A DNA stretch of 64,000 nt from Algoriphagus lutimaris (GTDB lineage Bacteria; Bacteroidota; Bacteroidia; Cytophagales; Cyclobacteriaceae), in the NCBI RefSeq assembly GCF_017051705.1, contig NZ_JAFIDJ010000002.1:1185151-1249150 (forward strand), written 5' to 3'. Position 1 is the stretch's first letter; every line of letters starts with the position of its first letter. The notes below the pieces were generated by a model. That model worked only from the letters and a program-made list of their open reading frames with translations. It made no database searches and had not been told where the DNA came from. The translations under genes were made by a program, and so were the position numbers. Shown piece by piece: positions 1-64,000 of the stretch.

Positions 1-1173
1 GTTTCCACTACCTGAAACACCACCTGTCAAACCAGCAGAAATCACAGGGGCATCCCATGAATAAGTAGTGCCGGCTGGAATAATGCCATCAATACCATCT
101 GTAGGTGTTACTGTGAATAAATCCCCGCTGCAAACAGTTTCGGTCATGTCTGTAACATCAGGTCTTGGAATAATAGTAACAGTTCCTTGCTTAGATAGCG
201 TAAAAAATGAATTATAGGGAGGTGTAGCATCTATAGTGTAGGTTCCGCTGGTGGTTGGCGTTCCAGTAATAGAAATAGTTCCTGCAGTATAATTAATGTC
301 TGAACTCAATCCAGTGGGTAAATCTGAAATAGTAACCGTTGAATTTGGTGGGAATGAATAAGTCGTTTCGATTATCGGATCATCCTCACAAACAGACTGA
401 TTGTCCGTACCTGAGGCAGATGTAAGAGCTATATAAGAAATTCTTAATTGGCCATTTCCTCCATATCCACCAACTATTTCTGTACCGGATGCATTGCTGC
501 GGTATGAACCACCACCTCCTCCCCCAGGAGCGACTCCATTTTCACCTCTTCCTTGATTTTGACCTGAACTTCCAGATCTTCCATTTCCTCCGTTTCCCCC
601 TCCTGTTGGTGCTATAGCTCCTAAACTATTTGTTGCGCTAATTCCATTTGCATTAATTCCAGCGGAGGAACCTCCGCCTCCTCCGTCATTTCCATTTGCA
701 TCTGCACCATTCCCACCGCTAAACTTGATTGAACCATAGCCTGCTGCAGCTGATCCACCGCTGGCACCAAAAGTTGAATTCAATGGGACTGAATTTCCTC
801 CCTTGGCCATTAAAGTAGTATTACTTAAAAACCATGTGTCTTCTCCATTTGTTGTGGTAAGCGCACCAAACCCCACATTAAAATTTATGACTTGACCAGG
901 TGTTACAGTAATTACGCTACTGGAATATGCTCCACCACCTCCTCCTCCAACAGTTCCGTTAGACCCTGATTTAGTTCCTCCACTTCCTCCTGCTCCCCAA
1001 ACTTCAACAGTAATAGAAGTTACTCCTGCAGGAACGGTAAAAGTCCCTGATCCAGGTGTTGTAATTGTCTGTGTCTGAGCTGCTAAAAAATTTGAAAATA
1101 CTATTCCAAGCATCATTCCAAGCAGAAAGATGGGTTGAAAAAGTATTTTAGGTAAAAAGTGTTTCAGATGCAT
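1..1173 (-). CDS. Secreted glycine-rich / PKD-like surface protein, C-terminus off the window
   Basis: This is the N-terminal 391 codons of a large secreted protein; the reading frame is still open at base 1. It starts at the ATG on bases 1173-1171 and begins with a signal peptide: Lys/His-rich start, a hydrophobic core near residues 10-30, and a likely cut after the FLAAQ region. A glycine-rich domain follows (about residues 40-250), opened by a TFTVPAGVTSITVEVWGAGG-type strand typical of the Bacteroidota Gly_rich family. After a linker with a Cys (SVCEDD) come Ig/PKD-like modules, the last ending in SAGLTGGVSGSG. The architecture fits a cell-surface adhesin or T9SS cargo, but the C-terminal sorting domain that would prove it lies outside the window. 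Function is unknown; surface location is inferred from the signal peptide and the neighbouring related gene. Confidence 0.8.
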   Translation of the reverse strand, partial: MHLKHFLPKILFQPIFLLGMMLGIVFSNFLAAQTQTITTPGSGTFTVPAGVTSITVEVWGAGGSGGTKSGSNGTVGGGGGGAYSSSVITVTPGQVINFNVGFGALTTTNGEDTWFLSNTTLMAKGGNSVPLNSTFGASGGSAAAGYGSIKFSGGNGADANGNDGGGGGSSAGINANGISATNSLGAIAPTGGGNGGNGRSGSSGQNQGRGENGVAPGGGGGGSYRSNASGTEIVGGYGGNGQLRISYIALTSASGTDNQSVCEDDPIIETTYSFPPNSTVTISDLPTGLSSDINYTAGTISITGTPTTSGTYTIDATPPYNSFFTLSKQGTVTIIPRPDVTDMTETVCSGDLFTVTPTDGIDGIIPAGTTYSWDAPVISAGLTGGVSGSGN

Positions 1174-2024
1174 TAATTAGTTATCTGGTAACAAAAATTT
1201 CGAATCCATTAAAATGTATTTCAAATATACTAAGTTGCTTTTTAGTTTAAAAGAAATTGAACATAAATTATTGAAATTCAATTAGTAAAGGCCCATTCTC
1301 ACGATTACTCAAGAATTAAATTGACAAGAATTAATTTTGTCTTTAAAAGCTGATTTTTTTGTAAAGTTTCAAATAGGCAATAGAAATTTTTTGACTAATA
1401 TTTTATATTACAAATATATGCATTTAACCTGCACTTATATGAGTATATATAAAACAATGTTTTGAATATTAGTAGAAATGGTGCCAAATCTATTAATAAT
1501 TATACGAAAAACAAATATTATTCTATTCTAACTAAAATATATGCAATTAATACTTATTTTTTAGTTGTAAACTATTTTGAAAAATTGGAATCTCAAAAGT
1601 GGTCTAAATTTTATTCAGGACTCAAAAACGTTCCTGATTTTTTTTCAATTTTATATAGAATTAAAAATTCTAATCTTATTCTTTGAACTCTTGCATATTT
1701 CTGAAGCCTTGTGTCCACTACCTTATTGAATTAAATACTAGATGACCTGACAATTTTTAGAGAATGACCAATCAATAGGAGTTAAAGCCAGAAGATGTTA
1801 CATAATTTGGGAATCCTGATCTAGAATTGGATAATTATTAATTGGAAAGGCGTTAGAAATAAGGTTTCAAGATAGGTTTCGAAAATCAATACGGGTTAAC
1901 CCAAAATTCATTGAAAAAATATCCTGCTTTTTTGTGTTAGCTTCAAGAATCTTCGATACTTCTATTTTTGTAACGTCAATTATTGATTTGTTTGTTCTGA
2001 AAAAATTGGAAGAGCTAGTTAGGT
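1174..2024. other. AT-rich intergenic region, no gene recognised
   Basis: An 850-base, very AT-rich gap between two minus-strand glycine-rich surface genes. One open frame of 74 codons (from a TTG at 1462) has a composition that simply mirrors the AT content and shows no motif. Fragments of open frame at 1760-2010 on both strands contain stops and match no family I recognise. It may hold decayed coding sequence, but nothing here can be called. Confidence 0.5.
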
Positions 2025-3542
2025 TTATTTCTTAAGGATTTTATGAGATTCTTGACGAGATCCCCAATTAATTTTTATAGTGTATAACCCATTTTTGGAA
2101 TGAAGAAGATATTCCCGAAGAATAGCTGTTAGTTCGTCAGGGTTATAACCTGAAAAAGTATTGGTTGTCCCATTCATTTGGATAATTGAGACACTTATTA
2201 ACTGGTCAAAAAGAGAAGCTGGATCATTTAGTCTTAAATTTAAATTGGCACCGTTGGTTGGATTAGGATAAAGATTCCATTTTTTAGAGGATAGCAAAGG
2301 GTCTACCTGGATGCTTTTGGTTTTACTATAGCTAAAGCTTCCATCTACATCAATTTGTTTTATCCTATAAAATATATTTCCACCTGTAAAAGGAAGATGT
2401 TCATCCTGATATGAATAGGCAGAAATTTCTTGAGTATATCCCTTTCCATCTACTCTCCCAATAGTTTCCCAATATTCGATCGTATTTACTGATCGCTCAA
2501 TTTCAAAATGAGAATTTTGCCACTCTTTGCCAGTCGCCCATTCCAACAAGCTCTTTCGATCTCTTGAATTATAAAACGTATTAAAATAAAGAATTTCAAC
2601 GGGTAAGATCCTATAGATTATATTTACCACAACCACTCCATCAGCACCTTTACTTCCACTAGAGGCTCCAGCATTTCCTCCTGAACCATTTGAGCCGTAT
2701 CCATTTCCTCCCACTCCATCTGCAGTCGTACCAGTTCCACCTCCACCGGCTCCAAAAATCCCTGTAAAACCATTTGGAGTAATTCCATCTCCTCCATTTC
2801 CACCTTGCCCAATAGAAGCAGATGATACGCCAGAAAATCCTGCTCCAGCAGCACCTCCTCCTCCGGCTCCAGCTGCTAAAGAATTGGTGGTATAACTTCC
2901 GTTTCCTCCAGAATTTAAATAAATGATTCCTGCTCCAGCTCCTGAGCTTGTTCCGCCTCCAGAACCTGGGCCAGCTTGAGATGCCGGAGTTATTCTAGAA
3001 CCACCTCCTCCACCCGAACCGCCAATACCGCCATCTCTATTTGAACCAGAGCCTCCTCCGTATCCACCCCCGTTAGCTCTAAACGTACTAGAAATAGTTC
3101 CAGAATTTAAAACAACGATTGTATTTCCTCCAACAGTTCCTCTATTGCTTGAGTTAACTGAACCATTTCCTCCAGTTCCAATAGTAATAACTAATTCAGC
3201 TCCTAAATTCAAATCCACATTGATGACTTTAACTTCTCCACCACCTCCACCTCCAGCTGAAGTGCCACCTCCACCGCCACCTCCACCGCCAACTAGTAGG
3301 ATATCTACATTTGCCACTGCAAAAATTTCACTTGTTGGGTCAAACCCTGTAATATCAGAAAGGTCAGTGATTGTGAATGTTCCGTTGGAAGTGTAGGTCT
3401 TTGTTGCGCTAACAGACCTGACATATTGGGCTGAAGAATCTAAAACACTCCATAAAAAAGAGATTGAAATCAATGAAAACCGTAATAGAGCGTTCAAATT
3501 GAAATAAAACTTGAAGCTCCAAAGAGCAAATTTTAGATTCAT
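2025..3542 (-). CDS. Glycine-rich surface protein with T9SS type A C-terminal sorting domain
   Basis: A 505-aa protein probably exported through the Sec system and then the type IX secretion system. The first about 39 residues form a long signal peptide ending in SSAQ. Residues about 45-310 are a glycine-rich domain with Gly runs (VGGGGGGGGG) interrupted by short strand-forming segments. Residues about 315-420 look like a fibronectin/Ig-type linker with LLEWATGKEWQNSHFEIER, a sequence type common just before T9SS tails. The last about 80 residues carry the sorting signature: LYPNP near 425, GLYTIKI and a Lys-rich end (HKILKK). The first gene of the window has the same Gly-rich domain, so the two are probably related surface proteins. 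Glycine-rich domains of this type are of unknown function; adhesion or matrix roles are guesses. Confidence 0.85.
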   Translation of the reverse strand: MNLKFALWSFKFYFNLNALLRFSLISISFLWSVLDSSAQYVRSVSATKTYTSNGTFTITDLSDITGFDPTSEIFAVANVDILLVGGGGGGGGGTSAGGGGGGEVKVINVDLNLGAELVITIGTGGNGSVNSSNRGTVGGNTIVVLNSGTISSTFRANGGGYGGGSGSNRDGGIGGSGGGGGSRITPASQAGPGSGGGTSSGAGAGIIYLNSGGNGSYTTNSLAAGAGGGGAAGAGFSGVSSASIGQGGNGGDGITPNGFTGIFGAGGGGTGTTADGVGGNGYGSNGSGGNAGASSGSKGADGVVVVNIIYRILPVEILYFNTFYNSRDRKSLLEWATGKEWQNSHFEIERSVNTIEYWETIGRVDGKGYTQEISAYSYQDEHLPFTGGNIFYRIKQIDVDGSFSYSKTKSIQVDPLLSSKKWNLYPNPTNGANLNLRLNDPASLFDQLISVSIIQMNGTTNTFSGYNPDELTAILREYLLHSKNGLYTIKINWGSRQESHKILKK

Positions 3543-3888
3543 TCTTTAGACTTAAAAATTTAATCTTTATCAGGGTGAGATTAAAGACCAAATTCTTTCA
3601 GAACTAATTAAATGCTGTTTTAATTAAAACAACTAGCTAATTGAATACCAACTGAAATTTAAATTATATGCCTTAATATTTAAGTCATAATTCATTGAAT
3701 GTCAGTGGATAGGGTGTACTTATTTAGGGTTCTCAAATGTAAATAGTCTCCATCAATTTTTTACATTTACCTCCAAAAAAATGTCGAATAACTACTGAAA
3801 AATCTGTTTGGATTTTTTATTCTACAAAAAATAAAAGCCTTTGATTTAATTAAATCAAAGGCTTTAAAATCGATTCGGAATTGATAAT
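3543..3888. other. Intergenic region with the rho terminator
   Basis: A 346-base AT-rich gap between the glycine-rich surface gene and the end of rho. Apart from the palindromic terminator at 3834-3865 I see no gene. The promoter of the rho operon is not here, since rho reads toward this gap. Confidence 0.5.
3834..3865 (-). terminator. Rho-independent-type terminator after rho
   Basis: A perfect 16+16 base palindrome (AAAGCCTTTGATTTAA and its complement) with no loop bases. Read on the minus strand it is followed by a T-rich stretch (TATTTTTTG), 24 bases past the rho stop codon. It is AU-rich but long. Confidence 0.7.
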
Positions 3889-5646
3889 TTACCCGTTCAT
3901 GCTGATCAAAAACTCAGCATTATCTCGGGTTCCTTTCATTCGCTGTAATAAGAATTCCATAGACTCCTGAGCGGTCATATCACTCATGAGTTTACGCAGA
4001 ATCCATACTCGCTGCATTTCTTCTTTGTCCATCAAGAGATCTTCTCTTCTTGTTCCAGAACTCAATACATCGATAGATGGATAGATTCTTCTGTTGGCAA
4101 GTTTTCTGTCCAAGGCCAGTTCCATGTTGCCTGTTCCTTTGAATTCTTCAAAGATCACTTCATCCATCTTAGATCCTGTTTCTACCAAGGCTGTAGCAAT
4201 GATGGTTAATGAACCACCATTCTCAACATTTCTCGCAGCTCCAAAGAATCTTTTTGGCTTATGAAGTGCATTGGCGTCCACACCACCGGAAAGGATTTTT
4301 CCTGAACTAGGTACTACTGTGTTATGGGCTCTGGCAAGTCTGGTAATAGAATCCAATAAGATCACCACGTCATGACCAACTTCCACCATTCTCTTGGCTT
4401 TCTCCAATACAATATTGGCCACTTTTACGTGACGGTCAGCCGTCTCATCAAATGTAGAAGAGATCACCTCTGCATTCACCGATCTCGCCATATCCGTCAC
4501 TTCTTCTGGTCTTTCGTCAATCAGAAGAATCATCAGATGCACTTCAGGATGGTTTTTGGTGATCGCATTGGCAATCTGCTGTAATAGTACAGTTTTACCA
4601 GTTTTTGGCTGTGCAACAATCATCCCTCTTTGCCCTTTACCAATTGGCGCAAATAAATCCAGGATTCTTGTAGACATTTTATCAGGAGAAGTAGAAAGAT
4701 TTAATCTTTCCTCAGGGAAAAGAGGTGTCAAGTACTCAAATGGTACTCTATCTCTTATTTCATCCGTGGTTTTACCATTGACTGTCTCAATTTTTAATAG
4801 GGCAAAATACTTTTCCCCCTCTTTTGGAGGTCGAATGGATCCTTTGATATGGTCTCCTGTCTTTAAGCCAAACAGTTTTACTTGGCTAGGTGACACATAA
4901 ATATCATCGGGAGAAGCAAGGTAATTGTAGTCTAAAGATCTTAAGAAACCATAGCCTTCCTGCATCATTTCCAAGACACCTTCATTGACAATAACACCAT
5001 CAAATTCACGAGCACTGACAAAAGGTCTTTTTCTATTGGAATGTGGTGTAGTTTCAGCAGCAGGCGCCATCACCTCATCCTGAGATTTGAAATTTTTCCT
5101 TCTTGGAAGTTCTACCTCTGGCTCTGGTTTATCGCTGGATTTTGGAGAAGGCACAGCTGATTTTGGATTTTCTTCTTTACTCTTCTCATCAAAAACCTTT
5201 TTTCTTGGTCTAAAAGTTTTGGCTTCATCTGTTTTAGCTGTATCCTCTTTAGTAGCTTCAGCTTTTGCTGGTGCTTCTTTCTTAGGTGCTCTTTCAGTTT
5301 TTGCTGGTGCTTCTTTCTTAGGTTCTTCCGAAGATGAGTTCTCAGTAGGTTTTTCTTTCGGGATCTCCGTTACATTTTGCCTTTTAAATTTAGGCTTGAA
5401 TTCAGGTTCTTCGGTAGCAGGTTTTGCACTTGGTGCTACTGTTTTCTCTTCCTCTGGAGCTTTGATTTCAGCAACAGACGGTTTCTTTTTAGGCAATGCT
5501 TTTTCTGGGGTGATAGCTTGCTGGTCAAGGATCGCGTAGACTAGATCGTCTTTCTTTAGAGTCTTGTGGTTTTTAACTCCCAGTTCCTCTGCGATTTCCT
5601 TCAGTTCAGACAGTAGTCTGATTCTGAGTTCTTCTATGTTGTACAT
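3889..5646 (-). CDS. rho: Transcription termination factor Rho
   Basis: Rho is the hexameric RNA-dependent ATPase that ends transcription of untranslated RNA. The protein is 585 aa from the ATG at 5646 ([10 protein letters not shown]). A frame extension to a TTG at 5763 adds 39 residues unlike any Rho and is rejected. Residues 1-43 are the Rho_N helical domain. Residues 44-205 are a low-complexity insert rich in Lys, Glu, Pro and Ala (repeats of KKEAPAK). Residues about 206-290 are the cold-shock-type RNA-binding domain (GYGFLRS). The ATPase follows, with Walker A AQPKTGKT at 345-352 and Walker [18 protein letters not shown]. coli Rho is 419 aa, so the extra length is all in the insert, as in other Bacteroidota. 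It is downstream of recO, 205 bases away, and may have its own promoter. Confidence 0.97.
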
Positions 5647-5851
5647 AAAGAGGGTATGAAATAATAATATTTTGTAAAATGCGGTATTTGGGATCGTAAT
5701 TGATTTTCTGAGCAAAAATGGTCTGCAGGAAAAACTTAAGTCAAAGTGGGCTGACTTAGACAACTACGCTACGACACAATATTAAAGGATCGGTTTGGAT
5801 TTAGCAAATTTTTATTCCTTTAGTGTCATTTTCTTTCTAATTGTTTTTATA

Positions 5852-6541
5852 TCAGTCTAAAAGCTGACGAAGTATAGTCATGGATTTCCAGGTTTGATTG
5901 TTTTCCAATTGTTGATTATAAAATTCGAGTAAGTGATCCATCAATTTCCTTCTTAAAGACAAAGGGACGATGACATCACAAGCATATTTAGAAGCAATTA
6001 ACTTGTTGATGAAATTTTCAGCTGACTCAAGCTCCTCTAATCTAAAGGGTTGTCCTTGATTCTCTGTTAAAAATTCTTTGGCACTTTCGGGAGCAAAGCC
6101 GAGATATTTGGCATGCTCTATTAAAAATACCAAAGGAAAATGGCTTATGGAACACTCTTGTTGATCCAATTCGATAATACTTTGTTCCAAAAAATCAAAA
6201 AGGAACTCATTTTGATAATTTTCATAAATAGACCTTGTAAGTACCTCCGTCATAAATAATGCTATTCCGGTTCGGTTAAAATCAAAAGGGATCAATTGAT
6301 TAGCTCGGATTAGTTTGACCTCAGATATCCGTTGAAGTCCAGTACTTTCTTTATTATAAACAACCATGTCTAATAAGGTCATGGGTTGGTATAAGGCAAT
6401 TTTAGATTTACTATTCTGACTTCTTACTCCATTGATTAAATACGACTTCAATCCAAGTTCTCTAGTAAAAACTTTGCAAATAATGCTACTCTCTTTGTAG
6501 CGAATATAGCTTAATACGATTCCTGATGTTTTATGAAGCAT
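5852..6541 (-). CDS. recO: DNA repair protein RecO
   Basis: RecO works with RecR to load RecA onto SSB-coated single-stranded DNA in the RecFOR recombination pathway. The 229-aa length is typical. The N-terminal OB-fold is recognisable (HKTSGIVLSYIRYKESSIICKV, then GLKSYLINGVR), followed by the helical C-terminal domain. The four Cys of the Gram-positive RecO zinc finger are absent, as is common in Bacteroidota. Its start codon overlaps the tdk stop by one base (TAATG), so the two are translationally coupled. Confidence 0.93.
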   Translation of the reverse strand: MLHKTSGIVLSYIRYKESSIICKVFTRELGLKSYLINGVRSQNSKSKIALYQPMTLLDMVVYNKESTGLQRISEVKLIRANQLIPFDFNRTGIALFMTEVLTRSIYENYQNEFLFDFLEQSIIELDQQECSISHFPLVFLIEHAKYLGFAPESAKEFLTENQGQPFRLEELESAENFINKLIASKYACDVIVPLSLRRKLMDHLLEFYNQQLENNQTWKSMTILRQLLD

Positions 6542-7125
6542 TAGTTCTTATCCTCGAAGAAGCATTTCCTACACCTAGCCTCATAGGCTTCTTTCTCTCC
6601 CAACATCACTTTTTGTTTGGAATCTGAAAGTCTAAGAGAAAAGGCCGCTAGATCACCACATTTCATACAAATTGCATGGACCTTCGTGACAAATTCAGCT
6701 ATGGCCATTAAACTGGGCATGGGCTCGAATGGATTACCTTCAAAATCCATATCCAAGCCTGCTAATATCACTCTTTTACCCTGTCTCGAAAGTTTTTGCG
6801 CAACAGAGACGATTTCATTGTCAAAAAACTGAACCTCATCAATTCCTACCACATCACAGTCCCCACTCAGCAAAAGGATGTCTCCGGCAAAATCTACTGG
6901 AGTAGAACGGATGGTGTTTTCATTATGGGAAACCACCTCTGATTCACTATACCTTTTATCGATCGATGGTTTGAATATCTCCACTTTTTGACGGGCTATT
7001 TTTGCTCTGTTTAACCTTCGAATCAACTCTTCGGTTTTGCCAGAAAACATGGACCCGCAAATAACTTCTATTTGACCTTTTCTATCAGGAGATTTGTTCC
7101 TTCCTATTGAAGGTTCGATAAACAT
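6541..7125 (-). CDS. tdk: Thymidine kinase
   Basis: Type II thymidine kinase: phosphorylates thymidine to dTMP in pyrimidine salvage. The 194-aa protein has the P-loop [15 protein letters not shown] near residue 26, a Walker B-like [11 protein letters not shown], and the lasso/zinc region with paired cysteines (CMKCGD and CRKCF) in the last third. The N-terminal [14 protein letters not shown] leader is usual for Bacteroidota. It lies between the ferredoxin gene (4 bases upstream) and recO (1-base overlap), so all three are probably co-transcribed. Confidence 0.96.
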
Positions 7126-7129
7126 ATCT

Positions 7130-7456
7130 TTATTTACTATATTCTATATGTGGAAACTTATTGATTTCAGCCACACGAACCACCACTTCACCTGAGATCA
7201 ATTCTGCTTGACAAGATAAGCGTTCATTGGTTTTTAACCTTCCAAGATTCTCAAATTTCTCTTCTGCGGGAGTTTTGGGACTCAAATTTTCACTGCCAGA
7301 CATAACAATGATCTTACAAGTGGTACATCGTCCCTTTTTACCACAGGCATGCATCCAATCAATACCATTTTCATGAATTAATTCAATAACTTTACAATGA
7401 GCTGCATTAGAATTAATTTCTCGATTAAATAGGTTTTGAATGACTATTCGGGACAT
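7130..7456 (-). CDS. 2Fe-2S ferredoxin
   Basis: A 108-aa plant/adrenodoxin-type ferredoxin, an electron carrier in the cytoplasm. The cluster ligands are visible: [11 protein letters not shown] (three Cys, spaced C-x5-C-x2-C) and the fourth Cys in RLSCQAEL. The partner reductase or oxygenase cannot be told from context. It heads a minus-strand run with tdk and recO. Its start lies only 32 bases from the divergent gene at 7489, so both promoters must overlap or sit inside the opposing gene. Confidence 0.9.
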
Positions 7457-7488
7457 TTATTCGTTGCTTTTTTAAACAGGACTAACCA

Positions 7489-8616
7489 ATGACTATTCAA
7501 ATTAACAGCAATTATTTAGAAAAATACGGCAAGGAGTACGCCAGCATCGTATGCGAAGGGTTTTTTGCTTCGAAAAAATACATGACAGGGCAGGATATTA
7601 TTCAATTAACCAGCAGTACTCAAGTAAACTTTTTTGTTATAAAAAGACTATTTGAGCTTTGGCAGGATGAATTGGCCAAATTGAAAAGCAATCCATATTT
7701 TGATTATCGAGATATAGCTGTCCATGAAGCCCTTTCACAATTTATGAATGTATTGTCCAGAAGGATAAAGGTGGAACGTACTCATATAGAGCCTTTGATA
7801 GAAACGGCTGTCGTTCAATCTATCCAATTAGCGACTGATCCTGTTCGGTATTATCAATCCGAAATAGAGAATACTCCGGAAGGAAAAATTAATGAGTATT
7901 TGAAAGAAAATAAAAAATACTATAAATGGCATGATCGGGTAATTACATTTTTGATTGATAAGGCAGGCTTTGGACATGATAAAAGTGAATACCTCAGGGC
8001 AATCAGTGCTAACTACCAGGTAGTAAAAGATTCTTTAGAGTCAGAAAATCTTTTGTTGGCAACCTTCGGTGATATCAAAGCCTTTAACCTGGATGCTTAC
8101 AGGGAGCCAATAGGGGCAGAAGAGCCAAGAATAAGCCCTGCTTCTCATGAAGATGATTCCTCTACTTCCTTTTTTGATCAAATGGATGCTGCAGAAGTTA
8201 CTCCTTCAAAAAATGAGGTGAAGGAAGGGCCTAAAGAAGAAATCCCTAAATTGGAAAAAGAAGAACCAGTATTTTCCTCTCCTAAAACTAACCATGCTGG
8301 GAATGGATCATCATTGAACATTGCTGCAATTAAAAGCAGGTTTGCTTCAGAATCTTATAATGGCATGAAAGGGGTGATAGGTGATTTGTCTGAAAGCCTT
8401 GCTATTAATCAACGGTTTATGTTCACCAAAGAGCTTTTCGATGGCAATTCAGATTTATTGACCCATGCATTAAAATCTATCGATGCATGTCGAAATTTTA
8501 ATGATGCAATTGACCTTGTCAACTCACGCTATGTGAACGAATTGAATTGGGAGACAGAGTCCGAACCTGTTCAGGAGTTTCTTTTATTGATTTATAGAAA
8601 GTTCGATGATGTGTAA
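7489..8616 (+). CDS. Conserved hypothetical protein, 375 aa
   Basis: I do not recognise this protein. It is cytoplasmic in appearance: no signal peptide and no membrane segment. Residues about 1-200 are a compact, mostly helical domain (YASIVCEGFFASKKYMTG, then a run with LFELWQDELAKLK). Residues about 205-280 are an acidic, Ser/Glu/Pro-rich linker that looks disordered. The last about 95 residues form a second helical domain (NIAAIKSRFASESYNGMKGVIG...). The shape suggests an adaptor or scaffold with two folded ends. It is monocistronic: a strong terminator follows at 8640. Confidence 0.75.
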   Translation: MTIQINSNYLEKYGKEYASIVCEGFFASKKYMTGQDIIQLTSSTQVNFFVIKRLFELWQDELAKLKSNPYFDYRDIAVHEALSQFMNVLSRRIKVERTHIEPLIETAVVQSIQLATDPVRYYQSEIENTPEGKINEYLKENKKYYKWHDRVITFLIDKAGFGHDKSEYLRAISANYQVVKDSLESENLLLATFGDIKAFNLDAYREPIGAEEPRISPASHEDDSSTSFFDQMDAAEVTPSKNEVKEGPKEEIPKLEKEEPVFSSPKTNHAGNGSSLNIAAIKSRFASESYNGMKGVIGDLSESLAINQRFMFTKELFDGNSDLLTHALKSIDACRNFNDAIDLVNSRYVNELNWETESEPVQEFLLLIYRKFDDV

Positions 8617-8639
8617 TCATCAGTGTTTGATTGAGAAAG

Positions 8640-8668
8640 GGGCATTTTTTAAATGCCCTTTTTATTTT
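8640..8668 (+). terminator. Intrinsic terminator after the 375-aa gene
   Basis: Stem GGGCATTT / AAATGCCC (8 bp) with a three-base T loop, followed by CTTTTTATTTT. It separates the upstream gene from the PycTM/HD pair. Confidence 0.8.
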
Positions 8669-8764
8669 ACCCCCTAATCAAAAAAATCAAAACGAAAGGA
8701 TTTGTTTAAATCATAGAATATCTTGAATTTAAAGGATTAAATTTTTAAAAATTAAAATTAGGTA

Positions 8765-9331
8765 ATGGTCAAAAAAGGAGAAGGGATGGAGGATGTCCCT
8801 GAATTTGATTCTGGTATAGATATTATTGATAACTACTGGTATCTTATTAATTACCTAAGAGATTTGATAAAAGCCTCAGAAATCAAGGCCGGTTTAGTGC
8901 TTTCTTTTTATGGTTTACTAATTAATGTATTTTTTCAATTTTCTGACCATTTAATTGAAGTGGCCGCTGAAGACCCATTTATTTATATTTTCCTTTCGAT
9001 GTGGTTTTTGTTTAGTGTAGTTTCAATTTTTTATAGTTTCAGATGCTTTATGCCCCAAATTGAAAGTAAGTTTGATAATAGTGTATTCTTTTTTGGAGAT
9101 ATCATCAATTCTTACGGAACCATCAAGGAATACGTAAAAGTGTTGGAGCAGGTAAGTGTAAAACGAAAGCCTTTACTTGAACAATTAGGAGAACAAGTAT
9201 ATATTAATGCCAAAATCACCGCTGCAAAATTCCGTAATGTGAACCTATCTATTAGATTTCTTTCCTTCAATATTGGCCTATTGTTTGTTTTTATTTTGTA
9301 TTATGCCTTAAGAACTGCGTTATTAGGCTGA
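8765..9331 (+). CDS. PycTM-like (DUF5706) membrane protein
   Basis: A 188-aa integral membrane protein of the PycTM/DUF5706 type, the membrane effector family of pyrimidine cyclase (Pycsar) anti-phage systems. What I see: a helix with the family signature ASEIKAGLVLSFYGLL running into membrane segment 1 (about 41-59), segment 2 at about 70-92 ending in FRCFMP, a soluble amphipathic region with EQVYINAKITAAKFR (about 143-157), and segment 3 at about 162-184. In the known systems the effector is opened by cCMP or cUMP and disrupts the inner membrane. The ATG at 8765 is used here; the ATG at 8786 has a better ribosome site (AGGAG six bases upstream) and may be the true start. The HD gene follows after 16 bases, so the two form one operon. 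Family assignment is from motif memory; function here is inference. Confidence 0.7.
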   Translation: MVKKGEGMEDVPEFDSGIDIIDNYWYLINYLRDLIKASEIKAGLVLSFYGLLINVFFQFSDHLIEVAAEDPFIYIFLSMWFLFSVVSIFYSFRCFMPQIESKFDNSVFFFGDIINSYGTIKEYVKVLEQVSVKRKPLLEQLGEQVYINAKITAAKFRNVNLSIRFLSFNIGLLFVFILYYALRTALLG

Positions 9332-9347
9332 ATTCTTTTTTAATGAA

Positions 9348-9923
9348 ATGAAGGGATATCTAAAACTTAGGAGAATTGTACTAGACAAGCTTGAAGCCGA
9401 TTTGCCTTCATATCTTTCCTATCATGGAATGGATCATACGTTGGACGTATTAAATGTTTGTGAGCAATATATCAGACGTTTAAATCTTTCGGAAGAACAA
9501 AGATATCTATTAAGAATAGGAGCAATTGTTCATGATATGGGGTTCTTAAAAGGTCCTGCAAATCATGAGGAGGTAGGTTCGGAAATGGCAGCAGGGATTA
9601 TGCAGCAATTAGGAATGAATGAAAGCCACATTAAAGAAGTAAAAGGCTTGGTGATGGCTACCAAAATTCCTCAGACTCCTTTAAATCCCTTACAAATGAT
9701 TATTTGTGATGCGGATTTGGATTATTTAGGAAGAACCGATTATCCTGAAATTAGTCAGAAACTTTTTGAAGAGCTCAAATACATGAAGGTCATTGAGACA
9801 GATGAACAGTGGAAAAATTTGCAAATCAATTTTTTAAAAGCGCATCATTTTCATACTCCATTTGCAATTAAAAACCGAGAGCCCCAAAAGCAGGCGTGGC
9901 TTAATAAGCTGTTAACTTCTTAA
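9348..9923 (+). CDS. HD-domain phosphohydrolase, partner of PycTM-like protein
   Basis: A 191-aa metal-dependent HD-superfamily phosphohydrolase, probably acting on a nucleotide or cyclic nucleotide. Metal ligands are intact: H26/H30 in YHGMDHT, H62-D63 in IVHDMGF, H73 in NHEE, and Asp in CDADLDYLG (121-125). The set YHxxxHT...HDxGF...HEE...ATK.PQ.P...CDADL.YLG is the one I associate with Bacteroidota proteins in which this HD domain is fused to a C-terminal DUF5706/PycTM membrane domain. Here the membrane part is instead the separate gene just upstream. Its 3' end overlaps the rodA stop by four bases on the opposite strand. Substrate is unknown. Confidence 0.8.
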   Translation: MKGYLKLRRIVLDKLEADLPSYLSYHGMDHTLDVLNVCEQYIRRLNLSEEQRYLLRIGAIVHDMGFLKGPANHEEVGSEMAAGIMQQLGMNESHIKEVKGLVMATKIPQTPLNPLQMIICDADLDYLGRTDYPEISQKLFEELKYMKVIETDEQWKNLQINFLKAHHFHTPFAIKNREPQKQAWLNKLLTS

Positions 9924-11194
9924 CCCAACCTTCCTAATTGCATAGCTCTAGAGGCATCTATATTCACAAAAATGAACAGAAGTATGGTAAAGGACCAGAG
10001 GGAGGATCCTCCATAGCTAAAGAAGGGCAATGGAATACCCACCACTGGAAATAAACCAATAGTCATAGCAATATTGATCATAAAGTGGAATAGCAGGATG
10101 GATATAACTCCATATCCATAAATTCTTGCAAACCTGGTTTTCTGCCGCTCCGCCATGATTACCAAACGAACCAATAGAGTTACAAATAGTCCGATTACCA
10201 CCAGACTACCCGCCCAGCCAAATTCTTCTCCTAGCGTACAAAAAATAAAATCGGTATGCTGCTCGGGCACAAAATCAAATTTAGTTTGAGTTCCTTCCAA
10301 ATAGCCTTTTCCTAATAGACCTCCAGAGCCAATGGCAATTTTGGATTGCGTGACATTCCACCCCACGCCTAATGGATCTAAATTAGGATTAAAAAGGACC
10401 ATGATTCTATTTTGCTGGTGATCGGGAAGTTTGGAAACCACAAAATCAATACTGTAGCTATAGGCAACCATACCTAATCCTATCAATGAAAAAACAATGA
10501 TTCTTTGCCAGCTTTTTTTTCCAATGATGATTAAAATCAGAACAATTAGTCCAATGCCTGCTACCAGGTACAAGTTATTTTCTATTCCCAAGGATAAAAG
10601 TGTCAAGGCTATAAAACCAAAACCTAAAATGTAATAACGCTGGGGAAGTCCTTCGCGATAAAACATCACAAGCAAAGAAAAATAAACCATGGCTGTTCCA
10701 GTATCTGGCTGTAATAAGATCAGAGCCACCGGAATTAATAAGACGCCAAAAGCAATGAGTTGATTTTTGGTTTTACTTAGATCAAAGGTAGGACGCTCCA
10801 TCACCTTGGCCAGTGCCAATGCTGTAGCCAGCTTTGCAAATTCTCCCGGCTGAATTCTAAAAGAGCCAAATCCGACCGTAAGAACCTGTCCGTTTACCTC
10901 TTTTCCTATAAAAGGAGTAACGACCAGTAAGGCAATAAAAAAGATATAGATGAAAAGGGAAAGGTTCTCAAAAAACCGGTAATCTGCTACCATGATCAGG
11001 ATAATCAAGACAACAGAAATTCCAATTCTCACCAATTGCTGTCCAGAGTTGATAGACATGTCAAACATGCTTTGTGGAGCCTGGCTATCATAGACTGCTG
11101 CATAGATATTGAACCAGCCGAAAATGACTAAGGCAAAATAGATGACTACTACTAACCAATCCACACGACTGATATGAATATCGGACTCTCTCAT
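9920..11194 (-). CDS. rodA: Peptidoglycan glycosyltransferase RodA
   Basis: RodA is the SEDS-family polymerase that makes glycan strands during cell elongation, in complex with the PBP2 transpeptidase. The 424-aa protein has about ten hydrophobic segments and family landmarks: IQPGEFAKLATALALAK, LLQPDTGTAMVY (containing the catalytic-loop Asp) and GIPLPFFSYGGSSL. It is the last gene of the mre operon; its ATG directly abuts the mrdA stop codon, so it is translationally coupled to its partner. Confidence 0.96.
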   Translation of the reverse strand: MRESDIHISRVDWLVVVIYFALVIFGWFNIYAAVYDSQAPQSMFDMSINSGQQLVRIGISVVLIILIMVADYRFFENLSLFIYIFFIALLVVTPFIGKEVNGQVLTVGFGSFRIQPGEFAKLATALALAKVMERPTFDLSKTKNQLIAFGVLLIPVALILLQPDTGTAMVYFSLLVMFYREGLPQRYYILGFGFIALTLLSLGIENNLYLVAGIGLIVLILIIIGKKSWQRIIVFSLIGLGMVAYSYSIDFVVSKLPDHQQNRIMVLFNPNLDPLGVGWNVTQSKIAIGSGGLLGKGYLEGTQTKFDFVPEQHTDFIFCTLGEEFGWAGSLVVIGLFVTLLVRLVIMAERQKTRFARIYGYGVISILLFHFMINIAMTIGLFPVVGIPLPFFSYGGSSLWSFTILLFIFVNIDASRAMQLGRLG

Positions 11195-12997
11195 TTAATA
11201 AATAAAATTCCCTGCCAGTACATATTGCTCTAGCTCAGGTCTAGTGATTTCATTGCGGATGTATTTTTCGATCATGAGGGAGGCTGTACTAGCAGCAGCT
11301 CTACCACCCCAACCCGCATTTTCTACATACACCGCGATGGCTATTTTTGGATCATCCTTAGGGGCAAAGGCCACAAACACAGAATGGTCTTCACCATGGG
11401 GGTTTTGAGCGGTTCCAGTTTTACCTGCAATGACCAAATCTTTCATAATTGCTCGGGTTGCTGTACCATATAGTGCTTCTGCCATGGCATCCTGAATCAT
11501 GTCAAAATGATGAGCATCAACTCCGACCTCATTTTTCGTTCTGTATTTCTCCGGAATTTTTGTAGGATCGTTGTCTATGGATTTTACTAAATGAGGGGGA
11601 TAGTAATATCCTTTATTCGCAAAGATTGCAGCTAAATTGGCCATTTGTAGCGGGGTGACCAGCATTTCGCCTTGACCAATAGAAAGGGAGTAAATGGTGC
11701 TGTATTTCCATCTGCCCTCACCATAAAAACGGTCATAGTATTTACTGGATGGGACGCTACCTCCTTTTTCATTGGGCATATCCACTCCCAATCGACTACC
11801 TAAACCGAATTTCAACACTTTTTCCCGCCAAGCATTCAGTCCAATTTCAGTGTCCTTGTAAGTATTCGAAGAAACTTCTTGATTGATGATTTGACGGAAA
11901 GCTTGGTGGTAATAGGGGTTACAAGAATTTCTTATTGCACCGAATAGATTAACTGGTGAAGGGTGATTATGGCAAGCCACCAAAGACTTGTTACATGCAA
12001 AGGTAGTATTTGGAGTAAGGATTCCCTCTTGCAACCCAATTAAGCTCTGAACCACTTTGAAAATGGAACCAGGAGGATAAGTTGCCATGATAGGCCTGTT
12101 GAAGAGAGGTTTGCTTTCATCAGAGTTTAAACTTCTATAAGTTTTACTGAAATCAGCCCCGGTCAAATCATTTGGATTATAATAGGGAGAGGAAATCATG
12201 GCCAAAATCTCTCCAGTTTTTGGTTCAATAGCCACTACCGAACCTTTTTTTCCACCCATCAACAACTCACCATATTTCTGCAAGTCCATATCAATGGTGG
12301 AGGTAATATTTTTTCCAGCTATAGAAGCAGTATCGTATTCTCCATCTTTGAAAGGCCCTTTGTCAACGCCTCTTACATTGACCATTTTATATTTAACCCC
12401 TTTCTTTCCTCTTAAATCATCTTCATAAAATCGTTCCATTCCGCTCAGACCAACGTAGTCCCCCTGGACATAATAATTGGACGAGTCTCTTTCCAATTGC
12501 CTTGCATTGATTTCTCCAATATAACCCAAGGCATGAGCGGCAATGGGCAATGGATAAGATCTGACGGAGCGGGTCATGATAAATAATCCCGGGTAATCTA
12601 TGAGGTAATCTTGCATTCTGGCAAAATCCGTAGTAGAAATTTGCTTGATCAGCGGGGAGGGTTTTACCCAAGAATATTTTCTTGCAGCCTGATAGGATTC
12701 TATTAGCTCCTCTTTAGTGATTTTGAAAAGTTCCAGGAATCGAGTAGTGTCTCCTACTTCAAATTCCTTTGGCACAATCATCAGATCAAAGATCGGATTG
12801 TTGTAAACCAAAAGTTTCCCATTCCGATCATATACGAGCCCTCGGTAGGGGTGGTCTACCACGCGCTGTATAGCATTCCTTTCAGCTTTTTTCATAAAGC
12901 TGTCGTCCATTACCTGGATCATAAATAGTTTGGTCAATAGTACCAAACCGATCAAGAAAATGAAGATGATTATTGCTACGGGTCTTTGGTCGTTCAT
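11195..12997 (-). CDS. mrdA: Penicillin-binding protein 2 (elongasome transpeptidase)
   Basis: PBP2 cross-links peptidoglycan in the elongasome. It is 600 aa with one N-terminal membrane anchor (about residues 8-28), the pedestal/dimerisation domain, and a transpeptidase domain with all three motifs: S311-x-x-K314 (PPGSIFK), S358-x-N360 (RNSCN) and KTGT at 526-529. Its start overlaps the mreD stop by one base and its stop touches the rodA start, a layout that keeps polymerase and cross-linker in step. Confidence 0.96.
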   Translation of the reverse strand: MNDQRPVAIIIFIFLIGLVLLTKLFMIQVMDDSFMKKAERNAIQRVVDHPYRGLVYDRNGKLLVYNNPIFDLMIVPKEFEVGDTTRFLELFKITKEELIESYQAARKYSWVKPSPLIKQISTTDFARMQDYLIDYPGLFIMTRSVRSYPLPIAAHALGYIGEINARQLERDSSNYYVQGDYVGLSGMERFYEDDLRGKKGVKYKMVNVRGVDKGPFKDGEYDTASIAGKNITSTIDMDLQKYGELLMGGKKGSVVAIEPKTGEILAMISSPYYNPNDLTGADFSKTYRSLNSDESKPLFNRPIMATYPPGSIFKVVQSLIGLQEGILTPNTTFACNKSLVACHNHPSPVNLFGAIRNSCNPYYHQAFRQIINQEVSSNTYKDTEIGLNAWREKVLKFGLGSRLGVDMPNEKGGSVPSSKYYDRFYGEGRWKYSTIYSLSIGQGEMLVTPLQMANLAAIFANKGYYYPPHLVKSIDNDPTKIPEKYRTKNEVGVDAHHFDMIQDAMAEALYGTATRAIMKDLVIAGKTGTAQNPHGEDHSVFVAFAPKDDPKIAIAVYVENAGWGGRAAASTASLMIEKYIRNEITRPELEQYVLAGNFIY

Positions 12998-13518
12998 CAG
13001 ATTCCTCTCCTACGTTTGAAGAACAGTAGTTGTACAATTATAGCCAAAAGGACTGTAAAAATCGAGGAGAATAAGCTTTTGTTTAAGATCCCTAAAAAAG
13101 CTCCTGACCCCCATTGATCAGCAGTAAAGAATAATAGACAAAATGCAAAGGTTAAAGGAAGGGAATAGCTTATGAACCATCCCAATCCCATTTCCTGCAG
13201 GGTAGGTTGGGTAGAGTCATCATATCCTCCATTTGGTCGGATGATTTTTAACCATAATGGTCTTAAAAATGCAAGTAGGGTGGCAGCAGAGGCATGTAAT
13301 CCTAAGGTATCATAGAATACATCAATAGTAAGACCGACTCCAAAACTGATTAATAAGAGTGGGATTTCTCTAATTTGAAATGGTAAGCTAAGAATCCCCA
13401 CTAAGTATAAAAAGCAAAATGCAATACCGAATAGGGCAAGATTTTTTAAAAAAAGAATCTGAACGAGCCCTAAAATCAATAGAAGAAAAATAAAAGAAAT
13501 CAGATTTCTAAAATTCAT
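12997..13518 (-). CDS. mreD: Rod shape-determining protein MreD
   Basis: A small (173 aa) multi-pass membrane protein with about five hydrophobic segments. MreD proteins are poorly conserved; the call rests on size, topology and position between mreC and mrdA. It links the MreB filament to the periplasmic part of the elongasome. It overlaps mreC by 11 bases and mrdA by one base. Confidence 0.88.
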   Translation of the reverse strand: MNFRNLISFIFLLLILGLVQILFLKNLALFGIAFCFLYLVGILSLPFQIREIPLLLISFGVGLTIDVFYDTLGLHASAATLLAFLRPLWLKIIRPNGGYDDSTQPTLQEMGLGWFISYSLPLTFAFCLLFFTADQWGSGAFLGILNKSLFSSIFTVLLAIIVQLLFFKRRRGI

Positions 13519-14344
13519 TAGTTAATTCAGATTGTTGATATAAAGAATCCAATTCATCGATCTGCGTATTTTCTACTAAATACACATAAGAAATTTTACT
13601 AAAATCCGCAGTGAGGGTTACTTCAATATCCAAGTAATTTGGATCTGAGGATTGGATAACATTTGAGATGACACCTATTTTTAAATTTCTAGGAAATACC
13701 GCACTGTAACCTGAAGTGACCACCGTATCCCCAACTTGTGCCTGGACGTGTCTTGGGACATACAACATTTTGGCTTTCTTGGAATCTTTCCCATTCCAAT
13801 TGATAGATCCAAAATCTCCGGTAGACTTGATAATCGACGAGATCAAAAGATCATTATTCAATAACGAAATGCCGACTGCATAATTGTCTGAAACAGATTT
13901 TACCCTTCCGACTACTCCGCTCTCATTGAAAATCCCCATTCCTGGTTTCACTCCTTGTTTCCTGCCCTTGTTCAAGGTCATGTGATTTTGAGTATATCGC
14001 AAAGAGTTACTGATCACTCTTGCTCCCATAAATTCAAATTGGGAAGACAAGGCTGAATCCAAAGAGATTGATACACTATCCGGTTCCAGTTTTAAACTAC
14101 TCAATTTCTCCATGAGTCTTGAATTTTCTACTACTAAAGCTTCATTGGCTTCAGCAAGAGAGAAAAAATCACTCACATTCGATTGGGTCTCCAAAATTGA
14201 GCCTACTAATGCATTGGAGCTATTAAAGAACGCAGCACCCTGGGGGGAATTATTTGCTACTAGTAGCCAGATGGCAATTATTTCTAGTAAAATGAATAAA
14301 AGAAAGGACCTTAAACTATAAAGAAATTGTAGGATGCGTAGCAT
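13508..14344 (-). CDS. mreC: Rod shape-determining protein MreC
   Basis: MreC (278 aa) is a bitopic inner-membrane protein that activates PBP2. It has one membrane segment near residues 12-30, a coiled-coil region (about 60-90, ANEALVVENSRLMEKLSSLK) and the beta-barrel periplasmic domain with NRGRKQGVKPGMGI-like and GVVGRVKSVSDNYAVG motifs. It sits 7 bases after mreB and overlaps mreD. Confidence 0.94.
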   Translation of the reverse strand: MLRILQFLYSLRSFLLFILLEIIAIWLLVANNSPQGAAFFNSSNALVGSILETQSNVSDFFSLAEANEALVVENSRLMEKLSSLKLEPDSVSISLDSALSSQFEFMGARVISNSLRYTQNHMTLNKGRKQGVKPGMGIFNESGVVGRVKSVSDNYAVGISLLNNDLLISSIIKSTGDFGSINWNGKDSKKAKMLYVPRHVQAQVGDTVVTSGYSAVFPRNLKIGVISNVIQSSDPNYLDIEVTLTADFSKISYVYLVENTQIDELDSLYQQSELTNEF

Positions 14345-14351
14345 TCAGGGT

Positions 14352-15380
14352 TTATGTCATCAATACTGTTCTGAAATTCTGTATATTTTTCAAGGCAGTT
14401 CCGGTACCTCTTACCACTGCTCTTAATGGATCTTCTGCGATGTGAATTGGAAGTTTGGTTTTTTGATGCAATCTTTTATCCAAACCTTTCAATAAAGCCC
14501 CTCCACCAGTCAAATGGATTCCGTTGTCATAAATATCCGCAGACAATTCAGGAGGTGCAATTTCCAAAGCTTTAAGAACAGCTTCTTCGATTTTGGAAAC
14601 AGATTTGTCCAAGGCAAATGCAATCTCTGAATAAGATACTTTAATTACTTTTGGAATTCCTGTCATCAAGTCACGGCCACGGATTTCATGATCTTCTGGT
14701 GGCTCATCAAGTTCGGTCAACGCAGATCCAATGGCGATTTTTACTTTTTCGGCAGATCTTTCCCCAATTAACAAATTGTGTTGCCTTCTCATATAATCCA
14801 AAATGTCTTTGGTGAAGGTATCACCTGCAACTCTGATGGATTGATCAGCAACAATACCTGACAAAGCAATCAAAGCAATTTCGGTTGTACCCCCTCCGAT
14901 ATCAACAATCATAGATCCCATTGGCTTTTCTATGTCGATTCCAATTCCTATTGCGGCAGCAATCGGTTCGAAAATCATATATACTTCTTTGGCACCTGCA
15001 TGTTCCGCTGAGTCACGAACAGCTCTTTTTTCAACTTCTGTAATACCTGAAGGGATACAGATCACCATGCGGTGTGATTGAGGAAACATTCCTTTCTTTT
15101 GACCAGGGATCATTTTTATCAACCCACGAATCATTTGTTCCGCTGCATAGAAATCAGCAATTACACCATCTTTTAATGGTCTAATTGTTTTGATGTTTTC
15201 ATGAGTTTTCTCATGCATGTTCATCGCTTCTCTTCCAACTGCCAACACACGGTTGTTGGTTTTATCAATCGCAATGATTGAGGGTTCGTCCACCACTATT
15301 TTATCCTTATGGATAATCAGCGTATTGGCTGTACCCAAATCGATGGCTATATCACTTGAGAAAAAATCGAATAATCCCAT
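14352..15380 (-). CDS. mreB: Rod shape-determining protein MreB
   Basis: MreB is the actin-like filament that positions wall synthesis. The 342-aa protein has the nucleotide-binding motifs: phosphate-1 DLGTANTLI near residue 15, phosphate-2 DIGGGTTEIA near 165, and the adenosine motif LTGGGALLKGL near 290. The N-terminal amphipathic/membrane-contact stretch is MGLFDFFSS. It is the first gene of a five-gene operon (mreB-mreC-mreD-mrdA-rodA) transcribed away from rimP. Confidence 0.98.
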   Translation of the reverse strand: MGLFDFFSSDIAIDLGTANTLIIHKDKIVVDEPSIIAIDKTNNRVLAVGREAMNMHEKTHENIKTIRPLKDGVIADFYAAEQMIRGLIKMIPGQKKGMFPQSHRMVICIPSGITEVEKRAVRDSAEHAGAKEVYMIFEPIAAAIGIGIDIEKPMGSMIVDIGGGTTEIALIALSGIVADQSIRVAGDTFTKDILDYMRRQHNLLIGERSAEKVKIAIGSALTELDEPPEDHEIRGRDLMTGIPKVIKVSYSEIAFALDKSVSKIEEAVLKALEIAPPELSADIYDNGIHLTGGGALLKGLDKRLHQKTKLPIHIAEDPLRAVVRGTGTALKNIQNFRTVLMT

Positions 15381-15461
15381 TTTTGACTTGTTGATTGGCT
15401 TAAAATTGCTGTTAATAGTTCAATATAGTACGATGAGTACTCAATATTAAACGGGGGTCGG

Positions 15462-15469
15462 CAAAATTA
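15462..15469 (-). promoter_or_regulatory. Candidate mreB-operon promoter (-7 element)
   Basis: On the minus strand this reads TAATTTTG, matching the Bacteroidota -7 consensus TAnnTTTG, 82 bases before the mreB start codon. No clear TTTG -33 element lies at the expected distance, so the call is moderate. Confidence 0.4.
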
Positions 15470-15623
15470 TTACCTTAATGGGAGAAATCTGAAAGAAACC
15501 CGATATTTTTTGGTGTTATTATTAAAATGGCGGTCAGTTACTTTGGTTGGTAAAATCAAAATGTAAGAAATCCCTCAATTTGGGTGTTACTTTACTTCTC
15601 TTCCTGTAGATTTTTTACTCAAA

Positions 15624-15654
15624 TTGTTTTTGCATCAAATTTATTTTACCTTTG
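15624..15654 (+). promoter_or_regulatory. rimP-nusA-infB promoter
   Basis: A -33-like TTG at 15624-15626 and a perfect -7 element TACCTTTG at 15647-15654, separated by 20 bases, as in Bacteroidota housekeeping promoters. Transcription should start near 15660, about 55 bases before the rimP ATG and just before the leader hairpin. Confidence 0.7.
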
Positions 15655-15675
15655 CGTCGTATTCGAAAGTTTCTG

Positions 15676-15698
15676 GAGGGGACACCATATGTCCCCTC
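15676..15698 (+). promoter_or_regulatory. Perfect hairpin in the rimP 5' leader
   Basis: A 9-bp perfect stem (GAGGGGACA / TGTCCCCTC) with a 5-base loop, transcribed within the first about 40 bases of the rimP-nusA-infB mRNA, followed by TTTC. A second palindrome, ATTATGCATAAT (15703-15714), abuts the rimP ATG. It could be an attenuator, a protein-binding site for feedback control, or an mRNA-stabilising 5' stem; the sequence alone does not decide. Confidence 0.6.
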
Positions 15699-15714
15699 TT
15701 TCATTATGCATAAT

Positions 15715-16188
15715 ATGTCCGAACTGAAGCAGTCTATCGAAGAAATTGTTGAAAAGCATCTTCCAGATGAAAAACACTTCATTGTGGAGGTTTCAATGGT
15801 TAATAAAGGAGGGAAAACAACCTTGAACATCTTAATTGATGCGGATGAAGGGTTGAATATCCAGACTTGTGCCGATGTAAGTAGAGCGGTTTCCGAGGAA
15901 TTGGAGGTTCAGGACTTGATGCCCGGAGCATATATTTTGGAAGTTTCTTCGCCAGGATTGGATTATCCTTTGAGCAGCAGGAGACAATTTCAAAAAAATA
16001 TAGGAAGGGAATTAAAAGTTTTGCTGACTACAGGGAAAGAACTTGTAGGTAAATTAGTAGATGTAGAGGAGACCGGTGTGAAAATGTTGGTCAAGAAAAA
16101 AGAAAAAGGCAAAAAAGCCACGGAAGAGGAAGTAGTCCTTCCTTTTGAAGAGATGAATAAAACAATCGTACAAGTATCTTTTAAATAA
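15715..16188 (+). CDS. rimP: Ribosome maturation factor RimP
   Basis: RimP assists late assembly of the 30S subunit. The start is the ATG at 15715 (MSELKQSIEE, 157 aa); an upstream in-frame ATG-like start would lie inside the promoter and is rejected. The N-terminal domain has the family pattern FIVEVSMVNKGGKTTLNILIDADEG and DVSRAVSEEL, then YILEVSSPGLDYPL. The C-terminal domain is short and very Lys-rich (KKKEKGKK near residue 130). It leads the rimP-nusA-infB operon, five bases before nusA, the same order as in most bacteria. Confidence 0.95.
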   Translation: MSELKQSIEEIVEKHLPDEKHFIVEVSMVNKGGKTTLNILIDADEGLNIQTCADVSRAVSEELEVQDLMPGAYILEVSSPGLDYPLSSRRQFQKNIGRELKVLLTTGKELVGKLVDVEETGVKMLVKKKEKGKKATEEEVVLPFEEMNKTIVQVSFK

Positions 16189-16193
16189 CTCAA

Positions 16194-17438
16194 ATGGATG
16201 CCAAAATCTTAATAGAATCCTTCGCAGATTTTGCGAGATCTAAAAATGTGGATCGACCAACAATGATCCGTATCCTGGAAGATGTGTTCAGAGCAATGAT
16301 TAGAAAGAAGTTTGAATCTGATGAAAACTTCGATGTAACTATCAATGCTGATAAAGGTGACCTCGAGATTTTCAGAATTAGAGAGATTGTTGACGATAAT
16401 TCTGAGGATATTTGGGATTTTGATAAAATCAGTTTCAGTGAAGCTAGAAAAATTGAACCTGATTTTGAGATTGGCGAGGAAGTATACGAAAAAATTGAGT
16501 TGGAGGAGTTTGGAAGACGAGCGGTTCAAATGGCCCGTCAGACTTTGATTCAAAGAATTAAGGATCTTGAAAAAGATATCCTTTATAATAAGTATGAAGA
16601 GCAGGTAGGAGAAATCGTTTCAGCTGAAGTATATCAAATTCTCGGTAGAGAGATTTTATTGATGGATGCGGAAGGCAACGAATTGATTCTTCCAAAAGGG
16701 GAGCAAATTCCAAAGGATAGATTTAGAAAAGGGGATACCGTAAAAGCGATTGTTCACAGAGTGGACATGATGAATGGAAATCCTAAGATCATCCTTTCCA
16801 GAACTTCTCCAGTGTTTTTGGAACGATTATTTGAAAATGAGGTTCCTGAGGTGTACGATGGATTGATCACGATAGTGAAGATTGTCCGTGAGCCAGGAGA
16901 AAGAGCTAAAGTAGCAGTAGAATCTTATGACGACAGAATAGATCCAGTAGGAGCTTGCGTCGGAATGAAGGGTTCTAGAATTCATGCAGTGGTTAGGGAA
17001 CTTCAAAATGAAAATATAGATGTGATTAATTTCACAGATAATTTGGAACTTTACGTGACCAGAGCCTTGAGCCCTGCCAAAGTTTCATCCATTACAGTAA
17101 ATAAAGAGACCAAAAGAATCTCTGTATTCTTGAAGCCAGATCAAGTATCACTTGCTATTGGTAAAGGAGGATTCAATATCAAACTGGCCAGTAAATTGGT
17201 AGATTATGAAATTGATGTTTTCCGTGAATTGAATGAATACGAAGAAGAGGATGTTGATCTAATTGAATTCAGTGATGAAATCGAAGGATGGATCATTGAT
17301 GAATTGAAAAAAACAGGTCTAGATACTGCAAAAAGTGTCTTGACTTTAGGTAAGGAGGATTTACTCCGAAGAACAGAACTTGAGGAAGAGACGATCGATG
17401 AGATATTCCGTATCCTCAGACAAGAATTTGAACAATAA
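16194..17438 (+). CDS. nusA: Transcription elongation factor NusA
   Basis: NusA binds RNA polymerase and modulates pausing, termination and antitermination. The 414-aa protein has the N-terminal polymerase-binding domain (about 1-125), the S1 domain (about 130-200, GEIVSAEVYQILGREILL) and two KH domains (VGACVGMKGSRIHAVVREL, then VSLAIGKGGFNIKLASKL). An acidic tail (EEEDVDLIEFSDE) and one helix-hairpin-helix-like repeat complete it; the duplicated E. coli AR domains are absent, as usual outside proteobacteria. Confidence 0.97.
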   Translation: MDAKILIESFADFARSKNVDRPTMIRILEDVFRAMIRKKFESDENFDVTINADKGDLEIFRIREIVDDNSEDIWDFDKISFSEARKIEPDFEIGEEVYEKIELEEFGRRAVQMARQTLIQRIKDLEKDILYNKYEEQVGEIVSAEVYQILGREILLMDAEGNELILPKGEQIPKDRFRKGDTVKAIVHRVDMMNGNPKIILSRTSPVFLERLFENEVPEVYDGLITIVKIVREPGERAKVAVESYDDRIDPVGACVGMKGSRIHAVVRELQNENIDVINFTDNLELYVTRALSPAKVSSITVNKETKRISVFLKPDQVSLAIGKGGFNIKLASKLVDYEIDVFRELNEYEEEDVDLIEFSDEIEGWIIDELKKTGLDTAKSVLTLGKEDLLRRTELEEETIDEIFRILRQEFEQ

Positions 17439-17501
17439 TACAAGGGAATTACAAATTAAAATACCCTATTTTACTTAAGATTTCGAAAGAGGTTTTTGCT
17501 T

Positions 17502-20417
17502 ATGTCAGAAGAAAAAATGATGCGATTAGGCCAGATAGCCAGAAAACTCAACGTGGGAACGGCGACCATCGTTGAGTCAATGGCTAAAAAGGGCTTTGAG
17601 GTGGAGAATAATCCGAATTCCAAGATCAGTATGGAACAAGTAGAGATGCTGAGAAAGGAATTCAAGTCTTCTGCCCTCGATAAAGAAGAGGCCTCCCACC
17701 TCTCTATAGGGAAGCGCCATGAGCCTATTTCGATGGAGCCTGATACTCCTAAGCAAGAAAAGGCTCCAGAGCCAGAACCAAAACCGGTTCAAAAAGAGGC
17801 TCCCAAACCTGAGCCTAAAGTTGAGGCTACCCCAACACCGGCTCCAGAGCCGACGCCGAAAGTAGAAGCAAAAACATCTGAAGCGAAAGCTGAAGAATCA
17901 GCTGCTGCACCAACCCCTAAGTCTGAACCTACTCCATCTGATTCAGCTCAAAAACAGGCTGAACCTGAAAAAGTGGAGCCTGAGGCTCCAAAATTGGAAG
18001 GGATCAAAGTATTAGGAAAAATTGACTTGAGTAAAAAACCTGCCTCTAATCAAAGGCCAGGACAAGGGAATAGAGGTCAAAGGCATGGTGGGGATTATAA
18101 AAAGCCTCATCAACATCAAAAGCCTGGTCAAGACCAGAAAAAGCAAAATGCTCCTCAAGGTGGTCAACAAACTAAGCCTGCACCAAAGCCGGAAGTAAAA
18201 CCTGCTGCCCCTTCCACTCCAACAGCTCCAACTGCTGAAGTGAAAAAGCCTAAGGACGAAGTGATTTCTGCAAAAGCGGATTCTCTTAAAGGATTGACCG
18301 TTTTAGGGAAAATCGAACTTCCTGCAGACAAGCCTAAAAAGAAAGGTGGTCCTGTTGCATCTTCTGATGAAAGAGGTAGAGATAAAAAGAGACCTAGAAA
18401 AAGAATTGACAAGGGAGGTTCCAACGCTGGTGGAAATAGAAACCAAGGTGGCGGAAATAAAAACCAAGGTCAACGAGGCAATAATCAAAATAGAGGAGGA
18501 CAAGGTAGAGTACAAAAAGCTGAACCGACTCAAAAAGAAATACAAGATCAAATCAAGCAAACGCTTGCTAGACTTCAGGGAAATAAGCCTGGGGGTGGGA
18601 AATCCAAGTCTAGAAGAGATAAAAAGGCAGAGCGAGAGAGAGAAGTTGATCATGAAAATGAAGAGACAAAATTGTTGAAAGTCACAGAATTTATTTCTGC
18701 GAATGACTTAGCGGCATTGTTGGATGTTTCTGTTAATCAAATTATTTCTACCTGTATGTCTTTGGGTATGTTTGTTTCGATCAACCAGAGATTGGATGCA
18801 GAGGCCATCACTATCATTGCAGATGAATTCGGATATGACGTAGAGTTTACGAAGTCTATTGAAGATGAAATCGTAGAAGAGGTGGAGGACGATCCAGAAG
18901 ACTTGATCGAAAGAGCGCCTATTGTGACTATCATGGGTCACGTAGATCACGGTAAAACATCGTTGTTGGATTACATTAGAACTTCCAAGGTTACTGCTGA
19001 TGAAGCAGGGGGTATTACCCAACACATTGGAGCGTATGATGTGATGACCAAAACCGGGCATAAAATTGCATTCCTTGATACTCCAGGTCACGAGGCATTT
19101 ACTGCCATGCGTGCTCGTGGTGCTAAAATTACTGACGTCGCGATTATTGTAATTGCAGCGGACGATAGCATCATGCCACAGACCAAAGAAGCAATCAACC
19201 ACGCTCAGGTAGCTGGAGTACCTATGATCTTTGCAATCAACAAAATTGATAAGCCTAACGCTAATCCTAACAAGATCAAAGAGGAATTGGCCAACATGAA
19301 CTTGCTAATTGAGGAATGGGGTGGTAAATATCAATCTCAGGAGTTATCCGCTAAAACGGGTGAAGGTGTAGACGACTTGCTTGAAAAAGTACTTTTGGAA
19401 GCAGAAGTATTGGAATTGAAAGCAAATCCAGATAAAAATGCAGTGGGTACTGTAATCGAAGCTTCCTTGGATAAAGGACGTGGTTATGTGACCACCATTA
19501 TGGTTCAAAGCGGTACCTTGAAAATTGGAGATATCACGTTGGCAGGTAAGCACTATGGCCGTGTGAAAGCCATGTTTGACCATAAAGGTAAAAAGCTGAA
19601 AACTGCTGGACCTTCTACTCCTGTTCAGTTATTGGGACTTAGTGGTGCTCCTCAAGCAGGAGATATCATCAAGGTTTATGATACCGAAAGAGAAGCTAGA
19701 GAAATTGCTAACTCAAGAGAACAGATTCAAAGAGAGCAAAGCCTTAGAACTAAGAAGCATATTACCTTGGATGAAATTGGTCGTCGTTTGGCAATCGGTT
19801 CATTTAAGGAATTGAATATCATTATTAAAGGTGATGTGGATGGTTCAGTTGAAGCACTTTCCGATTCATTGTTGAAGCTTTCTAAGGATGAGGTAAAAGT
19901 GAACATCATCCATAAAGGAGTAGGACAAATTTCTGAATCTGATGTATTGTTAGCTTCTGCATCTGATGCAATTATCCTAGGCTTCCAAGTAAGGCCATCT
20001 TCTAATGCGAAAAAACTAGCTGAACAAGAAGAAATTGAAATTAGACATTACTCGATCATCTATGATGCGATTAATCAGATCAAAGATGCAATCGAAGGAA
20101 TGCTCGAGCCAGAATTTGAAGAAGTAATCACTGGTAATATTCAAGTTCGTGAAGTATTTAAGATTTCTAAAATCGGTACTGTTGCAGGTTCTTATGTATT
20201 GGATGGTTACATCACACGTAAGAATAAGATCAGAGTAATCCGTGACGGAATTGTGATTCATGAAGGTGAAATCGATCAATTGAAGCGATTCAAAGACGAT
20301 GTGGCTGAAGTGAAAGCTGGTTACGAATGTGGTATTTCAATCAAGAACTTCAACAATATCGAGATCGATGATACAATTGAAGGATACGAGATGAAAGAAA
20401 TTAAGCGTAAAAAATAA
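17502..20417 (+). CDS. infB: Translation initiation factor IF-2
   Basis: IF-2 is the GTPase that brings initiator tRNA to the 30S subunit. The start is taken at the ATG at 17502 ([10 protein letters not shown], 971 aa) rather than a TTG two codons earlier. Residues 1-55 are an IF2_N domain. Residues about 60-375 are a long low-complexity stretch, first Pro/Lys/Glu-rich and then Gly/Gln/Asn/Arg-rich. A second IF2_N-like domain follows ([20 protein letters not shown]). The G domain has [14 protein letters not shown] and NKID. Domains II, III ([14 protein letters not shown]) and C2 ([14 protein letters not shown]) end the protein. It closes the operon and is followed by a strong terminator. Confidence 0.97.
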
Positions 20418-20440
20418 ATTCGCTTAGAATTATAAGTATA

Positions 20441-20467
20441 AAGGAACGGCTTGCCGTTCCTTTTTTA
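20441..20467 (+). terminator. Intrinsic terminator of rimP-nusA-infB
   Basis: Stem AAGGAACGGC / GCCGTTCCTT with a TT loop, followed by a T tract (TTTTTTATTTTT). It ends 11 bases before the next start codon. Confidence 0.9.
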
Positions 20468-20477
20468 TTTTTGACCC

Positions 20478-20675
20478 ATGATTGAATCAATTCTGGTACT
20501 GTTGAAAATAGCCTTAGTAATCTCTTTACTAAATCTGGTTATCGGTATGATAAAACCTGTGTTCGTATTATGGTTTTTAGACAAATCAAATAGATTAAAA
20601 GTTCTGAAAATATTTGGTTTGACATCAATTTTTCTATGGTTGATCTATTTTTTAATAAAATATTATTTCATTTAA
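20478..20675 (+). CDS. Small two-pass membrane protein
   Basis: A 65-aa protein with two hydrophobic segments (about 4-24 and 43-63) joined by a basic loop (LDKSNRLKVLKIFG). The pattern of a short loop with K.R.KVL.I.G between two membrane helices is one I associate with small uncharacterised Bacteroidota membrane proteins. Its stop overlaps that of the opposing gene. Function unknown. Confidence 0.55.
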   Translation: MIESILVLLKIALVISLLNLVIGMIKPVFVLWFLDKSNRLKVLKIFGLTSIFLWLIYFLIKYYFI

Positions 20676-20938
20676 ATGAAATAATGGAGTGTTTTTTTTA
20701 ATAATCCGATTGGGGATTCCATGAGATTATCCATACTTTTCAAGGTATTTCTTCCTTGAATTGAAGCAATTTTCTTCCACAGTACTCCTTGCCTGTTTCG
20801 CAATTTATCAGTTTGGGTACTACGCATTCTATTTTTCGTATTAGAATCATCTTGAGGCTCAATGGGAGGAAGAGGTTTTTGAAGTGGATGTGAATCTGGA
20901 AGAGCAGAAAATGCTGGAAGTTCCTTTGACAGTTTCAT
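20672..20938 (-). CDS. Small hypothetical protein, 88 aa
   Basis: Taken from the internal ATG at 20938 (MKLSKELPAF); a longer frame to 21085 would run antisense through the next plus-strand gene. The protein is polar, has a Pro-rich middle (QKPLPPIEPQDDS) and a basic helical end. I recognise no domain. It may instead be non-coding; confidence is low. Confidence 0.35.
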   Translation of the reverse strand: MKLSKELPAFSALPDSHPLQKPLPPIEPQDDSNTKNRMRSTQTDKLRNRQGVLWKKIASIQGRNTLKSMDNLMESPIGLLKKTLHYFI

Positions 20939-20980
20939 ATATGCCCTTTTAGGAAGATTTTCAAGTGACCAATACCCGAT

Positions 20981-21295
20981 TTGAATTACTACAGAGCAAT
21001 CAAACAGCGTTATACTCAAGAAACGTTGCAGTTCATTTATGTCCCGGATACTTCTAGAACAGTATTGGACAATACCTTTAAGCAATGGGTTTCTTCATTA
21101 ATAGGGGATGATTTGCCTCAAGATCAACAAAGTAAGTCGGCGCTTAAGAACTTTGTGAAAGATTATATTCAAAGTTGCGACTTTAGTTTTACTGCATTTA
21201 AGCAATCGATTATTGACAAAACGGTAGTCTCTATTTTTTCTACCTATAAAAATCCTTTCTATTCTTTGGATTCATCTCCTCCGCAATTGGGTTAA
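20981..21295 (+). CDS. Small hypothetical protein, about 104 aa
   Basis: The frame opens just after a TGA at 20966 and has no ATG near its start; TTG at 20981 (MNYYRAIKQRY) is the likely initiation codon. The protein is globular and mostly helical (QFIYVPDTSRTVLDNTFKQW, then SALKNFVKDYIQSCDFSF). No family recognised. A possible alternative is a decayed gene whose first part is read in another frame from the GTG at 20965. Confidence 0.45.
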   Translation: MNYYRAIKQRYTQETLQFIYVPDTSRTVLDNTFKQWVSSLIGDDLPQDQQSKSALKNFVKDYIQSCDFSFTAFKQSIIDKTVVSIFSTYKNPFYSLDSSPPQLG

Positions 21296-21405
21296 TTATT
21301 TTCAGATTTTTAATCACGAAGGAGGAACTCTCTTTCTGAAAGACTGTGTCTTCTATAAACTCAATTGAATTTTGCTAAGATACATTTTTCAATAACCCAA
21401 AAACT

Positions 21406-22518
21406 ATGAAAAAATTTACTCTGACGCTGTTGTCAGTAACAGCTCTGTATATTGGATCAATTAACGTCTATGCCCAAGGATGTGTCGCAATCCGTCAATT
21501 TTCAGGATTAGGAAATGCAGTCGGACAAGGAAATATGCTTTAAAGAGGAGAATGGAATATTTCCGCTAATTATCGATACTTTAAATCCTTTCGACACTTC
21601 AGAGGTTCTCATGAAGAAACTAATCGAATCGAGGATGGGACTCAAGTAATCAACCATCAACATGGGTTGGACTTAAATATCAGTTATGCATTTTCCGAAA
21701 GAATTTATGGAATAGTTTCATTGCCCTACCAGTACAATGAACGAAGTTCTTTATATGAGCATGGTAGGATAGAGAGGCGTGCTACTTATTCTCAAGGATT
21801 AGGAGATATTCGAATTGGTGCTGGCTATTGGTTGCTTTCCGGAGAAAAAGCAAAAAAAGGAAATACCGCAATTGGATTGGGTATCAAATTCCCGACTGGC
21901 GATTATGCTGCCACCAGCACATTTTATAACCAAGGTGAAAATGGGAAGGAACAAATCAAAACAGTGGACCAATCCATTCAATTGGGCGATGGTGGTACAG
22001 GTTTTATAATAGATTTTCAAGGTTTGTGGAACTTGAAAGGAACCTATTTCTGGTATTATGACGGGTTCTATCTATTTAATCCAAGAGAAACTAATGGTAC
22101 TCCTACCAATAGAAGACGCGAAAATGAAGCGATCATGAATGTTCCTGATCAGTTTGCTTTGCGAACTGGAGTATTCGAGTCTTTTGAAAAGATTCACGGT
22201 TTGGGATTGTTTCTTGGTGGGCGAGTAGAAGGAATTCCGGTTCGGGATGTTTTCGGAGGAAGTAATGGATTTAGACGTCCTGGCTATATGGTATCCGTTG
22301 AGCCAGGGATTAGCTATATGAAAGGGAATGTCACAGGAACCTTAAATGTGCCAATAGCCCTATTGAGAAATAGCACTCAAAGTGTGACAGATATTGAAAA
22401 TTCTACCCCAGATGACAAGGTTCATGGTGATGCAGCTTTCGCAGACTACTTGATCAATTTTACATTGGCTTGGAGAATACCTAAAAAAGTGAAATCTCCT
22501 TTTGGAACACTTCAATAA
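21406..22518 (+). pseudogene. Outer-membrane beta-barrel protein, broken by an in-frame TAA
   Basis: The reading frame starts at the ATG at 21406 with a clear signal peptide (MKKFTLTLLS...VYAQ), continues through CVAIRQFSGLGNAV and is then stopped by TAA at 21541-21543 (codon 46). The same frame goes straight on as RGEWNISANYRYFKSFRHFRG and stays open to 22518, about 370 codons in all, with alternating beta strands and aromatic girdles typical of a transporter-like outer-membrane barrel. One base change (CAA or AAA to TAA) explains the break. The downstream part, if restarted at the ATG at 21667, lacks a signal peptide and could not be exported. It may be a true pseudogene, a recent mutation or a base-calling error. 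Confidence 0.75.
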
Positions 22519-22524
22519 TAGTTA

Positions 22525-22558
22525 GAGGTTAAAGAGCTTTTGCATGCTCTTTAACCTC
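22525..22558. terminator. Convergent hairpin between the barrel pseudogene and cstA
   Basis: A perfect 13-bp stem (GAGGTTAAAGAGC / GCTCTTTAACCTC) with an 8-base loop. The right arm is also the last codons of cstA. It can serve both strands; flanking T tracts are short. Confidence 0.65.
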
Positions 22559-24163
22559 ACTTTTCAAACTTTTTGTAGCCAACACCATTAAAGAAATTGC
22601 CAAAATAAATAGGGCTGCAGCGATGGCTGATAGTACATACACTTGGTCTTGGAAATTTTTCCAGGCAAATAGACCCAAGGAAGCAAGGGTGACCGTAAAC
22701 ATGAAAAACATGGGAATGGTCACAAACCAAGCATTTACTTTTTCGCGGATCATCCAAACGGCAATGGTCAATAGAGCCAAAGCAGCTAACAACTGATTGG
22801 CAGAACCGAAAATGGGCCAAAGTGTAGTAAATTCTCCAGAGACCAATAATAGGATAGATAAGGCTACCACAATGCCTGTAGATAGATATCGATTCGTTGC
22901 TATTTTATTAGCTGCAGGATGGGGGATGTCCTCAAAATACTCCTGCAAAGTAAATCTTGCCAATCTTGTACAGGTGTCTAAAGTGGTCAAAGCAAAAGCA
23001 GATACTGTTAAGGCAACAAAAGCAATCGCAAATTCTTCAGGGATTCCTAAACTTGAAATCATTCCTCCCAAGCCTGTGGAAAATAGAGCCACAGGGCCTT
23101 CTCCGGTTAATTTGGAAAAATAGTCTCCGCGTTCTAATACGATGACTGCACAAACGGAGATAATGGCCAAAAATGACTCGATCAACATTCCTCCGAATCC
23201 TACCAACTTGGCATCACTTGCTTTATCCAATTGTTTGGAAGTGGTTCCCGAAGCCACCAAAGAATGAAATCCGCTAATTGCTCCACAGGCAATGGTGATA
23301 AATAGAACCGGAAAAATGTACCCAAGACTTTCCGAAGAAGTGACTATTTCGTTGGTCATCTTCACCTCAGGGTTTGCAATGAAAATACCCAAAACTGCCG
23401 CGATGATCATTCCATATAATAAAAAGCTATTTAAATAATCCCGAGGTTGTAAAAGCAAACTTACTGGAGTGACAGAAGCTATGAAAGCATAACCCAATAA
23501 GGCCAAAATCCAGATCTTGTAATCTAAAACGAATGGAAATTGGATTCCCACAAATACAAAAAAATACATCAAAATGACCCCAATGGTACTTAAAACAACA
23601 AAAGCAACTTTCCTACTTCCAATCATTTTACTTACCTGGCCAAAACCCATTGCCAGAAAGATAAAAGAGATGGAGGCGGAGGCAACACCAGGGTTGCTTA
23701 CAAATGTTTTGGCAATGATATCTGCAAAAACTCCGATTACAAGTATGAGTGTGGAAAATGAAAATAGCACAAATAACTGTTTCCCTTTTGGTCCGATTTG
23801 ATTTCTAATGATGACTCCAATGGATTTGCCTTCTGTTTTTAAAGAAGCTGCCATGCTTCCTAAGTCATGTACCGCCCCAAAAAAAATTCCTCCTACCAAA
23901 ATCCAAATAACCGCGGGAATCCAGCCAAATGTCACTGCAATGATGGGTCCTACGATAGGTCCTGCTCCCGCAATAGAGGCAAAGTGGTGTCCCAGTACCA
24001 CAATTGGTTTACTAGGCTCATAATCTACCCCATCATTGAATTCATGGGATGGCGCTGGTTTTTCATCTGAAAGGCCGAATTTTTTATATACAAAACCTCC
24101 ATAAAGCTTATATGCTAAAAAAAGAATAATACCAGATGCTAGTAATAATAGAGGAAGGCTCAT
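22529..24163 (-). CDS. cstA: Carbon starvation protein CstA (pyruvate/peptide transporter family)
   Basis: CstA-family proteins are inner-membrane transporters linked to peptide or pyruvate uptake during carbon limitation. The start is the ATG at 24163 (MSLPLLLLAS, 544 aa); a TTG six codons upstream is possible but weaker. There are about 15 hydrophobic segments. Diagnostic stretches include HHFASIAGAGPIVGPIIA near residue 65, GAVHDLGSMAASLK near 105, and FHSLVASGTTSKQL near 305. It belongs to the short CstA branch; E. coli CstA is about 700 aa. It is monocistronic. Confidence 0.93.
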   Translation of the reverse strand: MSLPLLLLASGIILFLAYKLYGGFVYKKFGLSDEKPAPSHEFNDGVDYEPSKPIVVLGHHFASIAGAGPIVGPIIAVTFGWIPAVIWILVGGIFFGAVHDLGSMAASLKTEGKSIGVIIRNQIGPKGKQLFVLFSFSTLILVIGVFADIIAKTFVSNPGVASASISFIFLAMGFGQVSKMIGSRKVAFVVLSTIGVILMYFFVFVGIQFPFVLDYKIWILALLGYAFIASVTPVSLLLQPRDYLNSFLLYGMIIAAVLGIFIANPEVKMTNEIVTSSESLGYIFPVLFITIACGAISGFHSLVASGTTSKQLDKASDAKLVGFGGMLIESFLAIISVCAVIVLERGDYFSKLTGEGPVALFSTGLGGMISSLGIPEEFAIAFVALTVSAFALTTLDTCTRLARFTLQEYFEDIPHPAANKIATNRYLSTGIVVALSILLLVSGEFTTLWPIFGSANQLLAALALLTIAVWMIREKVNAWFVTIPMFFMFTVTLASLGLFAWKNFQDQVYVLSAIAAALFILAISLMVLATKSLKSEVKEHAKAL

Positions 24164-24235
24164 ATTTGGGTTATTTGGCAATACTTCAAAACGCAGTATA
24201 TTCGTACTGAGTCTCTTTTATTATTCAAAATAAAG

Positions 24236-24243
24236 CAAATATA
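24236..24243 (-). promoter_or_regulatory. Candidate cstA promoter (-7 element)
   Basis: Reads TATATTTG on the minus strand, a perfect TAnnTTTG, about 73 bases before the cstA ATG. No clear -33 element. Confidence 0.45.
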
Positions 24244-24392
24244 TAGGTAGTTAAAAAGAAATTTTTTCGGATGGTAAAAAGAAATTATTGATTAAATAAA
24301 ACAACGCGGGAGAATTACCGGTTTTATTTAATGGAGATATGGACTAAATTTGTAACCTTTGACTTGTCAAAACAACGACCTAAAATCACAAT

Positions 24393-25235
24393 ATGGCTTG
24401 GTTTAAAAGAACTGACAAAGGCATCAAAACTTCCACAGCGGAGAAAAAGGATACTCCTGATGGCCTTTGGTTTAAGACCCCGAATGGGAATATCATTCAT
24501 ACGCGTGAATTGAAAAATAACGCTTATGTGTGTCCTGATGATGATTTCCACGTAAAAATCGGATCTAAAGAATATTTCGAAATACTGTTTGATGGTAATA
24601 AATTCACGGAACTGGATAAGGATATGAAATCCGGTGATCCCTTGAAATTCACAGATACCAAACCGTATACTTCGAGAATCGAGGCGACGATAAAAAAGAC
24701 GGAACTCAATGATGCCGTAAGATCTGCGGTTGGGAAAATGAACGGCTTGGACCTAGTGGTATCCTGTATGGACTTCAATTTTATTGGAGGATCTATGGGA
24801 TCTGTGGTGGGTGAGAAAATTGCTAGAGCGATTGATTATTCTCTAAAACATAAGGTTCCATTTCTAATGATTTCTAAATCGGGTGGAGCAAGAATGATGG
24901 AAGCTGGTTTTTCATTGATGCAAATGGCCAAAACTTCTGCAAAGCTGGCACTATTGGATCAAGCAGGAATTCCATTTATTTCTTTATTGACAGATCCTAC
25001 TACGGGTGGTGTTACAGCCTCTTATGCAATGTTGGGAGATTTTAACATTGCAGAGCCAGAAGCATTAATCGGATTTGCAGGTCCAAGAGTTATTAGAGAA
25101 ACAATCGGGAAAGATTTGCCTAAAGGATTCCAAAGCTCTGAGTTTGTTTTGGAACATGGTTTCTTGGATTTTATCATCGATCGACGTCAATTAAAGAGTC
25201 GTTTGACCACTTTGCTAAACCTCTTGCATAATTAA
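24393..25235 (+). CDS. accD: Acetyl-CoA carboxylase carboxyltransferase subunit beta, degenerate zinc ribbon
   Basis: AccD, with AccA, transfers the carboxyl group from biotin to acetyl-CoA, making malonyl-CoA for fatty-acid synthesis. The 280-aa protein has the crotonase-like carboxyltransferase core: [25 protein letters not shown] (oxyanion-hole region), [17 protein letters not shown] and [13 protein letters not shown]. The N-terminal zinc ribbon, which in E. coli uses four Cys (CxxC...CxxC), is degenerate. The positions are T29, G32, C47 and D50, so only one Cys remains. The fold around it ([15 protein letters not shown]) is still aligned. It stands alone, as accD often does in Bacteroidota. 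Confidence 0.95.
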
Positions 25236-25312
25236 TCAGTTATCCTATCAAATGAATTACAGTTTCTGACCAAATTTGGATTTGGTTATGACCTGTTTAT
25301 AGGATTTATAAA

Positions 25313-25320
25313 TATATTTG
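25313..25320 (+). promoter_or_regulatory. Candidate nqrF promoter (-7 element)
   Basis: TATATTTG, a perfect TAnnTTTG, 50 bases before the nqrF ATG. A TTTG lies 28 bases upstream, somewhat too far for a normal -33 element. Confidence 0.5.
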
Positions 25321-25370
25321 TGTCCGAAAATCGGAATCAATCCATACGAAAAAAGTAAAACCAATAGTTC

Positions 25371-26675
25371 ATGGGTTCAGTAATTATCACATCCATAGTA
25401 GCATTTACAGTAATTATATTGCTACTGGTATTTATTCTCCTTTTTGCCCAATCAAAGTTGGTCAACTCTGGGGATGTCAACATCATTATAAATGGTGACG
25501 AAAGTTCTCCAATTGTGACCGCAGCAGGTACTACTTTGCTGTCTACTTTGGGCGGACAGAAAATCTTCCTTCCTTCCGCATGCGGTGGGGGTGGAACCTG
25601 CGCTATGTGTAAATGCGTGGTAGAAGAGGGTGGGGGTGAAGTTCTTCCAACAGAAGTAGGTCACCTAAGTAGAGCAGAGCAGCAAGGTAACGTTCGCTTG
25701 GCATGTCAGGTGAAAGTGAAGAATGACATGAAGATTCGAGTGCCAGAAGAAATTTTTGGTATCAAGAAGTGGGATTGTGAAGTGATCTCCAATTATAACG
25801 TTTCCACCTTTATTAAAGAGTTTAAAGTGAAGCTTCCTGAAGGGGAAACTTTGGACTTCGAAGCTGGTGGATATATTCAGATTGACGTTCCTGTAGTGAC
25901 TGTTAACTTTAAGGACATGGATATTACTCCACATCCTGAACTAGGTCACCCAAATGATGTATATCAAAGCGACTGGGATAAATTTGGTCTTTGGGATCTC
26001 GTTATGAAAAATGACGAAGAGCTATTCAGAGCCTATTCTATGGCCAATCACCCTGCAGAAGGTAACATCGTAATGTTGACCATCCGTATCGCTACTCCAC
26101 CATGGGATAGAGCAAACAATAAGTGGATGGATGTAAATCCAGGTGTATGTTCTTCTTATGTGTTCTCTAGAAAACCAGGTGATAAAGTAACTATTTCTGG
26201 GCCTTATGGTGAATTCCATATCAATCCAACTCTAAGAGAAATGGTTTATATCGGTGGTGGAGCTGGAATGGCACCGTTGAGAGCTCAAATTTTCCACTTG
26301 TTCCACACGGAGAAAACTAGTAGAAAAGTTTCTTATTGGTATGGAGGTAGATCGAAGAAGGAATTATTCTATGTTCCTCACTTCAGAGCGATTGAAGAAG
26401 ACTTCCCTAACTTCCAATTCCATATTGGACTTTCAGAGCCATTACCAGAAGATAATTGGAAGATTAAGAAATCCTTGGATGATAAAGAAGGCGATGGATA
26501 CGTTGGATTTATCCACCAAGTATTATATGACAACTACCTAAAGAACCATCCAGAGCCAGATGAGGTAGAATATTACCTATGTGGTCCTCCATTGATGAAT
26601 GCTGCAGTATTGAAACTGTTGGATGATCTAGGAATTCCTCAAGAAAATATCCGATTTGATGATTTCGGAGGATAA
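25371..26675 (+). CDS. nqrF: Na+-translocating NADH:quinone reductase subunit F
   Basis: NqrF is the electron-entry subunit of the sodium-pumping NADH dehydrogenase: it oxidises NADH through FAD and a 2Fe-2S cluster. The 434-aa protein has one N-terminal membrane helix (about 5-27), a ferredoxin domain ([13 protein letters not shown] plus LACQ), the FAD motif RAYSMAN near residue 222, and the NADH domain ([13 protein letters not shown], then [10 protein letters not shown]). An insert near 170-215 is usual for Bacteroidota. Subunits A-E are not in this window, so nqrF is separated from them and has its own promoter and terminator. Confidence 0.96.
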
Positions 26676-26681
26676 AAATTT

Positions 26682-26708
26682 AAATCCCGCTTCGGCGGGA
26701 TTTTTTTT
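26682..26708 (+). terminator. Intrinsic terminator after nqrF
   Basis: Stem AAATCCCGC / GCGGGATTT with a TTCG tetraloop and a run of eight T. A textbook terminator. Confidence 0.92.
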
Positions 26709-26876
26709 GTTCTTATCCCAATGAGTTTGAAGCAGTTGTTTCTGGAATCTATATTTCATGAATAGAAAGGCAGGAATTTTGATGCTTTCGAAAGGTTGAC
26801 ATTGTGAACATTGTAGGAAGGTTCTCCTCTATTTCATGTCATATTTTGTTTATTTTTACCCAACACCACACCTTTT

Positions 26877-28028
26877 ATGAACATTCAATCGTTTTTCGAT
26901 CCTGTAGAAGAGTTTCTCTGGCAGAAAAAATATGCTGAAAACACCTTTTTTCATCAGATCCATTATTATGGTGAAAGTTTTCCTCAACTGAAAGGTATCC
27001 ACATTGCAATTGTAGGGTTAAAAGAAACCAGAGGAATAAAAAAATATGAAAGTCTGGATCGCTCCAGTTCCGAAATCAGAGAAAAGCTTTATGAATTAAA
27101 GCGTGGCTTTGGGGCTATACGAGTGGCTGATTTGGGAGATTTAATATCGGGGGAAAACTTGGAGGATACCTACCAAGCAATTCAAAAGGTAGGAGAATAC
27201 CTTATGAAGCATCAAATCCTACCTGTTTATATTGGAGGTACTCATGATTTGGATTTTGGACAATATTTGTCCTATCAAAACATGAAAAAGCTGGTGAGCC
27301 TACTGACGGTAGATGCCAAAGTTGATATGGAGGAAAAGGGTCTTATGGCGGATCAACATACCCAGGAGATTATTTTACATCAACCTAATTTCCTGTTTTC
27401 CTACGCTCATTTAGCCTATCAAAGTTTTTTGGTGGACCCTACCCTCATCAATGTGATGGAAAAACTCTATTTCGATCATGTGAGGTTAGGACAGGTTAGG
27501 TCAGAGTTTAAAGAGATCGAACCAATTATTAGAAATGCAGATTTCTTAAGCTTTGATTTAGCAGCCATTCAATCTACTGATGCCCCTGGTGCTGTAGATG
27601 CACAACCATTCGGCCTGACAGCGGAAGAAGCTTGCCAGATATGTTGGTTTGCCGGTACCAATGAAAAGCTGAGTTCAATAGGAATTTATGGATACGAGCC
27701 CTATTACGATGATCCTCACAATAAAACCGCGAAGGTAGTTGCTGTGATGATTTGGTACTTTATTGAAGGATTTTACTCCCGAAAAGATAGTCTTTCTTTT
27801 AAGAGTAATGATTATATTAAATATACCGTTTCTCTGGATTCTAAACCCAATACCATTGTGTTCTATAAAAGTAAAAAGAGCGGAAAATGGTGGATGGAGA
27901 TTCCTCAGAATGAAACGGAGAAGTTTGATAGGGGTACTACTGTCCCTTGTAGCTATTCAGACTATCAAATGGCTCAAAAAGGGGAAATTCCAGAGCGTTG
28001 GGTCAATGCCCAGATTAAACTTCTATGA
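26877..28028 (+). CDS. Arginase/ureohydrolase-family protein with altered metal site
   Basis: A 383-aa ureohydrolase-fold protein. The family includes arginase, agmatinase and formimidoylglutamase, which use two Mn ions. The motifs can be located but are changed: GGTHD (H123 kept), DAKVD at 146-150 instead of DAHxD (the middle His is Lys), and SFDLAAIQSTDAPG at 225-238 instead of SxDxDxxDP (the second Asp is A229). Four of six usual ligands remain. The C-terminal about 80 residues are an extra basic domain. It leads a four-gene operon in which every junction is an ATGA overlap. Catalysis of a guanidino substrate is doubtful; a one-metal or non-catalytic role is possible. Start chosen at the ATG at 26877. 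Confidence 0.8.
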   Translation: MNIQSFFDPVEEFLWQKKYAENTFFHQIHYYGESFPQLKGIHIAIVGLKETRGIKKYESLDRSSSEIREKLYELKRGFGAIRVADLGDLISGENLEDTYQAIQKVGEYLMKHQILPVYIGGTHDLDFGQYLSYQNMKKLVSLLTVDAKVDMEEKGLMADQHTQEIILHQPNFLFSYAHLAYQSFLVDPTLINVMEKLYFDHVRLGQVRSEFKEIEPIIRNADFLSFDLAAIQSTDAPGAVDAQPFGLTAEEACQICWFAGTNEKLSSIGIYGYEPYYDDPHNKTAKVVAVMIWYFIEGFYSRKDSLSFKSNDYIKYTVSLDSKPNTIVFYKSKKSGKWWMEIPQNETEKFDRGTTVPCSYSDYQMAQKGEIPERWVNAQIKLL

Positions 28029-28255
28029 TGAAAGTATATTCAAAGCAACAGCTTGCCCTGAGAAATGGACAAGACAAGCCAGAAATTTGGGTGGCCTATT
28101 TAGGAGTGATTTATGATGTTACCCAATCGAAAATGTGGCGGAATGGAAAACATTATGAGCATTGGGCTGGACAGGATTTAACTGAAGAGTTTGAGGATGC
28201 GCCACATAATACCAAAGTATTTGAGAAATTTACAGTAATTGGACAATTAGGATGA
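28025..28255 (+). CDS. Cytochrome b5-like heme/steroid-binding domain protein
   Basis: A 76-aa single-domain protein of the cytochrome b5-like family: YSKQQLALRNGQD, then EIWVAYLGVIYDVTQSKMWRNGKHYEHWAGQDLT and an acidic end. The pattern YLGVIYDVT...W..G.H is that of the short b5-like ligand-binding proteins. A single His in H-x-x-H-W could be an axial ligand; heme binding is not certain. It overlaps both neighbours by four bases. Two consecutive ATGs (28025 and 28028) are possible starts. Confidence 0.8.
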   Translation: MMKVYSKQQLALRNGQDKPEIWVAYLGVIYDVTQSKMWRNGKHYEHWAGQDLTEEFEDAPHNTKVFEKFTVIGQLG

Positions 28256-29094
28256 TTTTAATAGCAGATAGTGGATCGTCAAAGACGGATTGGAGAGTAA
28301 TTGGGAAAAATGGAAAGATTAGCCAATATCGTGGGGTTGGATTTAATCCTTACTATCAAACCTCCGAAGAAATGGCCACACATATGCGCCATGAGTTTTT
28401 GATGAATCTGGAAAATGAGATAGAGGAGATTTTTTACTACGGAGCTGGTTGCTCTGTGGATTCCAGAAAGGAAGAAGTTGCCCAAGCGTTACGAACTATC
28501 TTCCCTAAAGCTAAAATTGATGTAGATCATGATCTTGCTGCTGCTGCAAAAGCGACTTGTGGACATCAAGAGGGAATTGCCTGTATTTTAGGTACTGGAT
28601 CCAATAGCTGCGATTATGACGGTGAAAAAATAATTGATACGAGGCCAGCACCTGGGTACATTTTAGGAGATCAAGGCGGGGGCGGTTATGTGGGACGTAA
28701 ATTCCTCATGGATTTTATTAATGATGAAATGCCAATTGCCATAAAGGAAGAATTAGAGGACAAGCTAAAATTAAACGCGACTACTATTCAGGAGCATGTG
28801 TATAGGCAACCTTTTCCAAATCGGTACATGGCTAGCTTTTGTCGTTTTATAACAGAGCATAAATCAGATCCATATTGTTATATGCTCTATTACAATGCCT
28901 TTATAGATTTTTTTAAAGTCCATGTAATGAAATACAAGAATTACAGAGACAAGCAGGTAAATTTTGTTGGCTCAATCGCCTATTACAATAGCGATATCCT
29001 AAGAAAAGCAGCAAGCGATTCCCAAATCACTACTAATATTATCATTGAAAGCCCTATTTCTGGCTTGACACTTTACCATCAAGAGCTATTATGA
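28252..29094 (+). CDS. BadF/BadG-family sugar kinase (GlcNAc/MurNAc kinase-like)
   Basis: A 280-aa ASKHA-fold kinase of the BadF/BadG/BcrA/BcrD family, which includes N-acetylglucosamine kinase and the MurK amino-sugar kinase. The phosphate-1 motif DSGSSKTDWRV is at residue 6, phosphate-2 LGTGSNSCDYDG near 117, and GYILGDQGGGGYVGRK near 137. The adjacent, overlapping murQ suggests the substrate is MurNAc or GlcNAc released from the wall, giving the 6-phosphate that MurQ needs. Substrate is inferred from context. Confidence 0.88.
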   Translation: MILIADSGSSKTDWRVIGKNGKISQYRGVGFNPYYQTSEEMATHMRHEFLMNLENEIEEIFYYGAGCSVDSRKEEVAQALRTIFPKAKIDVDHDLAAAAKATCGHQEGIACILGTGSNSCDYDGEKIIDTRPAPGYILGDQGGGGYVGRKFLMDFINDEMPIAIKEELEDKLKLNATTIQEHVYRQPFPNRYMASFCRFITEHKSDPYCYMLYYNAFIDFFKVHVMKYKNYRDKQVNFVGSIAYYNSDILRKAASDSQITTNIIIESPISGLTLYHQELL

Positions 29095-29906
29095 AAGTAA
29101 CCGAGAGTTCCTCCCACTACGATAATCTCGAAAAAATGAGTGTTATGGAGCTTCTTCATAACATCAACAAAGAAGACCATTTAGTCCCTGTTGCAGTGAA
29201 ATCGGTATTGCCAGAAATCAGCAGGCTGGTGGAACAGATTGTCCCAAGGATGGAAGCTGGAGGGAGATTAATTTACATCGGAGCAGGTACCAGTGGAAGA
29301 TTGGGGATTTTAGATGCCTCAGAATGTCCTCCTACCTATGGAGTACCTCATGAATGGGTAATTGGGATTATTGCTGGAGGGGATACAGCAATCAGAAAGG
29401 CAGTAGAAAATGCTGAGGATGATCCTTCCCAAGCTTGGGATGACATTCTACAATATGGATTTAATTCGGACGATACGGTCATAGGTATTGCTGCTTCCGG
29501 AACTACTCCTTATGTCATTGGAGGTGTCAAAATTTCAAAAGCAAAAGGTTTATTGACAGGATGCATTACTTGTAATTTAGATACGCCTCTATCCCAAGAA
29601 GTGGACTATCCCATTGAAGTGGTTGTGGGACCTGAATTTGTTACTGGAAGTACGCGAATGAAGTCTGGTACCGTACAGAAACTAGTGTTGAATATGATTT
29701 CTACTACGGTCATGATTAAGCTAGGCAAAGTGAAAGGAAATAAAATGGTGGATATGCAGCTTTCCAATGCCAAGTTGGTTCAACGAGGAACAAACATGAT
29801 TATGGAAGCTACAGGTACAGATGAAGCTACAGCCAAAGAATTGCTCTTGACTCAAGGTTCAGTTAGGTTGGCGACAGAATACTTCTATAAACAAAAAGGT
29901 TCTTAA
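29091..29906 (+). CDS. murQ: N-acetylmuramic acid 6-phosphate etherase
   Basis: MurQ removes the lactyl ether of MurNAc-6-phosphate, giving GlcNAc-6-phosphate for recycling. The 271-aa SIS-domain protein has GAGTSGRLGILDASECPPTYG (catalytic Glu in DASE), GDTAIRKAVENAEDD, and GSTRMKSGT near 185. It is the last gene of the operon with the sugar kinase. No membrane transporter for MurNAc is nearby, which fits recycling through the Ampg-type or a periplasmic route, but that is inference. Confidence 0.97.
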   Translation: MKVTESSSHYDNLEKMSVMELLHNINKEDHLVPVAVKSVLPEISRLVEQIVPRMEAGGRLIYIGAGTSGRLGILDASECPPTYGVPHEWVIGIIAGGDTAIRKAVENAEDDPSQAWDDILQYGFNSDDTVIGIAASGTTPYVIGGVKISKAKGLLTGCITCNLDTPLSQEVDYPIEVVVGPEFVTGSTRMKSGTVQKLVLNMISTTVMIKLGKVKGNKMVDMQLSNAKLVQRGTNMIMEATGTDEATAKELLLTQGSVRLATEYFYKQKGS

Positions 29907-29960
29907 GCCCATTCATTTTTTATTTTTGAAGTTAATGGTTATTAATTTCAGGAATGGGCG

Positions 29961-29968
29961 TATCTTTG
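29961..29968 (+). promoter_or_regulatory. Promoter (-7 element) of the pseudouridine synthase gene
   Basis: TATCTTTG, a perfect TAnnTTTG, 72 bases before the next start codon. An 8-base inverted repeat (GCCCATTC at 29907, GAATGGGC at 29952) ends directly before it. The -33 element is weak. Confidence 0.55.
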
Positions 29969-30040
29969 CAGCCCAATTAAGCATTTGATTGTCAATAGCT
30001 TATTTTAAACAAAAAAATCCAGCAGTGATGCTGCATACTT

Positions 30041-31429
30041 ATGAAAGGTAACAATCCAAAAAAACAGTTCTTTAAAGGCGATCACGCCGAAGAACCGGCT
30101 CAGAGAAATTCTAATAGAGGAGAAGCAAGAGGAAGAGGTAGAAAAACAGATTCAGGTGAGCATGAGTTTGATCTTGGAAAGAGATCATTTGATAGTAAGG
30201 ACAAAAGAGGGGGAAAATCTTCATTTGATAAAAAGAAAACCTTTAATTCTGATGCTCCAAAATCGCTAGGAGAGAAGAAATTTGGAAATAAATTCAAAAA
30301 ATCAGAGGAGGGATCTTTTGGAAACAAATCCTTCGGTGCCAAGAAGGGTGGTTTTTCGGGGAATAAGTTCGAAAAGCGAGAAGAATCTGGGTTTTCTAAA
30401 AAGCCAGGATTTAAAACCAAAGGAGACAAATTCAACAAAGAAGAATTTGGTACCAGTAAATTCGAAAAGCCTTTCAAAAAAGAAGGTAAGACTTCAGGAT
30501 TTGGAAAGAAGGACAGTAAAGAGGGCCTAGTCTATAAAGGGAGAGGTAAAGATCAGCAACCTGTTTTTGCTCCCGGCAAAGCCAAGAAATTCCAAGGTAA
30601 AGCAGATTCTGCTGGCTTTGGAAGAAAAAGATTTAAAATTGACTCGGAGGCCCAGAACTCAAGGCCTGATTATAATTTTGACCAACTACCTTCCAAAAAA
30701 TCTAAAACCAAGTCTGAGGATGGCTTGCTACGATTGAATAAATACATTGCCAACGCGGGTATTTGTGGAAGAAGAGAAGCCGATCAATTGATCGCTCAAG
30801 GACTTATTTCCGTAAATGGACAAGTGGTTACAGAGCTTGGATTCAAGGTTAGCAGGACGGATAGAGTGGTGTATCAAGGGAGAAAGATCAACCCTGAGAA
30901 GCCGGTGTATGTATTGCTGAATAAGCCTAAGGATTTCATCACTACCACAGAAGATCCTTTAGAGAGAAAAACAGTAATGGCTTTGGTAGGAAATGCTTGT
31001 GAAGAGCGAATTTTTCCCGTGGGAAGATTAGATCGAAACACTACTGGCTTATTGCTATTCACCAATGATGGGGAACTAGCAGCCAAGCTTTCACATCCCT
31101 CTAATCAAATCAAGAAAATCTATCAGGTAACCTTGGATAAGCCTTTGACTCATAATGATGAAAAAGCAATTTTGGAAGGCCTGACTTTAGAGGATGGTGA
31201 GGTAGAGGTAGATGATATGCAAGTGTTATCCAAGGATAGATCCATTTTAGGATTGGAAATACATGTAGGAAGAAATCGAATTGTAAGAAGGATATTTGCG
31301 CATCTAGGTTACGAAGTAACAGCCTTGGATCGTGTCATGTATGCCGGATTGGACAAGAAAGATCTAAAAAGAGGACATTATCGATTCCTTTCAGAACAGG
31401 AAGTGATTCGCTTAAAGTTCTTTGTCTAA
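30041..31429 (+). CDS. RsuA/RluB-family pseudouridine synthase with long charged N-terminal tail
   Basis: This enzyme isomerises a uridine in 16S or 23S rRNA. It is 462 aa; the catalytic part needs only about 240. Residues 1-225 are low complexity, dominated by Lys, Gly, Phe, Ser and Glu, with recurring KSFG/FGNK/KKGGF units. An S4 RNA-binding domain follows (RLNKYIANAGICGRREADQLI, about 232-290). The catalytic domain has GRLDRNTTGLLLFTNDG with the nucleophilic Asp, and GRNRIVRRIFAHLGYEV near the end. RluB (U2605 of 23S rRNA) is the best guess, but RsuA or RluE/F relatives are not excluded. The tail is typical for Bacteroidota orthologues and probably binds RNA non-specifically. Confidence 0.93.
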   Translation: MKGNNPKKQFFKGDHAEEPAQRNSNRGEARGRGRKTDSGEHEFDLGKRSFDSKDKRGGKSSFDKKKTFNSDAPKSLGEKKFGNKFKKSEEGSFGNKSFGAKKGGFSGNKFEKREESGFSKKPGFKTKGDKFNKEEFGTSKFEKPFKKEGKTSGFGKKDSKEGLVYKGRGKDQQPVFAPGKAKKFQGKADSAGFGRKRFKIDSEAQNSRPDYNFDQLPSKKSKTKSEDGLLRLNKYIANAGICGRREADQLIAQGLISVNGQVVTELGFKVSRTDRVVYQGRKINPEKPVYVLLNKPKDFITTTEDPLERKTVMALVGNACEERIFPVGRLDRNTTGLLLFTNDGELAAKLSHPSNQIKKIYQVTLDKPLTHNDEKAILEGLTLEDGEVEVDDMQVLSKDRSILGLEIHVGRNRIVRRIFAHLGYEVTALDRVMYAGLDKKDLKRGHYRFLSEQEVIRLKFFV

Positions 31430-31437
31430 TATAGAAG

Positions 31438-31464
31438 AAAGCTCCCAAATGGGAGCTTTTTTTA
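31438..31464. terminator. Bidirectional terminator between the pseudouridine synthase and thioredoxin genes
   Basis: Stem AAAGCTCCCA / TGGGAGCTTT with an AA loop and T runs on both strands, between two converging genes. Confidence 0.85.
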
Positions 31465-31767
31465 TATAAACCCTTTTAAGGCTTTCTCCAACTCTCTTTT
31501 GGGAAGAATACCACCTTTTCTCCAAAGGATTTTCCCCTTTTTAAATAAGATGTAATGGGGGATGGAGCGGACTGCAAATTGTTGAGCCATTTGAGGGTGC
31601 TTATCAATATCCAGTTTGAGTAACTTGATTTTGCCTCCTAACTCATCCAATACTTCCTCTATGATAGGATCCATCGTTTGGCAAGGCCCACACCAATTTG
31701 CTCTAAAGTCTACCAGCACGGCATCCATGCTTTTACTGATGATATCCTTTGGTTTCTTTTTTGGCAT
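31462..31767 (-). CDS. Thioredoxin-family protein
   Basis: A 101-aa cytoplasmic thioredoxin fold with active site WCGPC (C26, C29) and the cis-proline motif IPH (RSIPHYILF). Canonical thioredoxins have IPT there; the His variant is mild. It starts at the ATG at 31767 with a basic leader (MPKKKPKD) and has no export signal. It follows the two OmpH genes and may be transcribed with them. Confidence 0.93.
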   Translation of the reverse strand: MPKKKPKDIISKSMDAVLVDFRANWCGPCQTMDPIIEEVLDELGGKIKLLKLDIDKHPQMAQQFAVRSIPHYILFKKGKILWRKGGILPKRELEKALKGFI

Positions 31768-31836
31768 AGGTAAAAATAAAAAAAACCGGTTTCTCGACTC
31801 AACGAAAAACCGGTTTATTTGATTGAAGATTGAGGA

Positions 31837-32382
31837 TTAGTTCCCTGCTGGAGGAGTAGGCATTTCTAAACCTAATTTAGCCAACACCAATTCAGTGAAT
31901 TTGTCTTCTTCTTTGGTATAAAGCAAAATTGGAGCTTGACCTGCTGTCTCTGCAAAAATATGTGTGTAATTGTTTTCTGCCGCTACTGCATTGATCGCAT
32001 TGATCACTTTAGTTTGAACTGGCTCTAACAACTCACCTAATTTTCTCTGATAAGAAACCTGTGCATCTTGCTCATATTTCTGAAGATCAGACTGAAGCTT
32101 AGTAAGCTCACCTTCTTTAGCAGCTCTTGCCTCTTCTGTCATCGTTTGTGCAGCTTGTTGGTAGGTTTGAACCTGACGCTGAAAGTCTGCAGCTTTTGTT
32201 TGAATATTAGTTTGTAGCTGAGTTTGGTAATCCTGGATATCAGCTCCAATTTGTTCCATTTCTGGCATCAGATCCATGATAAATTCCACATTGGTATACC
32301 CAATTTTGATTTCCTGAGCCTGAGCCGCGAATCCTACGCAAAGCAATGCAATTGCAGAAAGGATAACTTTTACTTTCATCAT
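31837..32382 (-). CDS. ompH: OmpH/Skp-family periplasmic chaperone (second copy)
   Basis: Skp-like trimeric chaperones carry unfolded outer-membrane proteins across the periplasm to BamA. About 181 aa from the double ATG at 32382/32379; an upstream TTG start would add 10 residues and overlap the previous gene. Signal peptide MKVKVILSAIALLCVGFAAQA, then a beta strand (KIGYTNVEFIMDLMPEM), the long coiled-coil arms (about 45-120, Gln/Ala/Glu-rich) and the conserved end (NAVAAENNYTHIF, then ILLYT). It lies 13 bases after the first copy. Confidence 0.93.
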   Translation of the reverse strand: MMKVKVILSAIALLCVGFAAQAQEIKIGYTNVEFIMDLMPEMEQIGADIQDYQTQLQTNIQTKAADFQRQVQTYQQAAQTMTEEARAAKEGELTKLQSDLQKYEQDAQVSYQRKLGELLEPVQTKVINAINAVAAENNYTHIFAETAGQAPILLYTKEEDKFTELVLAKLGLEMPTPPAGN

Positions 32383-32395
32383 TCTGTGTTTGTAT

Positions 32396-32926
32396 TTAAT
32401 TGTTCTCTTCAATTCCTAATTCTTCCAAGATAAACTCTGAATAGTCATGTCTTGGGTCTGTATAAATGATGGCTGAAGGTCCTGCTGCTTTATCAAACAA
32501 TACCGCCAGTCCATTTTTTCTTGAAACTCTTTCAATGGCGTCATATATTTTGGATTGGAGGGGCTGAAGCAGTTCTGCCTGCTTCTGGTAATATTGTCCG
32601 TCAATCCCAAATATCCGACTATTGAAAGCCTGTGATTCCTGTTGTTTTTGCTTTATGTCTTCCAGCCTTTGCTGATACATCTCTTCTGTTAGCAGTACTT
32701 CTTCAGCTTTCAATTGAACCAAGAGTTCTTTAATCTCCTTGTCCAAATTTTGTGCCTCTTTCTTCCATTCATTACTGAGGTTCTGAAGCTCTTGCTGAAT
32801 CACTTTGTAATCCGGATGCTTGTTCAAAATGTATTCTGAATCAATGTAACCGAACTTTTGAGCGCTTGCAGGCAGTACTTGCAATGCAAAGAGCAGCAAA
32901 AATAGTATTTTCAATGATTTTTCCAT
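32396..32926 (-). CDS. ompH: OmpH/Skp-family periplasmic chaperone (first copy)
   Basis: A 176-aa Skp-like chaperone from the ATG at 32926 (MEKSLKILFL). Signal peptide to ASAQ at about 22. KFGYIDSEYILNKHPDYK opens the body domain, a coiled coil follows (about 45-110), and the closing segment is VSRKNGLAVLFDKA then AIIYTD. Two copies in tandem after bamA are a standard Bacteroidota arrangement; whether they form mixed trimers is not known from sequence. Confidence 0.93.
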   Translation of the reverse strand: MEKSLKILFLLLFALQVLPASAQKFGYIDSEYILNKHPDYKVIQQELQNLSNEWKKEAQNLDKEIKELLVQLKAEEVLLTEEMYQQRLEDIKQKQQESQAFNSRIFGIDGQYYQKQAELLQPLQSKIYDAIERVSRKNGLAVLFDKAAGPSAIIYTDPRHDYSEFILEELGIEENN

Positions 32927-33017
32927 GGTTATGGGCAAGTTTTAGAGGCCAGATTAAACTCCTTACTTAGAATTTTAATTTTGCATAAATTAACTATTCC
33001 GCAACCTTTTTCCATGA

Positions 33018-35714
33018 TTATCTGAATTGTTGTCCGATTGTAAAGTGGAATTGAGCTCCACTTCTTTCGGTGGTACCTGGTATAGCATCAAATCCATATC
33101 CCCAATCGACCCCTAACAATCCAAACGCCGGCATAAAGATTCTAGCACCCACACCAGCCGATTTTTTCAAATCATATGGATTGAAATCTGCATAAGACCC
33201 CCAGTTATTTCCAGCTTCAGCAAATCCTAATAAGAAGATGGTTGCAGATGGATTTGGAGAAACTAAGAATCTTAATTCCATTACGTATTTATTGTAAACA
33301 ATACCTCCATAAGGATCGGCATCTTCCTGTCCTCTGGTATCACGTCCTGGAGTGATGGATTGGTTCTCATATCCTCTCAAGCCGATGATCTCTTGTCCTA
33401 AAGCAAAGTTGTTGAAGGTCATACCATCTCCACCCATTACGAATCTTTCCAAAGGAATAATTCCGATTTTGTTGCCATAGGATCCAAGGAATCCCATATG
33501 TGCTCTTGCACTTGCTACGAATTTAGATGATCCGAATAGCGGGGTGTAGATAGATGCATCAAACATCCATTTATGATATTCAAGCCACTTGTACTTCTCC
33601 TGATCAGTAGATTCACCGTCTATGTTTTTATTAAGAGATGAATAAGGGGGGGTTAAGGAAGTGGAAAGAATGATGTTGGAACCGAATCTCGGGAACGTAG
33701 GATTATCTACGTTATTTCTAGCAATCGTATTGTTGAAAGTCAAACTGTTCGAGGTACCTGTTGGATAGCTTAGTCCAAATGAAGTTCCGAATTGATCAAA
33801 TTCATAAATCTGGAATTGGATAGAGTTACTGATACTAAAGTAGTCATCAGGCCAGGTCACACGTTTCGCCAATCCAAGGGTAACACCGGTAATTTTGAAG
33901 AAACCTAGTTCATTCCCAAAGTTGGTTTGATTAAAGAAATCCACCTGTCTTTGTACCGAATGGTTAAAGCTGAAGCTCAATGCCTGAGGCTTCTTACCTC
34001 CAAACCAAGGTTCTGTCAAGGAAATGGAATAGTTTTGGAAACTTCTACCATTAGCTTGTACTCTCAAGGAAAGTTTCTGCCCATCGCCTACAGGAAGAGG
34101 GTCCCATTTGGAGAAGTCCCCAATATTTTTGATCGAGAAGTTATTAAATACCAGTCCTACTGTACCTACGAAGCCATAGAAACCGCCCCAACCTCCAGAT
34201 AGCTCAATTTGGTCATTAGGTCGTTCTTCTAATTCAAATGTAATATCTACTGTAGCAGCCTCAAAGTTTGGTCTTAAGTCTGGATTGATCTTTTCTGGGT
34301 CAAAATAACCAAGGGTAGAAAGTTCTCGGATGGTTCTTACCAATAAACTTCTATTGAATTTTTGACCAGGAAGAATTCTGATTTCACGCATGACCACGTG
34401 ATCAGAGGTACGTTCATTCCCCTTGATGTTCACACTGTTTACCGTCACTTGAGGTCCTTCAAAGATTCTCATCTCCAGGTCAATGGAGTCACCAGCAACA
34501 TTTACTTCCACTGGATCAATGCTGAAGAAAAGGTACCCGTCATCTTGATACAAGGAACTTACATCATCACCCTTTTGAGGATCGTAATTTAAACGCTTAT
34601 CAAGTAACTCTTTGTTGTAAACATCTCCCTTTTGAATACCAAGTTTGGCTAAAAGTACAGGGTCTGGGTGAATATAATTTCCAGTAAATGAAATATTTCT
34701 ATAGTAGTATTTTCTACCTTCTTCTATTTCAATATCGATATTGATTTTATCCTCGTTGAAGTTATAAACAGAATCTTCAAGGATTTCAGCATCTCTAAAA
34801 CCTTTACTGTTGTAGAAGTTAATGACACTGTTTTTGTCATTTGCATATTCCTTCGGAATGTACTTAGATCCGTTAAAGAAGTTCAATTTGAAGTTCTTGT
34901 TGATGTAGGATTTTACATCTTCATTGGAGGCAGAATCAGTATGGAAAATGGTGTTGGCATAATCAGAAGCGTCTGCATCCAATGCTCGGGAATACAGGTC
35001 TTTGAAGATGCTGACTCTAGCATGTTCCTTCGTTTTCTTTAACTTCTTTTTGACTTTGGTATCCGCTATTTCTTCATTACCATAAATGTTGATGGCATTG
35101 ATTCTCACTTTGGATTTCATGTCAACGTCAAAACGTAATTTCACACTATTGGGAAGTGTGGTGTCTCTTTCTTGGAGGATTTTGACGTCGGTATTTAAGT
35201 ATCCTTTATCCAGGTAATATTTTTCGATGGTTCTTTTGGCTGAGTTGAGCACGTCATCTCTAACTACCCGACCACGGATATTTACCTTATCACGCAATTC
35301 ACTTTCCTGAGTCTTATTCATCCCAGAAAACTCCACTCTTGAGAATCTTGGGCGTTCAGTTAAATCCAAAAGTAAATAGATGTCATCTCCTTCTACTTTC
35401 GTTACAAGAATCTTCACATCTCCAATGATTCCTTGGCCCCAAAGTTTTTTCAAAGCATTGGAAATGGATTCACCAGGAACTTCAATGGTGTCATCAACTT
35501 TCAAACCAGACAGCGATATGATCGCAATTTCATCCAGTGTCGTCAAGCCGACCGCTTTAATCTCGGCGATTCTATAAGACTGGGGTTTTTGATAATTTAA
35601 CTCCAGGATATTGACTGGTTTTGAAGACGCATAGCGGCTTTGGCCCAAACGAATTTGTGCCATTGCTGAACTTGTCCAAACCAGACAAAACAGAATCAGT
35701 AAACTTCTTTTCAT
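33018..35714 (-). CDS. bamA: Outer-membrane protein assembly factor BamA
   Basis: BamA inserts beta-barrel proteins into the outer membrane. It is 898 aa from the ATG at 35714 (signal peptide MKRSLLILFCLVWTSSAMA). Five POTRA-like domains occupy about residues 45-480; the third is enlarged by an insert of about 70 residues (YSRALDADASDYANTIFHTD region), as in other Bacteroidota. The 16-strand barrel fills about 490-898. It contains GGWGGFYGFVGTVGL, the lid-loop motif VMGGDGMTF, and ends in a Phe-Arg (IGQQFR) instead of the usual final Phe/Trp. Five-base spacing to uppS suggests coupling. Confidence 0.95.
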   Translation of the reverse strand: MKRSLLILFCLVWTSSAMAQIRLGQSRYASSKPVNILELNYQKPQSYRIAEIKAVGLTTLDEIAIISLSGLKVDDTIEVPGESISNALKKLWGQGIIGDVKILVTKVEGDDIYLLLDLTERPRFSRVEFSGMNKTQESELRDKVNIRGRVVRDDVLNSAKRTIEKYYLDKGYLNTDVKILQERDTTLPNSVKLRFDVDMKSKVRINAINIYGNEEIADTKVKKKLKKTKEHARVSIFKDLYSRALDADASDYANTIFHTDSASNEDVKSYINKNFKLNFFNGSKYIPKEYANDKNSVINFYNSKGFRDAEILEDSVYNFNEDKINIDIEIEEGRKYYYRNISFTGNYIHPDPVLLAKLGIQKGDVYNKELLDKRLNYDPQKGDDVSSLYQDDGYLFFSIDPVEVNVAGDSIDLEMRIFEGPQVTVNSVNIKGNERTSDHVVMREIRILPGQKFNRSLLVRTIRELSTLGYFDPEKINPDLRPNFEAATVDITFELEERPNDQIELSGGWGGFYGFVGTVGLVFNNFSIKNIGDFSKWDPLPVGDGQKLSLRVQANGRSFQNYSISLTEPWFGGKKPQALSFSFNHSVQRQVDFFNQTNFGNELGFFKITGVTLGLAKRVTWPDDYFSISNSIQFQIYEFDQFGTSFGLSYPTGTSNSLTFNNTIARNNVDNPTFPRFGSNIILSTSLTPPYSSLNKNIDGESTDQEKYKWLEYHKWMFDASIYTPLFGSSKFVASARAHMGFLGSYGNKIGIIPLERFVMGGDGMTFNNFALGQEIIGLRGYENQSITPGRDTRGQEDADPYGGIVYNKYVMELRFLVSPNPSATIFLLGFAEAGNNWGSYADFNPYDLKKSAGVGARIFMPAFGLLGVDWGYGFDAIPGTTERSGAQFHFTIGQQFR

Positions 35715-35721
35715 CAATTAA

Positions 35722-36459
35722 TTAAGATTTAACTTGCTCACCTGTTTTACCAAATCGTCTTTCCCTTTTTTGGTAATCGAGGATCGCAGCGATCAGATGC
35801 TTTTCTCTAAAATCTGGCCATAACACAGAGGTAAAATGTAATTCCGTGTACGCCAGTTGCCACAACAGAAAATTGCTTAATCTAAATTCTCCCGAAGTTC
35901 TGATCATTAATTCAGGATCAGGTATTCCGGCAGTTTCCAGATTGTCGGCAAACACTTCTTGAGAAATGTCTTCGACTTTCAATTTCCCGTCAGAGACTTT
36001 TTGAGCAATGCGTTTGGCTGCTTGGGTGAGTTCCCATTGTCCGCTGTAGCTAAGTGCTAAAACGAGCTTGAGACCGGTATTTTGAGAGGTTTTTTCTTTT
36101 GCCTCGATTAGTTGATTATATGCTGATTTAGGTAGACTATTAATGTCACCAATACTTTCCATGACGATATTATTTTTCATCATCATTGGAACTTCATTGG
36201 CTATGGTTTTAACTAATAATGCCATTAGTCCCTCCACCTCATCTTTGGGGCGAGACCAGTTTTCTGTGGAAAATGAAAATAGAGTTAAGTACTTTACTCC
36301 CAAATTATTGGCTCCCTCTATTGCATCTCTTACAGCTTTGATAGCATGGTGGTGCCCGAAGATTCGCATGGCCCCCTTCTTTTTAGCCCAACGGCCATTG
36401 CCATCCATGATTATTGCAATATGTCGGGGGATTCTGTTTCGGTCTAATTCTTCCTTCAT
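35722..36459 (-). CDS. uppS: Isoprenyl transferase (undecaprenyl diphosphate synthase)
   Basis: UppS makes the C55 lipid carrier used for peptidoglycan and O-antigen building blocks. 245 aa from the ATG at 36459; the upstream TTG is weaker. Motifs: HIAIIMDGNGRWAKKKG (catalytic Asp), LFSFSTENWSRP, and RTSGEFRLSNFLLWQLAYTEL. It sits between porG and bamA, so lipid carrier, PorG and BamA are made together. Confidence 0.96.
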   Translation of the reverse strand: MKEELDRNRIPRHIAIIMDGNGRWAKKKGAMRIFGHHHAIKAVRDAIEGANNLGVKYLTLFSFSTENWSRPKDEVEGLMALLVKTIANEVPMMMKNNIVMESIGDINSLPKSAYNQLIEAKEKTSQNTGLKLVLALSYSGQWELTQAAKRIAQKVSDGKLKVEDISQEVFADNLETAGIPDPELMIRTSGEFRLSNFLLWQLAYTELHFTSVLWPDFREKHLIAAILDYQKRERRFGKTGEQVKS

Positions 36460-36542
36460 TCCAGTTTTTTCCGAATACCTTAATTTTTGGAGGTACAAAA
36501 ATGCTATTTCTTTTCCAATAATTTACCCTAAGGGTCAATTAA

Positions 36543-37292
36543 TTAATAAGCATAGCACTTGGAACTGGCGAAAGTATAGCTGATTGTGAGCCCTAAGAAA
36601 TAGTACCAATCTTTATCATAGGGGTTTCCAAAATTAACCCCAGCAAAAACATCGGGATTATTAGGATCTGGAAATCTGGGGATTTCTGGATCTTTACTAT
36701 CTATTTTATCCAAGTAGTCTGTAAAAGTAGGTCTAAAGCCTAATTCTCCAGCCAATGTCCATCTGTCGTTTATTCTATATTTAACGCCACCTCCAAATGG
36801 AATTACAATCGTTCCTACATTATATCTTTCGGAAACATTACCTGCATATGTATTCCCTTTAGCGAAAGCATGTGCATAGCCAATTCCAAAGAAAGCATAG
36901 GGAGAAAATCGGAACTCAGAATTATTCCTGAGAAAATCCAGAAAGTTGAATTCCATCACTGCAGAAGCTTCAACAACTCCTGCACGAAATCGTCCATCTC
37001 TTAAAAAAGCCATACGGTCTATGGGCTTTATACTGTCTGCAGCATTTAGTCGAGCCAAATTGAGTCCCACTCTAAGCGTCCAAACATTGTCAAAATTTCT
37101 CTTGCCAAACAACGTTCCTTGAAGGCCAATTTGGCCAGGATCAATTTTCCGAATAATATCTCCGGAGTAGGCCGCTACACCTAATCCACCACCAATTTCA
37201 TATTTCTGTGCGTAGGAATTTAGGCTTAAGCCAGTAAAAACCAACAAGAAAATTAGTAAGCGACTGAAAATCTGAAAATTGACCTTTTTCAA
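36543..37292 (-). CDS. porG: DUF6089 outer-membrane protein, PorG-like
   Basis: A 249-aa outer-membrane barrel. Signal peptide to LNSYAQ, then GGGLGVAAYSGDI and paired beta strands with aromatic ends (FSPYAFFGIGYAHAFAKG, then VKYRINDRWTLAGELGFRPT). This is the DUF6089 family, whose Porphyromonas gingivalis member PorG is needed for the type IX secretion system and also lies beside uppS and bamA, as I recall it. The T9SS sorting domain at 2025-3542 shows that the organism has cargo for such a system. An alternative is a general barrel protein of the family without secretion role. Confidence 0.8.
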   Translation of the reverse strand: MKKVNFQIFSRLLIFLLVFTGLSLNSYAQKYEIGGGLGVAAYSGDIIRKIDPGQIGLQGTLFGKRNFDNVWTLRVGLNLARLNAADSIKPIDRMAFLRDGRFRAGVVEASAVMEFNFLDFLRNNSEFRFSPYAFFGIGYAHAFAKGNTYAGNVSERYNVGTIVIPFGGGVKYRINDRWTLAGELGFRPTFTDYLDKIDSKDPEIPRFPDPNNPDVFAGVNFGNPYDKDWYYFLGLTISYTFASSKCYAY

Positions 37293-37402
37293 GACGATGC
37301 AAGTTATGAAGTAGCTAACGTTTAAAAAACGCCTGCTAGTATTTAACGGGTTAATAATTGTTAAGCTTATTTTTCTTCGAATTTACCAATCTTTTGGGAA
37401 TT

Positions 37403-38278
37403 CTAATTTCTCATGTCAAATCCCCAGTTTAGTTTTTGCCTTAGGGTATCGAAGAAATGATAATGAGGTAATTTTATCAATTTCGCTTGAAAGCTTTCTT
37501 TTTTGACACTCAACTTGACTTCTGAAGAGATAGACGTGGACCTGGAGTCCAAAGATATCAGAAACTTTTCTGCTCTTCCTTCAATTTGCAAGCTGATTTC
37601 GCTGTCATCTGAAACTATGATCGGCCTTACATTTAAGTTATGCGGACTTACTGGAGTGATTACCAGGTTTTTTGCTTCGGGAGAAATCAAAGGACCTCCA
37701 CAACTTAAAGAATACCCAGTAGATCCGGTGGGAGTGGATACAATCAAGCCGTCTGCCCAGTAACTGTTCAAATATTTTCCATCAATATAGGTATGAACCG
37801 TAATCATGGAAGAAGTGTCTCGCTTATGAATTGTAAATTCATTCAAAGCAAAATTTAGTCCATTGAATAATCTTCTATGGGATTGTAAAGAGATTAAACT
37901 TCTGTTTTCAATTTGAAAATTGTCATTGGCTAGCTGGTCTATGGCAGCAGAGATATCTTTTGTAGCCACAGTAGCCAGGAATCCTAATCTACCAGTATTC
38001 AGACCTAGAATGGGTATTTCCAATTCTCCGACTTGACAAACCGCATCCAGTAAGGTGCCATCTCCCCCAATTGAAATCATGAAGTCCATCATGGACATGT
38101 CTTGTTTTCCTTCAATTACCCAATAAGAAAGAGTTTTATTTCCATGCATTCGCAATTGCCTGTCAAATTGCTCTGTGACAAAAATCTCGAAATTGAATTT
38201 ACTTAGCTCTTCAAAAAGGATTTGAACATGCTGAAAATATTCAGATTTCAGAGCTAAGCCGTGTAAGGCTACCTTCAT
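37403..38278 (-). CDS. nadK: NAD kinase
   Basis: NAD kinase phosphorylates NAD to NADP. The 291-aa protein has the GGDGT motif (SIGGDGTLLDAV near residue 70) with the catalytic Asp, GRLGFLATV, and TPTGSTGYSLSCGGPLI in the C-terminal beta-sandwich. Two bases separate it from the upstream CBS gene, and the pair is conserved across Bacteroidota. Confidence 0.96.
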   Translation of the reverse strand: MKVALHGLALKSEYFQHVQILFEELSKFNFEIFVTEQFDRQLRMHGNKTLSYWVIEGKQDMSMMDFMISIGGDGTLLDAVCQVGELEIPILGLNTGRLGFLATVATKDISAAIDQLANDNFQIENRSLISLQSHRRLFNGLNFALNEFTIHKRDTSSMITVHTYIDGKYLNSYWADGLIVSTPTGSTGYSLSCGGPLISPEAKNLVITPVSPHNLNVRPIIVSDDSEISLQIEGRAEKFLISLDSRSTSISSEVKLSVKKESFQAKLIKLPHYHFFDTLRQKLNWGFDMRN

Positions 38279-38281
38279 GGA

Positions 38282-38947
38282 TCAAATATCTAAAAATCTT
38301 AGCAAGTTACCGATTCGGTCTTCCTCACTGCTAATTCCGCTTTCCTCTTGATAATGGTCTAAAATTTTATAACCAAAGCGTTCTAAGGTCGCTTTAATAT
38401 GTCTCAGTTCAGGCTTGTCCAATTTGAGGGTCAATTTGATTTTGGCATCATCTAATGGATCACTGGTGATAAAAGAACTGAGTACTTTGGTGTTTTCTGT
38501 TTCTATGATTCTTGAAATCTCTGCTAGGCTGTAATCAGTCATATAAAGAGATAAAATCAGTACGCTTCCCTGGGATTGTATAGAAAGACTGTCTGCAAAT
38601 GCGGCAATTGAATCTTCCATCGTCACCACTCCCAAATAAACTTTATCTCTACTTAAAACACCTACTACATTACTGTTTTGCTCCGCACCAACTCTGAGGA
38701 CGTCGTAAATGTGTTTGTCTGAAAAAACCCAGCAATTTAGATTGTCTAAGGGGATTTCTTCAATGAGGGTTTCTGGATCATTTTGATCAAAAATCATCTC
38801 TTCTCGGATTAATCCTAAAAAGTTTCCTTGATCTACTACAGGTAAAATATCAGTACGAATTTCTTCCATCCACGACAATGCTTTTCCAGATTTATCGCTG
38901 AGTTTTAGTGGTGGAATTAAATTATTTATGAATTCGTAGGCCTGCAT
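38282..38947 (-). CDS. CBS-domain protein with C-terminal ACT-like region
   Basis: A 221-aa cytoplasmic protein from the ATG at 38947 (MQAYEFINNL); a longer frame to 39028 lacks an ATG and is not used. Two CBS repeats (about 1-65 and 70-125) carry ILPVVDQGNFLGLI and VVGVLSRDKVYLGVV; these bind adenine nucleotides. The last about 90 residues resemble an ACT fold (GSVLILSLYMTDYSLAEISRIIE). Tight linkage to nadK suggests it senses adenylate/NAD status, but that is inference. Confidence 0.85.
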   Translation of the reverse strand: MQAYEFINNLIPPLKLSDKSGKALSWMEEIRTDILPVVDQGNFLGLIREEMIFDQNDPETLIEEIPLDNLNCWVFSDKHIYDVLRVGAEQNSNVVGVLSRDKVYLGVVTMEDSIAAFADSLSIQSQGSVLILSLYMTDYSLAEISRIIETENTKVLSSFITSDPLDDAKIKLTLKLDKPELRHIKATLERFGYKILDHYQEESGISSEEDRIGNLLRFLDI

Positions 38948-39038
38948 TAGTGAAATATAGGGAATCAATTTAGATTTTAAAACGCGTGGCGGTCTAAACT
39001 TGTTCAATAATGACTGGAAAACACACAATTTTCAGCTT

Positions 39039-40238
39039 TTAGGCAATGATCAAATTGTAAATGATGCCTAGGCAAACACCCCCTGCGATAATAGCCGGAG
39101 AAGAAATTTTGGTAAACTGAAGCATGGAATAGGTTGCTAAAATGAAAAATATGTTCATTCCATTCGCATCCAGTGGCTCAAATAATAAATAGGCAGCTGC
39201 GATTAGCATACCGCAAGAAACCGCATTTACTCCTTCTAGAGCAGCTCTAACAGGCCTATATACTTTTAACCTGTCCCAAAAGCGAATTACAAAGAAGATT
39301 AAGAAGATACCGGGTAAGAAAATGCCGCCTGCTCCGACCAAACCACCAATAATAAAACCTAAAGTTCCTCCATCTCTCATAGAAAGGGCACCTACGTAGG
39401 AAGCAATACTGAAGGTGGGGCCGGGGACTCCTTGTGAGATTGCATATCCGGTCAAAAACTCCTCCGAACTCAAAAAGTGTTTAAAATCCACAAATTCGGT
39501 ATATAAGTAGGGGACTAAAACTTGGCCTCCTCCAAATATCAAAGAGCCATTTCGATAAAAGTTCTCGAATAGAACGATTGCGTTTGATTTGGTAATCCCT
39601 CCAAGGACTGCAGCCAGGATCAATACTCCTGCCCAAAGATAGAAGTTAGACCACTCAATTTTTAATGGGGCATCTTTTTCTAGTTTGGGTTGCTTCTTGT
39701 ATTTGATCGAGGTACTAACGCCTCCAATCACCAAAAGAACCGGAAAAATATATGGTGAGCTATAGAAAAAGGAGATAAATGCGGACATCAACATTAACAC
39801 CATGGCTTCGGTGCTTTGAACCATCTTTCCAATCGTTTTCTGGGCAGCAAAAATGATAAACCCTATGGCCATAGGTTGAATGAATCGAGCAAAATTAAGG
39901 GCCCCAGGAGTGTTTTCCTGCAAAAAAGAGATGAGGATAGCTGCTCCCGTCATCAGGATGGTAGCCGGCATTATCCAAACGATTAAAGCCAGATAGGCTA
40001 AGTTGGGACCTCCTACCCGAAAACCTATTGCAGAGATTAATTGGGTAGAGGAAGGGCCTGGGAGCATATTACACAAGGCATTCAGCTCCCAGAGCTCTTC
40101 TTCCGTCACATATCCTCTTACTTTGACCATTCGCTCTAGAAGCATCGCTAAAAATGCTTGCGGACCTCCAAAAGCAGTCAATGAAAGCGTGAGAATGTCT
40201 TTCAGGAAAAGGTAATATCGTACCTTTTTTACAGACAT
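39039..40238 (-). CDS. chrA: Chromate-transporter (ChrA) family protein
   Basis: A 399-aa inner-membrane protein with about ten to twelve segments and two CHR halves. The first half has FGGPQAFLAMLLERMV and LPGPSSTQLISAIGF; the second has FGGGQVLVPYLYTEF and GVPGPTFSIASYVG. Long-chain ChrA proteins expel chromate in exchange for protons, but many family members are of unknown substrate. Two bases separate it from the oxygenase gene upstream. Confidence 0.93.
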   Translation of the reverse strand: MSVKKVRYYLFLKDILTLSLTAFGGPQAFLAMLLERMVKVRGYVTEEELWELNALCNMLPGPSSTQLISAIGFRVGGPNLAYLALIVWIMPATILMTGAAILISFLQENTPGALNFARFIQPMAIGFIIFAAQKTIGKMVQSTEAMVLMLMSAFISFFYSSPYIFPVLLVIGGVSTSIKYKKQPKLEKDAPLKIEWSNFYLWAGVLILAAVLGGITKSNAIVLFENFYRNGSLIFGGGQVLVPYLYTEFVDFKHFLSSEEFLTGYAISQGVPGPTFSIASYVGALSMRDGGTLGFIIGGLVGAGGIFLPGIFLIFFVIRFWDRLKVYRPVRAALEGVNAVSCGMLIAAAYLLFEPLDANGMNIFFILATYSMLQFTKISSPAIIAGGVCLGIIYNLIIA

Positions 40239-40239
40239 A

Positions 40240-41217
40240 TTACTTTCTCAATCCTAGTTCTCTCAATCTTTCTTCCAAAAATTCCCCTGCTGTAGCATCT
40301 GGGAATAACTTTGGATTTTCTTCAGAAACGCAGGATTCCAAACAGGTTAAATCCATATCTGATCTGGGGTGCATAAAGAAAGGAATGGAATACCTACTGG
40401 TGTTCATCTTTTCTTTTGGTGGGTTTACTACTCGATGGATAGTAGACTTTAATTTTTTATTGGTCAGCCTTTCGAGCATGTCTCCCACGTTCACTACTAA
40501 TTGATCGGGGAGCGCAGTGATTGGGATCCATTTTCCGTCTTTTCTTAAAACTTGTAATCCATCGGCACTTGCACCCATGAGTAATGTAATCAGATTAATA
40601 TCTCCGTGTTCTGCGGCACGGACAGCATCTGCAGGAACTTCATCAGGGTTTTCAATAGGGAAATAATGGATTTGACGGAGGATGGAATTGCCATATGCTA
40701 CCTTATCCTCAAAATAGTCTTCTGGTAATTCCAAATTTAGGGCAATCGCTCTAAGCATGGATTTTCCAGCATTTTCCAATATTCTAAATGCTTCATTAGC
40801 ATCTTTTTCAAATTGGGGGATTTCTTCAGGCCATATGTTCGCGGGATATTCTGACTTTAAAGGATCAGAATCTGGGATATTCGATAACTCCTGTCCTACG
40901 TGGTAAAATTCCTTTAAGTCTCCCGTATTTCGACCTTTTGCATGTTCTTTTCCTTTTCCCGTATAACCTCTTTGGAAGCCAATTTCAGGTTTTTCATATT
41001 TACCTTTTACCTCATCGGGTAAAGCAAAAAATGATTGGATAGATTGGTACAAACGATCTTGAAGCTCTTGGGAAAGCCCATGATTTTTGATGGCGACAAA
41101 ACCAATGTTTTGGTAGGCATCTCCTAATTTCTTAACAAATTCAGCTTTCTGCATTTCAGTTCCAGAAGTGAAATTTGCTAAATCCAAGCTGGGAATTTCA
41201 TCAAAAAGGATTTCCAT
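40240..41217 (-). CDS. 2-oxoglutarate/Fe(II)-dependent oxygenase (isopenicillin N synthase family)
   Basis: A 325-aa cytoplasmic jelly-roll oxygenase. The N-terminal DIOX_N region is at about 5-110 (NIGFVAIKNHGLS), and the catalytic domain carries the full iron triad H204-x-D206 and H261, with R275-x-S277 for 2-oxoglutarate. Substrate is unknown; close family members act on small molecules or nucleobases in other organisms. It leads the run with the ChrA-type gene. Confidence 0.93.
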   Translation of the reverse strand: MEILFDEIPSLDLANFTSGTEMQKAEFVKKLGDAYQNIGFVAIKNHGLSQELQDRLYQSIQSFFALPDEVKGKYEKPEIGFQRGYTGKGKEHAKGRNTGDLKEFYHVGQELSNIPDSDPLKSEYPANIWPEEIPQFEKDANEAFRILENAGKSMLRAIALNLELPEDYFEDKVAYGNSILRQIHYFPIENPDEVPADAVRAAEHGDINLITLLMGASADGLQVLRKDGKWIPITALPDQLVVNVGDMLERLTNKKLKSTIHRVVNPPKEKMNTSRYSIPFFMHPRSDMDLTCLESCVSEENPKLFPDATAGEFLEERLRELGLRK

Positions 41218-41266
41218 ATAATGAGGGGGTTACTAAGTTAGTTCTCTAAATGTCTCTAAAATTAAA

Positions 41267-41274
41267 TATCTTTA
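41267..41274 (+). promoter_or_regulatory. Weak candidate promoter (-7 like) for the lipoprotein gene
   Basis: TATCTTTA, one base off TAnnTTTG, 20 bases before the next ATG, inside the 76-base divergent gap with the oxygenase gene. Confidence 0.3.
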
Positions 41275-41293
41275 ATATCAAATTCGCCCTGAT

Positions 41294-42064
41294 ATGAATA
41301 AATTCCTGGTTTCATTTGTCCTATTTGCAATTTTATTTGTCAGTTGCTCTGAGGAAAAGAAGAAAATTAACGAAACCGTCGTCGAAATGGGGGAAGTATC
41401 TCCAAACGGATTAGATGCATTACCAAAAGTGACTTTTTATCAATATGAGGATTCTTCCAGTTATCCTGATGCAATATTGGAATTGTATACTCCTTTAGGA
41501 AATCAGATTTTCAAGCCTGGGAAAGTTCCATTCGAATTCAATATCAAGAATTATGAATTTGAAAAAGCTGGAGATCAAAGCTTCAAACTGTTTAATATTC
41601 TCAATGGGGGTGATCCTGTAGGCTTTTATTCTCCTATTTTTCAAAGGGAACTTTCAGAAGGGAGTTATAGGGTAGTCGCATATTTAGTAGATGATGAAGG
41701 ATTAGCTTTAAAAAATTTCGGGAATTATGTCGATAGGGATTTTCAAGTGGGAGAGTCTAGACCTTTTCCGTATTCAGCAGAACCTTACCTCGCTTTAAAT
41801 TATCCTAGAAATGATCAAGTATATACAAATGGAGAAGATGTAATCATAGATTTTCTGGTGCTAGGGGGAGATATGGAACTTGATGGACTGAAAGTTCAGG
41901 TTTCAATCAACGATTACATGTACGAAATCGAAGAGATGCACCCAATTCGCGTGGCAAATCTGCCGAAAGGTACGTACCAAGTTCAGGTAAATTTGCTAAG
42001 ATCTGATGGAAAAGAGCTGGAAGGTCCTTTCTCATCAGTAAGTAAAACAGTGATAGTTCGATAA
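41294..42064 (+). CDS. Predicted lipoprotein, function unknown
   Basis: A 256-aa exported lipoprotein. The signal sequence ends in a lipobox (ILFVSC, Cys at about 19) followed by a charged linker, so it should be lipid-anchored in the envelope. The rest is beta-rich with two Ig-like halves (FKPGKVPFEFNIKNYEF, then VYTNGEDVIIDFLVLGG). No enzymatic motif is seen. It is followed by serS with its own promoter. Confidence 0.8.
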   Translation: MNKFLVSFVLFAILFVSCSEEKKKINETVVEMGEVSPNGLDALPKVTFYQYEDSSSYPDAILELYTPLGNQIFKPGKVPFEFNIKNYEFEKAGDQSFKLFNILNGGDPVGFYSPIFQRELSEGSYRVVAYLVDDEGLALKNFGNYVDRDFQVGESRPFPYSAEPYLALNYPRNDQVYTNGEDVIIDFLVLGGDMELDGLKVQVSINDYMYEIEEMHPIRVANLPKGTYQVQVNLLRSDGKELEGPFSSVSKTVIVR

Positions 42065-42070
42065 CATGCT

Positions 42071-42078
42071 TATCTTTG
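42071..42078 (+). promoter_or_regulatory. serS promoter (-7 element)
   Basis: TATCTTTG, a perfect TAnnTTTG, 26 bases before the serS ATG, in the 39-base gap after the lipoprotein gene. The -33 region falls in the lipoprotein's 3' end and is poor. Confidence 0.55.
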
Positions 42079-42103
42079 GGGCTTCAATTTCCAAGATTTT
42101 CAA

Positions 42104-43375
42104 ATGCTGTTAGTTAATCAAATTCGAGACAACTACGCCGGTGTATTGGCCGGACTTAAAAAGAGAAATTTTCAAAATGCGGAAGCTGCTTTAGCTGAGG
42201 CGATCCGTTTGGATGATTTAAGAAAATCAACCCAAACTGTGCGTGACCAGCTACAATCTGAATCGAATTCTATTTCCAAGAAAATAGGGATGTTGATGAA
42301 GGAGGGCAAAGCTGCTGAAGCCAAGGAGATTAAAGAAAGAACCTCCCAGATTAAATCTGAGATCAAAGAATTGGATGAACAAAATTCCAAAGCGGAGGAT
42401 GCATTGAAATCTCTATTGTATACCATTCCGAATGTTCCTCATGATTCTGTGCCTGCTGGAAAAACAGCAGATGACAATGAGGTAGTGCTGGAACATGGAG
42501 AAATTCCTGTTTTGCATGCTGAAAAGCAACCCCATTGGGAGTTGATCAAAAAGTATGATATCATCGATTTTGACCTGGGAGTGAAAATTACTGGAGCTGG
42601 TTTTCCGGTTTATAAGGGAAAGGGAGCAAGACTCCAAAGAGCTCTAATTAATTTCTTCTTGGATGAGGCGATGGCCCAAGGATATATGGAAGTTCAACCT
42701 CCCATCTTAGTCAATGAAGATTCTGGCTATGGAACTGGTCAATTGCCGGATAAGGAAGGACAGATGTATTTTGCGACTGCGGATAATTTGTATTTGATTC
42801 CCACTGCAGAGGTGCCTTTGACTAACATGTACCGAGATGTGATTCTTTCAGAGGAAGAATTACCTGTCAAAAATGTGGGATTTACTCCGTGTTTTAGAAG
42901 AGAAGCAGGGAGTTGGGGAGCACATGTACGTGGCTTGAATAGATTGCACCAATTTGATAAAGTAGAGATCGTTCAGATTACCCATCCAGAGAAGTCTTAC
43001 GAGGCTTTGGAAAGCATGAGCTCTTATGTACAAGGTTTGCTTCAAAAATTAGAACTTCCTTATAGGGTATTGAGATTATGTGGAGGAGATATGGGCTTTA
43101 CCTCTGCTTTAACTTATGATATGGAAGTTTATTCCGCTGCGCAAGAAAGATGGTTGGAAGTAAGTTCGGTATCCAACTTTGAGACTTATCAAACCAATAG
43201 ATTGAAGCTTAGATTTAAAGGAGAAGATAAAAAGACCCAATTGGCCCATTCTTTAAATGGGAGCGCATTGGCATTACCGAGGATAGTAGCTTCTATTTTG
43301 GAAAACAATCAAACCCCCGATGGCATTAAAATGCCTAAGGTTTTACATCCTTACTTAGGATTCGATAAAATCTAA
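42104..43375 (+). CDS. serS: Seryl-tRNA synthetase
   Basis: Charges tRNA-Ser. The 423-aa class II synthetase starts with the antiparallel coiled-coil arm (about 25-105) that grips the tRNA variable arm. The catalytic core has motif 2 FTPCFRREAGSWGAHV and motif 3 NGSALALPRIVASILEN, with the serine-site TAEVPLTN near 230. A strong terminator follows. Confidence 0.97.
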   Translation: MLLVNQIRDNYAGVLAGLKKRNFQNAEAALAEAIRLDDLRKSTQTVRDQLQSESNSISKKIGMLMKEGKAAEAKEIKERTSQIKSEIKELDEQNSKAEDALKSLLYTIPNVPHDSVPAGKTADDNEVVLEHGEIPVLHAEKQPHWELIKKYDIIDFDLGVKITGAGFPVYKGKGARLQRALINFFLDEAMAQGYMEVQPPILVNEDSGYGTGQLPDKEGQMYFATADNLYLIPTAEVPLTNMYRDVILSEEELPVKNVGFTPCFRREAGSWGAHVRGLNRLHQFDKVEIVQITHPEKSYEALESMSSYVQGLLQKLELPYRVLRLCGGDMGFTSALTYDMEVYSAAQERWLEVSSVSNFETYQTNRLKLRFKGEDKKTQLAHSLNGSALALPRIVASILENNQTPDGIKMPKVLHPYLGFDKI

Positions 43376-43384
43376 TAGTTAATG

Positions 43385-43415
43385 AAAGCCCTGGTATTCA
43401 GGGCTTTTTTTTGTG
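43385..43415 (+). terminator. Intrinsic terminator after serS
   Basis: Stem AAAGCCCTG / CAGGGCTTT, 5-base loop, then a run of T. Confidence 0.9.
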
Positions 43416-43626
43416 ATAGGAAAAAGCTATTACTTATAGGGTAATTCAATCAAAATTTTGCGATTTTGTTCGCAATCGGTAGCGGGTATTTTTTAATTGA
43501 TAGTTGACCGTAAAAATTGAGCCTTTATTCTTCGAATGTATTGAAATTCAAAATAAAAATTGGGATAGGAAAGATTTTCGACGTTTTAACAAAAACATGA
43601 TTTTTTTAAAATTTTAATTCCTGAGC

Positions 43627-43634
43627 TAGCTTTG
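43627..43634 (+). promoter_or_regulatory. Peroxiredoxin operon promoter (-7 element)
   Basis: TAGCTTTG, a perfect TAnnTTTG, 33 bases before the peroxiredoxin ATG. The 190 bases before it are AT-rich and hold no other feature I can name. Confidence 0.6.
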
Positions 43635-43666
43635 TATTATCAAATTTTCAACAAAACAATAATTAC

Positions 43667-44299
43667 ATGGCATTAGTAGGAAAAAAAGCTCCAGCATTTT
43701 CAGTAGGAGCAGTTATTAACGGAGAAGAGATTGTAGAAAACTTTAGCCTAGACCAGTACCTAGGTAAGAAGAACGTAATCTTATTCTTCTATCCTAAAGA
43801 TTTCACTTTTGTTTGCCCAACTGAGCTTCATGCTTTCCAGTCAAAATTGGCTGAATTTGAGAAAAGAGATACAATTGTAATCGGTTGCTCAACTGACACT
43901 GAAGAAACTCACCTTGCATGGATAATGACGCCAAAAGCTGAAGGTGGTATCGAGGGTGTTACTTACCCAATTTTGGCAGATGCAGCTAAAACCATCTCTC
44001 TGAACTACGGTGTATTGGCAGGTGAATATTCTTTTGATGCTGAAACTCGTCTTTGGTCTTTTGCTGGAGCTCCTGTTGCTTACAGAGGGACTTTCTTGAT
44101 TGACAAAGAAGGTGTGGTTCGTCATGAGTCTATCAATGACCTTCCACTAGGAAGAAATATCGATGAATATTTGAGATTATTGGATGCTCAGATTCACGTT
44201 GAGAAATTTGGTGAGGTTTGTCCTGCTAACTGGGAAGAAGGAAAAGAAGCAATGCAGGCAACCAACGAAGGTGTTGCTAACTACTTATCAAATAATTAA
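43667..44299 (+). CDS. 2-Cys peroxiredoxin (AhpC/Prx type)
   Basis: A 210-aa typical 2-Cys peroxiredoxin that reduces hydrogen and organic peroxides. Peroxidatic Cys in DFTFVCPTELHAF (about residue 51) and resolving Cys in EVCPANWEEG (about 185). The two genes that follow at 2-base spacing and by overlap are a thioredoxin and DUF6952, which suggests that the thioredoxin is the reductant. Confidence 0.96.
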   Translation: MALVGKKAPAFSVGAVINGEEIVENFSLDQYLGKKNVILFFYPKDFTFVCPTELHAFQSKLAEFEKRDTIVIGCSTDTEETHLAWIMTPKAEGGIEGVTYPILADAAKTISLNYGVLAGEYSFDAETRLWSFAGAPVAYRGTFLIDKEGVVRHESINDLPLGRNIDEYLRLLDAQIHVEKFGEVCPANWEEGKEAMQATNEGVANYLSNN

Positions 44300-44301
44300 T
44301 C

Positions 44302-44613
44302 ATGATTGAACTAACTGAAGATACTTTGCAGGAGCTGGTTGACAGCAATGATCAAGTGATTGTGCAATATTCTGCTGGCTGGTGTGGTAACTGCCGCATT
44401 ATGAAGCCAAAGTTTAGAAGACTAGCTGGAGAAAATGCAGACAAAGTTTTTGTAATTGTAGATGCGGAGAAATTCCCTAACTCTAGGAAATTGGCTCAAG
44501 TAAACAATTTGCCAACTTTTGCTTCTTTCAAAGGAGGTCAGTTGGTAAATCAAATTCAAACAAATAAAGAGGACCAATTAAAAGCGTTGATCAATGAAAT
44601 TGCCAGTAATTAA
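44302..44613 (+). CDS. Thioredoxin-family protein with WCGNC active site
   Basis: A 103-aa thioredoxin fold. Active site SAGWCGNCRIMKP, in which the usual GP is GN, and cis-Pro in NLPTFASF. The change should shift the redox potential. Position directly after the peroxiredoxin implies it recycles that enzyme. Its end overlaps the DUF6952 gene by 20 bases. Confidence 0.93.
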   Translation: MIELTEDTLQELVDSNDQVIVQYSAGWCGNCRIMKPKFRRLAGENADKVFVIVDAEKFPNSRKLAQVNNLPTFASFKGGQLVNQIQTNKEDQLKALINEIASN

Positions 44614-44842
44614 GACCATTCAAAGAACTTGTACTCCTGATCAAATTGAGACGGCTTTGCAAGTTTTGGAAAGCATTACAGAAGCACCTTCATTGAAAGA
44701 TCCCGAGATCGACGTGATAGGAGAGTTGATTTCTAATCTGTGTGGTGCTTTGGAAGTTCATGAAATGGTTGCTGAAGGGATGTCTGAAAAAGATGCTGGA
44801 AATGCTTTCATGAAAAAAGTACTTGGTTCTATTGATAGATAA
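44594..44842 (+). CDS. DUF6952 small protein
   Basis: An 82-aa acidic helical protein (MKLPVIKTIQRTCTPDQIETAL, then LISNLCGALEVHEMV). I associate it with DUF6952, a small family found after peroxiredoxin-thioredoxin pairs in Bacteroidota. Two Cys are present, at about 13 and 50. A role in peroxide defence is inferred from linkage only. Confidence 0.8.
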   Translation: MKLPVIKTIQRTCTPDQIETALQVLESITEAPSLKDPEIDVIGELISNLCGALEVHEMVAEGMSEKDAGNAFMKKVLGSIDR

Positions 44843-44871
44843 AAAATTATTTTGGGTTTATTGTTAATAGA

Positions 44872-44905
44872 AAAGGAACTCCTGATAGGAGTTCCTTTTT
44901 TTTAT
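44872..44905 (+). terminator. Intrinsic terminator of the peroxiredoxin operon
   Basis: Perfect 12-bp stem AAAGGAACTCCT / AGGAGTTCCTTT, 3-base loop, then T tract. Confidence 0.93.
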
Positions 44906-45036
44906 GCAGGGTTACTGGGTGCTTCAGAAAATTCATTCTTATTTTGCCTACCTAAAAGCTTTGGAAGGGATGAAGTCTTTCAATAAAGATTTTAATTGAC
45001 CTGGGGCTTATTTGAATTTAAGATAACACCAATCCA

Positions 45037-45288
45037 ATGTTTGAAGGAGCTAGCTTTCCAAAATCCTTAGATGAACAAACTTTTGAAAACTGGCTGCAGG
45101 CTGGTCGAAATAGCATCATCCCTTCTAATTTTCTCTTGATCCTTTGGGATGATATCGATGGAGAATACCAACCAGTTTATACATTAGAAAGAGAGGAAAT
45201 CTATCGATACGATCGCTATACCAACACTCCCGGAAGGCAATTATTGGTAGCTGCCTATGATCTGTATTCCGAGTCTAGGGTGGTTTGA
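45037..45288 (+). CDS. Small hypothetical protein, 83 aa
   Basis: A compact soluble protein (FENWLQAGRNSIIPSNFLLIL, then DDIDGEYQPVYTLEREEIYRYDRY). No motif or family recognised and no signal peptide. Coding is supported by balanced amino-acid use and a clean ATG; no promoter of the usual form is seen. Confidence 0.6.
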   Translation: MFEGASFPKSLDEQTFENWLQAGRNSIIPSNFLLILWDDIDGEYQPVYTLEREEIYRYDRYTNTPGRQLLVAAYDLYSESRVV

Positions 45289-45337
45289 TACATCAATACC
45301 GCCTATTTATTTTTTTAAACTCTTTTAAGAAGAACGC

Positions 45338-46162
45338 TTAATCCCCACTTTGAAAGAAGTTGTGAAAATATAGCAACTGGTATTGAACAGACTCTTTCCA
45401 ATAATCCCAGTTATGTGCTCCTGGGTTGGAAGTAAAAGTATGGGGTATATTCAAATAGGTGAGTTCCTCATGCAGTTTGAGATTTACTTGATAAAAGAAG
45501 TCTCCGGTCCCGCAATGAATAACTAAAGGCAAATTATTTCTACTTAATAAATGCAATTGTCCCATCACGGAGTACTCCTTCCATCTCTCTGGAAAGGCTG
45601 ATTTTTCTCCCAAATATTCCTTCATGTTCCAGTTTTCCGGAAAAGGGCCAATGTCTACACCACCACTCTGACTTCCAGCCGTACCAAAAATATCCTGATG
45701 GCGAATTCCTAAGTAAAGGGCTCCATGTCCACCCATACTTAAACCTGTGATTGCTCTACCTTCTCTGGAAGCTTTCGTACTATAATGACTATCTACATAA
45801 GGGATTAATTCTTGGGTGATATATGTTTCGTACTTGGAAGTAGGATTCTCAGGACTATCCCAATACCAACTATCAAAGTTGCCATCAGGAGTCACTATGA
45901 TTAATTGGTACAGCTCAGCTAATTCTTCAATTTGGGGAGCCCCATTTAACCAAGACTTATAGTTTCCAGAATATCCATGTAAAAGATAAACTACCGGATA
46001 CGTTTTGTCAGAAGAGTAGGAGTTTGGGGTGATTACTAAGGTTTTAATCTCCTTGTTCATGACCTTGCTAAAGGTTGCTACCGTGTCTACGGAAGCAAAT
46101 AAAGTATTAATGAAAAGTAAGAGAATGAAAGGAAGTATGAGTAGTTTTTTTGATAAGTCCAT
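45338..46162 (-). CDS. Secreted esterase of the D-esterase/EstA-like alpha/beta-hydrolase family
   Basis: A 274-aa exported serine hydrolase (PF00756-type). Signal peptide MDLSKKLLILPFILLLFINTLFA. The oxyanion region is YLLHGYSGNYKSW, the nucleophile motif GLSMGGHGAL, acid in HCGTGDFF and catalytic His in PGAHNWDYW. Relatives include tributyrin esterase, S-formylglutathione hydrolase and feruloyl esterases; export points to a polysaccharide ester or lipid as substrate. It is divergent from the lyase gene, 169 bases away. Confidence 0.88.
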   Translation of the reverse strand: MDLSKKLLILPFILLLFINTLFASVDTVATFSKVMNKEIKTLVITPNSYSSDKTYPVVYLLHGYSGNYKSWLNGAPQIEELAELYQLIIVTPDGNFDSWYWDSPENPTSKYETYITQELIPYVDSHYSTKASREGRAITGLSMGGHGALYLGIRHQDIFGTAGSQSGGVDIGPFPENWNMKEYLGEKSAFPERWKEYSVMGQLHLLSRNNLPLVIHCGTGDFFYQVNLKLHEELTYLNIPHTFTSNPGAHNWDYWKESVQYQLLYFHNFFQSGD

Positions 46163-46331
46163 TCCAAAGAGTGCTTAAGGTTAAATCTGGATGAATATTG
46201 GTAGTAAGCCAATACATCCATAGAAAATTTCAGGGATATGATTTGTGTTTAAATATTATTAATTAGTTTAATACTTAGACAATTATTCATTTTATGTTCA
46301 AATTCAGCAATAAATAGGAGGGGTTTCAATT

Positions 46332-48470
46332 ATGGTATTAAAGGGTCGGTTTGTAATATTATTTTTTTTGTTCTGTAATATTAATTCAAGTTTTGGTTTT
46401 CAAAAATCTGATTTTGAAATCATTCAAGAAAGAGTGTTTAAAAATTATCAGAGTAGTCCTGCTACTGAAGAAATGGATAAAGACATTTCGATTTTATTCA
46501 CATTGATTCAGCCTAATGGTAGCTTCAAAGATTTGAATTATGCTGATAAATCCATGACCAAATGGGAGCCTGATAAACATATTAAGCGCCTTGGAAAAAT
46601 GACAAAAGCCTATACGAGGCCTTCTAGTGACTTTTACCAAGACGATGAACTGTATGATGGAATTATCAGGGGAATGAACTATTGGACAAGCTTAAAGCAA
46701 GAACCTATTTCAGATAATTGGTGGTGGTTAAGTATTAGCGTTCCTAAGGAAATTGGCAGCATGCTAATCACCATGAAATATGGAGAAAAACAGGTTCCAA
46801 AAAATCTGGAGAACAAGATGATTGAATGGATGAATAAAACAGTTTCCATCACTAAATCTCCAGGAAAGGATGGTTCGAATCTGACAGATATTGCCCAACA
46901 TATGATCATGCAAGCGGTTTTAACAGAAAATTCTGACCTTTTAAACAAAGCTGTTTCAGTGGTTTCTGAATCTATCCAAATAACTAAAGGAGATGGAATA
47001 CAAAGAGATTTATCCTTTCATGCACATGGTCCAGAGTTATATATGCATGGGTATGGAAGAGAATATTTATTAGGAATTAGAAATGTTGCAGTTTATATCG
47101 TGGGAACAAGTTTTTCTTTCAAACCTGAGCAAATAGCCTTGATTTCTGAATTTGTTCGAAATGGGTATTTAAGATCTATGAGGGGTAAATACATTGATTA
47201 TAGTGTCATTGGAAGAGGCATCGCCAGAGTGAATGCTACTAGAACTAACTCTGGATTGGTAAAGCAACTAAAGGCCATAGATATTGAGGATCATCAACAA
47301 GAATATCAGGATGCGATAGATCGAATTGATGGTAAAAAGCCCGTTTCATATAAGATTGAGCCTAGAAATATTCATTATTGGCGGTCAGATTATACCATTC
47401 ATCAGAGGCCTGAATTCTTAGTTTCTTTGAATAGTGCTTCAACAAGAACGGTAAGAACGGAATCTGGGAATGGAGAAAACTTGACTGGGCAGTTTCTGAC
47501 AGAAGGAGCGATGTATATAGCAGTGAAGGGAGATGAGTATTTTAATATTTTTCCAAATTGGGAATGGAATAAGATACCGGGAAGTACCACTCCTGAAATT
47601 AATCCCCTCAAGAAAAGGACAAACTGGGTAGCTGAAAGAGGAAATGTAGATTTTGTAGGTGGAGTTAGTGATGGGTTGAATGGTGTTTCTGTATATCAAA
47701 TGAACGCTTATAATACCAGGGCAAATAAGGCCTGGTTTTTCTTTGGAGATAAAGTGATTTGTTTAGGTGCCGGCATTTCAGCAGATCGGGTAGAAAACAT
47801 TAATACCACTGTCAATCAGTCTAGGCTAAGAGGTGAGGTCTCGGTAGGATTTGAAAATGAAATGCAGGTAATGAATTCAAGTTCTACCAAGATTGATAAA
47901 GGTCCAATCTGGATTTATCATGATCAAATCGGTTACTTTTTTCCAAATTCACAGAATATTGAACTTTCTGCTCAAAACCAGCCAGGGGCTTGGGCTGACA
48001 TAAATGGCAATTCCTCCAAAAAAACTATTAATGAGAAAGTATTCAAGCTTTATATCAATCATGGTAAAAATCCTAAAAATGAGAAATACAGCTATATGTT
48101 GATGCCTGGAATTGAGTCTTCTTCTGCATTAAAAGAGGTTGACTTATCTGGAATCAAGGTGGAAAGAAATGATGGGAAAATACAAGCTGTAAGTGATACG
48201 GGATTAAACTTGCTAGGTGTGGTATTCTATGAACAAGGAACTTTCGAGTGGGGTGGAAATAAATTAACAGTCGATAAGCCTTGTTTGGTTATGCTCCAAG
48301 AATATAGCGAGGGGAAGTGGAATGTCAATTTATCAGAACCTACACAATTGGTAAAAGGAACGGTCAAGTTGAATTTGAAAGTAGATGGCAAATCCAAAAA
48401 CTTCAATTTTTCTCTTCCTAAAGATGATTATGCAGGATCTACAGTTAGTAAGCCAATTGATTTGAATTAA
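46332..48470 (+). CDS. Polysaccharide lyase family 8 protein
   Basis: A 712-aa exported lyase of the chondroitin AC / hyaluronate / xanthan lyase family, which cleaves acidic polysaccharides by beta-elimination. Signal peptide to FGFQ. Residues about 25-360 are the alpha/alpha toroid: substrate-stacking N129-WWW, catalytic N183 (DGSNLTD), H230/H232 and Y237/Y241 in SFHAHGPELYMHGYG, and R295 in IGRGIAR. The rest are beta-sandwich domains (GEGMYIAV-like ...NGVSVYQMNAYN). An unusually good ribosome site (AGGAGGGG, 46316-46323) precedes the ATG. No SusC/SusD, sulfatase or glycoside hydrolase is adjacent, so the exact substrate is open. Confidence 0.88.
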   Translation: MVLKGRFVILFFLFCNINSSFGFQKSDFEIIQERVFKNYQSSPATEEMDKDISILFTLIQPNGSFKDLNYADKSMTKWEPDKHIKRLGKMTKAYTRPSSDFYQDDELYDGIIRGMNYWTSLKQEPISDNWWWLSISVPKEIGSMLITMKYGEKQVPKNLENKMIEWMNKTVSITKSPGKDGSNLTDIAQHMIMQAVLTENSDLLNKAVSVVSESIQITKGDGIQRDLSFHAHGPELYMHGYGREYLLGIRNVAVYIVGTSFSFKPEQIALISEFVRNGYLRSMRGKYIDYSVIGRGIARVNATRTNSGLVKQLKAIDIEDHQQEYQDAIDRIDGKKPVSYKIEPRNIHYWRSDYTIHQRPEFLVSLNSASTRTVRTESGNGENLTGQFLTEGAMYIAVKGDEYFNIFPNWEWNKIPGSTTPEINPLKKRTNWVAERGNVDFVGGVSDGLNGVSVYQMNAYNTRANKAWFFFGDKVICLGAGISADRVENINTTVNQSRLRGEVSVGFENEMQVMNSSSTKIDKGPIWIYHDQIGYFFPNSQNIELSAQNQPGAWADINGNSSKKTINEKVFKLYINHGKNPKNEKYSYMLMPGIESSSALKEVDLSGIKVERNDGKIQAVSDTGLNLLGVVFYEQGTFEWGGNKLTVDKPCLVMLQEYSEGKWNVNLSEPTQLVKGTVKLNLKVDGKSKNFNFSLPKDDYAGSTVSKPIDLN

Positions 48471-48481
48471 TATTCATAGAC

Positions 48482-48865
48482 TTAACCTACCTGCTCTTCG
48501 AAAAGGTTCTCTAAAGTTTTTGTAAGATTAGTACTAAAGCCAGTATGGGGTCTCGAAGTTTGAATCACTGAACTTCTAACTGCTGTCAACCATCTAAACC
48601 TGGATGCTAAATCCATATCAGCAATAGGACCTCCTTTCGAGTTGCCTTCACAAATTTTGTCAAAGGAGGACAAGTTGTTCTCAATCATTTCTAGATCAGC
48701 ATGTGGGTCTAATGCTAAAAGTTTTTCTTTATTCAAGAATACCTTTGAACCGATAAAACCACTTTTCCAGTCGCAAAGAATCACGCCAACATTGATAAAC
48801 TCTTCACGCTCCACCCGAGGAACCACCCGGATGATGGCATACTCATATAAGTGTTGTCCTTGCAT
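48482..48865 (-). CDS. DUF3037 protein, partner of HipA-like kinase
   Basis: A 127-aa DUF3037 protein from the ATG at 48865 (MQGQHLYEYA); another ATG at 48895 is possible. The family stretch is YEYAIIRVVPRVEREEFINVGVILCDW, followed by FLNKEKLLALDPHADLEMI. It overlaps the HipA-like gene by 23 bases, so the two are made together. Biochemical role unknown. Confidence 0.85.
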   Translation of the reverse strand: MQGQHLYEYAIIRVVPRVEREEFINVGVILCDWKSGFIGSKVFLNKEKLLALDPHADLEMIENNLSSFDKICEGNSKGGPIADMDLASRFRWLTAVRSSVIQTSRPHTGFSTNLTKTLENLFEEQVG

Positions 48866-49637
48866 CTTGGGCTTCTTTTGTAAATTGATCAGCATAAGTA
48901 AGTCTTAGACTTAAAAATTCTGAATATACTTTTCGAATTTCTGCTACATCTTCAGAATCACCTCCAGCCAGTAGCCATTCATCGGGAAGGGCTGAAACTA
49001 ATTCTTCGAATAATTCCTTTTTGAGCATTGGTTTGAATACCTCGTTCGCTTCTTCCAATAGGCTAGCTTGAGGTAATAACACATGGTTTTTAATGATAGG
49101 AAATGGACCCTTTGCATTTTTCTCCCAATTGGTCCAGGAGTGTTGGAACAAAAAAGCAGCTCCATGGTCGATCAACCAAAGTTCTCGATTCCACATGAGC
49201 ATGTTGGTATTTCTAAAAGTTCGGTCCACATTGGTGATCAATAGATCTAACCAAACAATTTTTGAGGCTAATAAGGGATCAATTTGCATGGCCAAGGGGT
49301 CATAATTGATGGCTCCTGACAAAAAATGCAAAGCCAGATTTAATCCTTGACTACCCTTGAGCAAATCTTGGATCTCCTCGTCACCTTCAGACCTTCCAAA
49401 TGCCGGGTCCAAATTGGCAAAAACCAATTCTGGAACTTTTAAACCGAGTAACCTTGCGATTTCTCCTCCCAGAAATTCAGAAATTAAAGCCTTTTCCCGT
49501 TGACCTGATCCCCTAAATTTGAGAACATATTTAAACCCATCGTCCGCATCTGCTAAAGCCGGCAAAGAACCACCTTCTCTCAAAGGGAGGATATAGCGAG
49601 TGACATTGACTGTACGAAGTTTAAAGTTTTGTGACAT
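48843..49637 (-). CDS. HipA-like kinase domain protein (HipA_2)
   Basis: A 264-aa protein with a stand-alone HipA-type kinase fold. Visible motifs: ATP-anchoring K40 in KYVLKFRGSG, catalytic loop TNVDRTFRNTN (D138, N143/N145), and DHG at 157-159 as the metal-binding motif. The N-terminal HipB-interacting region of classical HipA toxins is absent, and no HipB-like DNA-binding gene is adjacent; instead the 3' overlap is with DUF3037. Whether it phosphorylates a tRNA synthetase, as HipA does, is unknown. Confidence 0.85.
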   Translation of the reverse strand: MSQNFKLRTVNVTRYILPLREGGSLPALADADDGFKYVLKFRGSGQREKALISEFLGGEIARLLGLKVPELVFANLDPAFGRSEGDEEIQDLLKGSQGLNLALHFLSGAINYDPLAMQIDPLLASKIVWLDLLITNVDRTFRNTNMLMWNRELWLIDHGAAFLFQHSWTNWEKNAKGPFPIIKNHVLLPQASLLEEANEVFKPMLKKELFEELVSALPDEWLLAGGDSEDVAEIRKVYSEFLSLRLTYADQFTKEAQDARTTLI

Positions 49638-49700
49638 GGAATAGTAGGTAGAAAACTTACCTGATTAACTTCTAGGGGAATCTTTCAAAAGTTCATTTTT

Positions 49701-49708
49701 CAAATTTA
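49701..49708 (-). promoter_or_regulatory. Candidate promoter (-7) of the HipA-like/DUF3037 pair
   Basis: Reads TAAATTTG on the minus strand, a perfect TAnnTTTG, 64 bases before the ATG. The -33 side is unclear. Confidence 0.45.
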
Positions 49709-49775
49709 AAAGCATCGGAATGATTTATGTAGTGAAAATAGAAAAATATCCTGTCCCTACAATTTTCTATGCCTT

Positions 49776-50201
49776 ATGAAAGTATTTGTATGCACCTTAC
49801 TTCTTTTTACTTTTTTGAATTTTGAGTCAGCTTGCCAAAGCGCCAATGATCGTGACCTGATCGTCAATACAGTTCAATTGTATTTTGAAGGAATGATGGA
49901 AAGAGATAAATCTAAATTAGAAGCAGCATTTATTCCGGAAGCAAGATTGATTGGATTTAGAGGAGAGCATTTCACAATTACCTCATTTGAGAGTTGGGCG
50001 GAGGGCACCTCTAAGGGTGAGCCCAGAAATTCAATCGACTTTAAGAATGAAATTGTATCTATTAGAGTACAAGGGAATGCTGCCTCCGTAGAAACAGAAC
50101 TGTATTGGCCTGGGATTTATTATTATGATTTTTTGACGTTGTTGAAAATCGATGGGGATTGGAAAATTGTAAATAAAAGCTGGTCAGAAAGGGGGATTTA
50201 A
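49776..50201 (+). CDS. Secreted NTF2/SnoaL-like protein (lumazine-binding-like family)
   Basis: A 141-aa protein with a signal sequence (KVFVCTLLLFTFLNFESAC, perhaps a lipobox) and an NTF2-like cone fold: NTVQLYFEGMMERDKSKLEAAF, then NAASVETELYW and FLTLLKIDGDWKIVNKSW. This is the fold of the putative lumazine-binding/DUF4440 groups, mostly without known activity. Its stop codon abuts that of the bestrophin gene on the other strand. Confidence 0.75.
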   Translation: MKVFVCTLLLFTFLNFESACQSANDRDLIVNTVQLYFEGMMERDKSKLEAAFIPEARLIGFRGEHFTITSFESWAEGTSKGEPRNSIDFKNEIVSIRVQGNAASVETELYWPGIYYYDFLTLLKIDGDWKIVNKSWSERGI

Positions 50202-51083
50202 TTAAATGATTTCTTCTACATGCTTTTGAATATTTTCAGATAGCTTTTCCATAGGGAGATCATTGGTGTCGGTACCAAAAGGTTCTTCTATTTCTTCAGC
50301 AACCATTTCCAGACTTGCCATCACGTAAAAGACGAAAGTGACGATGGGAGCTGCGTAATACCCCAAATCAAAAACCAAGGCAAATGGTAAGGTAAGGACG
50401 AAAAACAGGATGAATTTCTTGATAAAAGAGCTATAAGAATAAGGAATGGGTGTGTTTTTTATTCGTTCACATGCCCCGCAAATATCGGTGAATGCGGTGA
50501 TTTCATTATTTAGTACAATTAACTGATCTCCGGTAATTTCCCCCTTCTTGTATAATTCATTAACTCTAGAGAACATGAATTTTGCGATCTGATTGGGAAC
50601 ATGCTTTTCTAAATCAATAATTGGTTTCAATTCTTCAGGTTCCTCGTTGTCCAACATATATAAAGTAATATGGGATTGTAGGTGTTCCCTTAAAGAAAAA
50701 GCATAAATGGGAATACATTTTCTGAAAAACCTTCTTGAATCTGTATCATTTGTGTCAAGAATAGCGGCCAATTTTAAAGCAAAATTCCTACTGCAATTAA
50801 CTAAAGCTCCCCAAAGCTTCCTTCCTTCCCACCAGCGGTCATATGCAGTGTTTGTTCTAAAAACCATTAGGATCGACAGCACAAAACTCAAAAGGCTATG
50901 CATGGTTGACAAATGCGCGAGCCAGCTATCTTCTTCAATTCCCAGGTAATCTATTTCAAGCCAGGCGACAAATAAAGAATAGCCTAAAATGATCAACATC
51001 AAAGGAGCGAGTCTTGCTAAAGTATCATATTTCTGTACTAAAAATAGTAAGCGGAACCAATCTTTAGGATTATAGCCTTTCAT
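50202..51083 (-). CDS. Bestrophin-family anion channel
   Basis: A 293-aa member of the bestrophin/UPF0187 family, pentameric inner-membrane channels. Family landmarks: VFRTNTAYDRWWEGRKLWGALVNCSRN, IPIYAFSLREHLQSH, and IPYSYSSFIKKFILFF with the membrane helices. Bacterial homologues can pass chloride or cations. Its substrate and role are unknown. Confidence 0.9.
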   Translation of the reverse strand: MKGYNPKDWFRLLFLVQKYDTLARLAPLMLIILGYSLFVAWLEIDYLGIEEDSWLAHLSTMHSLLSFVLSILMVFRTNTAYDRWWEGRKLWGALVNCSRNFALKLAAILDTNDTDSRRFFRKCIPIYAFSLREHLQSHITLYMLDNEEPEELKPIIDLEKHVPNQIAKFMFSRVNELYKKGEITGDQLIVLNNEITAFTDICGACERIKNTPIPYSYSSFIKKFILFFVLTLPFALVFDLGYYAAPIVTFVFYVMASLEMVAEEIEEPFGTDTNDLPMEKLSENIQKHVEEII

Positions 51084-51141
51084 GTTAAATCAGCAGTTGA
51101 GGGCTTAATTAATAAATATTTATGCCAATTAGGAAGTATTG

Positions 51142-51747
51142 CTAATTATTAGATTTTAGCAACTCATGGATTTTTAAAACTTGAGGGATCAAAAGTTTAT
51201 TATCCACATTTTTGATAATGAAATCAGCCATTTCATTCTTAGCCTCATCGGGCATTTGCTGATCAATAATCTGGTTAACTTGTTCCTCCGATCGATGTGT
51301 ATCTCGCATCAATACTCGAGCAACTCGCACTTTTAGAGGGGAACTGACATTGATTACATAGTCCAAATCTTTGAAGCTTCCAGTCTCAAAAATCAAAGCC
51401 GCTTCCTTCAAAACATAAGGGCTCGTCTGTCTTGAAGCCCAAGACGCAAAATCTTTGGCTACTGCGGGGTGAACTAAGGCATTTATTTTTTTTACTTTTT
51501 CGGGATCAGAGAACACTTCTTTAGCTAAAAATACTCTATTGACCGAACCGTCTGCTAAATATGCTTCTTCCCCAAAAGTAGTTTGAATGCTTTGAATTAA
51601 ATCGGGTTCATTGGCCATTAGCCACTTGGCCCGATCATCTGCAAAGTAGGTGGGGATTCCTAAGATTTGAAAAATTTTTGCAACAGTGGATTTTCCTGAA
51701 CCTATTCCACCTGTCAAGCCAATGAGAAGTGGAGGTTTATTGCTCAT
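51142..51747 (-). CDS. coaE: Dephospho-CoA kinase
   Basis: CoaE phosphorylates dephospho-CoA, the last step of coenzyme A synthesis. 201 aa from the ATG at 51747 (MSNKPPLLIG); Walker A GLTGGIGSGKST, DDRAKWLM and the lid QTSPYVLKEAALIFETG. Its start lies 11 bases inside the end of the YbbR gene. Confidence 0.96.
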   Translation of the reverse strand: MSNKPPLLIGLTGGIGSGKSTVAKIFQILGIPTYFADDRAKWLMANEPDLIQSIQTTFGEEAYLADGSVNRVFLAKEVFSDPEKVKKINALVHPAVAKDFASWASRQTSPYVLKEAALIFETGSFKDLDYVINVSSPLKVRVARVLMRDTHRSEEQVNQIIDQQMPDEAKNEMADFIIKNVDNKLLIPQVLKIHELLKSNN

Positions 51748-52705
51748 ATTTGAGTTTAATGGTAGCAGGTTCAATTCGGACTTCTTCCAGATAAGAAGGC
51801 ATTGGATCTACTTTCACAGTAATGGTACTATCTTCTTTGTTTCTCTGCGAATAGTTAAGAATCGCGTTAAACTCGATTTCATTCAATTCACTTGCTTTCC
51901 GTTCATCTACCTTGTAATAGATCATGATTTTGACTTCCTCATCTTCCATCGTTACGGTCCTTGGGAAGTTGATTTTTTTGACTTTTAACCTTTTGTTTCC
52001 CTCTAAAATGGAAACTACGTCAAATTGAACTTGGATACTTTCGGTTATCAGGCTAACCTGATTTTCTAAATCTTTTGGGATTTTTAATTCTACCTCTTTA
52101 TTAATGTTTTGAGCAATTCTATTTTGATTCATTTGAACAGGAAACGTCCCTTCAAAACTTTTTAAAACCGAACTAGGGCCCTGAATGCTGATAGATTCTG
52201 GGGTAAAATTGACATCACCAGTGTTTCTATAATTATTGGCTAGTGAAAAGCTGGCCGAATCCAAAACAGGTTTGAGTTTAACGGTCTGGATTTCATCAAT
52301 TTGGTATTTAATAGAATCTTCCAGCACAGAAATAAGTTGGGTAGGGCTAATAAATTCCCCGAGAGATCTTTTGAGATCGGAAGTAAGAATGTAATTTTTG
52401 GAGGCTGGGTTTTCCAGGTCTATTTGGAAAGGGCTTTCATTGATGTTAAAATATTTTCTCAATAAGTCCCAGCCATTTCCATTGATTTCAATTTGGATAC
52501 TGGCAGGTAATTTTTTGACAGGCATATAGGCCTCATTATTGTAAACAATTTCAATTGGAAAATCTACAATAGTATTGTAATCGTCCTTATTCAGGGCGTT
52601 TAAAATCCAAAAAGTGGTAGCTGCTGCAATGCAGAGGACTACCACTTTCAGATCAGAGAGTTTTTTAGGAGAAATCCCTTTAGAGGATTTTTTAGTTTCC
52701 GGCAA
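51737..52705 (-). CDS. YbbR-domain protein (CdaR-like)
   Basis: A 322-aa protein with one N-terminal membrane segment (about 19-38) and a long extracytoplasmic region of YbbR repeats (IVYNNEAYMPVKKLPASIQI..., then SISIQGPSSVLKSFEG). In Firmicutes the YbbR protein CdaR regulates the c-di-AMP cyclase CdaA; here no cyclase is adjacent, so only the domain is certain. The start is a TTG at 52705, since the next Met is past the membrane helix; ATT one codon earlier is also possible. Confidence 0.8.
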   Translation of the reverse strand: MPETKKSSKGISPKKLSDLKVVVLCIAAATTFWILNALNKDDYNTIVDFPIEIVYNNEAYMPVKKLPASIQIEINGNGWDLLRKYFNINESPFQIDLENPASKNYILTSDLKRSLGEFISPTQLISVLEDSIKYQIDEIQTVKLKPVLDSASFSLANNYRNTGDVNFTPESISIQGPSSVLKSFEGTFPVQMNQNRIAQNINKEVELKIPKDLENQVSLITESIQVQFDVVSILEGNKRLKVKKINFPRTVTMEDEEVKIMIYYKVDERKASELNEIEFNAILNYSQRNKEDSTITVKVDPMPSYLEEVRIEPATIKLKYEQ

Positions 52706-52713
52706 AATTCAAT

Positions 52714-53031
52714 TTATTTATTTGTTGTCGGTTTCTTAGAGAAGTCTAAAGAAATAGCTGACTTTTCAACTGTGACTTTCAGACCTCTGTCTAATTCAAG
52801 GACCACAGTTTCAGCCTCCACAGCACTTACTTTACCGTGAAGCCCTCCAATTGTAACCACTGTATCTCCTTTTTTAATTTCTTCAATAAACTTTTTGCTT
52901 TCCTTTTGTTTTTTCTGTTGAGGTCTGATCATGAAGAAATACATAATCAGGATTATACCTCCAAATAGGAAAACTTGTCCCATAATGCCGCCGCCACCTG
53001 CGGCAGCCTGTGCTAATACTGTAGTAATCAT
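52714..53031 (-). CDS. yajC: Preprotein translocase subunit YajC
   Basis: YajC is the small accessory subunit of the SecDF translocase. 105 aa with one membrane helix (about 17-36), then MIRPQQKKQKESKKF and the conserved GDTVVTIGGLHGKVSAVE. Two bases follow the DUF1573 gene. Confidence 0.96.
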   Translation of the reverse strand: MITTVLAQAAAGGGGIMGQVFLFGGIILIMYFFMIRPQQKKQKESKKFIEEIKKGDTVVTIGGLHGKVSAVEAETVVLELDRGLKVTVEKSAISLDFSKKPTTNK

Positions 53032-53033
53032 GC

Positions 53034-53576
53034 TTATCGTTTAACTGGTCCTACTGGAGCAGTTGCGCCAGCAGCTTTAGGGGTAACTGTACCTTTCATT
53101 CTCAATCGAGTAACAGTTGGGTTGGTGTTTGCTTGAATACTAACTGTAGGAGCTTGTGCTCCACGCTTTGAGGTGGAATTGAATACTACTTTTACATAGC
53201 CTTCTTCTCCTGGTTTAATTGGAGTTTTGGTCCAATCAGGAGTGGTACATCCACAAGATGCAGTGATGTTTGAAATCACCAACGGAGCTTCGCCTGTATT
53301 TGTGAAGTTGAATTGATGTTCAATGATTTGACCTTCATTGATATCACCAAACTCATATTCCATTTCAGCGAATTGGAATTGACCCAAGGTGCTAGGATCA
53401 GCAGCCTGAGATGCTTGTGCATTTACTGGAGTTACGGACGTATTGCTCGTTTCAAGAGCAGCTATTTTATCTTCAAGAGCCTTGATTTTGGCATCTTGAT
53501 CACTTTTTTGGCTGCAAGCTGTTCCCAAGGCTAGGCAAAGGGATAGAGCAGCAGCACTCAACATGTTGATTTTCAT
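53034..53576 (-). CDS. DUF1573 lipoprotein
   Basis: A 180-aa lipoprotein: lipobox GTAC, then a short coiled coil (KIKALEDKIAALETS, about 28-45), then the DUF1573 Ig-like domain (YEFGDINEGQIIEHQFNF, then SCGCTTPDW and KPGEEGYVKVVFNSTSKRG). The family is common in Bacteroidota, and its role is unknown. Confidence 0.9.
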   Translation of the reverse strand: MKINMLSAAALSLCLALGTACSQKSDQDAKIKALEDKIAALETSNTSVTPVNAQASQAADPSTLGQFQFAEMEYEFGDINEGQIIEHQFNFTNTGEAPLVISNITASCGCTTPDWTKTPIKPGEEGYVKVVFNSTSKRGAQAPTVSIQANTNPTVTRLRMKGTVTPKAAGATAPVGPVKR

Positions 53577-53577
53577 A

Positions 53578-53883
53578 TTAGTTGTCTCCTTGGTTTATTT
53601 GATCGATTAGTTTATTCACATCGTTTAGCAAATTTTCAGCTTTGTCTTTGGCTTCAGAAATCACACGCTTACCTTCCGTCTTTGCTTCATTGAAGTGTGT
53701 TTCTTTTCCTTCCACTAATTCGCTGATCAGATCTTCTAATTCTTTCTTGTATTTTGAAAGTTTAAAAGTCAGACGATCTCGTGTGTTTTCTCCCGCATCA
53801 GGAGCAAAAAGTATTCCTAATGCTGCACCGACGCCGGCGCCTACAAGAAATGCTAGAAATGAGTTGTTACTGTTGTTGCTCAT
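53578..53883 (-). CDS. YtxH-domain protein
   Basis: A 101-aa protein with one Gly/Ala-rich membrane segment (FLAFLVGAGVGAALGILFAPDAGE, about 8-30) and a Lys/Glu-rich coiled coil behind it. The GAALG...L.AP.sGe pattern is YtxH. Function not known; it is a general stress-type protein in other bacteria. Confidence 0.88.
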   Translation of the reverse strand: MSNNSNNSFLAFLVGAGVGAALGILFAPDAGENTRDRLTFKLSKYKKELEDLISELVEGKETHFNEAKTEGKRVISEAKDKAENLLNDVNKLIDQINQGDN

Positions 53884-53889
53884 AATTTT

Positions 53890-55074
53890 TTATTTATTGT
53901 CCAAAAGCCCTCTTCCACTCTTACGGATTTCACCACTTTCGGTTAGTTCTTTTGACATGACATCCAGTAATCCGTTGACAAATTGCTTACTTTTTGGGGT
54001 ACTGTAGGTTTTTGAAATGTCAATATATTCGTTGATACTCACTTTTACAGGAATACTTGGGAAATTTTTCATTTCGGCCAAGGCCATTGAGATGATAATT
54101 TTATCTGTAAAAGCCAGTCTTTCAATGTCCCAATTCTTTGTCTTCTGAGAAATTAACGCTTTACTTTCCGCATCATTCTCGATAGTGAAGTTAAAGATAT
54201 TTTGAAAAAACTCCTTATCCTCTTCCCAGTTCATTGCAATCTCGGGAAGTTGATTGCTATCAGTTTCATTCAAAAGGGAGGAATTCTTTAACACTTTAGA
54301 AGCTAGACTCCTTACAACAGATTTGTTTTCAGTCCAGTTCAAATCCTTTTCGGCGAAATAATTAAGTATCACTTCGTTTTTGAAGATGATTTTTTTCAAG
54401 AGTTCATCTGCAATTTCAAAATCTTGCTCTAAGGTAGGATTTGAAATTTTAATATACGCTTGATATTCCTCAGACGGTTTGATGTAATCTCTAAACCATT
54501 CGCTGATTTCCAGTTCCAAATCATCCAGATTCGCGTTATTCCTAGCCACCGCAGCATTGTACGCATCAGATTCTCGGATATGTTTCAGCACTTGGTTATT
54601 GGCTAGATTTAACTCATTGGCAAATCCAGCAGGATCATCCCCATTAAATTTTCTCTTTTTATCAAATTCTTTGGCCACATGTGCTGCAAATGCCTGAAGA
54701 AATTCAATAGCAAGTAGATATAGCTGTGGAATTCGCTCAGCAGAGACCACCATGTTTTTTAAAAGGAATTCTCTGTCCTTTTGATTAGCAGCTTTAAACT
54801 GTTTTAAAGCCTCTAAAACTACTTGTTTGACCTTTTGACTGGCATCGCTGGACTTAAGCGATTCTGTACTTTCTAAATTTTCATCAAATAGTTTGATTGC
54901 AAGTTCAGCTTCTCTATTCAAAGCCGCTTTATCCTGCACTTCCATGCTATTGAGGTCAGGTAAGAAAGATTCTTTAATAAAATCTTTTGCCAGGTTAAGG
55001 TTAGAACCTTTACACTGCTCGTAAGCATATAAGTTTTGGAATGCTTTGACTCTTAGTATTCTTCTGTTTAGCAT
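53890..55074 (-). CDS. nusB: Transcription antitermination factor NusB (long form)
   Basis: NusB, with NusE, binds boxA RNA in rRNA leaders. 394 aa from the ATG at 55074 (MLNRRILRVK); the frame extends 17 codons further, but those residues look like leader. Family patterns are RRILRVKAFQNLYAYEQ at the N-terminus and NWDIERLAFTDKIIISMALAEM, then SINEYIDISKTYSTPKSKQFVNGLLD at the C-terminus. The middle is a large helical insert, so the protein is more than twice the E. coli length (139 aa), as in other Bacteroidota. It leads the run that ends with coaE. Confidence 0.95.
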   Translation of the reverse strand: MLNRRILRVKAFQNLYAYEQCKGSNLNLAKDFIKESFLPDLNSMEVQDKAALNREAELAIKLFDENLESTESLKSSDASQKVKQVVLEALKQFKAANQKDREFLLKNMVVSAERIPQLYLLAIEFLQAFAAHVAKEFDKKRKFNGDDPAGFANELNLANNQVLKHIRESDAYNAAVARNNANLDDLELEISEWFRDYIKPSEEYQAYIKISNPTLEQDFEIADELLKKIIFKNEVILNYFAEKDLNWTENKSVVRSLASKVLKNSSLLNETDSNQLPEIAMNWEEDKEFFQNIFNFTIENDAESKALISQKTKNWDIERLAFTDKIIISMALAEMKNFPSIPVKVSINEYIDISKTYSTPKSKQFVNGLLDVMSKELTESGEIRKSGRGLLDNK

Positions 55075-55092
55075 ATCTTCGAAATGGAGTTG

Positions 55093-55100
55093 CAAATATA
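55093..55100 (-). promoter_or_regulatory. Candidate nusB-run promoter (-7 element)
   Basis: Reads TATATTTG on the minus strand, a perfect TAnnTTTG, 19 bases before the nusB ATG. It lies after the terminator of the upstream dehydrogenase gene, as expected for a new transcript. Confidence 0.55.
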
Positions 55101-55141
55101 GGGAATTTGCATGGGGTATACCCATGGGGATGTAGACAAAA

Positions 55142-55171
55142 AAACCACCGAAAAGGGATTTTCGGTGGTTT
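55142..55171 (-). terminator. Terminator of the leucine dehydrogenase-type gene
   Basis: Perfect 13-bp stem AAACCACCGAAAA / TTTTCGGTGGTTT with a 4-base loop, 21 bases past the stop codon, followed on the minus strand by TTTTGTC. Confidence 0.9.
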
Positions 55172-55191
55172 CAAATAATTGAGTTTTATCT

Positions 55192-56292
55192 TTAGAAAGG
55201 CAACTTCACATTACCCATTGCTGTAATTCTTGCTTTTGCAGTTTCAATTGCCGCTTGTTGTGCTGGAATATTTTCTTTGGAAGACTTCTCCAAAATGCCA
55301 TAACAGGTATCGTAAATTTTTTCTGTTTGCTGATATACAATCTCTTTGATATAGCCTCCTAGGTATTCTGCACCCACATTGATGACACCTCCTGCGTTAA
55401 TCAAGAAATCCGGCGCATAAACAATTCCTTTTTCCAACAGAATCTTTCCATGCTTTGCTTCGTCTTTTAATTGATTATTTGCAGCACCTGCAATTACTCC
55501 ACATTTTAATCGATCAATTGTATCGTCATTGATTGTGGCCCCTAAAGCACATGGAGCGTAAATATCCATGTCCAAATCATAGATCACGTTCGGATCAACA
55601 ACTGAAGCCCCTGTATTTTTTGAGACTTGTTTTAACTTTTCTTCAAAGATGTCGGTAATCATTACCTCGGCGCCTTCTTTTACCAAATACTCAATAAGGT
55701 ATTTACCTACCTGTCCTACACCTTGTACTACTATTTTTTTCCCATTTAGAGAGTCAGAGCCGAATGCTTTTTTTGCTGCTGCTTTCATTCCCATGTACGT
55801 ACCATAGGCAGTGACAGGAGAAGGATCTCCTGATCCACCTTTGATTTCAGGTAATCCGGCAACATGTCTCGTTTCCATTCTAATATATTCCATATCAGAG
55901 GTATTCATGTTGACGTCCTCAGCAGTAACATATCTTCCTCCTAGGCTTTCAATAAACCTTCCAAACCTTCTCAAGAAAGCTTCACTTTTCAAACGTGGAT
56001 CTCCTAAAATCACTGCTTTGCCACCGCCAAGGTTCAGTCCTGCCAATGAATTTTTAAAGGTCATCCCACGTGATAGTCTCAAAACATCTGTGATTGCTTC
56101 TTCCTCAGAAACATATGGCCACATTCTAGTTCCTCCTAGTGCAGGTCCCAAAACAGTATTGTGGATACCGATAATCGCTTTTAAACCGGTAGGTTGGTCT
56201 TGACAAATCACGACTTGCTCGTGATCCATGGTGCTGATTTGTCCAAAGATGGATCCTTCTCGCACAGTTTCGGTAGCTTTAATCTCTAACAT
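55192..56292 (-). CDS. Glu/Leu/Phe/Val dehydrogenase, leucine dehydrogenase type
   Basis: An NAD-dependent amino-acid dehydrogenase of 366 aa, matching leucine/valine dehydrogenases in length. Catalytic Lys in GLNLGGGKAVI (near residue 83) and the loop GGSGDPSPVTAYGTYMG. The Rossmann motif is VVQGVGQVGKYLIEYL (near 180). It interconverts branched-chain amino acids and their 2-oxo acids. Substrate is taken from overall similarity, not shown. It has its own promoter and terminator. Confidence 0.92.
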   Translation of the reverse strand: MLEIKATETVREGSIFGQISTMDHEQVVICQDQPTGLKAIIGIHNTVLGPALGGTRMWPYVSEEEAITDVLRLSRGMTFKNSLAGLNLGGGKAVILGDPRLKSEAFLRRFGRFIESLGGRYVTAEDVNMNTSDMEYIRMETRHVAGLPEIKGGSGDPSPVTAYGTYMGMKAAAKKAFGSDSLNGKKIVVQGVGQVGKYLIEYLVKEGAEVMITDIFEEKLKQVSKNTGASVVDPNVIYDLDMDIYAPCALGATINDDTIDRLKCGVIAGAANNQLKDEAKHGKILLEKGIVYAPDFLINAGGVINVGAEYLGGYIKEIVYQQTEKIYDTCYGILEKSSKENIPAQQAAIETAKARITAMGNVKLPF

Positions 56293-56353
56293 GTGAACTT
56301 AGCTTTTTAGAATGTGTTATATTTGGGACTGAACCTGGTTAAATAGGCCGATA

Positions 56354-56383
56354 CAAAATTAAATACTTTTATTGGCCTTCAAA
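56354..56383 (-). promoter_or_regulatory. Promoter of the leucine dehydrogenase-type gene
   Basis: On the minus strand TTTG (56383-56380), 18 bases, then TAATTTTG (56361-56354): a full Bacteroidota -33/-7 pair. Transcription should begin near 56347, 55 bases upstream of the ATG. Confidence 0.7.
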
Positions 56384-56439
56384 GCATTAATATATCTAGT
56401 TTCTGCAAACATAATTCTCGATTTTAAAATTTTTATTTG

Positions 56440-58230
56440 GTGAAACCACTTTGGAGACTTAATAAGTACTTATACAAGTATAAGGGGCTATTGCTTTTAG
56501 GAATAGTATTTACGGTAATATCGAATGTTTTCGTAATTATTCCCGCTCAATTGGTAAGACTTGCCATAGATTATGTGGTTGAGAGTTTTTCCATCTTAAA
56601 GCCTTTGGAGCTCGGTGGAGTAGGGGAAGAAGCACGAAATATTTTTCTTCAATTTGTGTTTATTTTTGGGGTATTAATTTTGGTAATGGCTTTATTAAGA
56701 GGTTTTTTCCTCTTTTTGATACGTCAAACTATCATCATCATGTCACGAAGAATTGAATATGACATGAAGAATGAAATATTTGAGCATTATCAAGCGCTCC
56801 CATTAAGTTTTTACAGAAAGAATAGTACTGGAGATTTGATGGCGAGAATAACTGAAGATGTGAGTCGTGTGAGGATGTATTTAGGTCCAGCGATTATGTA
56901 TGGACTGAATCTTCTAATTTTATTTCCTCTGGTGATATCGTACATGATATCGGTTAACCCTGAGTTGACTTTTTATTCCCTACTGCCTTTACCTGTATTA
57001 TCCTTGAGTATCTACTTCGTGAATAATTTGATCAATGAACGATCTGAAAAAATTCAAAGGAGTCTTTCAGGCCTGAGTACGTTTGTTCAGGAGGCATTTT
57101 CTGGTATTCGTGTAATTAAGGCTTTTGTTAGGGAAGAAGATACAGCAAGAGATTTCGCAAAAGCAAGTGAAGATTACAAAGTGAAATCAATACGCCTTAC
57201 GAAAGTCAATGCATTGTTCTTTCCTATTATCATGGCTTTGGTGGGTATTTCAACGATTATCACGGTATATGTCGGAGGAATGCAGGTGATTGGAGGGCAA
57301 ATTGGTTATGGGGTCATAGCTGAGTTCATTCTATATGTCAATATGCTTACTTGGCCGGTGACTTCTTTAGGATGGGTAACAAGTATTGTGCAAAGAGCGG
57401 CTGCTTCCCAAACAAGAATCAATGAGTTTTTGGATCAGAAAAATGATATACTAAGCACCGAGAATATTGAAAGGGAAATTTCAGGCGAAATTCAAGTGGA
57501 GAATTTGAGCTTTGTTTACCCTGATTCTGGAATTAAAGCCTTGGATCAAGTTAGCTTTGAAATTAAGGCGGGACAAACTTTAGGGATCATAGGCACCACA
57601 GGATCTGGCAAATCAACTATTGCCAACTTGCTTATGAGAATGTATGATCCAAGCTCTGGTTCCATCAAAATTGATGGAGAGACCATAGAGCGATACAATC
57701 TTTCAAGTTTAAGAAAACAAATAGGGTACGTCCCTCAGGATGTGTTCTTATTTTCTGATTCTATTGGAAACAATATTGCCTTTGGCTTAGACCATCCAGA
57801 TCAAGAAAAAATCGAAAAAGCAGCCATGGATGCAGATGTTTACCAAAATATCATAGACTTTCCAAAAGGCTTTGAAACGATGCTCGGTGAGCGGGGTATT
57901 ACCCTTTCAGGTGGTCAAAAGCAAAGAGTTTCAATTGCAAGAGCCATCGCCAAAGAACCCAAAATTTTGATCTTGGATGATTGCTTGTCTGCAGTAGATA
58001 CAAAGACAGAAAATGTGATTTTAAATGCCCTGAAAAAGATCATGAAAGATCGAACTTCGGTGATTATTTCTCATAGAGTATCCTCCGCCAAGCTAGCCAA
58101 TCATATTATCGTTTTGGACGATGGAAAAATCGTAGAGCAAGGAAACCATCAGACTTTAATGGCTGAAAAGGGAGTATATGCAGAGCTGTATGAAAAGCAA
58201 ACCCAAGCTGGGGAGTCCGTAGAGGATTAA
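56440..58230 (+). CDS. ABC exporter (fused membrane and ATPase domains)
   Basis: A 597-aa type I ABC exporter half-transporter. Six membrane segments (about 15-300) include YDMKNEIFEHYQALPLSFYRKNSTGDLMARITED. The ATPase has Walker A GTTGSGKSTI, signature LSGGQKQRVSIARAIAK and Walker B ILILDDCLSAVD. No ATG is available: the start is GTG at 56440 (or TTG one codon earlier). It resembles the MsbA/MdlB group; substrate unknown (lipid, peptide or drug). Confidence 0.9.
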   Translation: MKPLWRLNKYLYKYKGLLLLGIVFTVISNVFVIIPAQLVRLAIDYVVESFSILKPLELGGVGEEARNIFLQFVFIFGVLILVMALLRGFFLFLIRQTIIIMSRRIEYDMKNEIFEHYQALPLSFYRKNSTGDLMARITEDVSRVRMYLGPAIMYGLNLLILFPLVISYMISVNPELTFYSLLPLPVLSLSIYFVNNLINERSEKIQRSLSGLSTFVQEAFSGIRVIKAFVREEDTARDFAKASEDYKVKSIRLTKVNALFFPIIMALVGISTIITVYVGGMQVIGGQIGYGVIAEFILYVNMLTWPVTSLGWVTSIVQRAAASQTRINEFLDQKNDILSTENIEREISGEIQVENLSFVYPDSGIKALDQVSFEIKAGQTLGIIGTTGSGKSTIANLLMRMYDPSSGSIKIDGETIERYNLSSLRKQIGYVPQDVFLFSDSIGNNIAFGLDHPDQEKIEKAAMDADVYQNIIDFPKGFETMLGERGITLSGGQKQRVSIARAIAKEPKILILDDCLSAVDTKTENVILNALKKIMKDRTSVIISHRVSSAKLANHIIVLDDGKIVEQGNHQTLMAEKGVYAELYEKQTQAGESVED

Positions 58231-58340
58231 TTAAAAAGCGGCTGTTTGATTGAAGCTTTGACTATCAAAAATTCCAATTTCCTGATTCTTTAAGAAAATT
58301 GTTTAACTTGATAAGTATCAAGTGTTTAAACCAGCTCATT

Positions 58341-58658
58341 ATGGAAAATAAGAAATCAAGTACCCAAGATATAGAGAAAGTACTTCAAGAAATTGGAGAA
58401 AAGATTGAAGAACTCGTAAAAAAAGGGGCTGATGCCGGTGCTGAAGTCAAAGAAGAAATAGAACAGAAAATAAAGGACCTTAAAGAAAATAAAACAAGCC
58501 TTGAAGCTGAACTTAAAAAAGGGAAAGAGCTGATTGAGAAAGAGTTTAAAGAACAAAAGGAAGCCTTTGAGCCAAAGTTTAAAGAGTCTAAAGGTTTTTT
58601 TAGGGAAGGATTCAAACAATTTGGTTTGGCATTGAAGGCCTTGTTTGGCAAGAAATAA
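58341..58658 (+). CDS. Small Lys/Glu-rich coiled-coil protein
   Basis: 105 aa from the ATG at 58341 (MENKKSSTQD). Almost entirely helical coiled coil with heptad-like charge patterning (EEIEQKIKDLKENKTSLEAELKK), ending in a short hydrophobic stretch (QFGLALKALFGKK). No known domain. The amphipathic end could touch the membrane. An upstream frame with a TTG start is not used. Confidence 0.65.
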   Translation: MENKKSSTQDIEKVLQEIGEKIEELVKKGADAGAEVKEEIEQKIKDLKENKTSLEAELKKGKELIEKEFKEQKEAFEPKFKESKGFFREGFKQFGLALKALFGKK

Positions 58659-58690
58659 AAAATCCCGGAAGATTAATCTACCGGGATTTT
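58659..58690. terminator. Bidirectional terminator between the coiled-coil gene and surA
   Basis: Stem AAAATCCCGG / CCGGGATTTT with a 12-base loop and T runs on both strands. Confidence 0.85.
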
Positions 58691-58693
58691 TGG

Positions 58694-60067
58694 TTATCTC
58701 TCTTCAAGAGCTTTACATCGATCGTAAGTTGGATCAATGTCTATAAAAACATCCTCTTTTGCTGTTACAAACCACTTTGATAAAAGGTCATCTTCCTTCT
58801 TTCTCAAAGTGGCAGCCTTCATCTTTTCATAATCATCCTCCAAATTTGCTCTATGAGCAGGGTATTTTGACTCATAAAATAGAATTCTCACTTTAGTACC
58901 CTCTCTTGGATCTTCAAAACGGATTGGTTGGGTTACAGTACCTACCTCCATGCTGTCCAATGTAAAGTAAAGCACGGGATCTTCTAATGTTCTAAGGGTT
59001 AACCTTTTTGAATTATTTGCCGGGTCTACAAAATATCCGCCATTATCAGAGGTATTTCTGTCATCGGAATATTCCTTTGCAGCTTTGGCAAACTCAATCT
59101 TACCTTCTTGAATCTGTGTTTTCAAGCTATCCAAATATTTTTCTGCTTTCAACAAATCTTCTTCAGAAGCTTTGGGGATCATCAAAATATGTCTGGTGTT
59201 ATAAGAGTCAGTTCTTTTCTCAAGTAATTGAATGACGTGAATTCCAAAATCAGTTTCTACTGGATCAGAAATTTCACCTAGCTTCAATGACATGGCTGTT
59301 GCTTCAAATTCAGGAGCAAGTTCCCCACTTCTAAAAAATCCTAAATCTCCACCTTGTGCTGCAGAACCAGGGTCTTCAGAATAGGCTCTTGCCAAATCAG
59401 CAAAATCTGCCTTTCCATCCAAAATATCTTGTTTGAACTGGCGAAGCTTAGCAAAGATATCTTCTTTGATTTGAGGGTTCACATCTGGTTTTTTTACGAT
59501 CTGGCCCACTGTAACTTCTGCGGAAAAGAAAGGTAGAGAGTCTGTAGGAATGCTTTTGAAAAACTCACGTACCTCTGCTGGAGATACACTGATGCCTTCC
59601 GTGATTTTACCTCTCATCCTCTGAACAATCAGTTGCTCTTTAATCACCTCTTCAATTTCAGATTTTAATTGATCAGCAGTTTTCCCATACACTTCTGCTA
59701 AAGTTTCCTCATTGCCACCAAACTGCTGCATGACCATGTTGAATCTCTGATCGGTTTGCAACATCACTTCTGCATCCGTTACCATCACCGAGTCAATTTC
59801 AGCTTTAGCCACCATTAATTTATTGACCATTAATGTTTCAAAGACTTCGCATCTCGTAGGAGGGGTTACTCCTTGCTGTCCTTGCGCCAATGCCTCTAAA
59901 TAGGTTTTTTGAATATCTGACTCAAGCAGGATGTAATTATCAACTTTAGCTACAATTTTGTCCAAGACCTGTCCAGTAGTGGCTGTATTAGCAACCTCTT
60001 GTGCTGACAAATTGGATAGCATGGAAAATGCCAATAAAGTAAGCGTAATTCGGTTTAGTATTTTCAT
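58694..60067 (-). CDS. surA: SurA-like periplasmic chaperone / peptidyl-prolyl isomerase
   Basis: A 457-aa exported protein that helps outer-membrane proteins fold. Signal peptide to SNLSAQ, the SurA N-domain (about 35-150), then two parvulin domains. The first has GQIVKKP...ADFADLARAYSEDPGSAAQGGDLGFFRSGEL and TDFGIHVIQLLEK. The second has RHILMIPKASEEDL and EYSDDRNTSDNGGYF. It is 50 bases after the other parvulin protein. Confidence 0.92.
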   Translation of the reverse strand: MKILNRITLTLLAFSMLSNLSAQEVANTATTGQVLDKIVAKVDNYILLESDIQKTYLEALAQGQQGVTPPTRCEVFETLMVNKLMVAKAEIDSVMVTDAEVMLQTDQRFNMVMQQFGGNEETLAEVYGKTADQLKSEIEEVIKEQLIVQRMRGKITEGISVSPAEVREFFKSIPTDSLPFFSAEVTVGQIVKKPDVNPQIKEDIFAKLRQFKQDILDGKADFADLARAYSEDPGSAAQGGDLGFFRSGELAPEFEATAMSLKLGEISDPVETDFGIHVIQLLEKRTDSYNTRHILMIPKASEEDLLKAEKYLDSLKTQIQEGKIEFAKAAKEYSDDRNTSDNGGYFVDPANNSKRLTLRTLEDPVLYFTLDSMEVGTVTQPIRFEDPREGTKVRILFYESKYPAHRANLEDDYEKMKAATLRKKEDDLLSKWFVTAKEDVFIDIDPTYDRCKALEER

Positions 60068-60117
60068 TAGTATTCGATCAATCCGTTTTTAAATTCGGCT
60101 GAGTAGTTATGCTTCAA

Positions 60118-62121
60118 TTATTGATTTAGAGAGATAAAAGCTTCTTCTTTCGCTTTTGGGTTAATCTCTACTGGATATTTACTTTTTAATTGTTCTAACA
60201 AGTCTTTTTCCAACGCCTCTTGATAATCCTTAATCACCAAACCTCTGGTTTCATTGAATTTTTTAGGACCCGCAGGAATTTGGTCTCCTAACAAAACCAA
60301 GTGTAAGTGACCATTAGTTTCTATCTCTTGATAACTTTCCGAAAGATTAATTTTGGAAAGGACAGGATGCTTCTTGTATTCTATCAATCCCTTTTCAGTT
60401 TGAAATGCAAGAGGATTATTCTGTTTGTAGTTGGTCTCAAAAGCGTCAATGACTTCTTGGGAATAAAGCTGACCTTTTAATTTGGTTCTAGCTCCTTCAA
60501 GCTGATTGATATCTAATATTTTCACAATGAAAGCATTTACTCGATCATCCCATTGATAGTTTTGAATATTCTCCTGGAAAAAGGCTTTTTGTCCTACGCT
60601 GTCTTCAATTCCCTTTTGCCATACTTCTTGGTTCATCAATGAGAATAAAAGAATTCCATCGTGGTATTCATTTAAAAGCATTTGATATTCTTTGTTATTG
60701 GCAAGAATATCTGCTTCCTCTGTTTTATTAAGAATAGAAGCTATGAATCGCTCATACCAAGCATCGAAAGCCGTGGTCTTCGTTTTTATACTTAATTCCT
60801 GTTCCTGTATAAATGAAACCAAATCATTCATGGTATAGGTAGTACCTTGAAGTGTAAATAGCTCCTCATCGTCCAATCCCTTCGCAGCTACTGCTCCAGG
60901 GATTTGAACTTTCGTAAAGCTTTTTAATTCATTTTCCAAGTTGGCTACAGAAGATTCATTTTCCTCGAAATTGTATCGTGCCTTTTGGATGGCCATTACC
61001 TGAGATTGTATCATGGTGGACCTAGAATCCCTCATAATCTTAGATCGAATGTTGTCTTCCAAGTTTTCAAAAGAATCGATTGGTTTCTTTTCTTCCAATC
61101 GTAGAATATGGTATCCATATTTAGTCCTCACAGGTGGTGATACTTCCCCAATTTCTGTCAATGAAAATGCGGCCATTTCAAATTCAGGGATCATAGAACC
61201 TACCGAAAACCAAGGAAGCATGCCTCCGTTTTGACTGGAGGAAGGATCTTCGGAATAGTTCTTTACAATATTTTCCCAAACAGTACTTTCCTTTTGGATC
61301 TCGGTATAGATGTCTGCTACTTTTCTTCTTGCCAAATCTTCACTATTCGGGTCATCTTCGTCAATTCTCACTAAAATATGAGACACTCTCACTTGGCCTG
61401 GATTAGGCCTTTTATCATTGACTTTAATAATATGGTATCCAAAATTCGTCATCACTGGATCAGAAACCTGTCCAGGTTGTAAAGAAAATGCAGCATCCTC
61501 AAAAGGTTGTACCATTTGTAATGCCGTAAAATAACCTAAGTCTCCCTTGTTGACTTTTGCAGAAGGGTCATCCGAATGCTCAACCGCTAGTTCATTGATA
61601 TCTGCTCCGGTATTGATTTCATCCCGGATTTTTAAGGCCATTCTCAATACAATTAAACTATCGTCCTTACTTGCATTGGGAGGAAATTGAAATAGGATAT
61701 GGCTTGCTCTAACTACTTCCTGCATTCTGGAATAGGCTTTACGAAGCTCTCCTTCTTCCAACGAGTTTTTGATGAGGTAAGGAGCTTTTAAGTTTTCTTT
61801 GAAAGAGGCAAATTCTCTATTGAATTCTTCTGTTTTATCAAGTCCTAGTTCCTCTGCTTCTATTACTTTCAACTTATAGTTGATAAATAAATCCAGATTA
61901 TCTTCAAACTCTTCCCTAGACATCCCTGAAGAAGTTGGGGTTGAGCCTTGACCTTTGGATAGTAGGTAGATTAATTCCTCTTTCTCTATTGCTTTGCCAC
62001 CAATAGTCAATAGATTATCATCTTGGCTATTACCACCTTGCATGTATGCAAAAACGGGGGCAACACTTGCCAAAACGATAAAAAGAGAGAAAATAGTTGC
62101 CGAAATTGATCGGTGATTCAT
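60118..62121 (-). CDS. Periplasmic peptidyl-prolyl isomerase with two parvulin domains
   Basis: A 667-aa exported foldase. Signal peptide MNHRSISATIFSLFIVLASVAPVFA-like, then an N-domain (about 40-130). The first parvulin domain (ASHILFQFPPNAS, ... GDLGYFTALQMVQPFE, GYHIIKVNDKRP) is followed by a second (RVSHILVRIDEDD, ... GGMLPWFSVGSMIPEFE, GYHILRLEEKKP). The last about 280 residues are helical and of no known family. Such two-gene parvulin runs sit together in many Bacteroidota and are thought to serve outer-membrane protein traffic. Confidence 0.92.
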   Translation of the reverse strand: MNHRSISATIFSLFIVLASVAPVFAYMQGGNSQDDNLLTIGGKAIEKEELIYLLSKGQGSTPTSSGMSREEFEDNLDLFINYKLKVIEAEELGLDKTEEFNREFASFKENLKAPYLIKNSLEEGELRKAYSRMQEVVRASHILFQFPPNASKDDSLIVLRMALKIRDEINTGADINELAVEHSDDPSAKVNKGDLGYFTALQMVQPFEDAAFSLQPGQVSDPVMTNFGYHIIKVNDKRPNPGQVRVSHILVRIDEDDPNSEDLARRKVADIYTEIQKESTVWENIVKNYSEDPSSSQNGGMLPWFSVGSMIPEFEMAAFSLTEIGEVSPPVRTKYGYHILRLEEKKPIDSFENLEDNIRSKIMRDSRSTMIQSQVMAIQKARYNFEENESSVANLENELKSFTKVQIPGAVAAKGLDDEELFTLQGTTYTMNDLVSFIQEQELSIKTKTTAFDAWYERFIASILNKTEEADILANNKEYQMLLNEYHDGILLFSLMNQEVWQKGIEDSVGQKAFFQENIQNYQWDDRVNAFIVKILDINQLEGARTKLKGQLYSQEVIDAFETNYKQNNPLAFQTEKGLIEYKKHPVLSKINLSESYQEIETNGHLHLVLLGDQIPAGPKKFNETRGLVIKDYQEALEKDLLEQLKSKYPVEINPKAKEEAFISLNQ

Positions 62122-62152
62122 GTAAGGGTACCTTAAATTCAGTGCAATTTTA

Positions 62153-62160
62153 CAAATTTA
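62153..62160 (-). promoter_or_regulatory. Candidate promoter of the parvulin run (-7 element)
   Basis: Reads TAAATTTG on the minus strand, a perfect TAnnTTTG, 32 bases before the ATG. No clear -33. Confidence 0.5.
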
Positions 62161-62213
62161 TCAGATAATAAAGGGAAATGACTGCTATCTAAGCGATTTA
62201 ACAAGAATTAGCA

Positions 62214-62621
62214 TCAAAACCACTTGATTAACCGGCACGTATTTTTCCCTTTATTGGACTCAAACTCAATTTCGTCCATAATGGTCTTTACCAAAATGAT
62301 GCCTAACCCGCCTTTTCTTTTTTCGCTGATCACCTTTTTTAGATCAGGTACTTCATAATCCAATAAGTTAAAAGCCTTTCCTTTATCTGTGATTTCAAAA
62401 ATTAATTTATCGGGTGATTCTTTAACTTCTAACTTAATTTGGTCGGAACCATTACATTGATGAGAGTGTATGATTAGGTTAGCACAAACCTCTTCCACTG
62501 CCAAAGTCAGCTGATGCCTGTCTTTGTCAGATAATTTAAGTTCGTTCAAGGTAGTTTGAAGGAAGCTTCTGAGATCTGCTAATGCAGTGGTTTTACAATA
62601 TATTTTTAACTGATACTTCAT
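62214..62621 (-). CDS. Anti-sigma-factor-like serine kinase (RsbW/SpoIIAB type ATPase)
   Basis: A 135-aa GHKL ATPase: LTLAVEEVCANLIIHSH (N box), FEITDKGKAFNL (G1) and KGGLGIILVKTIMDEIEF (G2). In partner-switching systems this kinase phosphorylates the STAS antagonist and binds a sigma factor or other target. One base separates it from the STAS gene upstream. No sigma factor is seen in the window. Confidence 0.93.
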   Translation of the reverse strand: MKYQLKIYCKTTALADLRSFLQTTLNELKLSDKDRHQLTLAVEEVCANLIIHSHQCNGSDQIKLEVKESPDKLIFEITDKGKAFNLLDYEVPDLKKVISEKRKGGLGIILVKTIMDEIEFESNKGKNTCRLIKWF

Positions 62622-62622
62622 T

Positions 62623-62955
62623 TTAAGCTTCTAATGCAGCTTTCTTAGATTCGTAAATGTCAATCAATTGATCTAACCCCAAAATTTTGAAAACTTCAAA
62701 TACTCTTGGCGAAAGAGCAAATATCTTAAGAGTAATTCCTTCCTCTTGAAAATCCTCTAAATAGGACATAAACACGCCTAGACCGGCAGAGGAAATGTAT
62801 TCCAGCCCACTTCCATCCACTAAAATGGATTTTGAACCTGATTCCGTTAACTCTTGCATTTTTTGATCTAATATCACTGAGTTGCTGGCATCAATTTCAC
62901 CTTGAATTACCAATAAATCGTGGTTATCTTCTTTATGTGTTTCTATGGTTAGCAT
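62623..62955 (-). CDS. STAS-domain anti-anti-sigma factor
   Basis: A 110-aa single STAS domain (LLVIQGEIDASNSVILDQKM, then ILVDGSGLEYISSAGLGVFMSYLE). The phospho-acceptor Ser is in YISSAGLG (about residue 57). Its partners are the kinase downstream and the phosphatase upstream. Confidence 0.93.
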   Translation of the reverse strand: MLTIETHKEDNHDLLVIQGEIDASNSVILDQKMQELTESGSKSILVDGSGLEYISSAGLGVFMSYLEDFQEEGITLKIFALSPRVFEVFKILGLDQLIDIYESKKAALEA

Positions 62956-62972
62956 ATTGAACGCTGATTTCT

Positions 62973-64000
62973 TTATTCATCTGAAAATTTGACCACCATG
63001 ATCGAATAATCATCATCTATTAAACCATCTCCTCCTACATAGGCATGAAGAGCATCTATAATTTTTGTCTGGATTTCTTTTGGACTTAATTCATGATATA
63101 CTTCCAAGAGAGTTCGGATTCTTTCGAAACCAAACTGTTGGGATTTTTCATTTTTAGCCTCAACGATTCCGTCTGTAAACATGACTAAAATATCTCCTGA
63201 AGAGTATTTAAATGTTTTTTCCTCAACGTGATTTTCATATTGCTTGTTTCTCAAAATCCCTAAACCAAGGCCATCTATTCCCAAGTATTCAGATTTGCCC
63301 ACCTTATTTTGATGCATTAAGGTAGGTACATGGCCTGCTCTTGAATGACAAATATTTTTTTCCTTGGTATTGATAAGAAATATAGAGGCGGTGATAAAGT
63401 GATTCCTTTCCAAACATCGGCTTAAAGCCGCATTGGCTTTAATCATAAATTGGGCAGGACCAAGGTTTAACTGGATTAGACTTTGGAAAATTCCTTTCAT
63501 CTGGGACATGTTGAATGCTGCCGATGTGCCTTTTCCAGAGACATCTCCGATGATCATAACGTATCGGTCCTCATCAAGTTTAAAAGTATCGTAATAATCC
63601 CCTCCTACTTCATCTGCCGCATTGGAATAGGCCGATATTTCAAAAGTCTCATTATGGTCTAATTTGGTGGGAAGGAGTGATTTCTGAACCCGCTGTGCAA
63701 TTTTTAATTCCTCTTGGTAGCGTTCATTTTGAATGGCCTGATTTAGTAATCTATGATTTTCAACGGCAATACAAGCTTGGCGTACAAAAGTACTGATGAT
63801 GTTGATCATCTCTTTATTGAAACCATCTCTTACCTCTTTACAAAGTACCATTCGGCCGATCGCTGATTTGTTAATGACAAGAGGAACCAATAAAATAGAT
63901 TCAAATCGATCATGGCTTAGCCGAAGTGAAAGTGGGTTTAAATTTTCAGGTTTATTTTCAACCGCCCATTCTTGAGCTAATTTCTGATTTTGAATAATTT
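62973..64000 (-). CDS. GAF domain plus PP2C (SpoIIE/RsbU-type) serine phosphatase, N-terminus off the window
   Basis: The frame is open to the right edge, so the gene begins beyond 64000. The visible N-terminal part is the end of a GAF-like sensor (RFESILLVPLVINKSAIGRM, then IISTFVRQACIAVENHRLL). A coiled linker and the PP2C domain follow: SNAADEVGGDYYDTF, VMIIGDVSGKGTSAAF, ILVMFTDGIVEAKN and DDYSIMVVKF, with the metal-binding Asps in place. It would dephosphorylate the STAS protein in response to a signal sensed upstream. Confidence 0.93.
   Translation of the reverse strand, partial: IIQNQKLAQEWAVENKPENLNPLSLRLSHDRFESILLVPLVINKSAIGRMVLCKEVRDGFNKEMINIISTFVRQACIAVENHRLLNQAIQNERYQEELKIAQRVQKSLLPTKLDHNETFEISAYSNAADEVGGDYYDTFKLDEDRYVMIIGDVSGKGTSAAFNMSQMKGIFQSLIQLNLGPAQFMIKANAALSRCLERNHFITASIFLINTKEKNICHSRAGHVPTLMHQNKVGKSEYLGIDGLGLGILRNKQYENHVEEKTFKYSSGDILVMFTDGIVEAKNEKSQQFGFERIRTLLEVYHELSPKEIQTKIIDALHAYVGGDGLIDDDYSIMVVKFSDE

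Follow-up and report, generated by a model that had tools for sequence, protein, structure and literature searches.

The DNA analysed here, referred to as the window, is a 64-kb stretch (64,000 nucleotides) of the genome of Algoriphagus lutimaris. It contains two neighbouring open reading frames on the plus strand, whose positions and spacing agree with those given in the initial annotation of this DNA (Table 1). The first encodes a membrane protein of the PycTM family, called TM in the following text, and the second an HD phosphohydrolase, called HD. Upstream of the pair are rho, recO, genes for thymidine kinase and a ferredoxin, and a gene of 375 aa, and downstream are a rodA/ftsW-type gene, a gene for a PBP transpeptidase, a gene without a match, and mreC. 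These neighbours look like core or housekeeping genes and not like a defence island. The 375-aa gene (window positions 7489-8616) matches no Pfam family above the cut-off and is also found upstream of HD in loci L072-L074.

Table 1 Features of the TM and HD genes, with positions counted in the window
Feature	Position	Strand	Description and basis
TM gene (PycTM family)	8765..9331	+	188 aa + stop; PF18967, PADLOC, hydropathy
HD phosphohydrolase gene	9348..9923	+	191 aa + stop; PF01966, tree with cyclase-HD fusions, AF2, Foldseek
Intergenic gap between TM and HD	9332..9347	+	16 bases
ASEIKAGL motif	8873..8896	+	TM residues 37-44, at the start of the first hydrophobic region; alignment
QVYINAKI helix motif	9194..9217	+	TM residues 144-151; Q144 and I151 invariant
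H26-x3-H30 codons	9423..9437	+	H(X)3H pattern resembling that of class I phosphodiesterases; 40-row alignment
H62-D63	9531..9536	+	HD metal dyad; invariant in 40-row alignment
D121-A-D123	9708..9716	+	third metal-ligand region; D121 and D123 invariant in 40-row alignment

PycTM proteins are cyclic-pyrimidine-triggered killers in phage defence. TM matches the Pfam family PycTM (PF18967, DUF5706) with a score of 46 bits (cut-off 27.2, E 7.7e-12) and the PADLOC PycTM profile with an E-value of 5.5e-27. Hydropathy identifies three hydrophobic regions, formed by residues ~42-60, 72-90, and 161-179, and residues S38, K41, and A42 are invariant in an alignment of 12 TM rows. The AF2 model of TM is all-helical, with a pLDDT of 82.4. 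A structure search of the PDB with the model gave no match with an E-value of 0.001 or less, and a search of PDB sequences gave a single match with an E-value of 0.52. TM belongs to one of the two effector types, PycTM or PycTIR, that are used to recognise Pycsar systems.

HD matches the Pfam family PF01966 with a score of 31.1 bits (cut-off 22, E 3.1e-7). No variation occurs at H26, H30, H62, D63, D121, or D123 among 40 aligned relatives, and H73 is almost invariant. The description of the two proteins in the initial annotation is therefore confirmed: both pass the profile check that it suggested, TM is a DUF5706/PycTM membrane protein with three hydrophobic regions and the two motifs that had been pointed out, and HD is intact, with the metal motifs as listed and H26 to be added to them. 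The lack of a significant DUF5706 match, which the annotation had named as an outcome speaking against its proposal, is contradicted by the E-value of PF18967. The spacing H26-x3-H30-x32-D63 agrees with the loose pattern H(X)3H(X)25-35D/E of class I phosphodiesterases, as quoted in PMC4222275. NCBIfam profiles gave only matches below the cut-off, which for HD include PII uridylyltransferases, HDIG, and Cas3. Weak PDEase_I matches are present in 11 of 40 HD members, compared to 19 of 40 for HD-CE and 12 of 40 for Ppx-GppA_III.

The AF2 model of HD has a pLDDT of 97.1. Catalytic domains of class I phosphodiesterases, which are over-represented in the PDB, form 46 of the 50 Foldseek matches listed for this model (TMq 0.55-0.71, E 4e-3 to 2e-2). 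HD shares with class I phosphodiesterases such as PDE4, PDE5, and PDE2 the helical HD-type catalytic core and the H(X)3H...D pattern, but it is much smaller (191 aa), and the Pfam profile PDEase_I does not reach its cut-off with the window HD (13.1 bits versus 24.8, E 0.08). The best PDB match of the model, and the only one with an E-value below 0.001, is the uncharacterised HD hydrolase 2pq7 (E 5e-4). The fit normalised to the length of the target is 0.64 for YpgQ and 0.61 for 2pq7, compared to at most 0.48 for the phosphodiesterases, and the structure of YpgQ with ADP is among the Foldseek matches listed. A search of PDB sequences with the HD profile gave 2pq7 as the best match (4.7e-9), together with a Cas10 chain and YedJ (3gw7, 3.4e-6), and the phosphodiesterases were weak.

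The genome of A. lutimaris also encodes a fused HD-PycTM protein (L001, 392 aa) and a second lone PycTM protein (L002, 195 aa). HD-PycTM fusions of Bacteroidota such as L001 resemble the window pair in combining an HD and a PycTM domain, but the genes in the window are separate and arranged in the opposite order. The proposal of the initial annotation that the window pair is a de-fused form of such a gene is not borne out by the phylogenies. In an HD tree of 84 rows, from which L136 and L144 were left out, the window HD is part of a 59-row clade (support 100/99) without any PycTM-fused HD, and 3 of the 37 standalone HD rows lie outside this clade. Forcing the HD group of the window together with the fused HDs changes the likelihood by -84.8 log units (AU p 2.7e-22). 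In a TM tree of 72 rows, a branch with support of 100/99 divides the rows into two sides, one of 34 rows with the window TM and the PycTMs of Pycsar and one of 38 rows with all 19 fused TMs used; the tree has long branches, and the row L202 was assigned to the PycC group by eye. Placing the Algoriphagus TMs on the fused side is rejected (AU p 0.0009), as is placing all HD-linked TMs in one clade (AU p 1.4e-46). HD is not nested among the fused HDs and TM is not nested among the fused TMs. On the basis of the two trees and their AU tests, an origin of the pair by splitting of a fused HD-PycTM gene is rejected.

Since the pair and the fusions come from different lineages of both HD and PycTM, the linkage of the two domains arose at least two times, as a fusion and as a separate gene pair. 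At least two independent joinings of HD and PycTM argue for a functional link between them. A constraint uniting all TM-partnered standalone HDs in one clade is not rejected (AU p 0.245), so the pairing of TM with a standalone HD may have had one origin or several.

Unfused arrangements also occur on the fused side of the trees. Locus L230 contains HD followed by an overlapping TM gene and is a candidate for a true split or pre-fusion form. The genes for the cyclase, TM, and HD are arranged in this order and in one direction in L234/L280, and L234 is another candidate for a true split or a pre-fusion form. A protein of ~1,200 aa with a 'LIGDAGE'-type start is encoded near fused-side PycTM genes (L276, positions 3183-6824; L280, positions 11804-15550). 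A cyclase is present within ~1.5 kb in 5 of the 51 fused HD-PycTM loci checked. A cyclase whose base-reading positions have the unusual pair Q+A is encoded immediately after the fused HD-PycTM gene in L022, L023, L026, L027, and L029.

Relatives of the window HD are linked to class III cyclases. Of 40 Cytophagales loci from 24 genera, 20 have a class III cyclase domain encoded within 1.5 kb of HD, and 27 have one within 8.5 kb. No such domain is present in the controls, which are 17 of 20 intended stretches (281 kb in total) taken from the same contigs at a distance of 200 kb. The survey loci were picked from ranked match lists, with one to several per genus, and the profiles of cyclase, HD, and TM were each built from few seeds. 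The 40 loci include one PycTM-fused HD (L147) and three HDs from outside the HD clade (L149-L151); none of these four has a near cyclase, and the count without them is 20 of 36. A protein resembling cNMP-binding proteins was detected by a single-seed profile in 17 of 40 HD regions and in none of the 17 controls, and the assignment to PF00027 was verified by Pfam for one of these proteins. In the wider class Bacteroidia, a cyclase is present within 1.5 kb in 7 of 20 standalone HD loci, and 13 are without one.

Direct fusions of a cyclase to HD were found among 20 Bacteroidia loci that had been selected for a long HD frame. Sixteen of these loci are single open reading frames in which HD follows a class III cyclase domain, a proportion that is not a rate because of the selection. 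Pfam, applied to five of the 16 fusions, detected both domains in all five, with HD above the cut-off in three. Of the remaining long-frame loci, three are HD-YitT fusions according to Pfam and one (L311) was assigned to neither type. The window HD and all 16 cyclase-HD fusions belong to a 74-row clade (support 100/99) that does not contain any PycTM-fused HD; the bootstrap of this tree was not fully settled, and 2 of the 13 Cytophagales standalone rows are outside the clade. We propose that these proteins constitute a cyclase-linked HD clade of Bacteroidota that includes the window HD. The clade is not described in the titles and abstract starts of the open-licence publications on cyclase-linked bacterial HD-type cAMP phosphodiesterases that were among the matches listed. 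The term 'DUF5706' was not found in the open-licence literature.

The cyclase-HD fusions (L306-L310, L312-L321, and L325) are 515-1320 aa long and have varied front parts, including a response regulator (L309), a TPR (L321), and a Reg_prop propeller (L316). They are candidates for self-limiting cAMP enzymes. In L322, L323, and L324, an HD of the window clade is fused to a YitT/DUF2179 membrane protein, as identified by Pfam. YitT is a second membrane partner of the window HD clade, fused to HD in L322-L324 and adjoining it in L068-L071. Proteins of 860-890 aa with TPRs and a C-terminal HD are encoded in L113 (positions 5880-8558), L115, and L116; their start appears TIR-like by eye, which was not confirmed by Pfam, and a cyclase adjoins the TPR-HD protein in L113 and L116.

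YpgQ hydrolyses (deoxy)NTP, and it is conceivable that HD, too, hydrolyses a nucleotide of this or another kind, with its linkage to cyclases reflecting a different metabolic need. The best profile matches of HD to structures, 2pq7 and YedJ, and the good fit by target length of the YpgQ-ADP structure point in this direction. Nevertheless, the direct cyclase-HD fusions within the clade of HD and the numerous class I phosphodiesterases among the structure matches listed make such an activity most improbable.

The window TM is part of a 15-row clade of the TM tree (support 100/98), which outside of Algoriphagus consists of one family and five single loci. A cyclase is encoded nearby in five of these six groups, two of which also have an HD of the window clade. 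TM and HD are convergent in all seven loci of family f8, and the start of a PAS-GAF cyclase gene of the L110 type is present in six of them, the seventh locus being incomplete; the cyclase domain was verified by Pfam in L110 only. The genes for TM, HD, and a 648-aa TPR cyclase are positioned in a row in L220/L279, and the HD of this locus is the sister of the window HD group (99/89). A response-regulator cyclase is encoded directly upstream of TM in L201 and L207, and TM has a nearby 622-aa TPR cyclase in L219. The region of L204 contains neither a cyclase nor an HD of the window clade. These loci were identified among 40 PycTM regions that are part of a longer match list, and L210 and L237 gave no TM open reading frame by profile. 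Judged by score and frame, four genomes with a TM of this clade (G455, G568, G504, and G403) do not have an HD of the window clade, indicating that HD is not obligate for TM. On the same judgement of these four genomes, the possibility that HD is an obligate antidote of TM is rejected.

A match to HD is present in 57 of 73 genomes of the genus Algoriphagus, and in 50 of the 51 of high quality. Close homologues with 68-100% identity were found in 26 genomes, and the other 31 have one with 37-43% identity. The four loci that were read from these 31 genomes (L068-L071) lack TM and adjoin a YitT-type gene, assigned by Pfam for L068. Of the 26 loci with close homologues, including that of the window, 15 have an intact TM directly upstream of HD, 8 have no TM, 2 retain a decayed remnant of it, and in 1 it is cut by the end of the contig. 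HD is intact in all 26, with or without TM, and 10 of the 26 have kept HD without an intact TM. A tree of HD plus RodA that includes L072-L074, three loci of two other genera without TM, needs six changes of the state of TM, at least four of which are forced by the starred branches. The preservation of HD while TM was repeatedly lost indicates that HD has a function independent of TM and that TM is a dispensable partner. Relative to L043, dN/dS is 0.048 for TM and 0.032 for HD, which suggests purifying selection on both; synonymous sites are saturated in most of the other pairs. Together with the conservation of the pair in the genus, this selection argues that the window pair is not a product of chance. 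The observation is real, and the TM-HD pair is a conserved unit. HD genes of relatives do adjoin DUF5706 proteins, and the second outcome named in the initial annotation as speaking against it, HD neighbours that never include such a protein, was therefore not encountered.

The distribution in the genus is also compatible with HD being a general housekeeping cAMP phosphodiesterase and TM a passenger with an incidental linkage. An HD homologue is nearly universal in the good-quality genomes of the genus, HD stays intact regardless of TM, the state of TM changed repeatedly, and in L072-L074, from two other genera, HD is preceded by the same upstream gene and TM is missing. However, TM appears to be under strong purifying selection, TM and HD of the window clade are also neighbours in family f8 and L220, in another orientation, and the fused family is a further case in which PycTM and an HD became linked. 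We consider it unlikely that TM is a mere passenger.

Evidence about the nucleotide comes from the cyclases linked to HD and TM. Class III adenylyl cyclases have K and D at two base-reading positions, and T is among the second-position residues of guanylyl cyclases, where it occurs together with E at the first position (PMC4215837). The ATP-type pair is present in all 20 cyclases adjacent to HD (K+D in 4 and K+T in 16), in all 16 cyclases fused to HD (K+D), and in all five cyclases near the clade of the window TM (K+D in 2 and K+T in 3). Here, K+T is also counted as an ATP-type pair, as in the cyanobacterial CyaC type. The pair is present in none of 12 PycC cyclases, which are those of 15 loci where the residues were read, and in none of seven cyclases adjoining fused-side HD-PycTM loci. 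Both TM and HD of the window thus belong to clades that are accompanied by ATP-type cyclases. As the 36 cyclases linked to the HD clade and the five linked to the TM clade that were examined are of the ATP type, the likely nucleotide is cAMP and not cCMP or cUMP. Based on its Pfam match, its grouping with cyclase-HD fusions, and its structural model, HD is predicted to be a 3',5'-cyclic nucleotide phosphodiesterase, and its substrate is probably cAMP.

The genome of A. lutimaris contains nine matches to Guanylate_cyc at E <= 10, and none of them is located within the 64-kb window. As the initial annotation stated, the locus lacks a cyclase: no PycC adjacent to the pair was detected in the window with Guanylate_cyc, one PycC protein, or one PycC profile, and on this basis a Pycsar system that is complete at the locus is rejected. 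The search for a PycC-type cyclase elsewhere in the genome, which had been recommended, covered one type of PycC: one PycC protein used as a query had no match in the genome at E <= 10, and one PADLOC PycC profile gave four weak matches to cyclases of A. lutimaris, the best with 37 bits, compared to 324.6 bits for a PycC adjoining a PycTM in another genome. Five of the eight A. lutimaris cyclases examined are of the ATP type and three are without the pair, and the residue pairs of the 12 PycC cyclases are absent from all eight.

These results bear on the possibility that the window pair is part of a split Pycsar system, in which cCMP or cUMP from an unlinked cyclase would be hydrolysed by HD. 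The position of TM in the tree, where it falls on the same side as the PycTMs of Pycsar, the three A. lutimaris cyclases without the ATP-type pair, and the weak matches of the PADLOC profile are compatible with such a system. It is nonetheless very unlikely, given that the examined cyclases of the TM and HD clades all have the ATP-type pair that the 12 PycC cyclases lack, that no residue pair seen in these 12 occurs in the eight cyclases examined, and that a true PycC scores far higher with the profile and a PycC protein of that type has no match in the genome at E <= 10. The window pair shares with the PycC-PycTM system of Pycsar a protein of the PycTM family (PF18967) and, in relatives, the linkage to a class III cyclase. 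It differs in being without an adjacent PycC, in the additional phosphodiesterase-like gene, in its flanking housekeeping genes, and in that the five examined cyclases near the clade of TM are of the ATP type and not of the PycC type. The designation of the pair as a Pycsar-related module holds for the PycTM effector, which is real, and for the intact HD, but cCMP or cUMP is a less likely ligand than cAMP because of the ATP-type cyclases. By the tests done, the pair appears to be Pycsar-like in its effector and not to be a Pycsar system.

The best-supported interpretation is a cAMP-linked relative of Pycsar, in which HD is the phosphodiesterase and TM the effector for the same nucleotide, and the cyclase acts in trans. 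It is supported by the fusion and linkage of the HD clade to adenylate-type cyclases, and we hold it with about even confidence. One or more class III adenylate-type cyclases encoded elsewhere in the genome would produce the nucleotide, most likely 3',5'-cAMP. An increase in its concentration would cause TM, as a PycTM-type protein, to open or disrupt the inner membrane, or to give a milder membrane signal, and HD would reset TM by lowering the nucleotide. The initial annotation had considered that HD may hydrolyse the ligand and act as an off switch, and this predicted function is the best reading. We infer cAMP as the ligand, catalysis by HD on cAMP, the gating of TM by its ligand, and membrane damage as the output. 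Several observations speak against the cAMP-linked interpretation: there is no cyclase near the window pair; 20 of the 40 survey loci, and 13 of the 20 in the wider class, are without a cyclase within 1.5 kb; HD is not obligate for TM and persists without an intact TM; and the matches of HD to phosphodiesterases have high E-values in Foldseek, a lower fit by target length than YpgQ and 2pq7, and a PDEase_I score below the cut-off. Moreover, SpdA, which had been predicted from a cyclase locus, acts on 2',3'-cAMP (PMC4222275), indicating that predictions of phosphodiesterases based on loci can miss the substrate.

The opposite sign of control has a precedent in the Panoptes system, in which OptE is inhibited by its nucleotide and the loss of the nucleotide leads to membrane collapse (PMC12657218, PMC12657230). 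By analogy, the nucleotide may restrain TM, and its removal by HD or by a phage enzyme would free TM to kill. A standing restraining signal is conceivable in the absence of a local cyclase, and OptS-OptE resembles what is proposed for the window TM in that a membrane effector is under the control of a cyclic nucleotide. However, PycTM is described as being activated by its cyclic pyrimidine (PMC11224242), the beta-barrel nucleotide sensor of OptE is missing from the all-helical model of TM, and TM is positioned near cyclases in genomes that do not have an HD of the window clade. Panoptes also differs in its Cas10-like synthase (PMC12657218, PMC12657230). Such an inverted arrangement is quite unlikely. 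The cAMP-linked interpretation has a parallel in CorA-NrN of type III CRISPR, where a membrane effector adjoins or is fused to a phosphodiesterase that removes its ligand, as is proposed here; the protein families are unrelated, and the ligand is SAM-AMP made by type III CRISPR (PMC10600005).

The HD clade that is physically fused and linked to adenylate-type cyclases is the new observation of this analysis. Tentatively, and with somewhat less than even confidence, the window pair may represent a cAMP-operated branch of PycTM, in which a PycTM is combined with a cyclase of the adenylate type and with a dedicated HD phosphodiesterase; these components would be linked in some Bacteroidota and split in Algoriphagus. 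In the same tentative scheme, the HD clade would comprise unrecognised and widespread cAMP phosphodiesterases, often fused to cyclases. Gating by cyclic nucleotides would be a general property of the PycTM membrane proteins, and phage defence only one use among others. If one clade of PycTM answers to cAMP and is able to travel with its own phosphodiesterase, defence effectors and cAMP signalling share parts. Some database 'Pycsar' calls would then need to be re-checked by the type of the cyclase, and the HD clade would be a candidate cAMP remover for Bacteroidota with class III cyclases.
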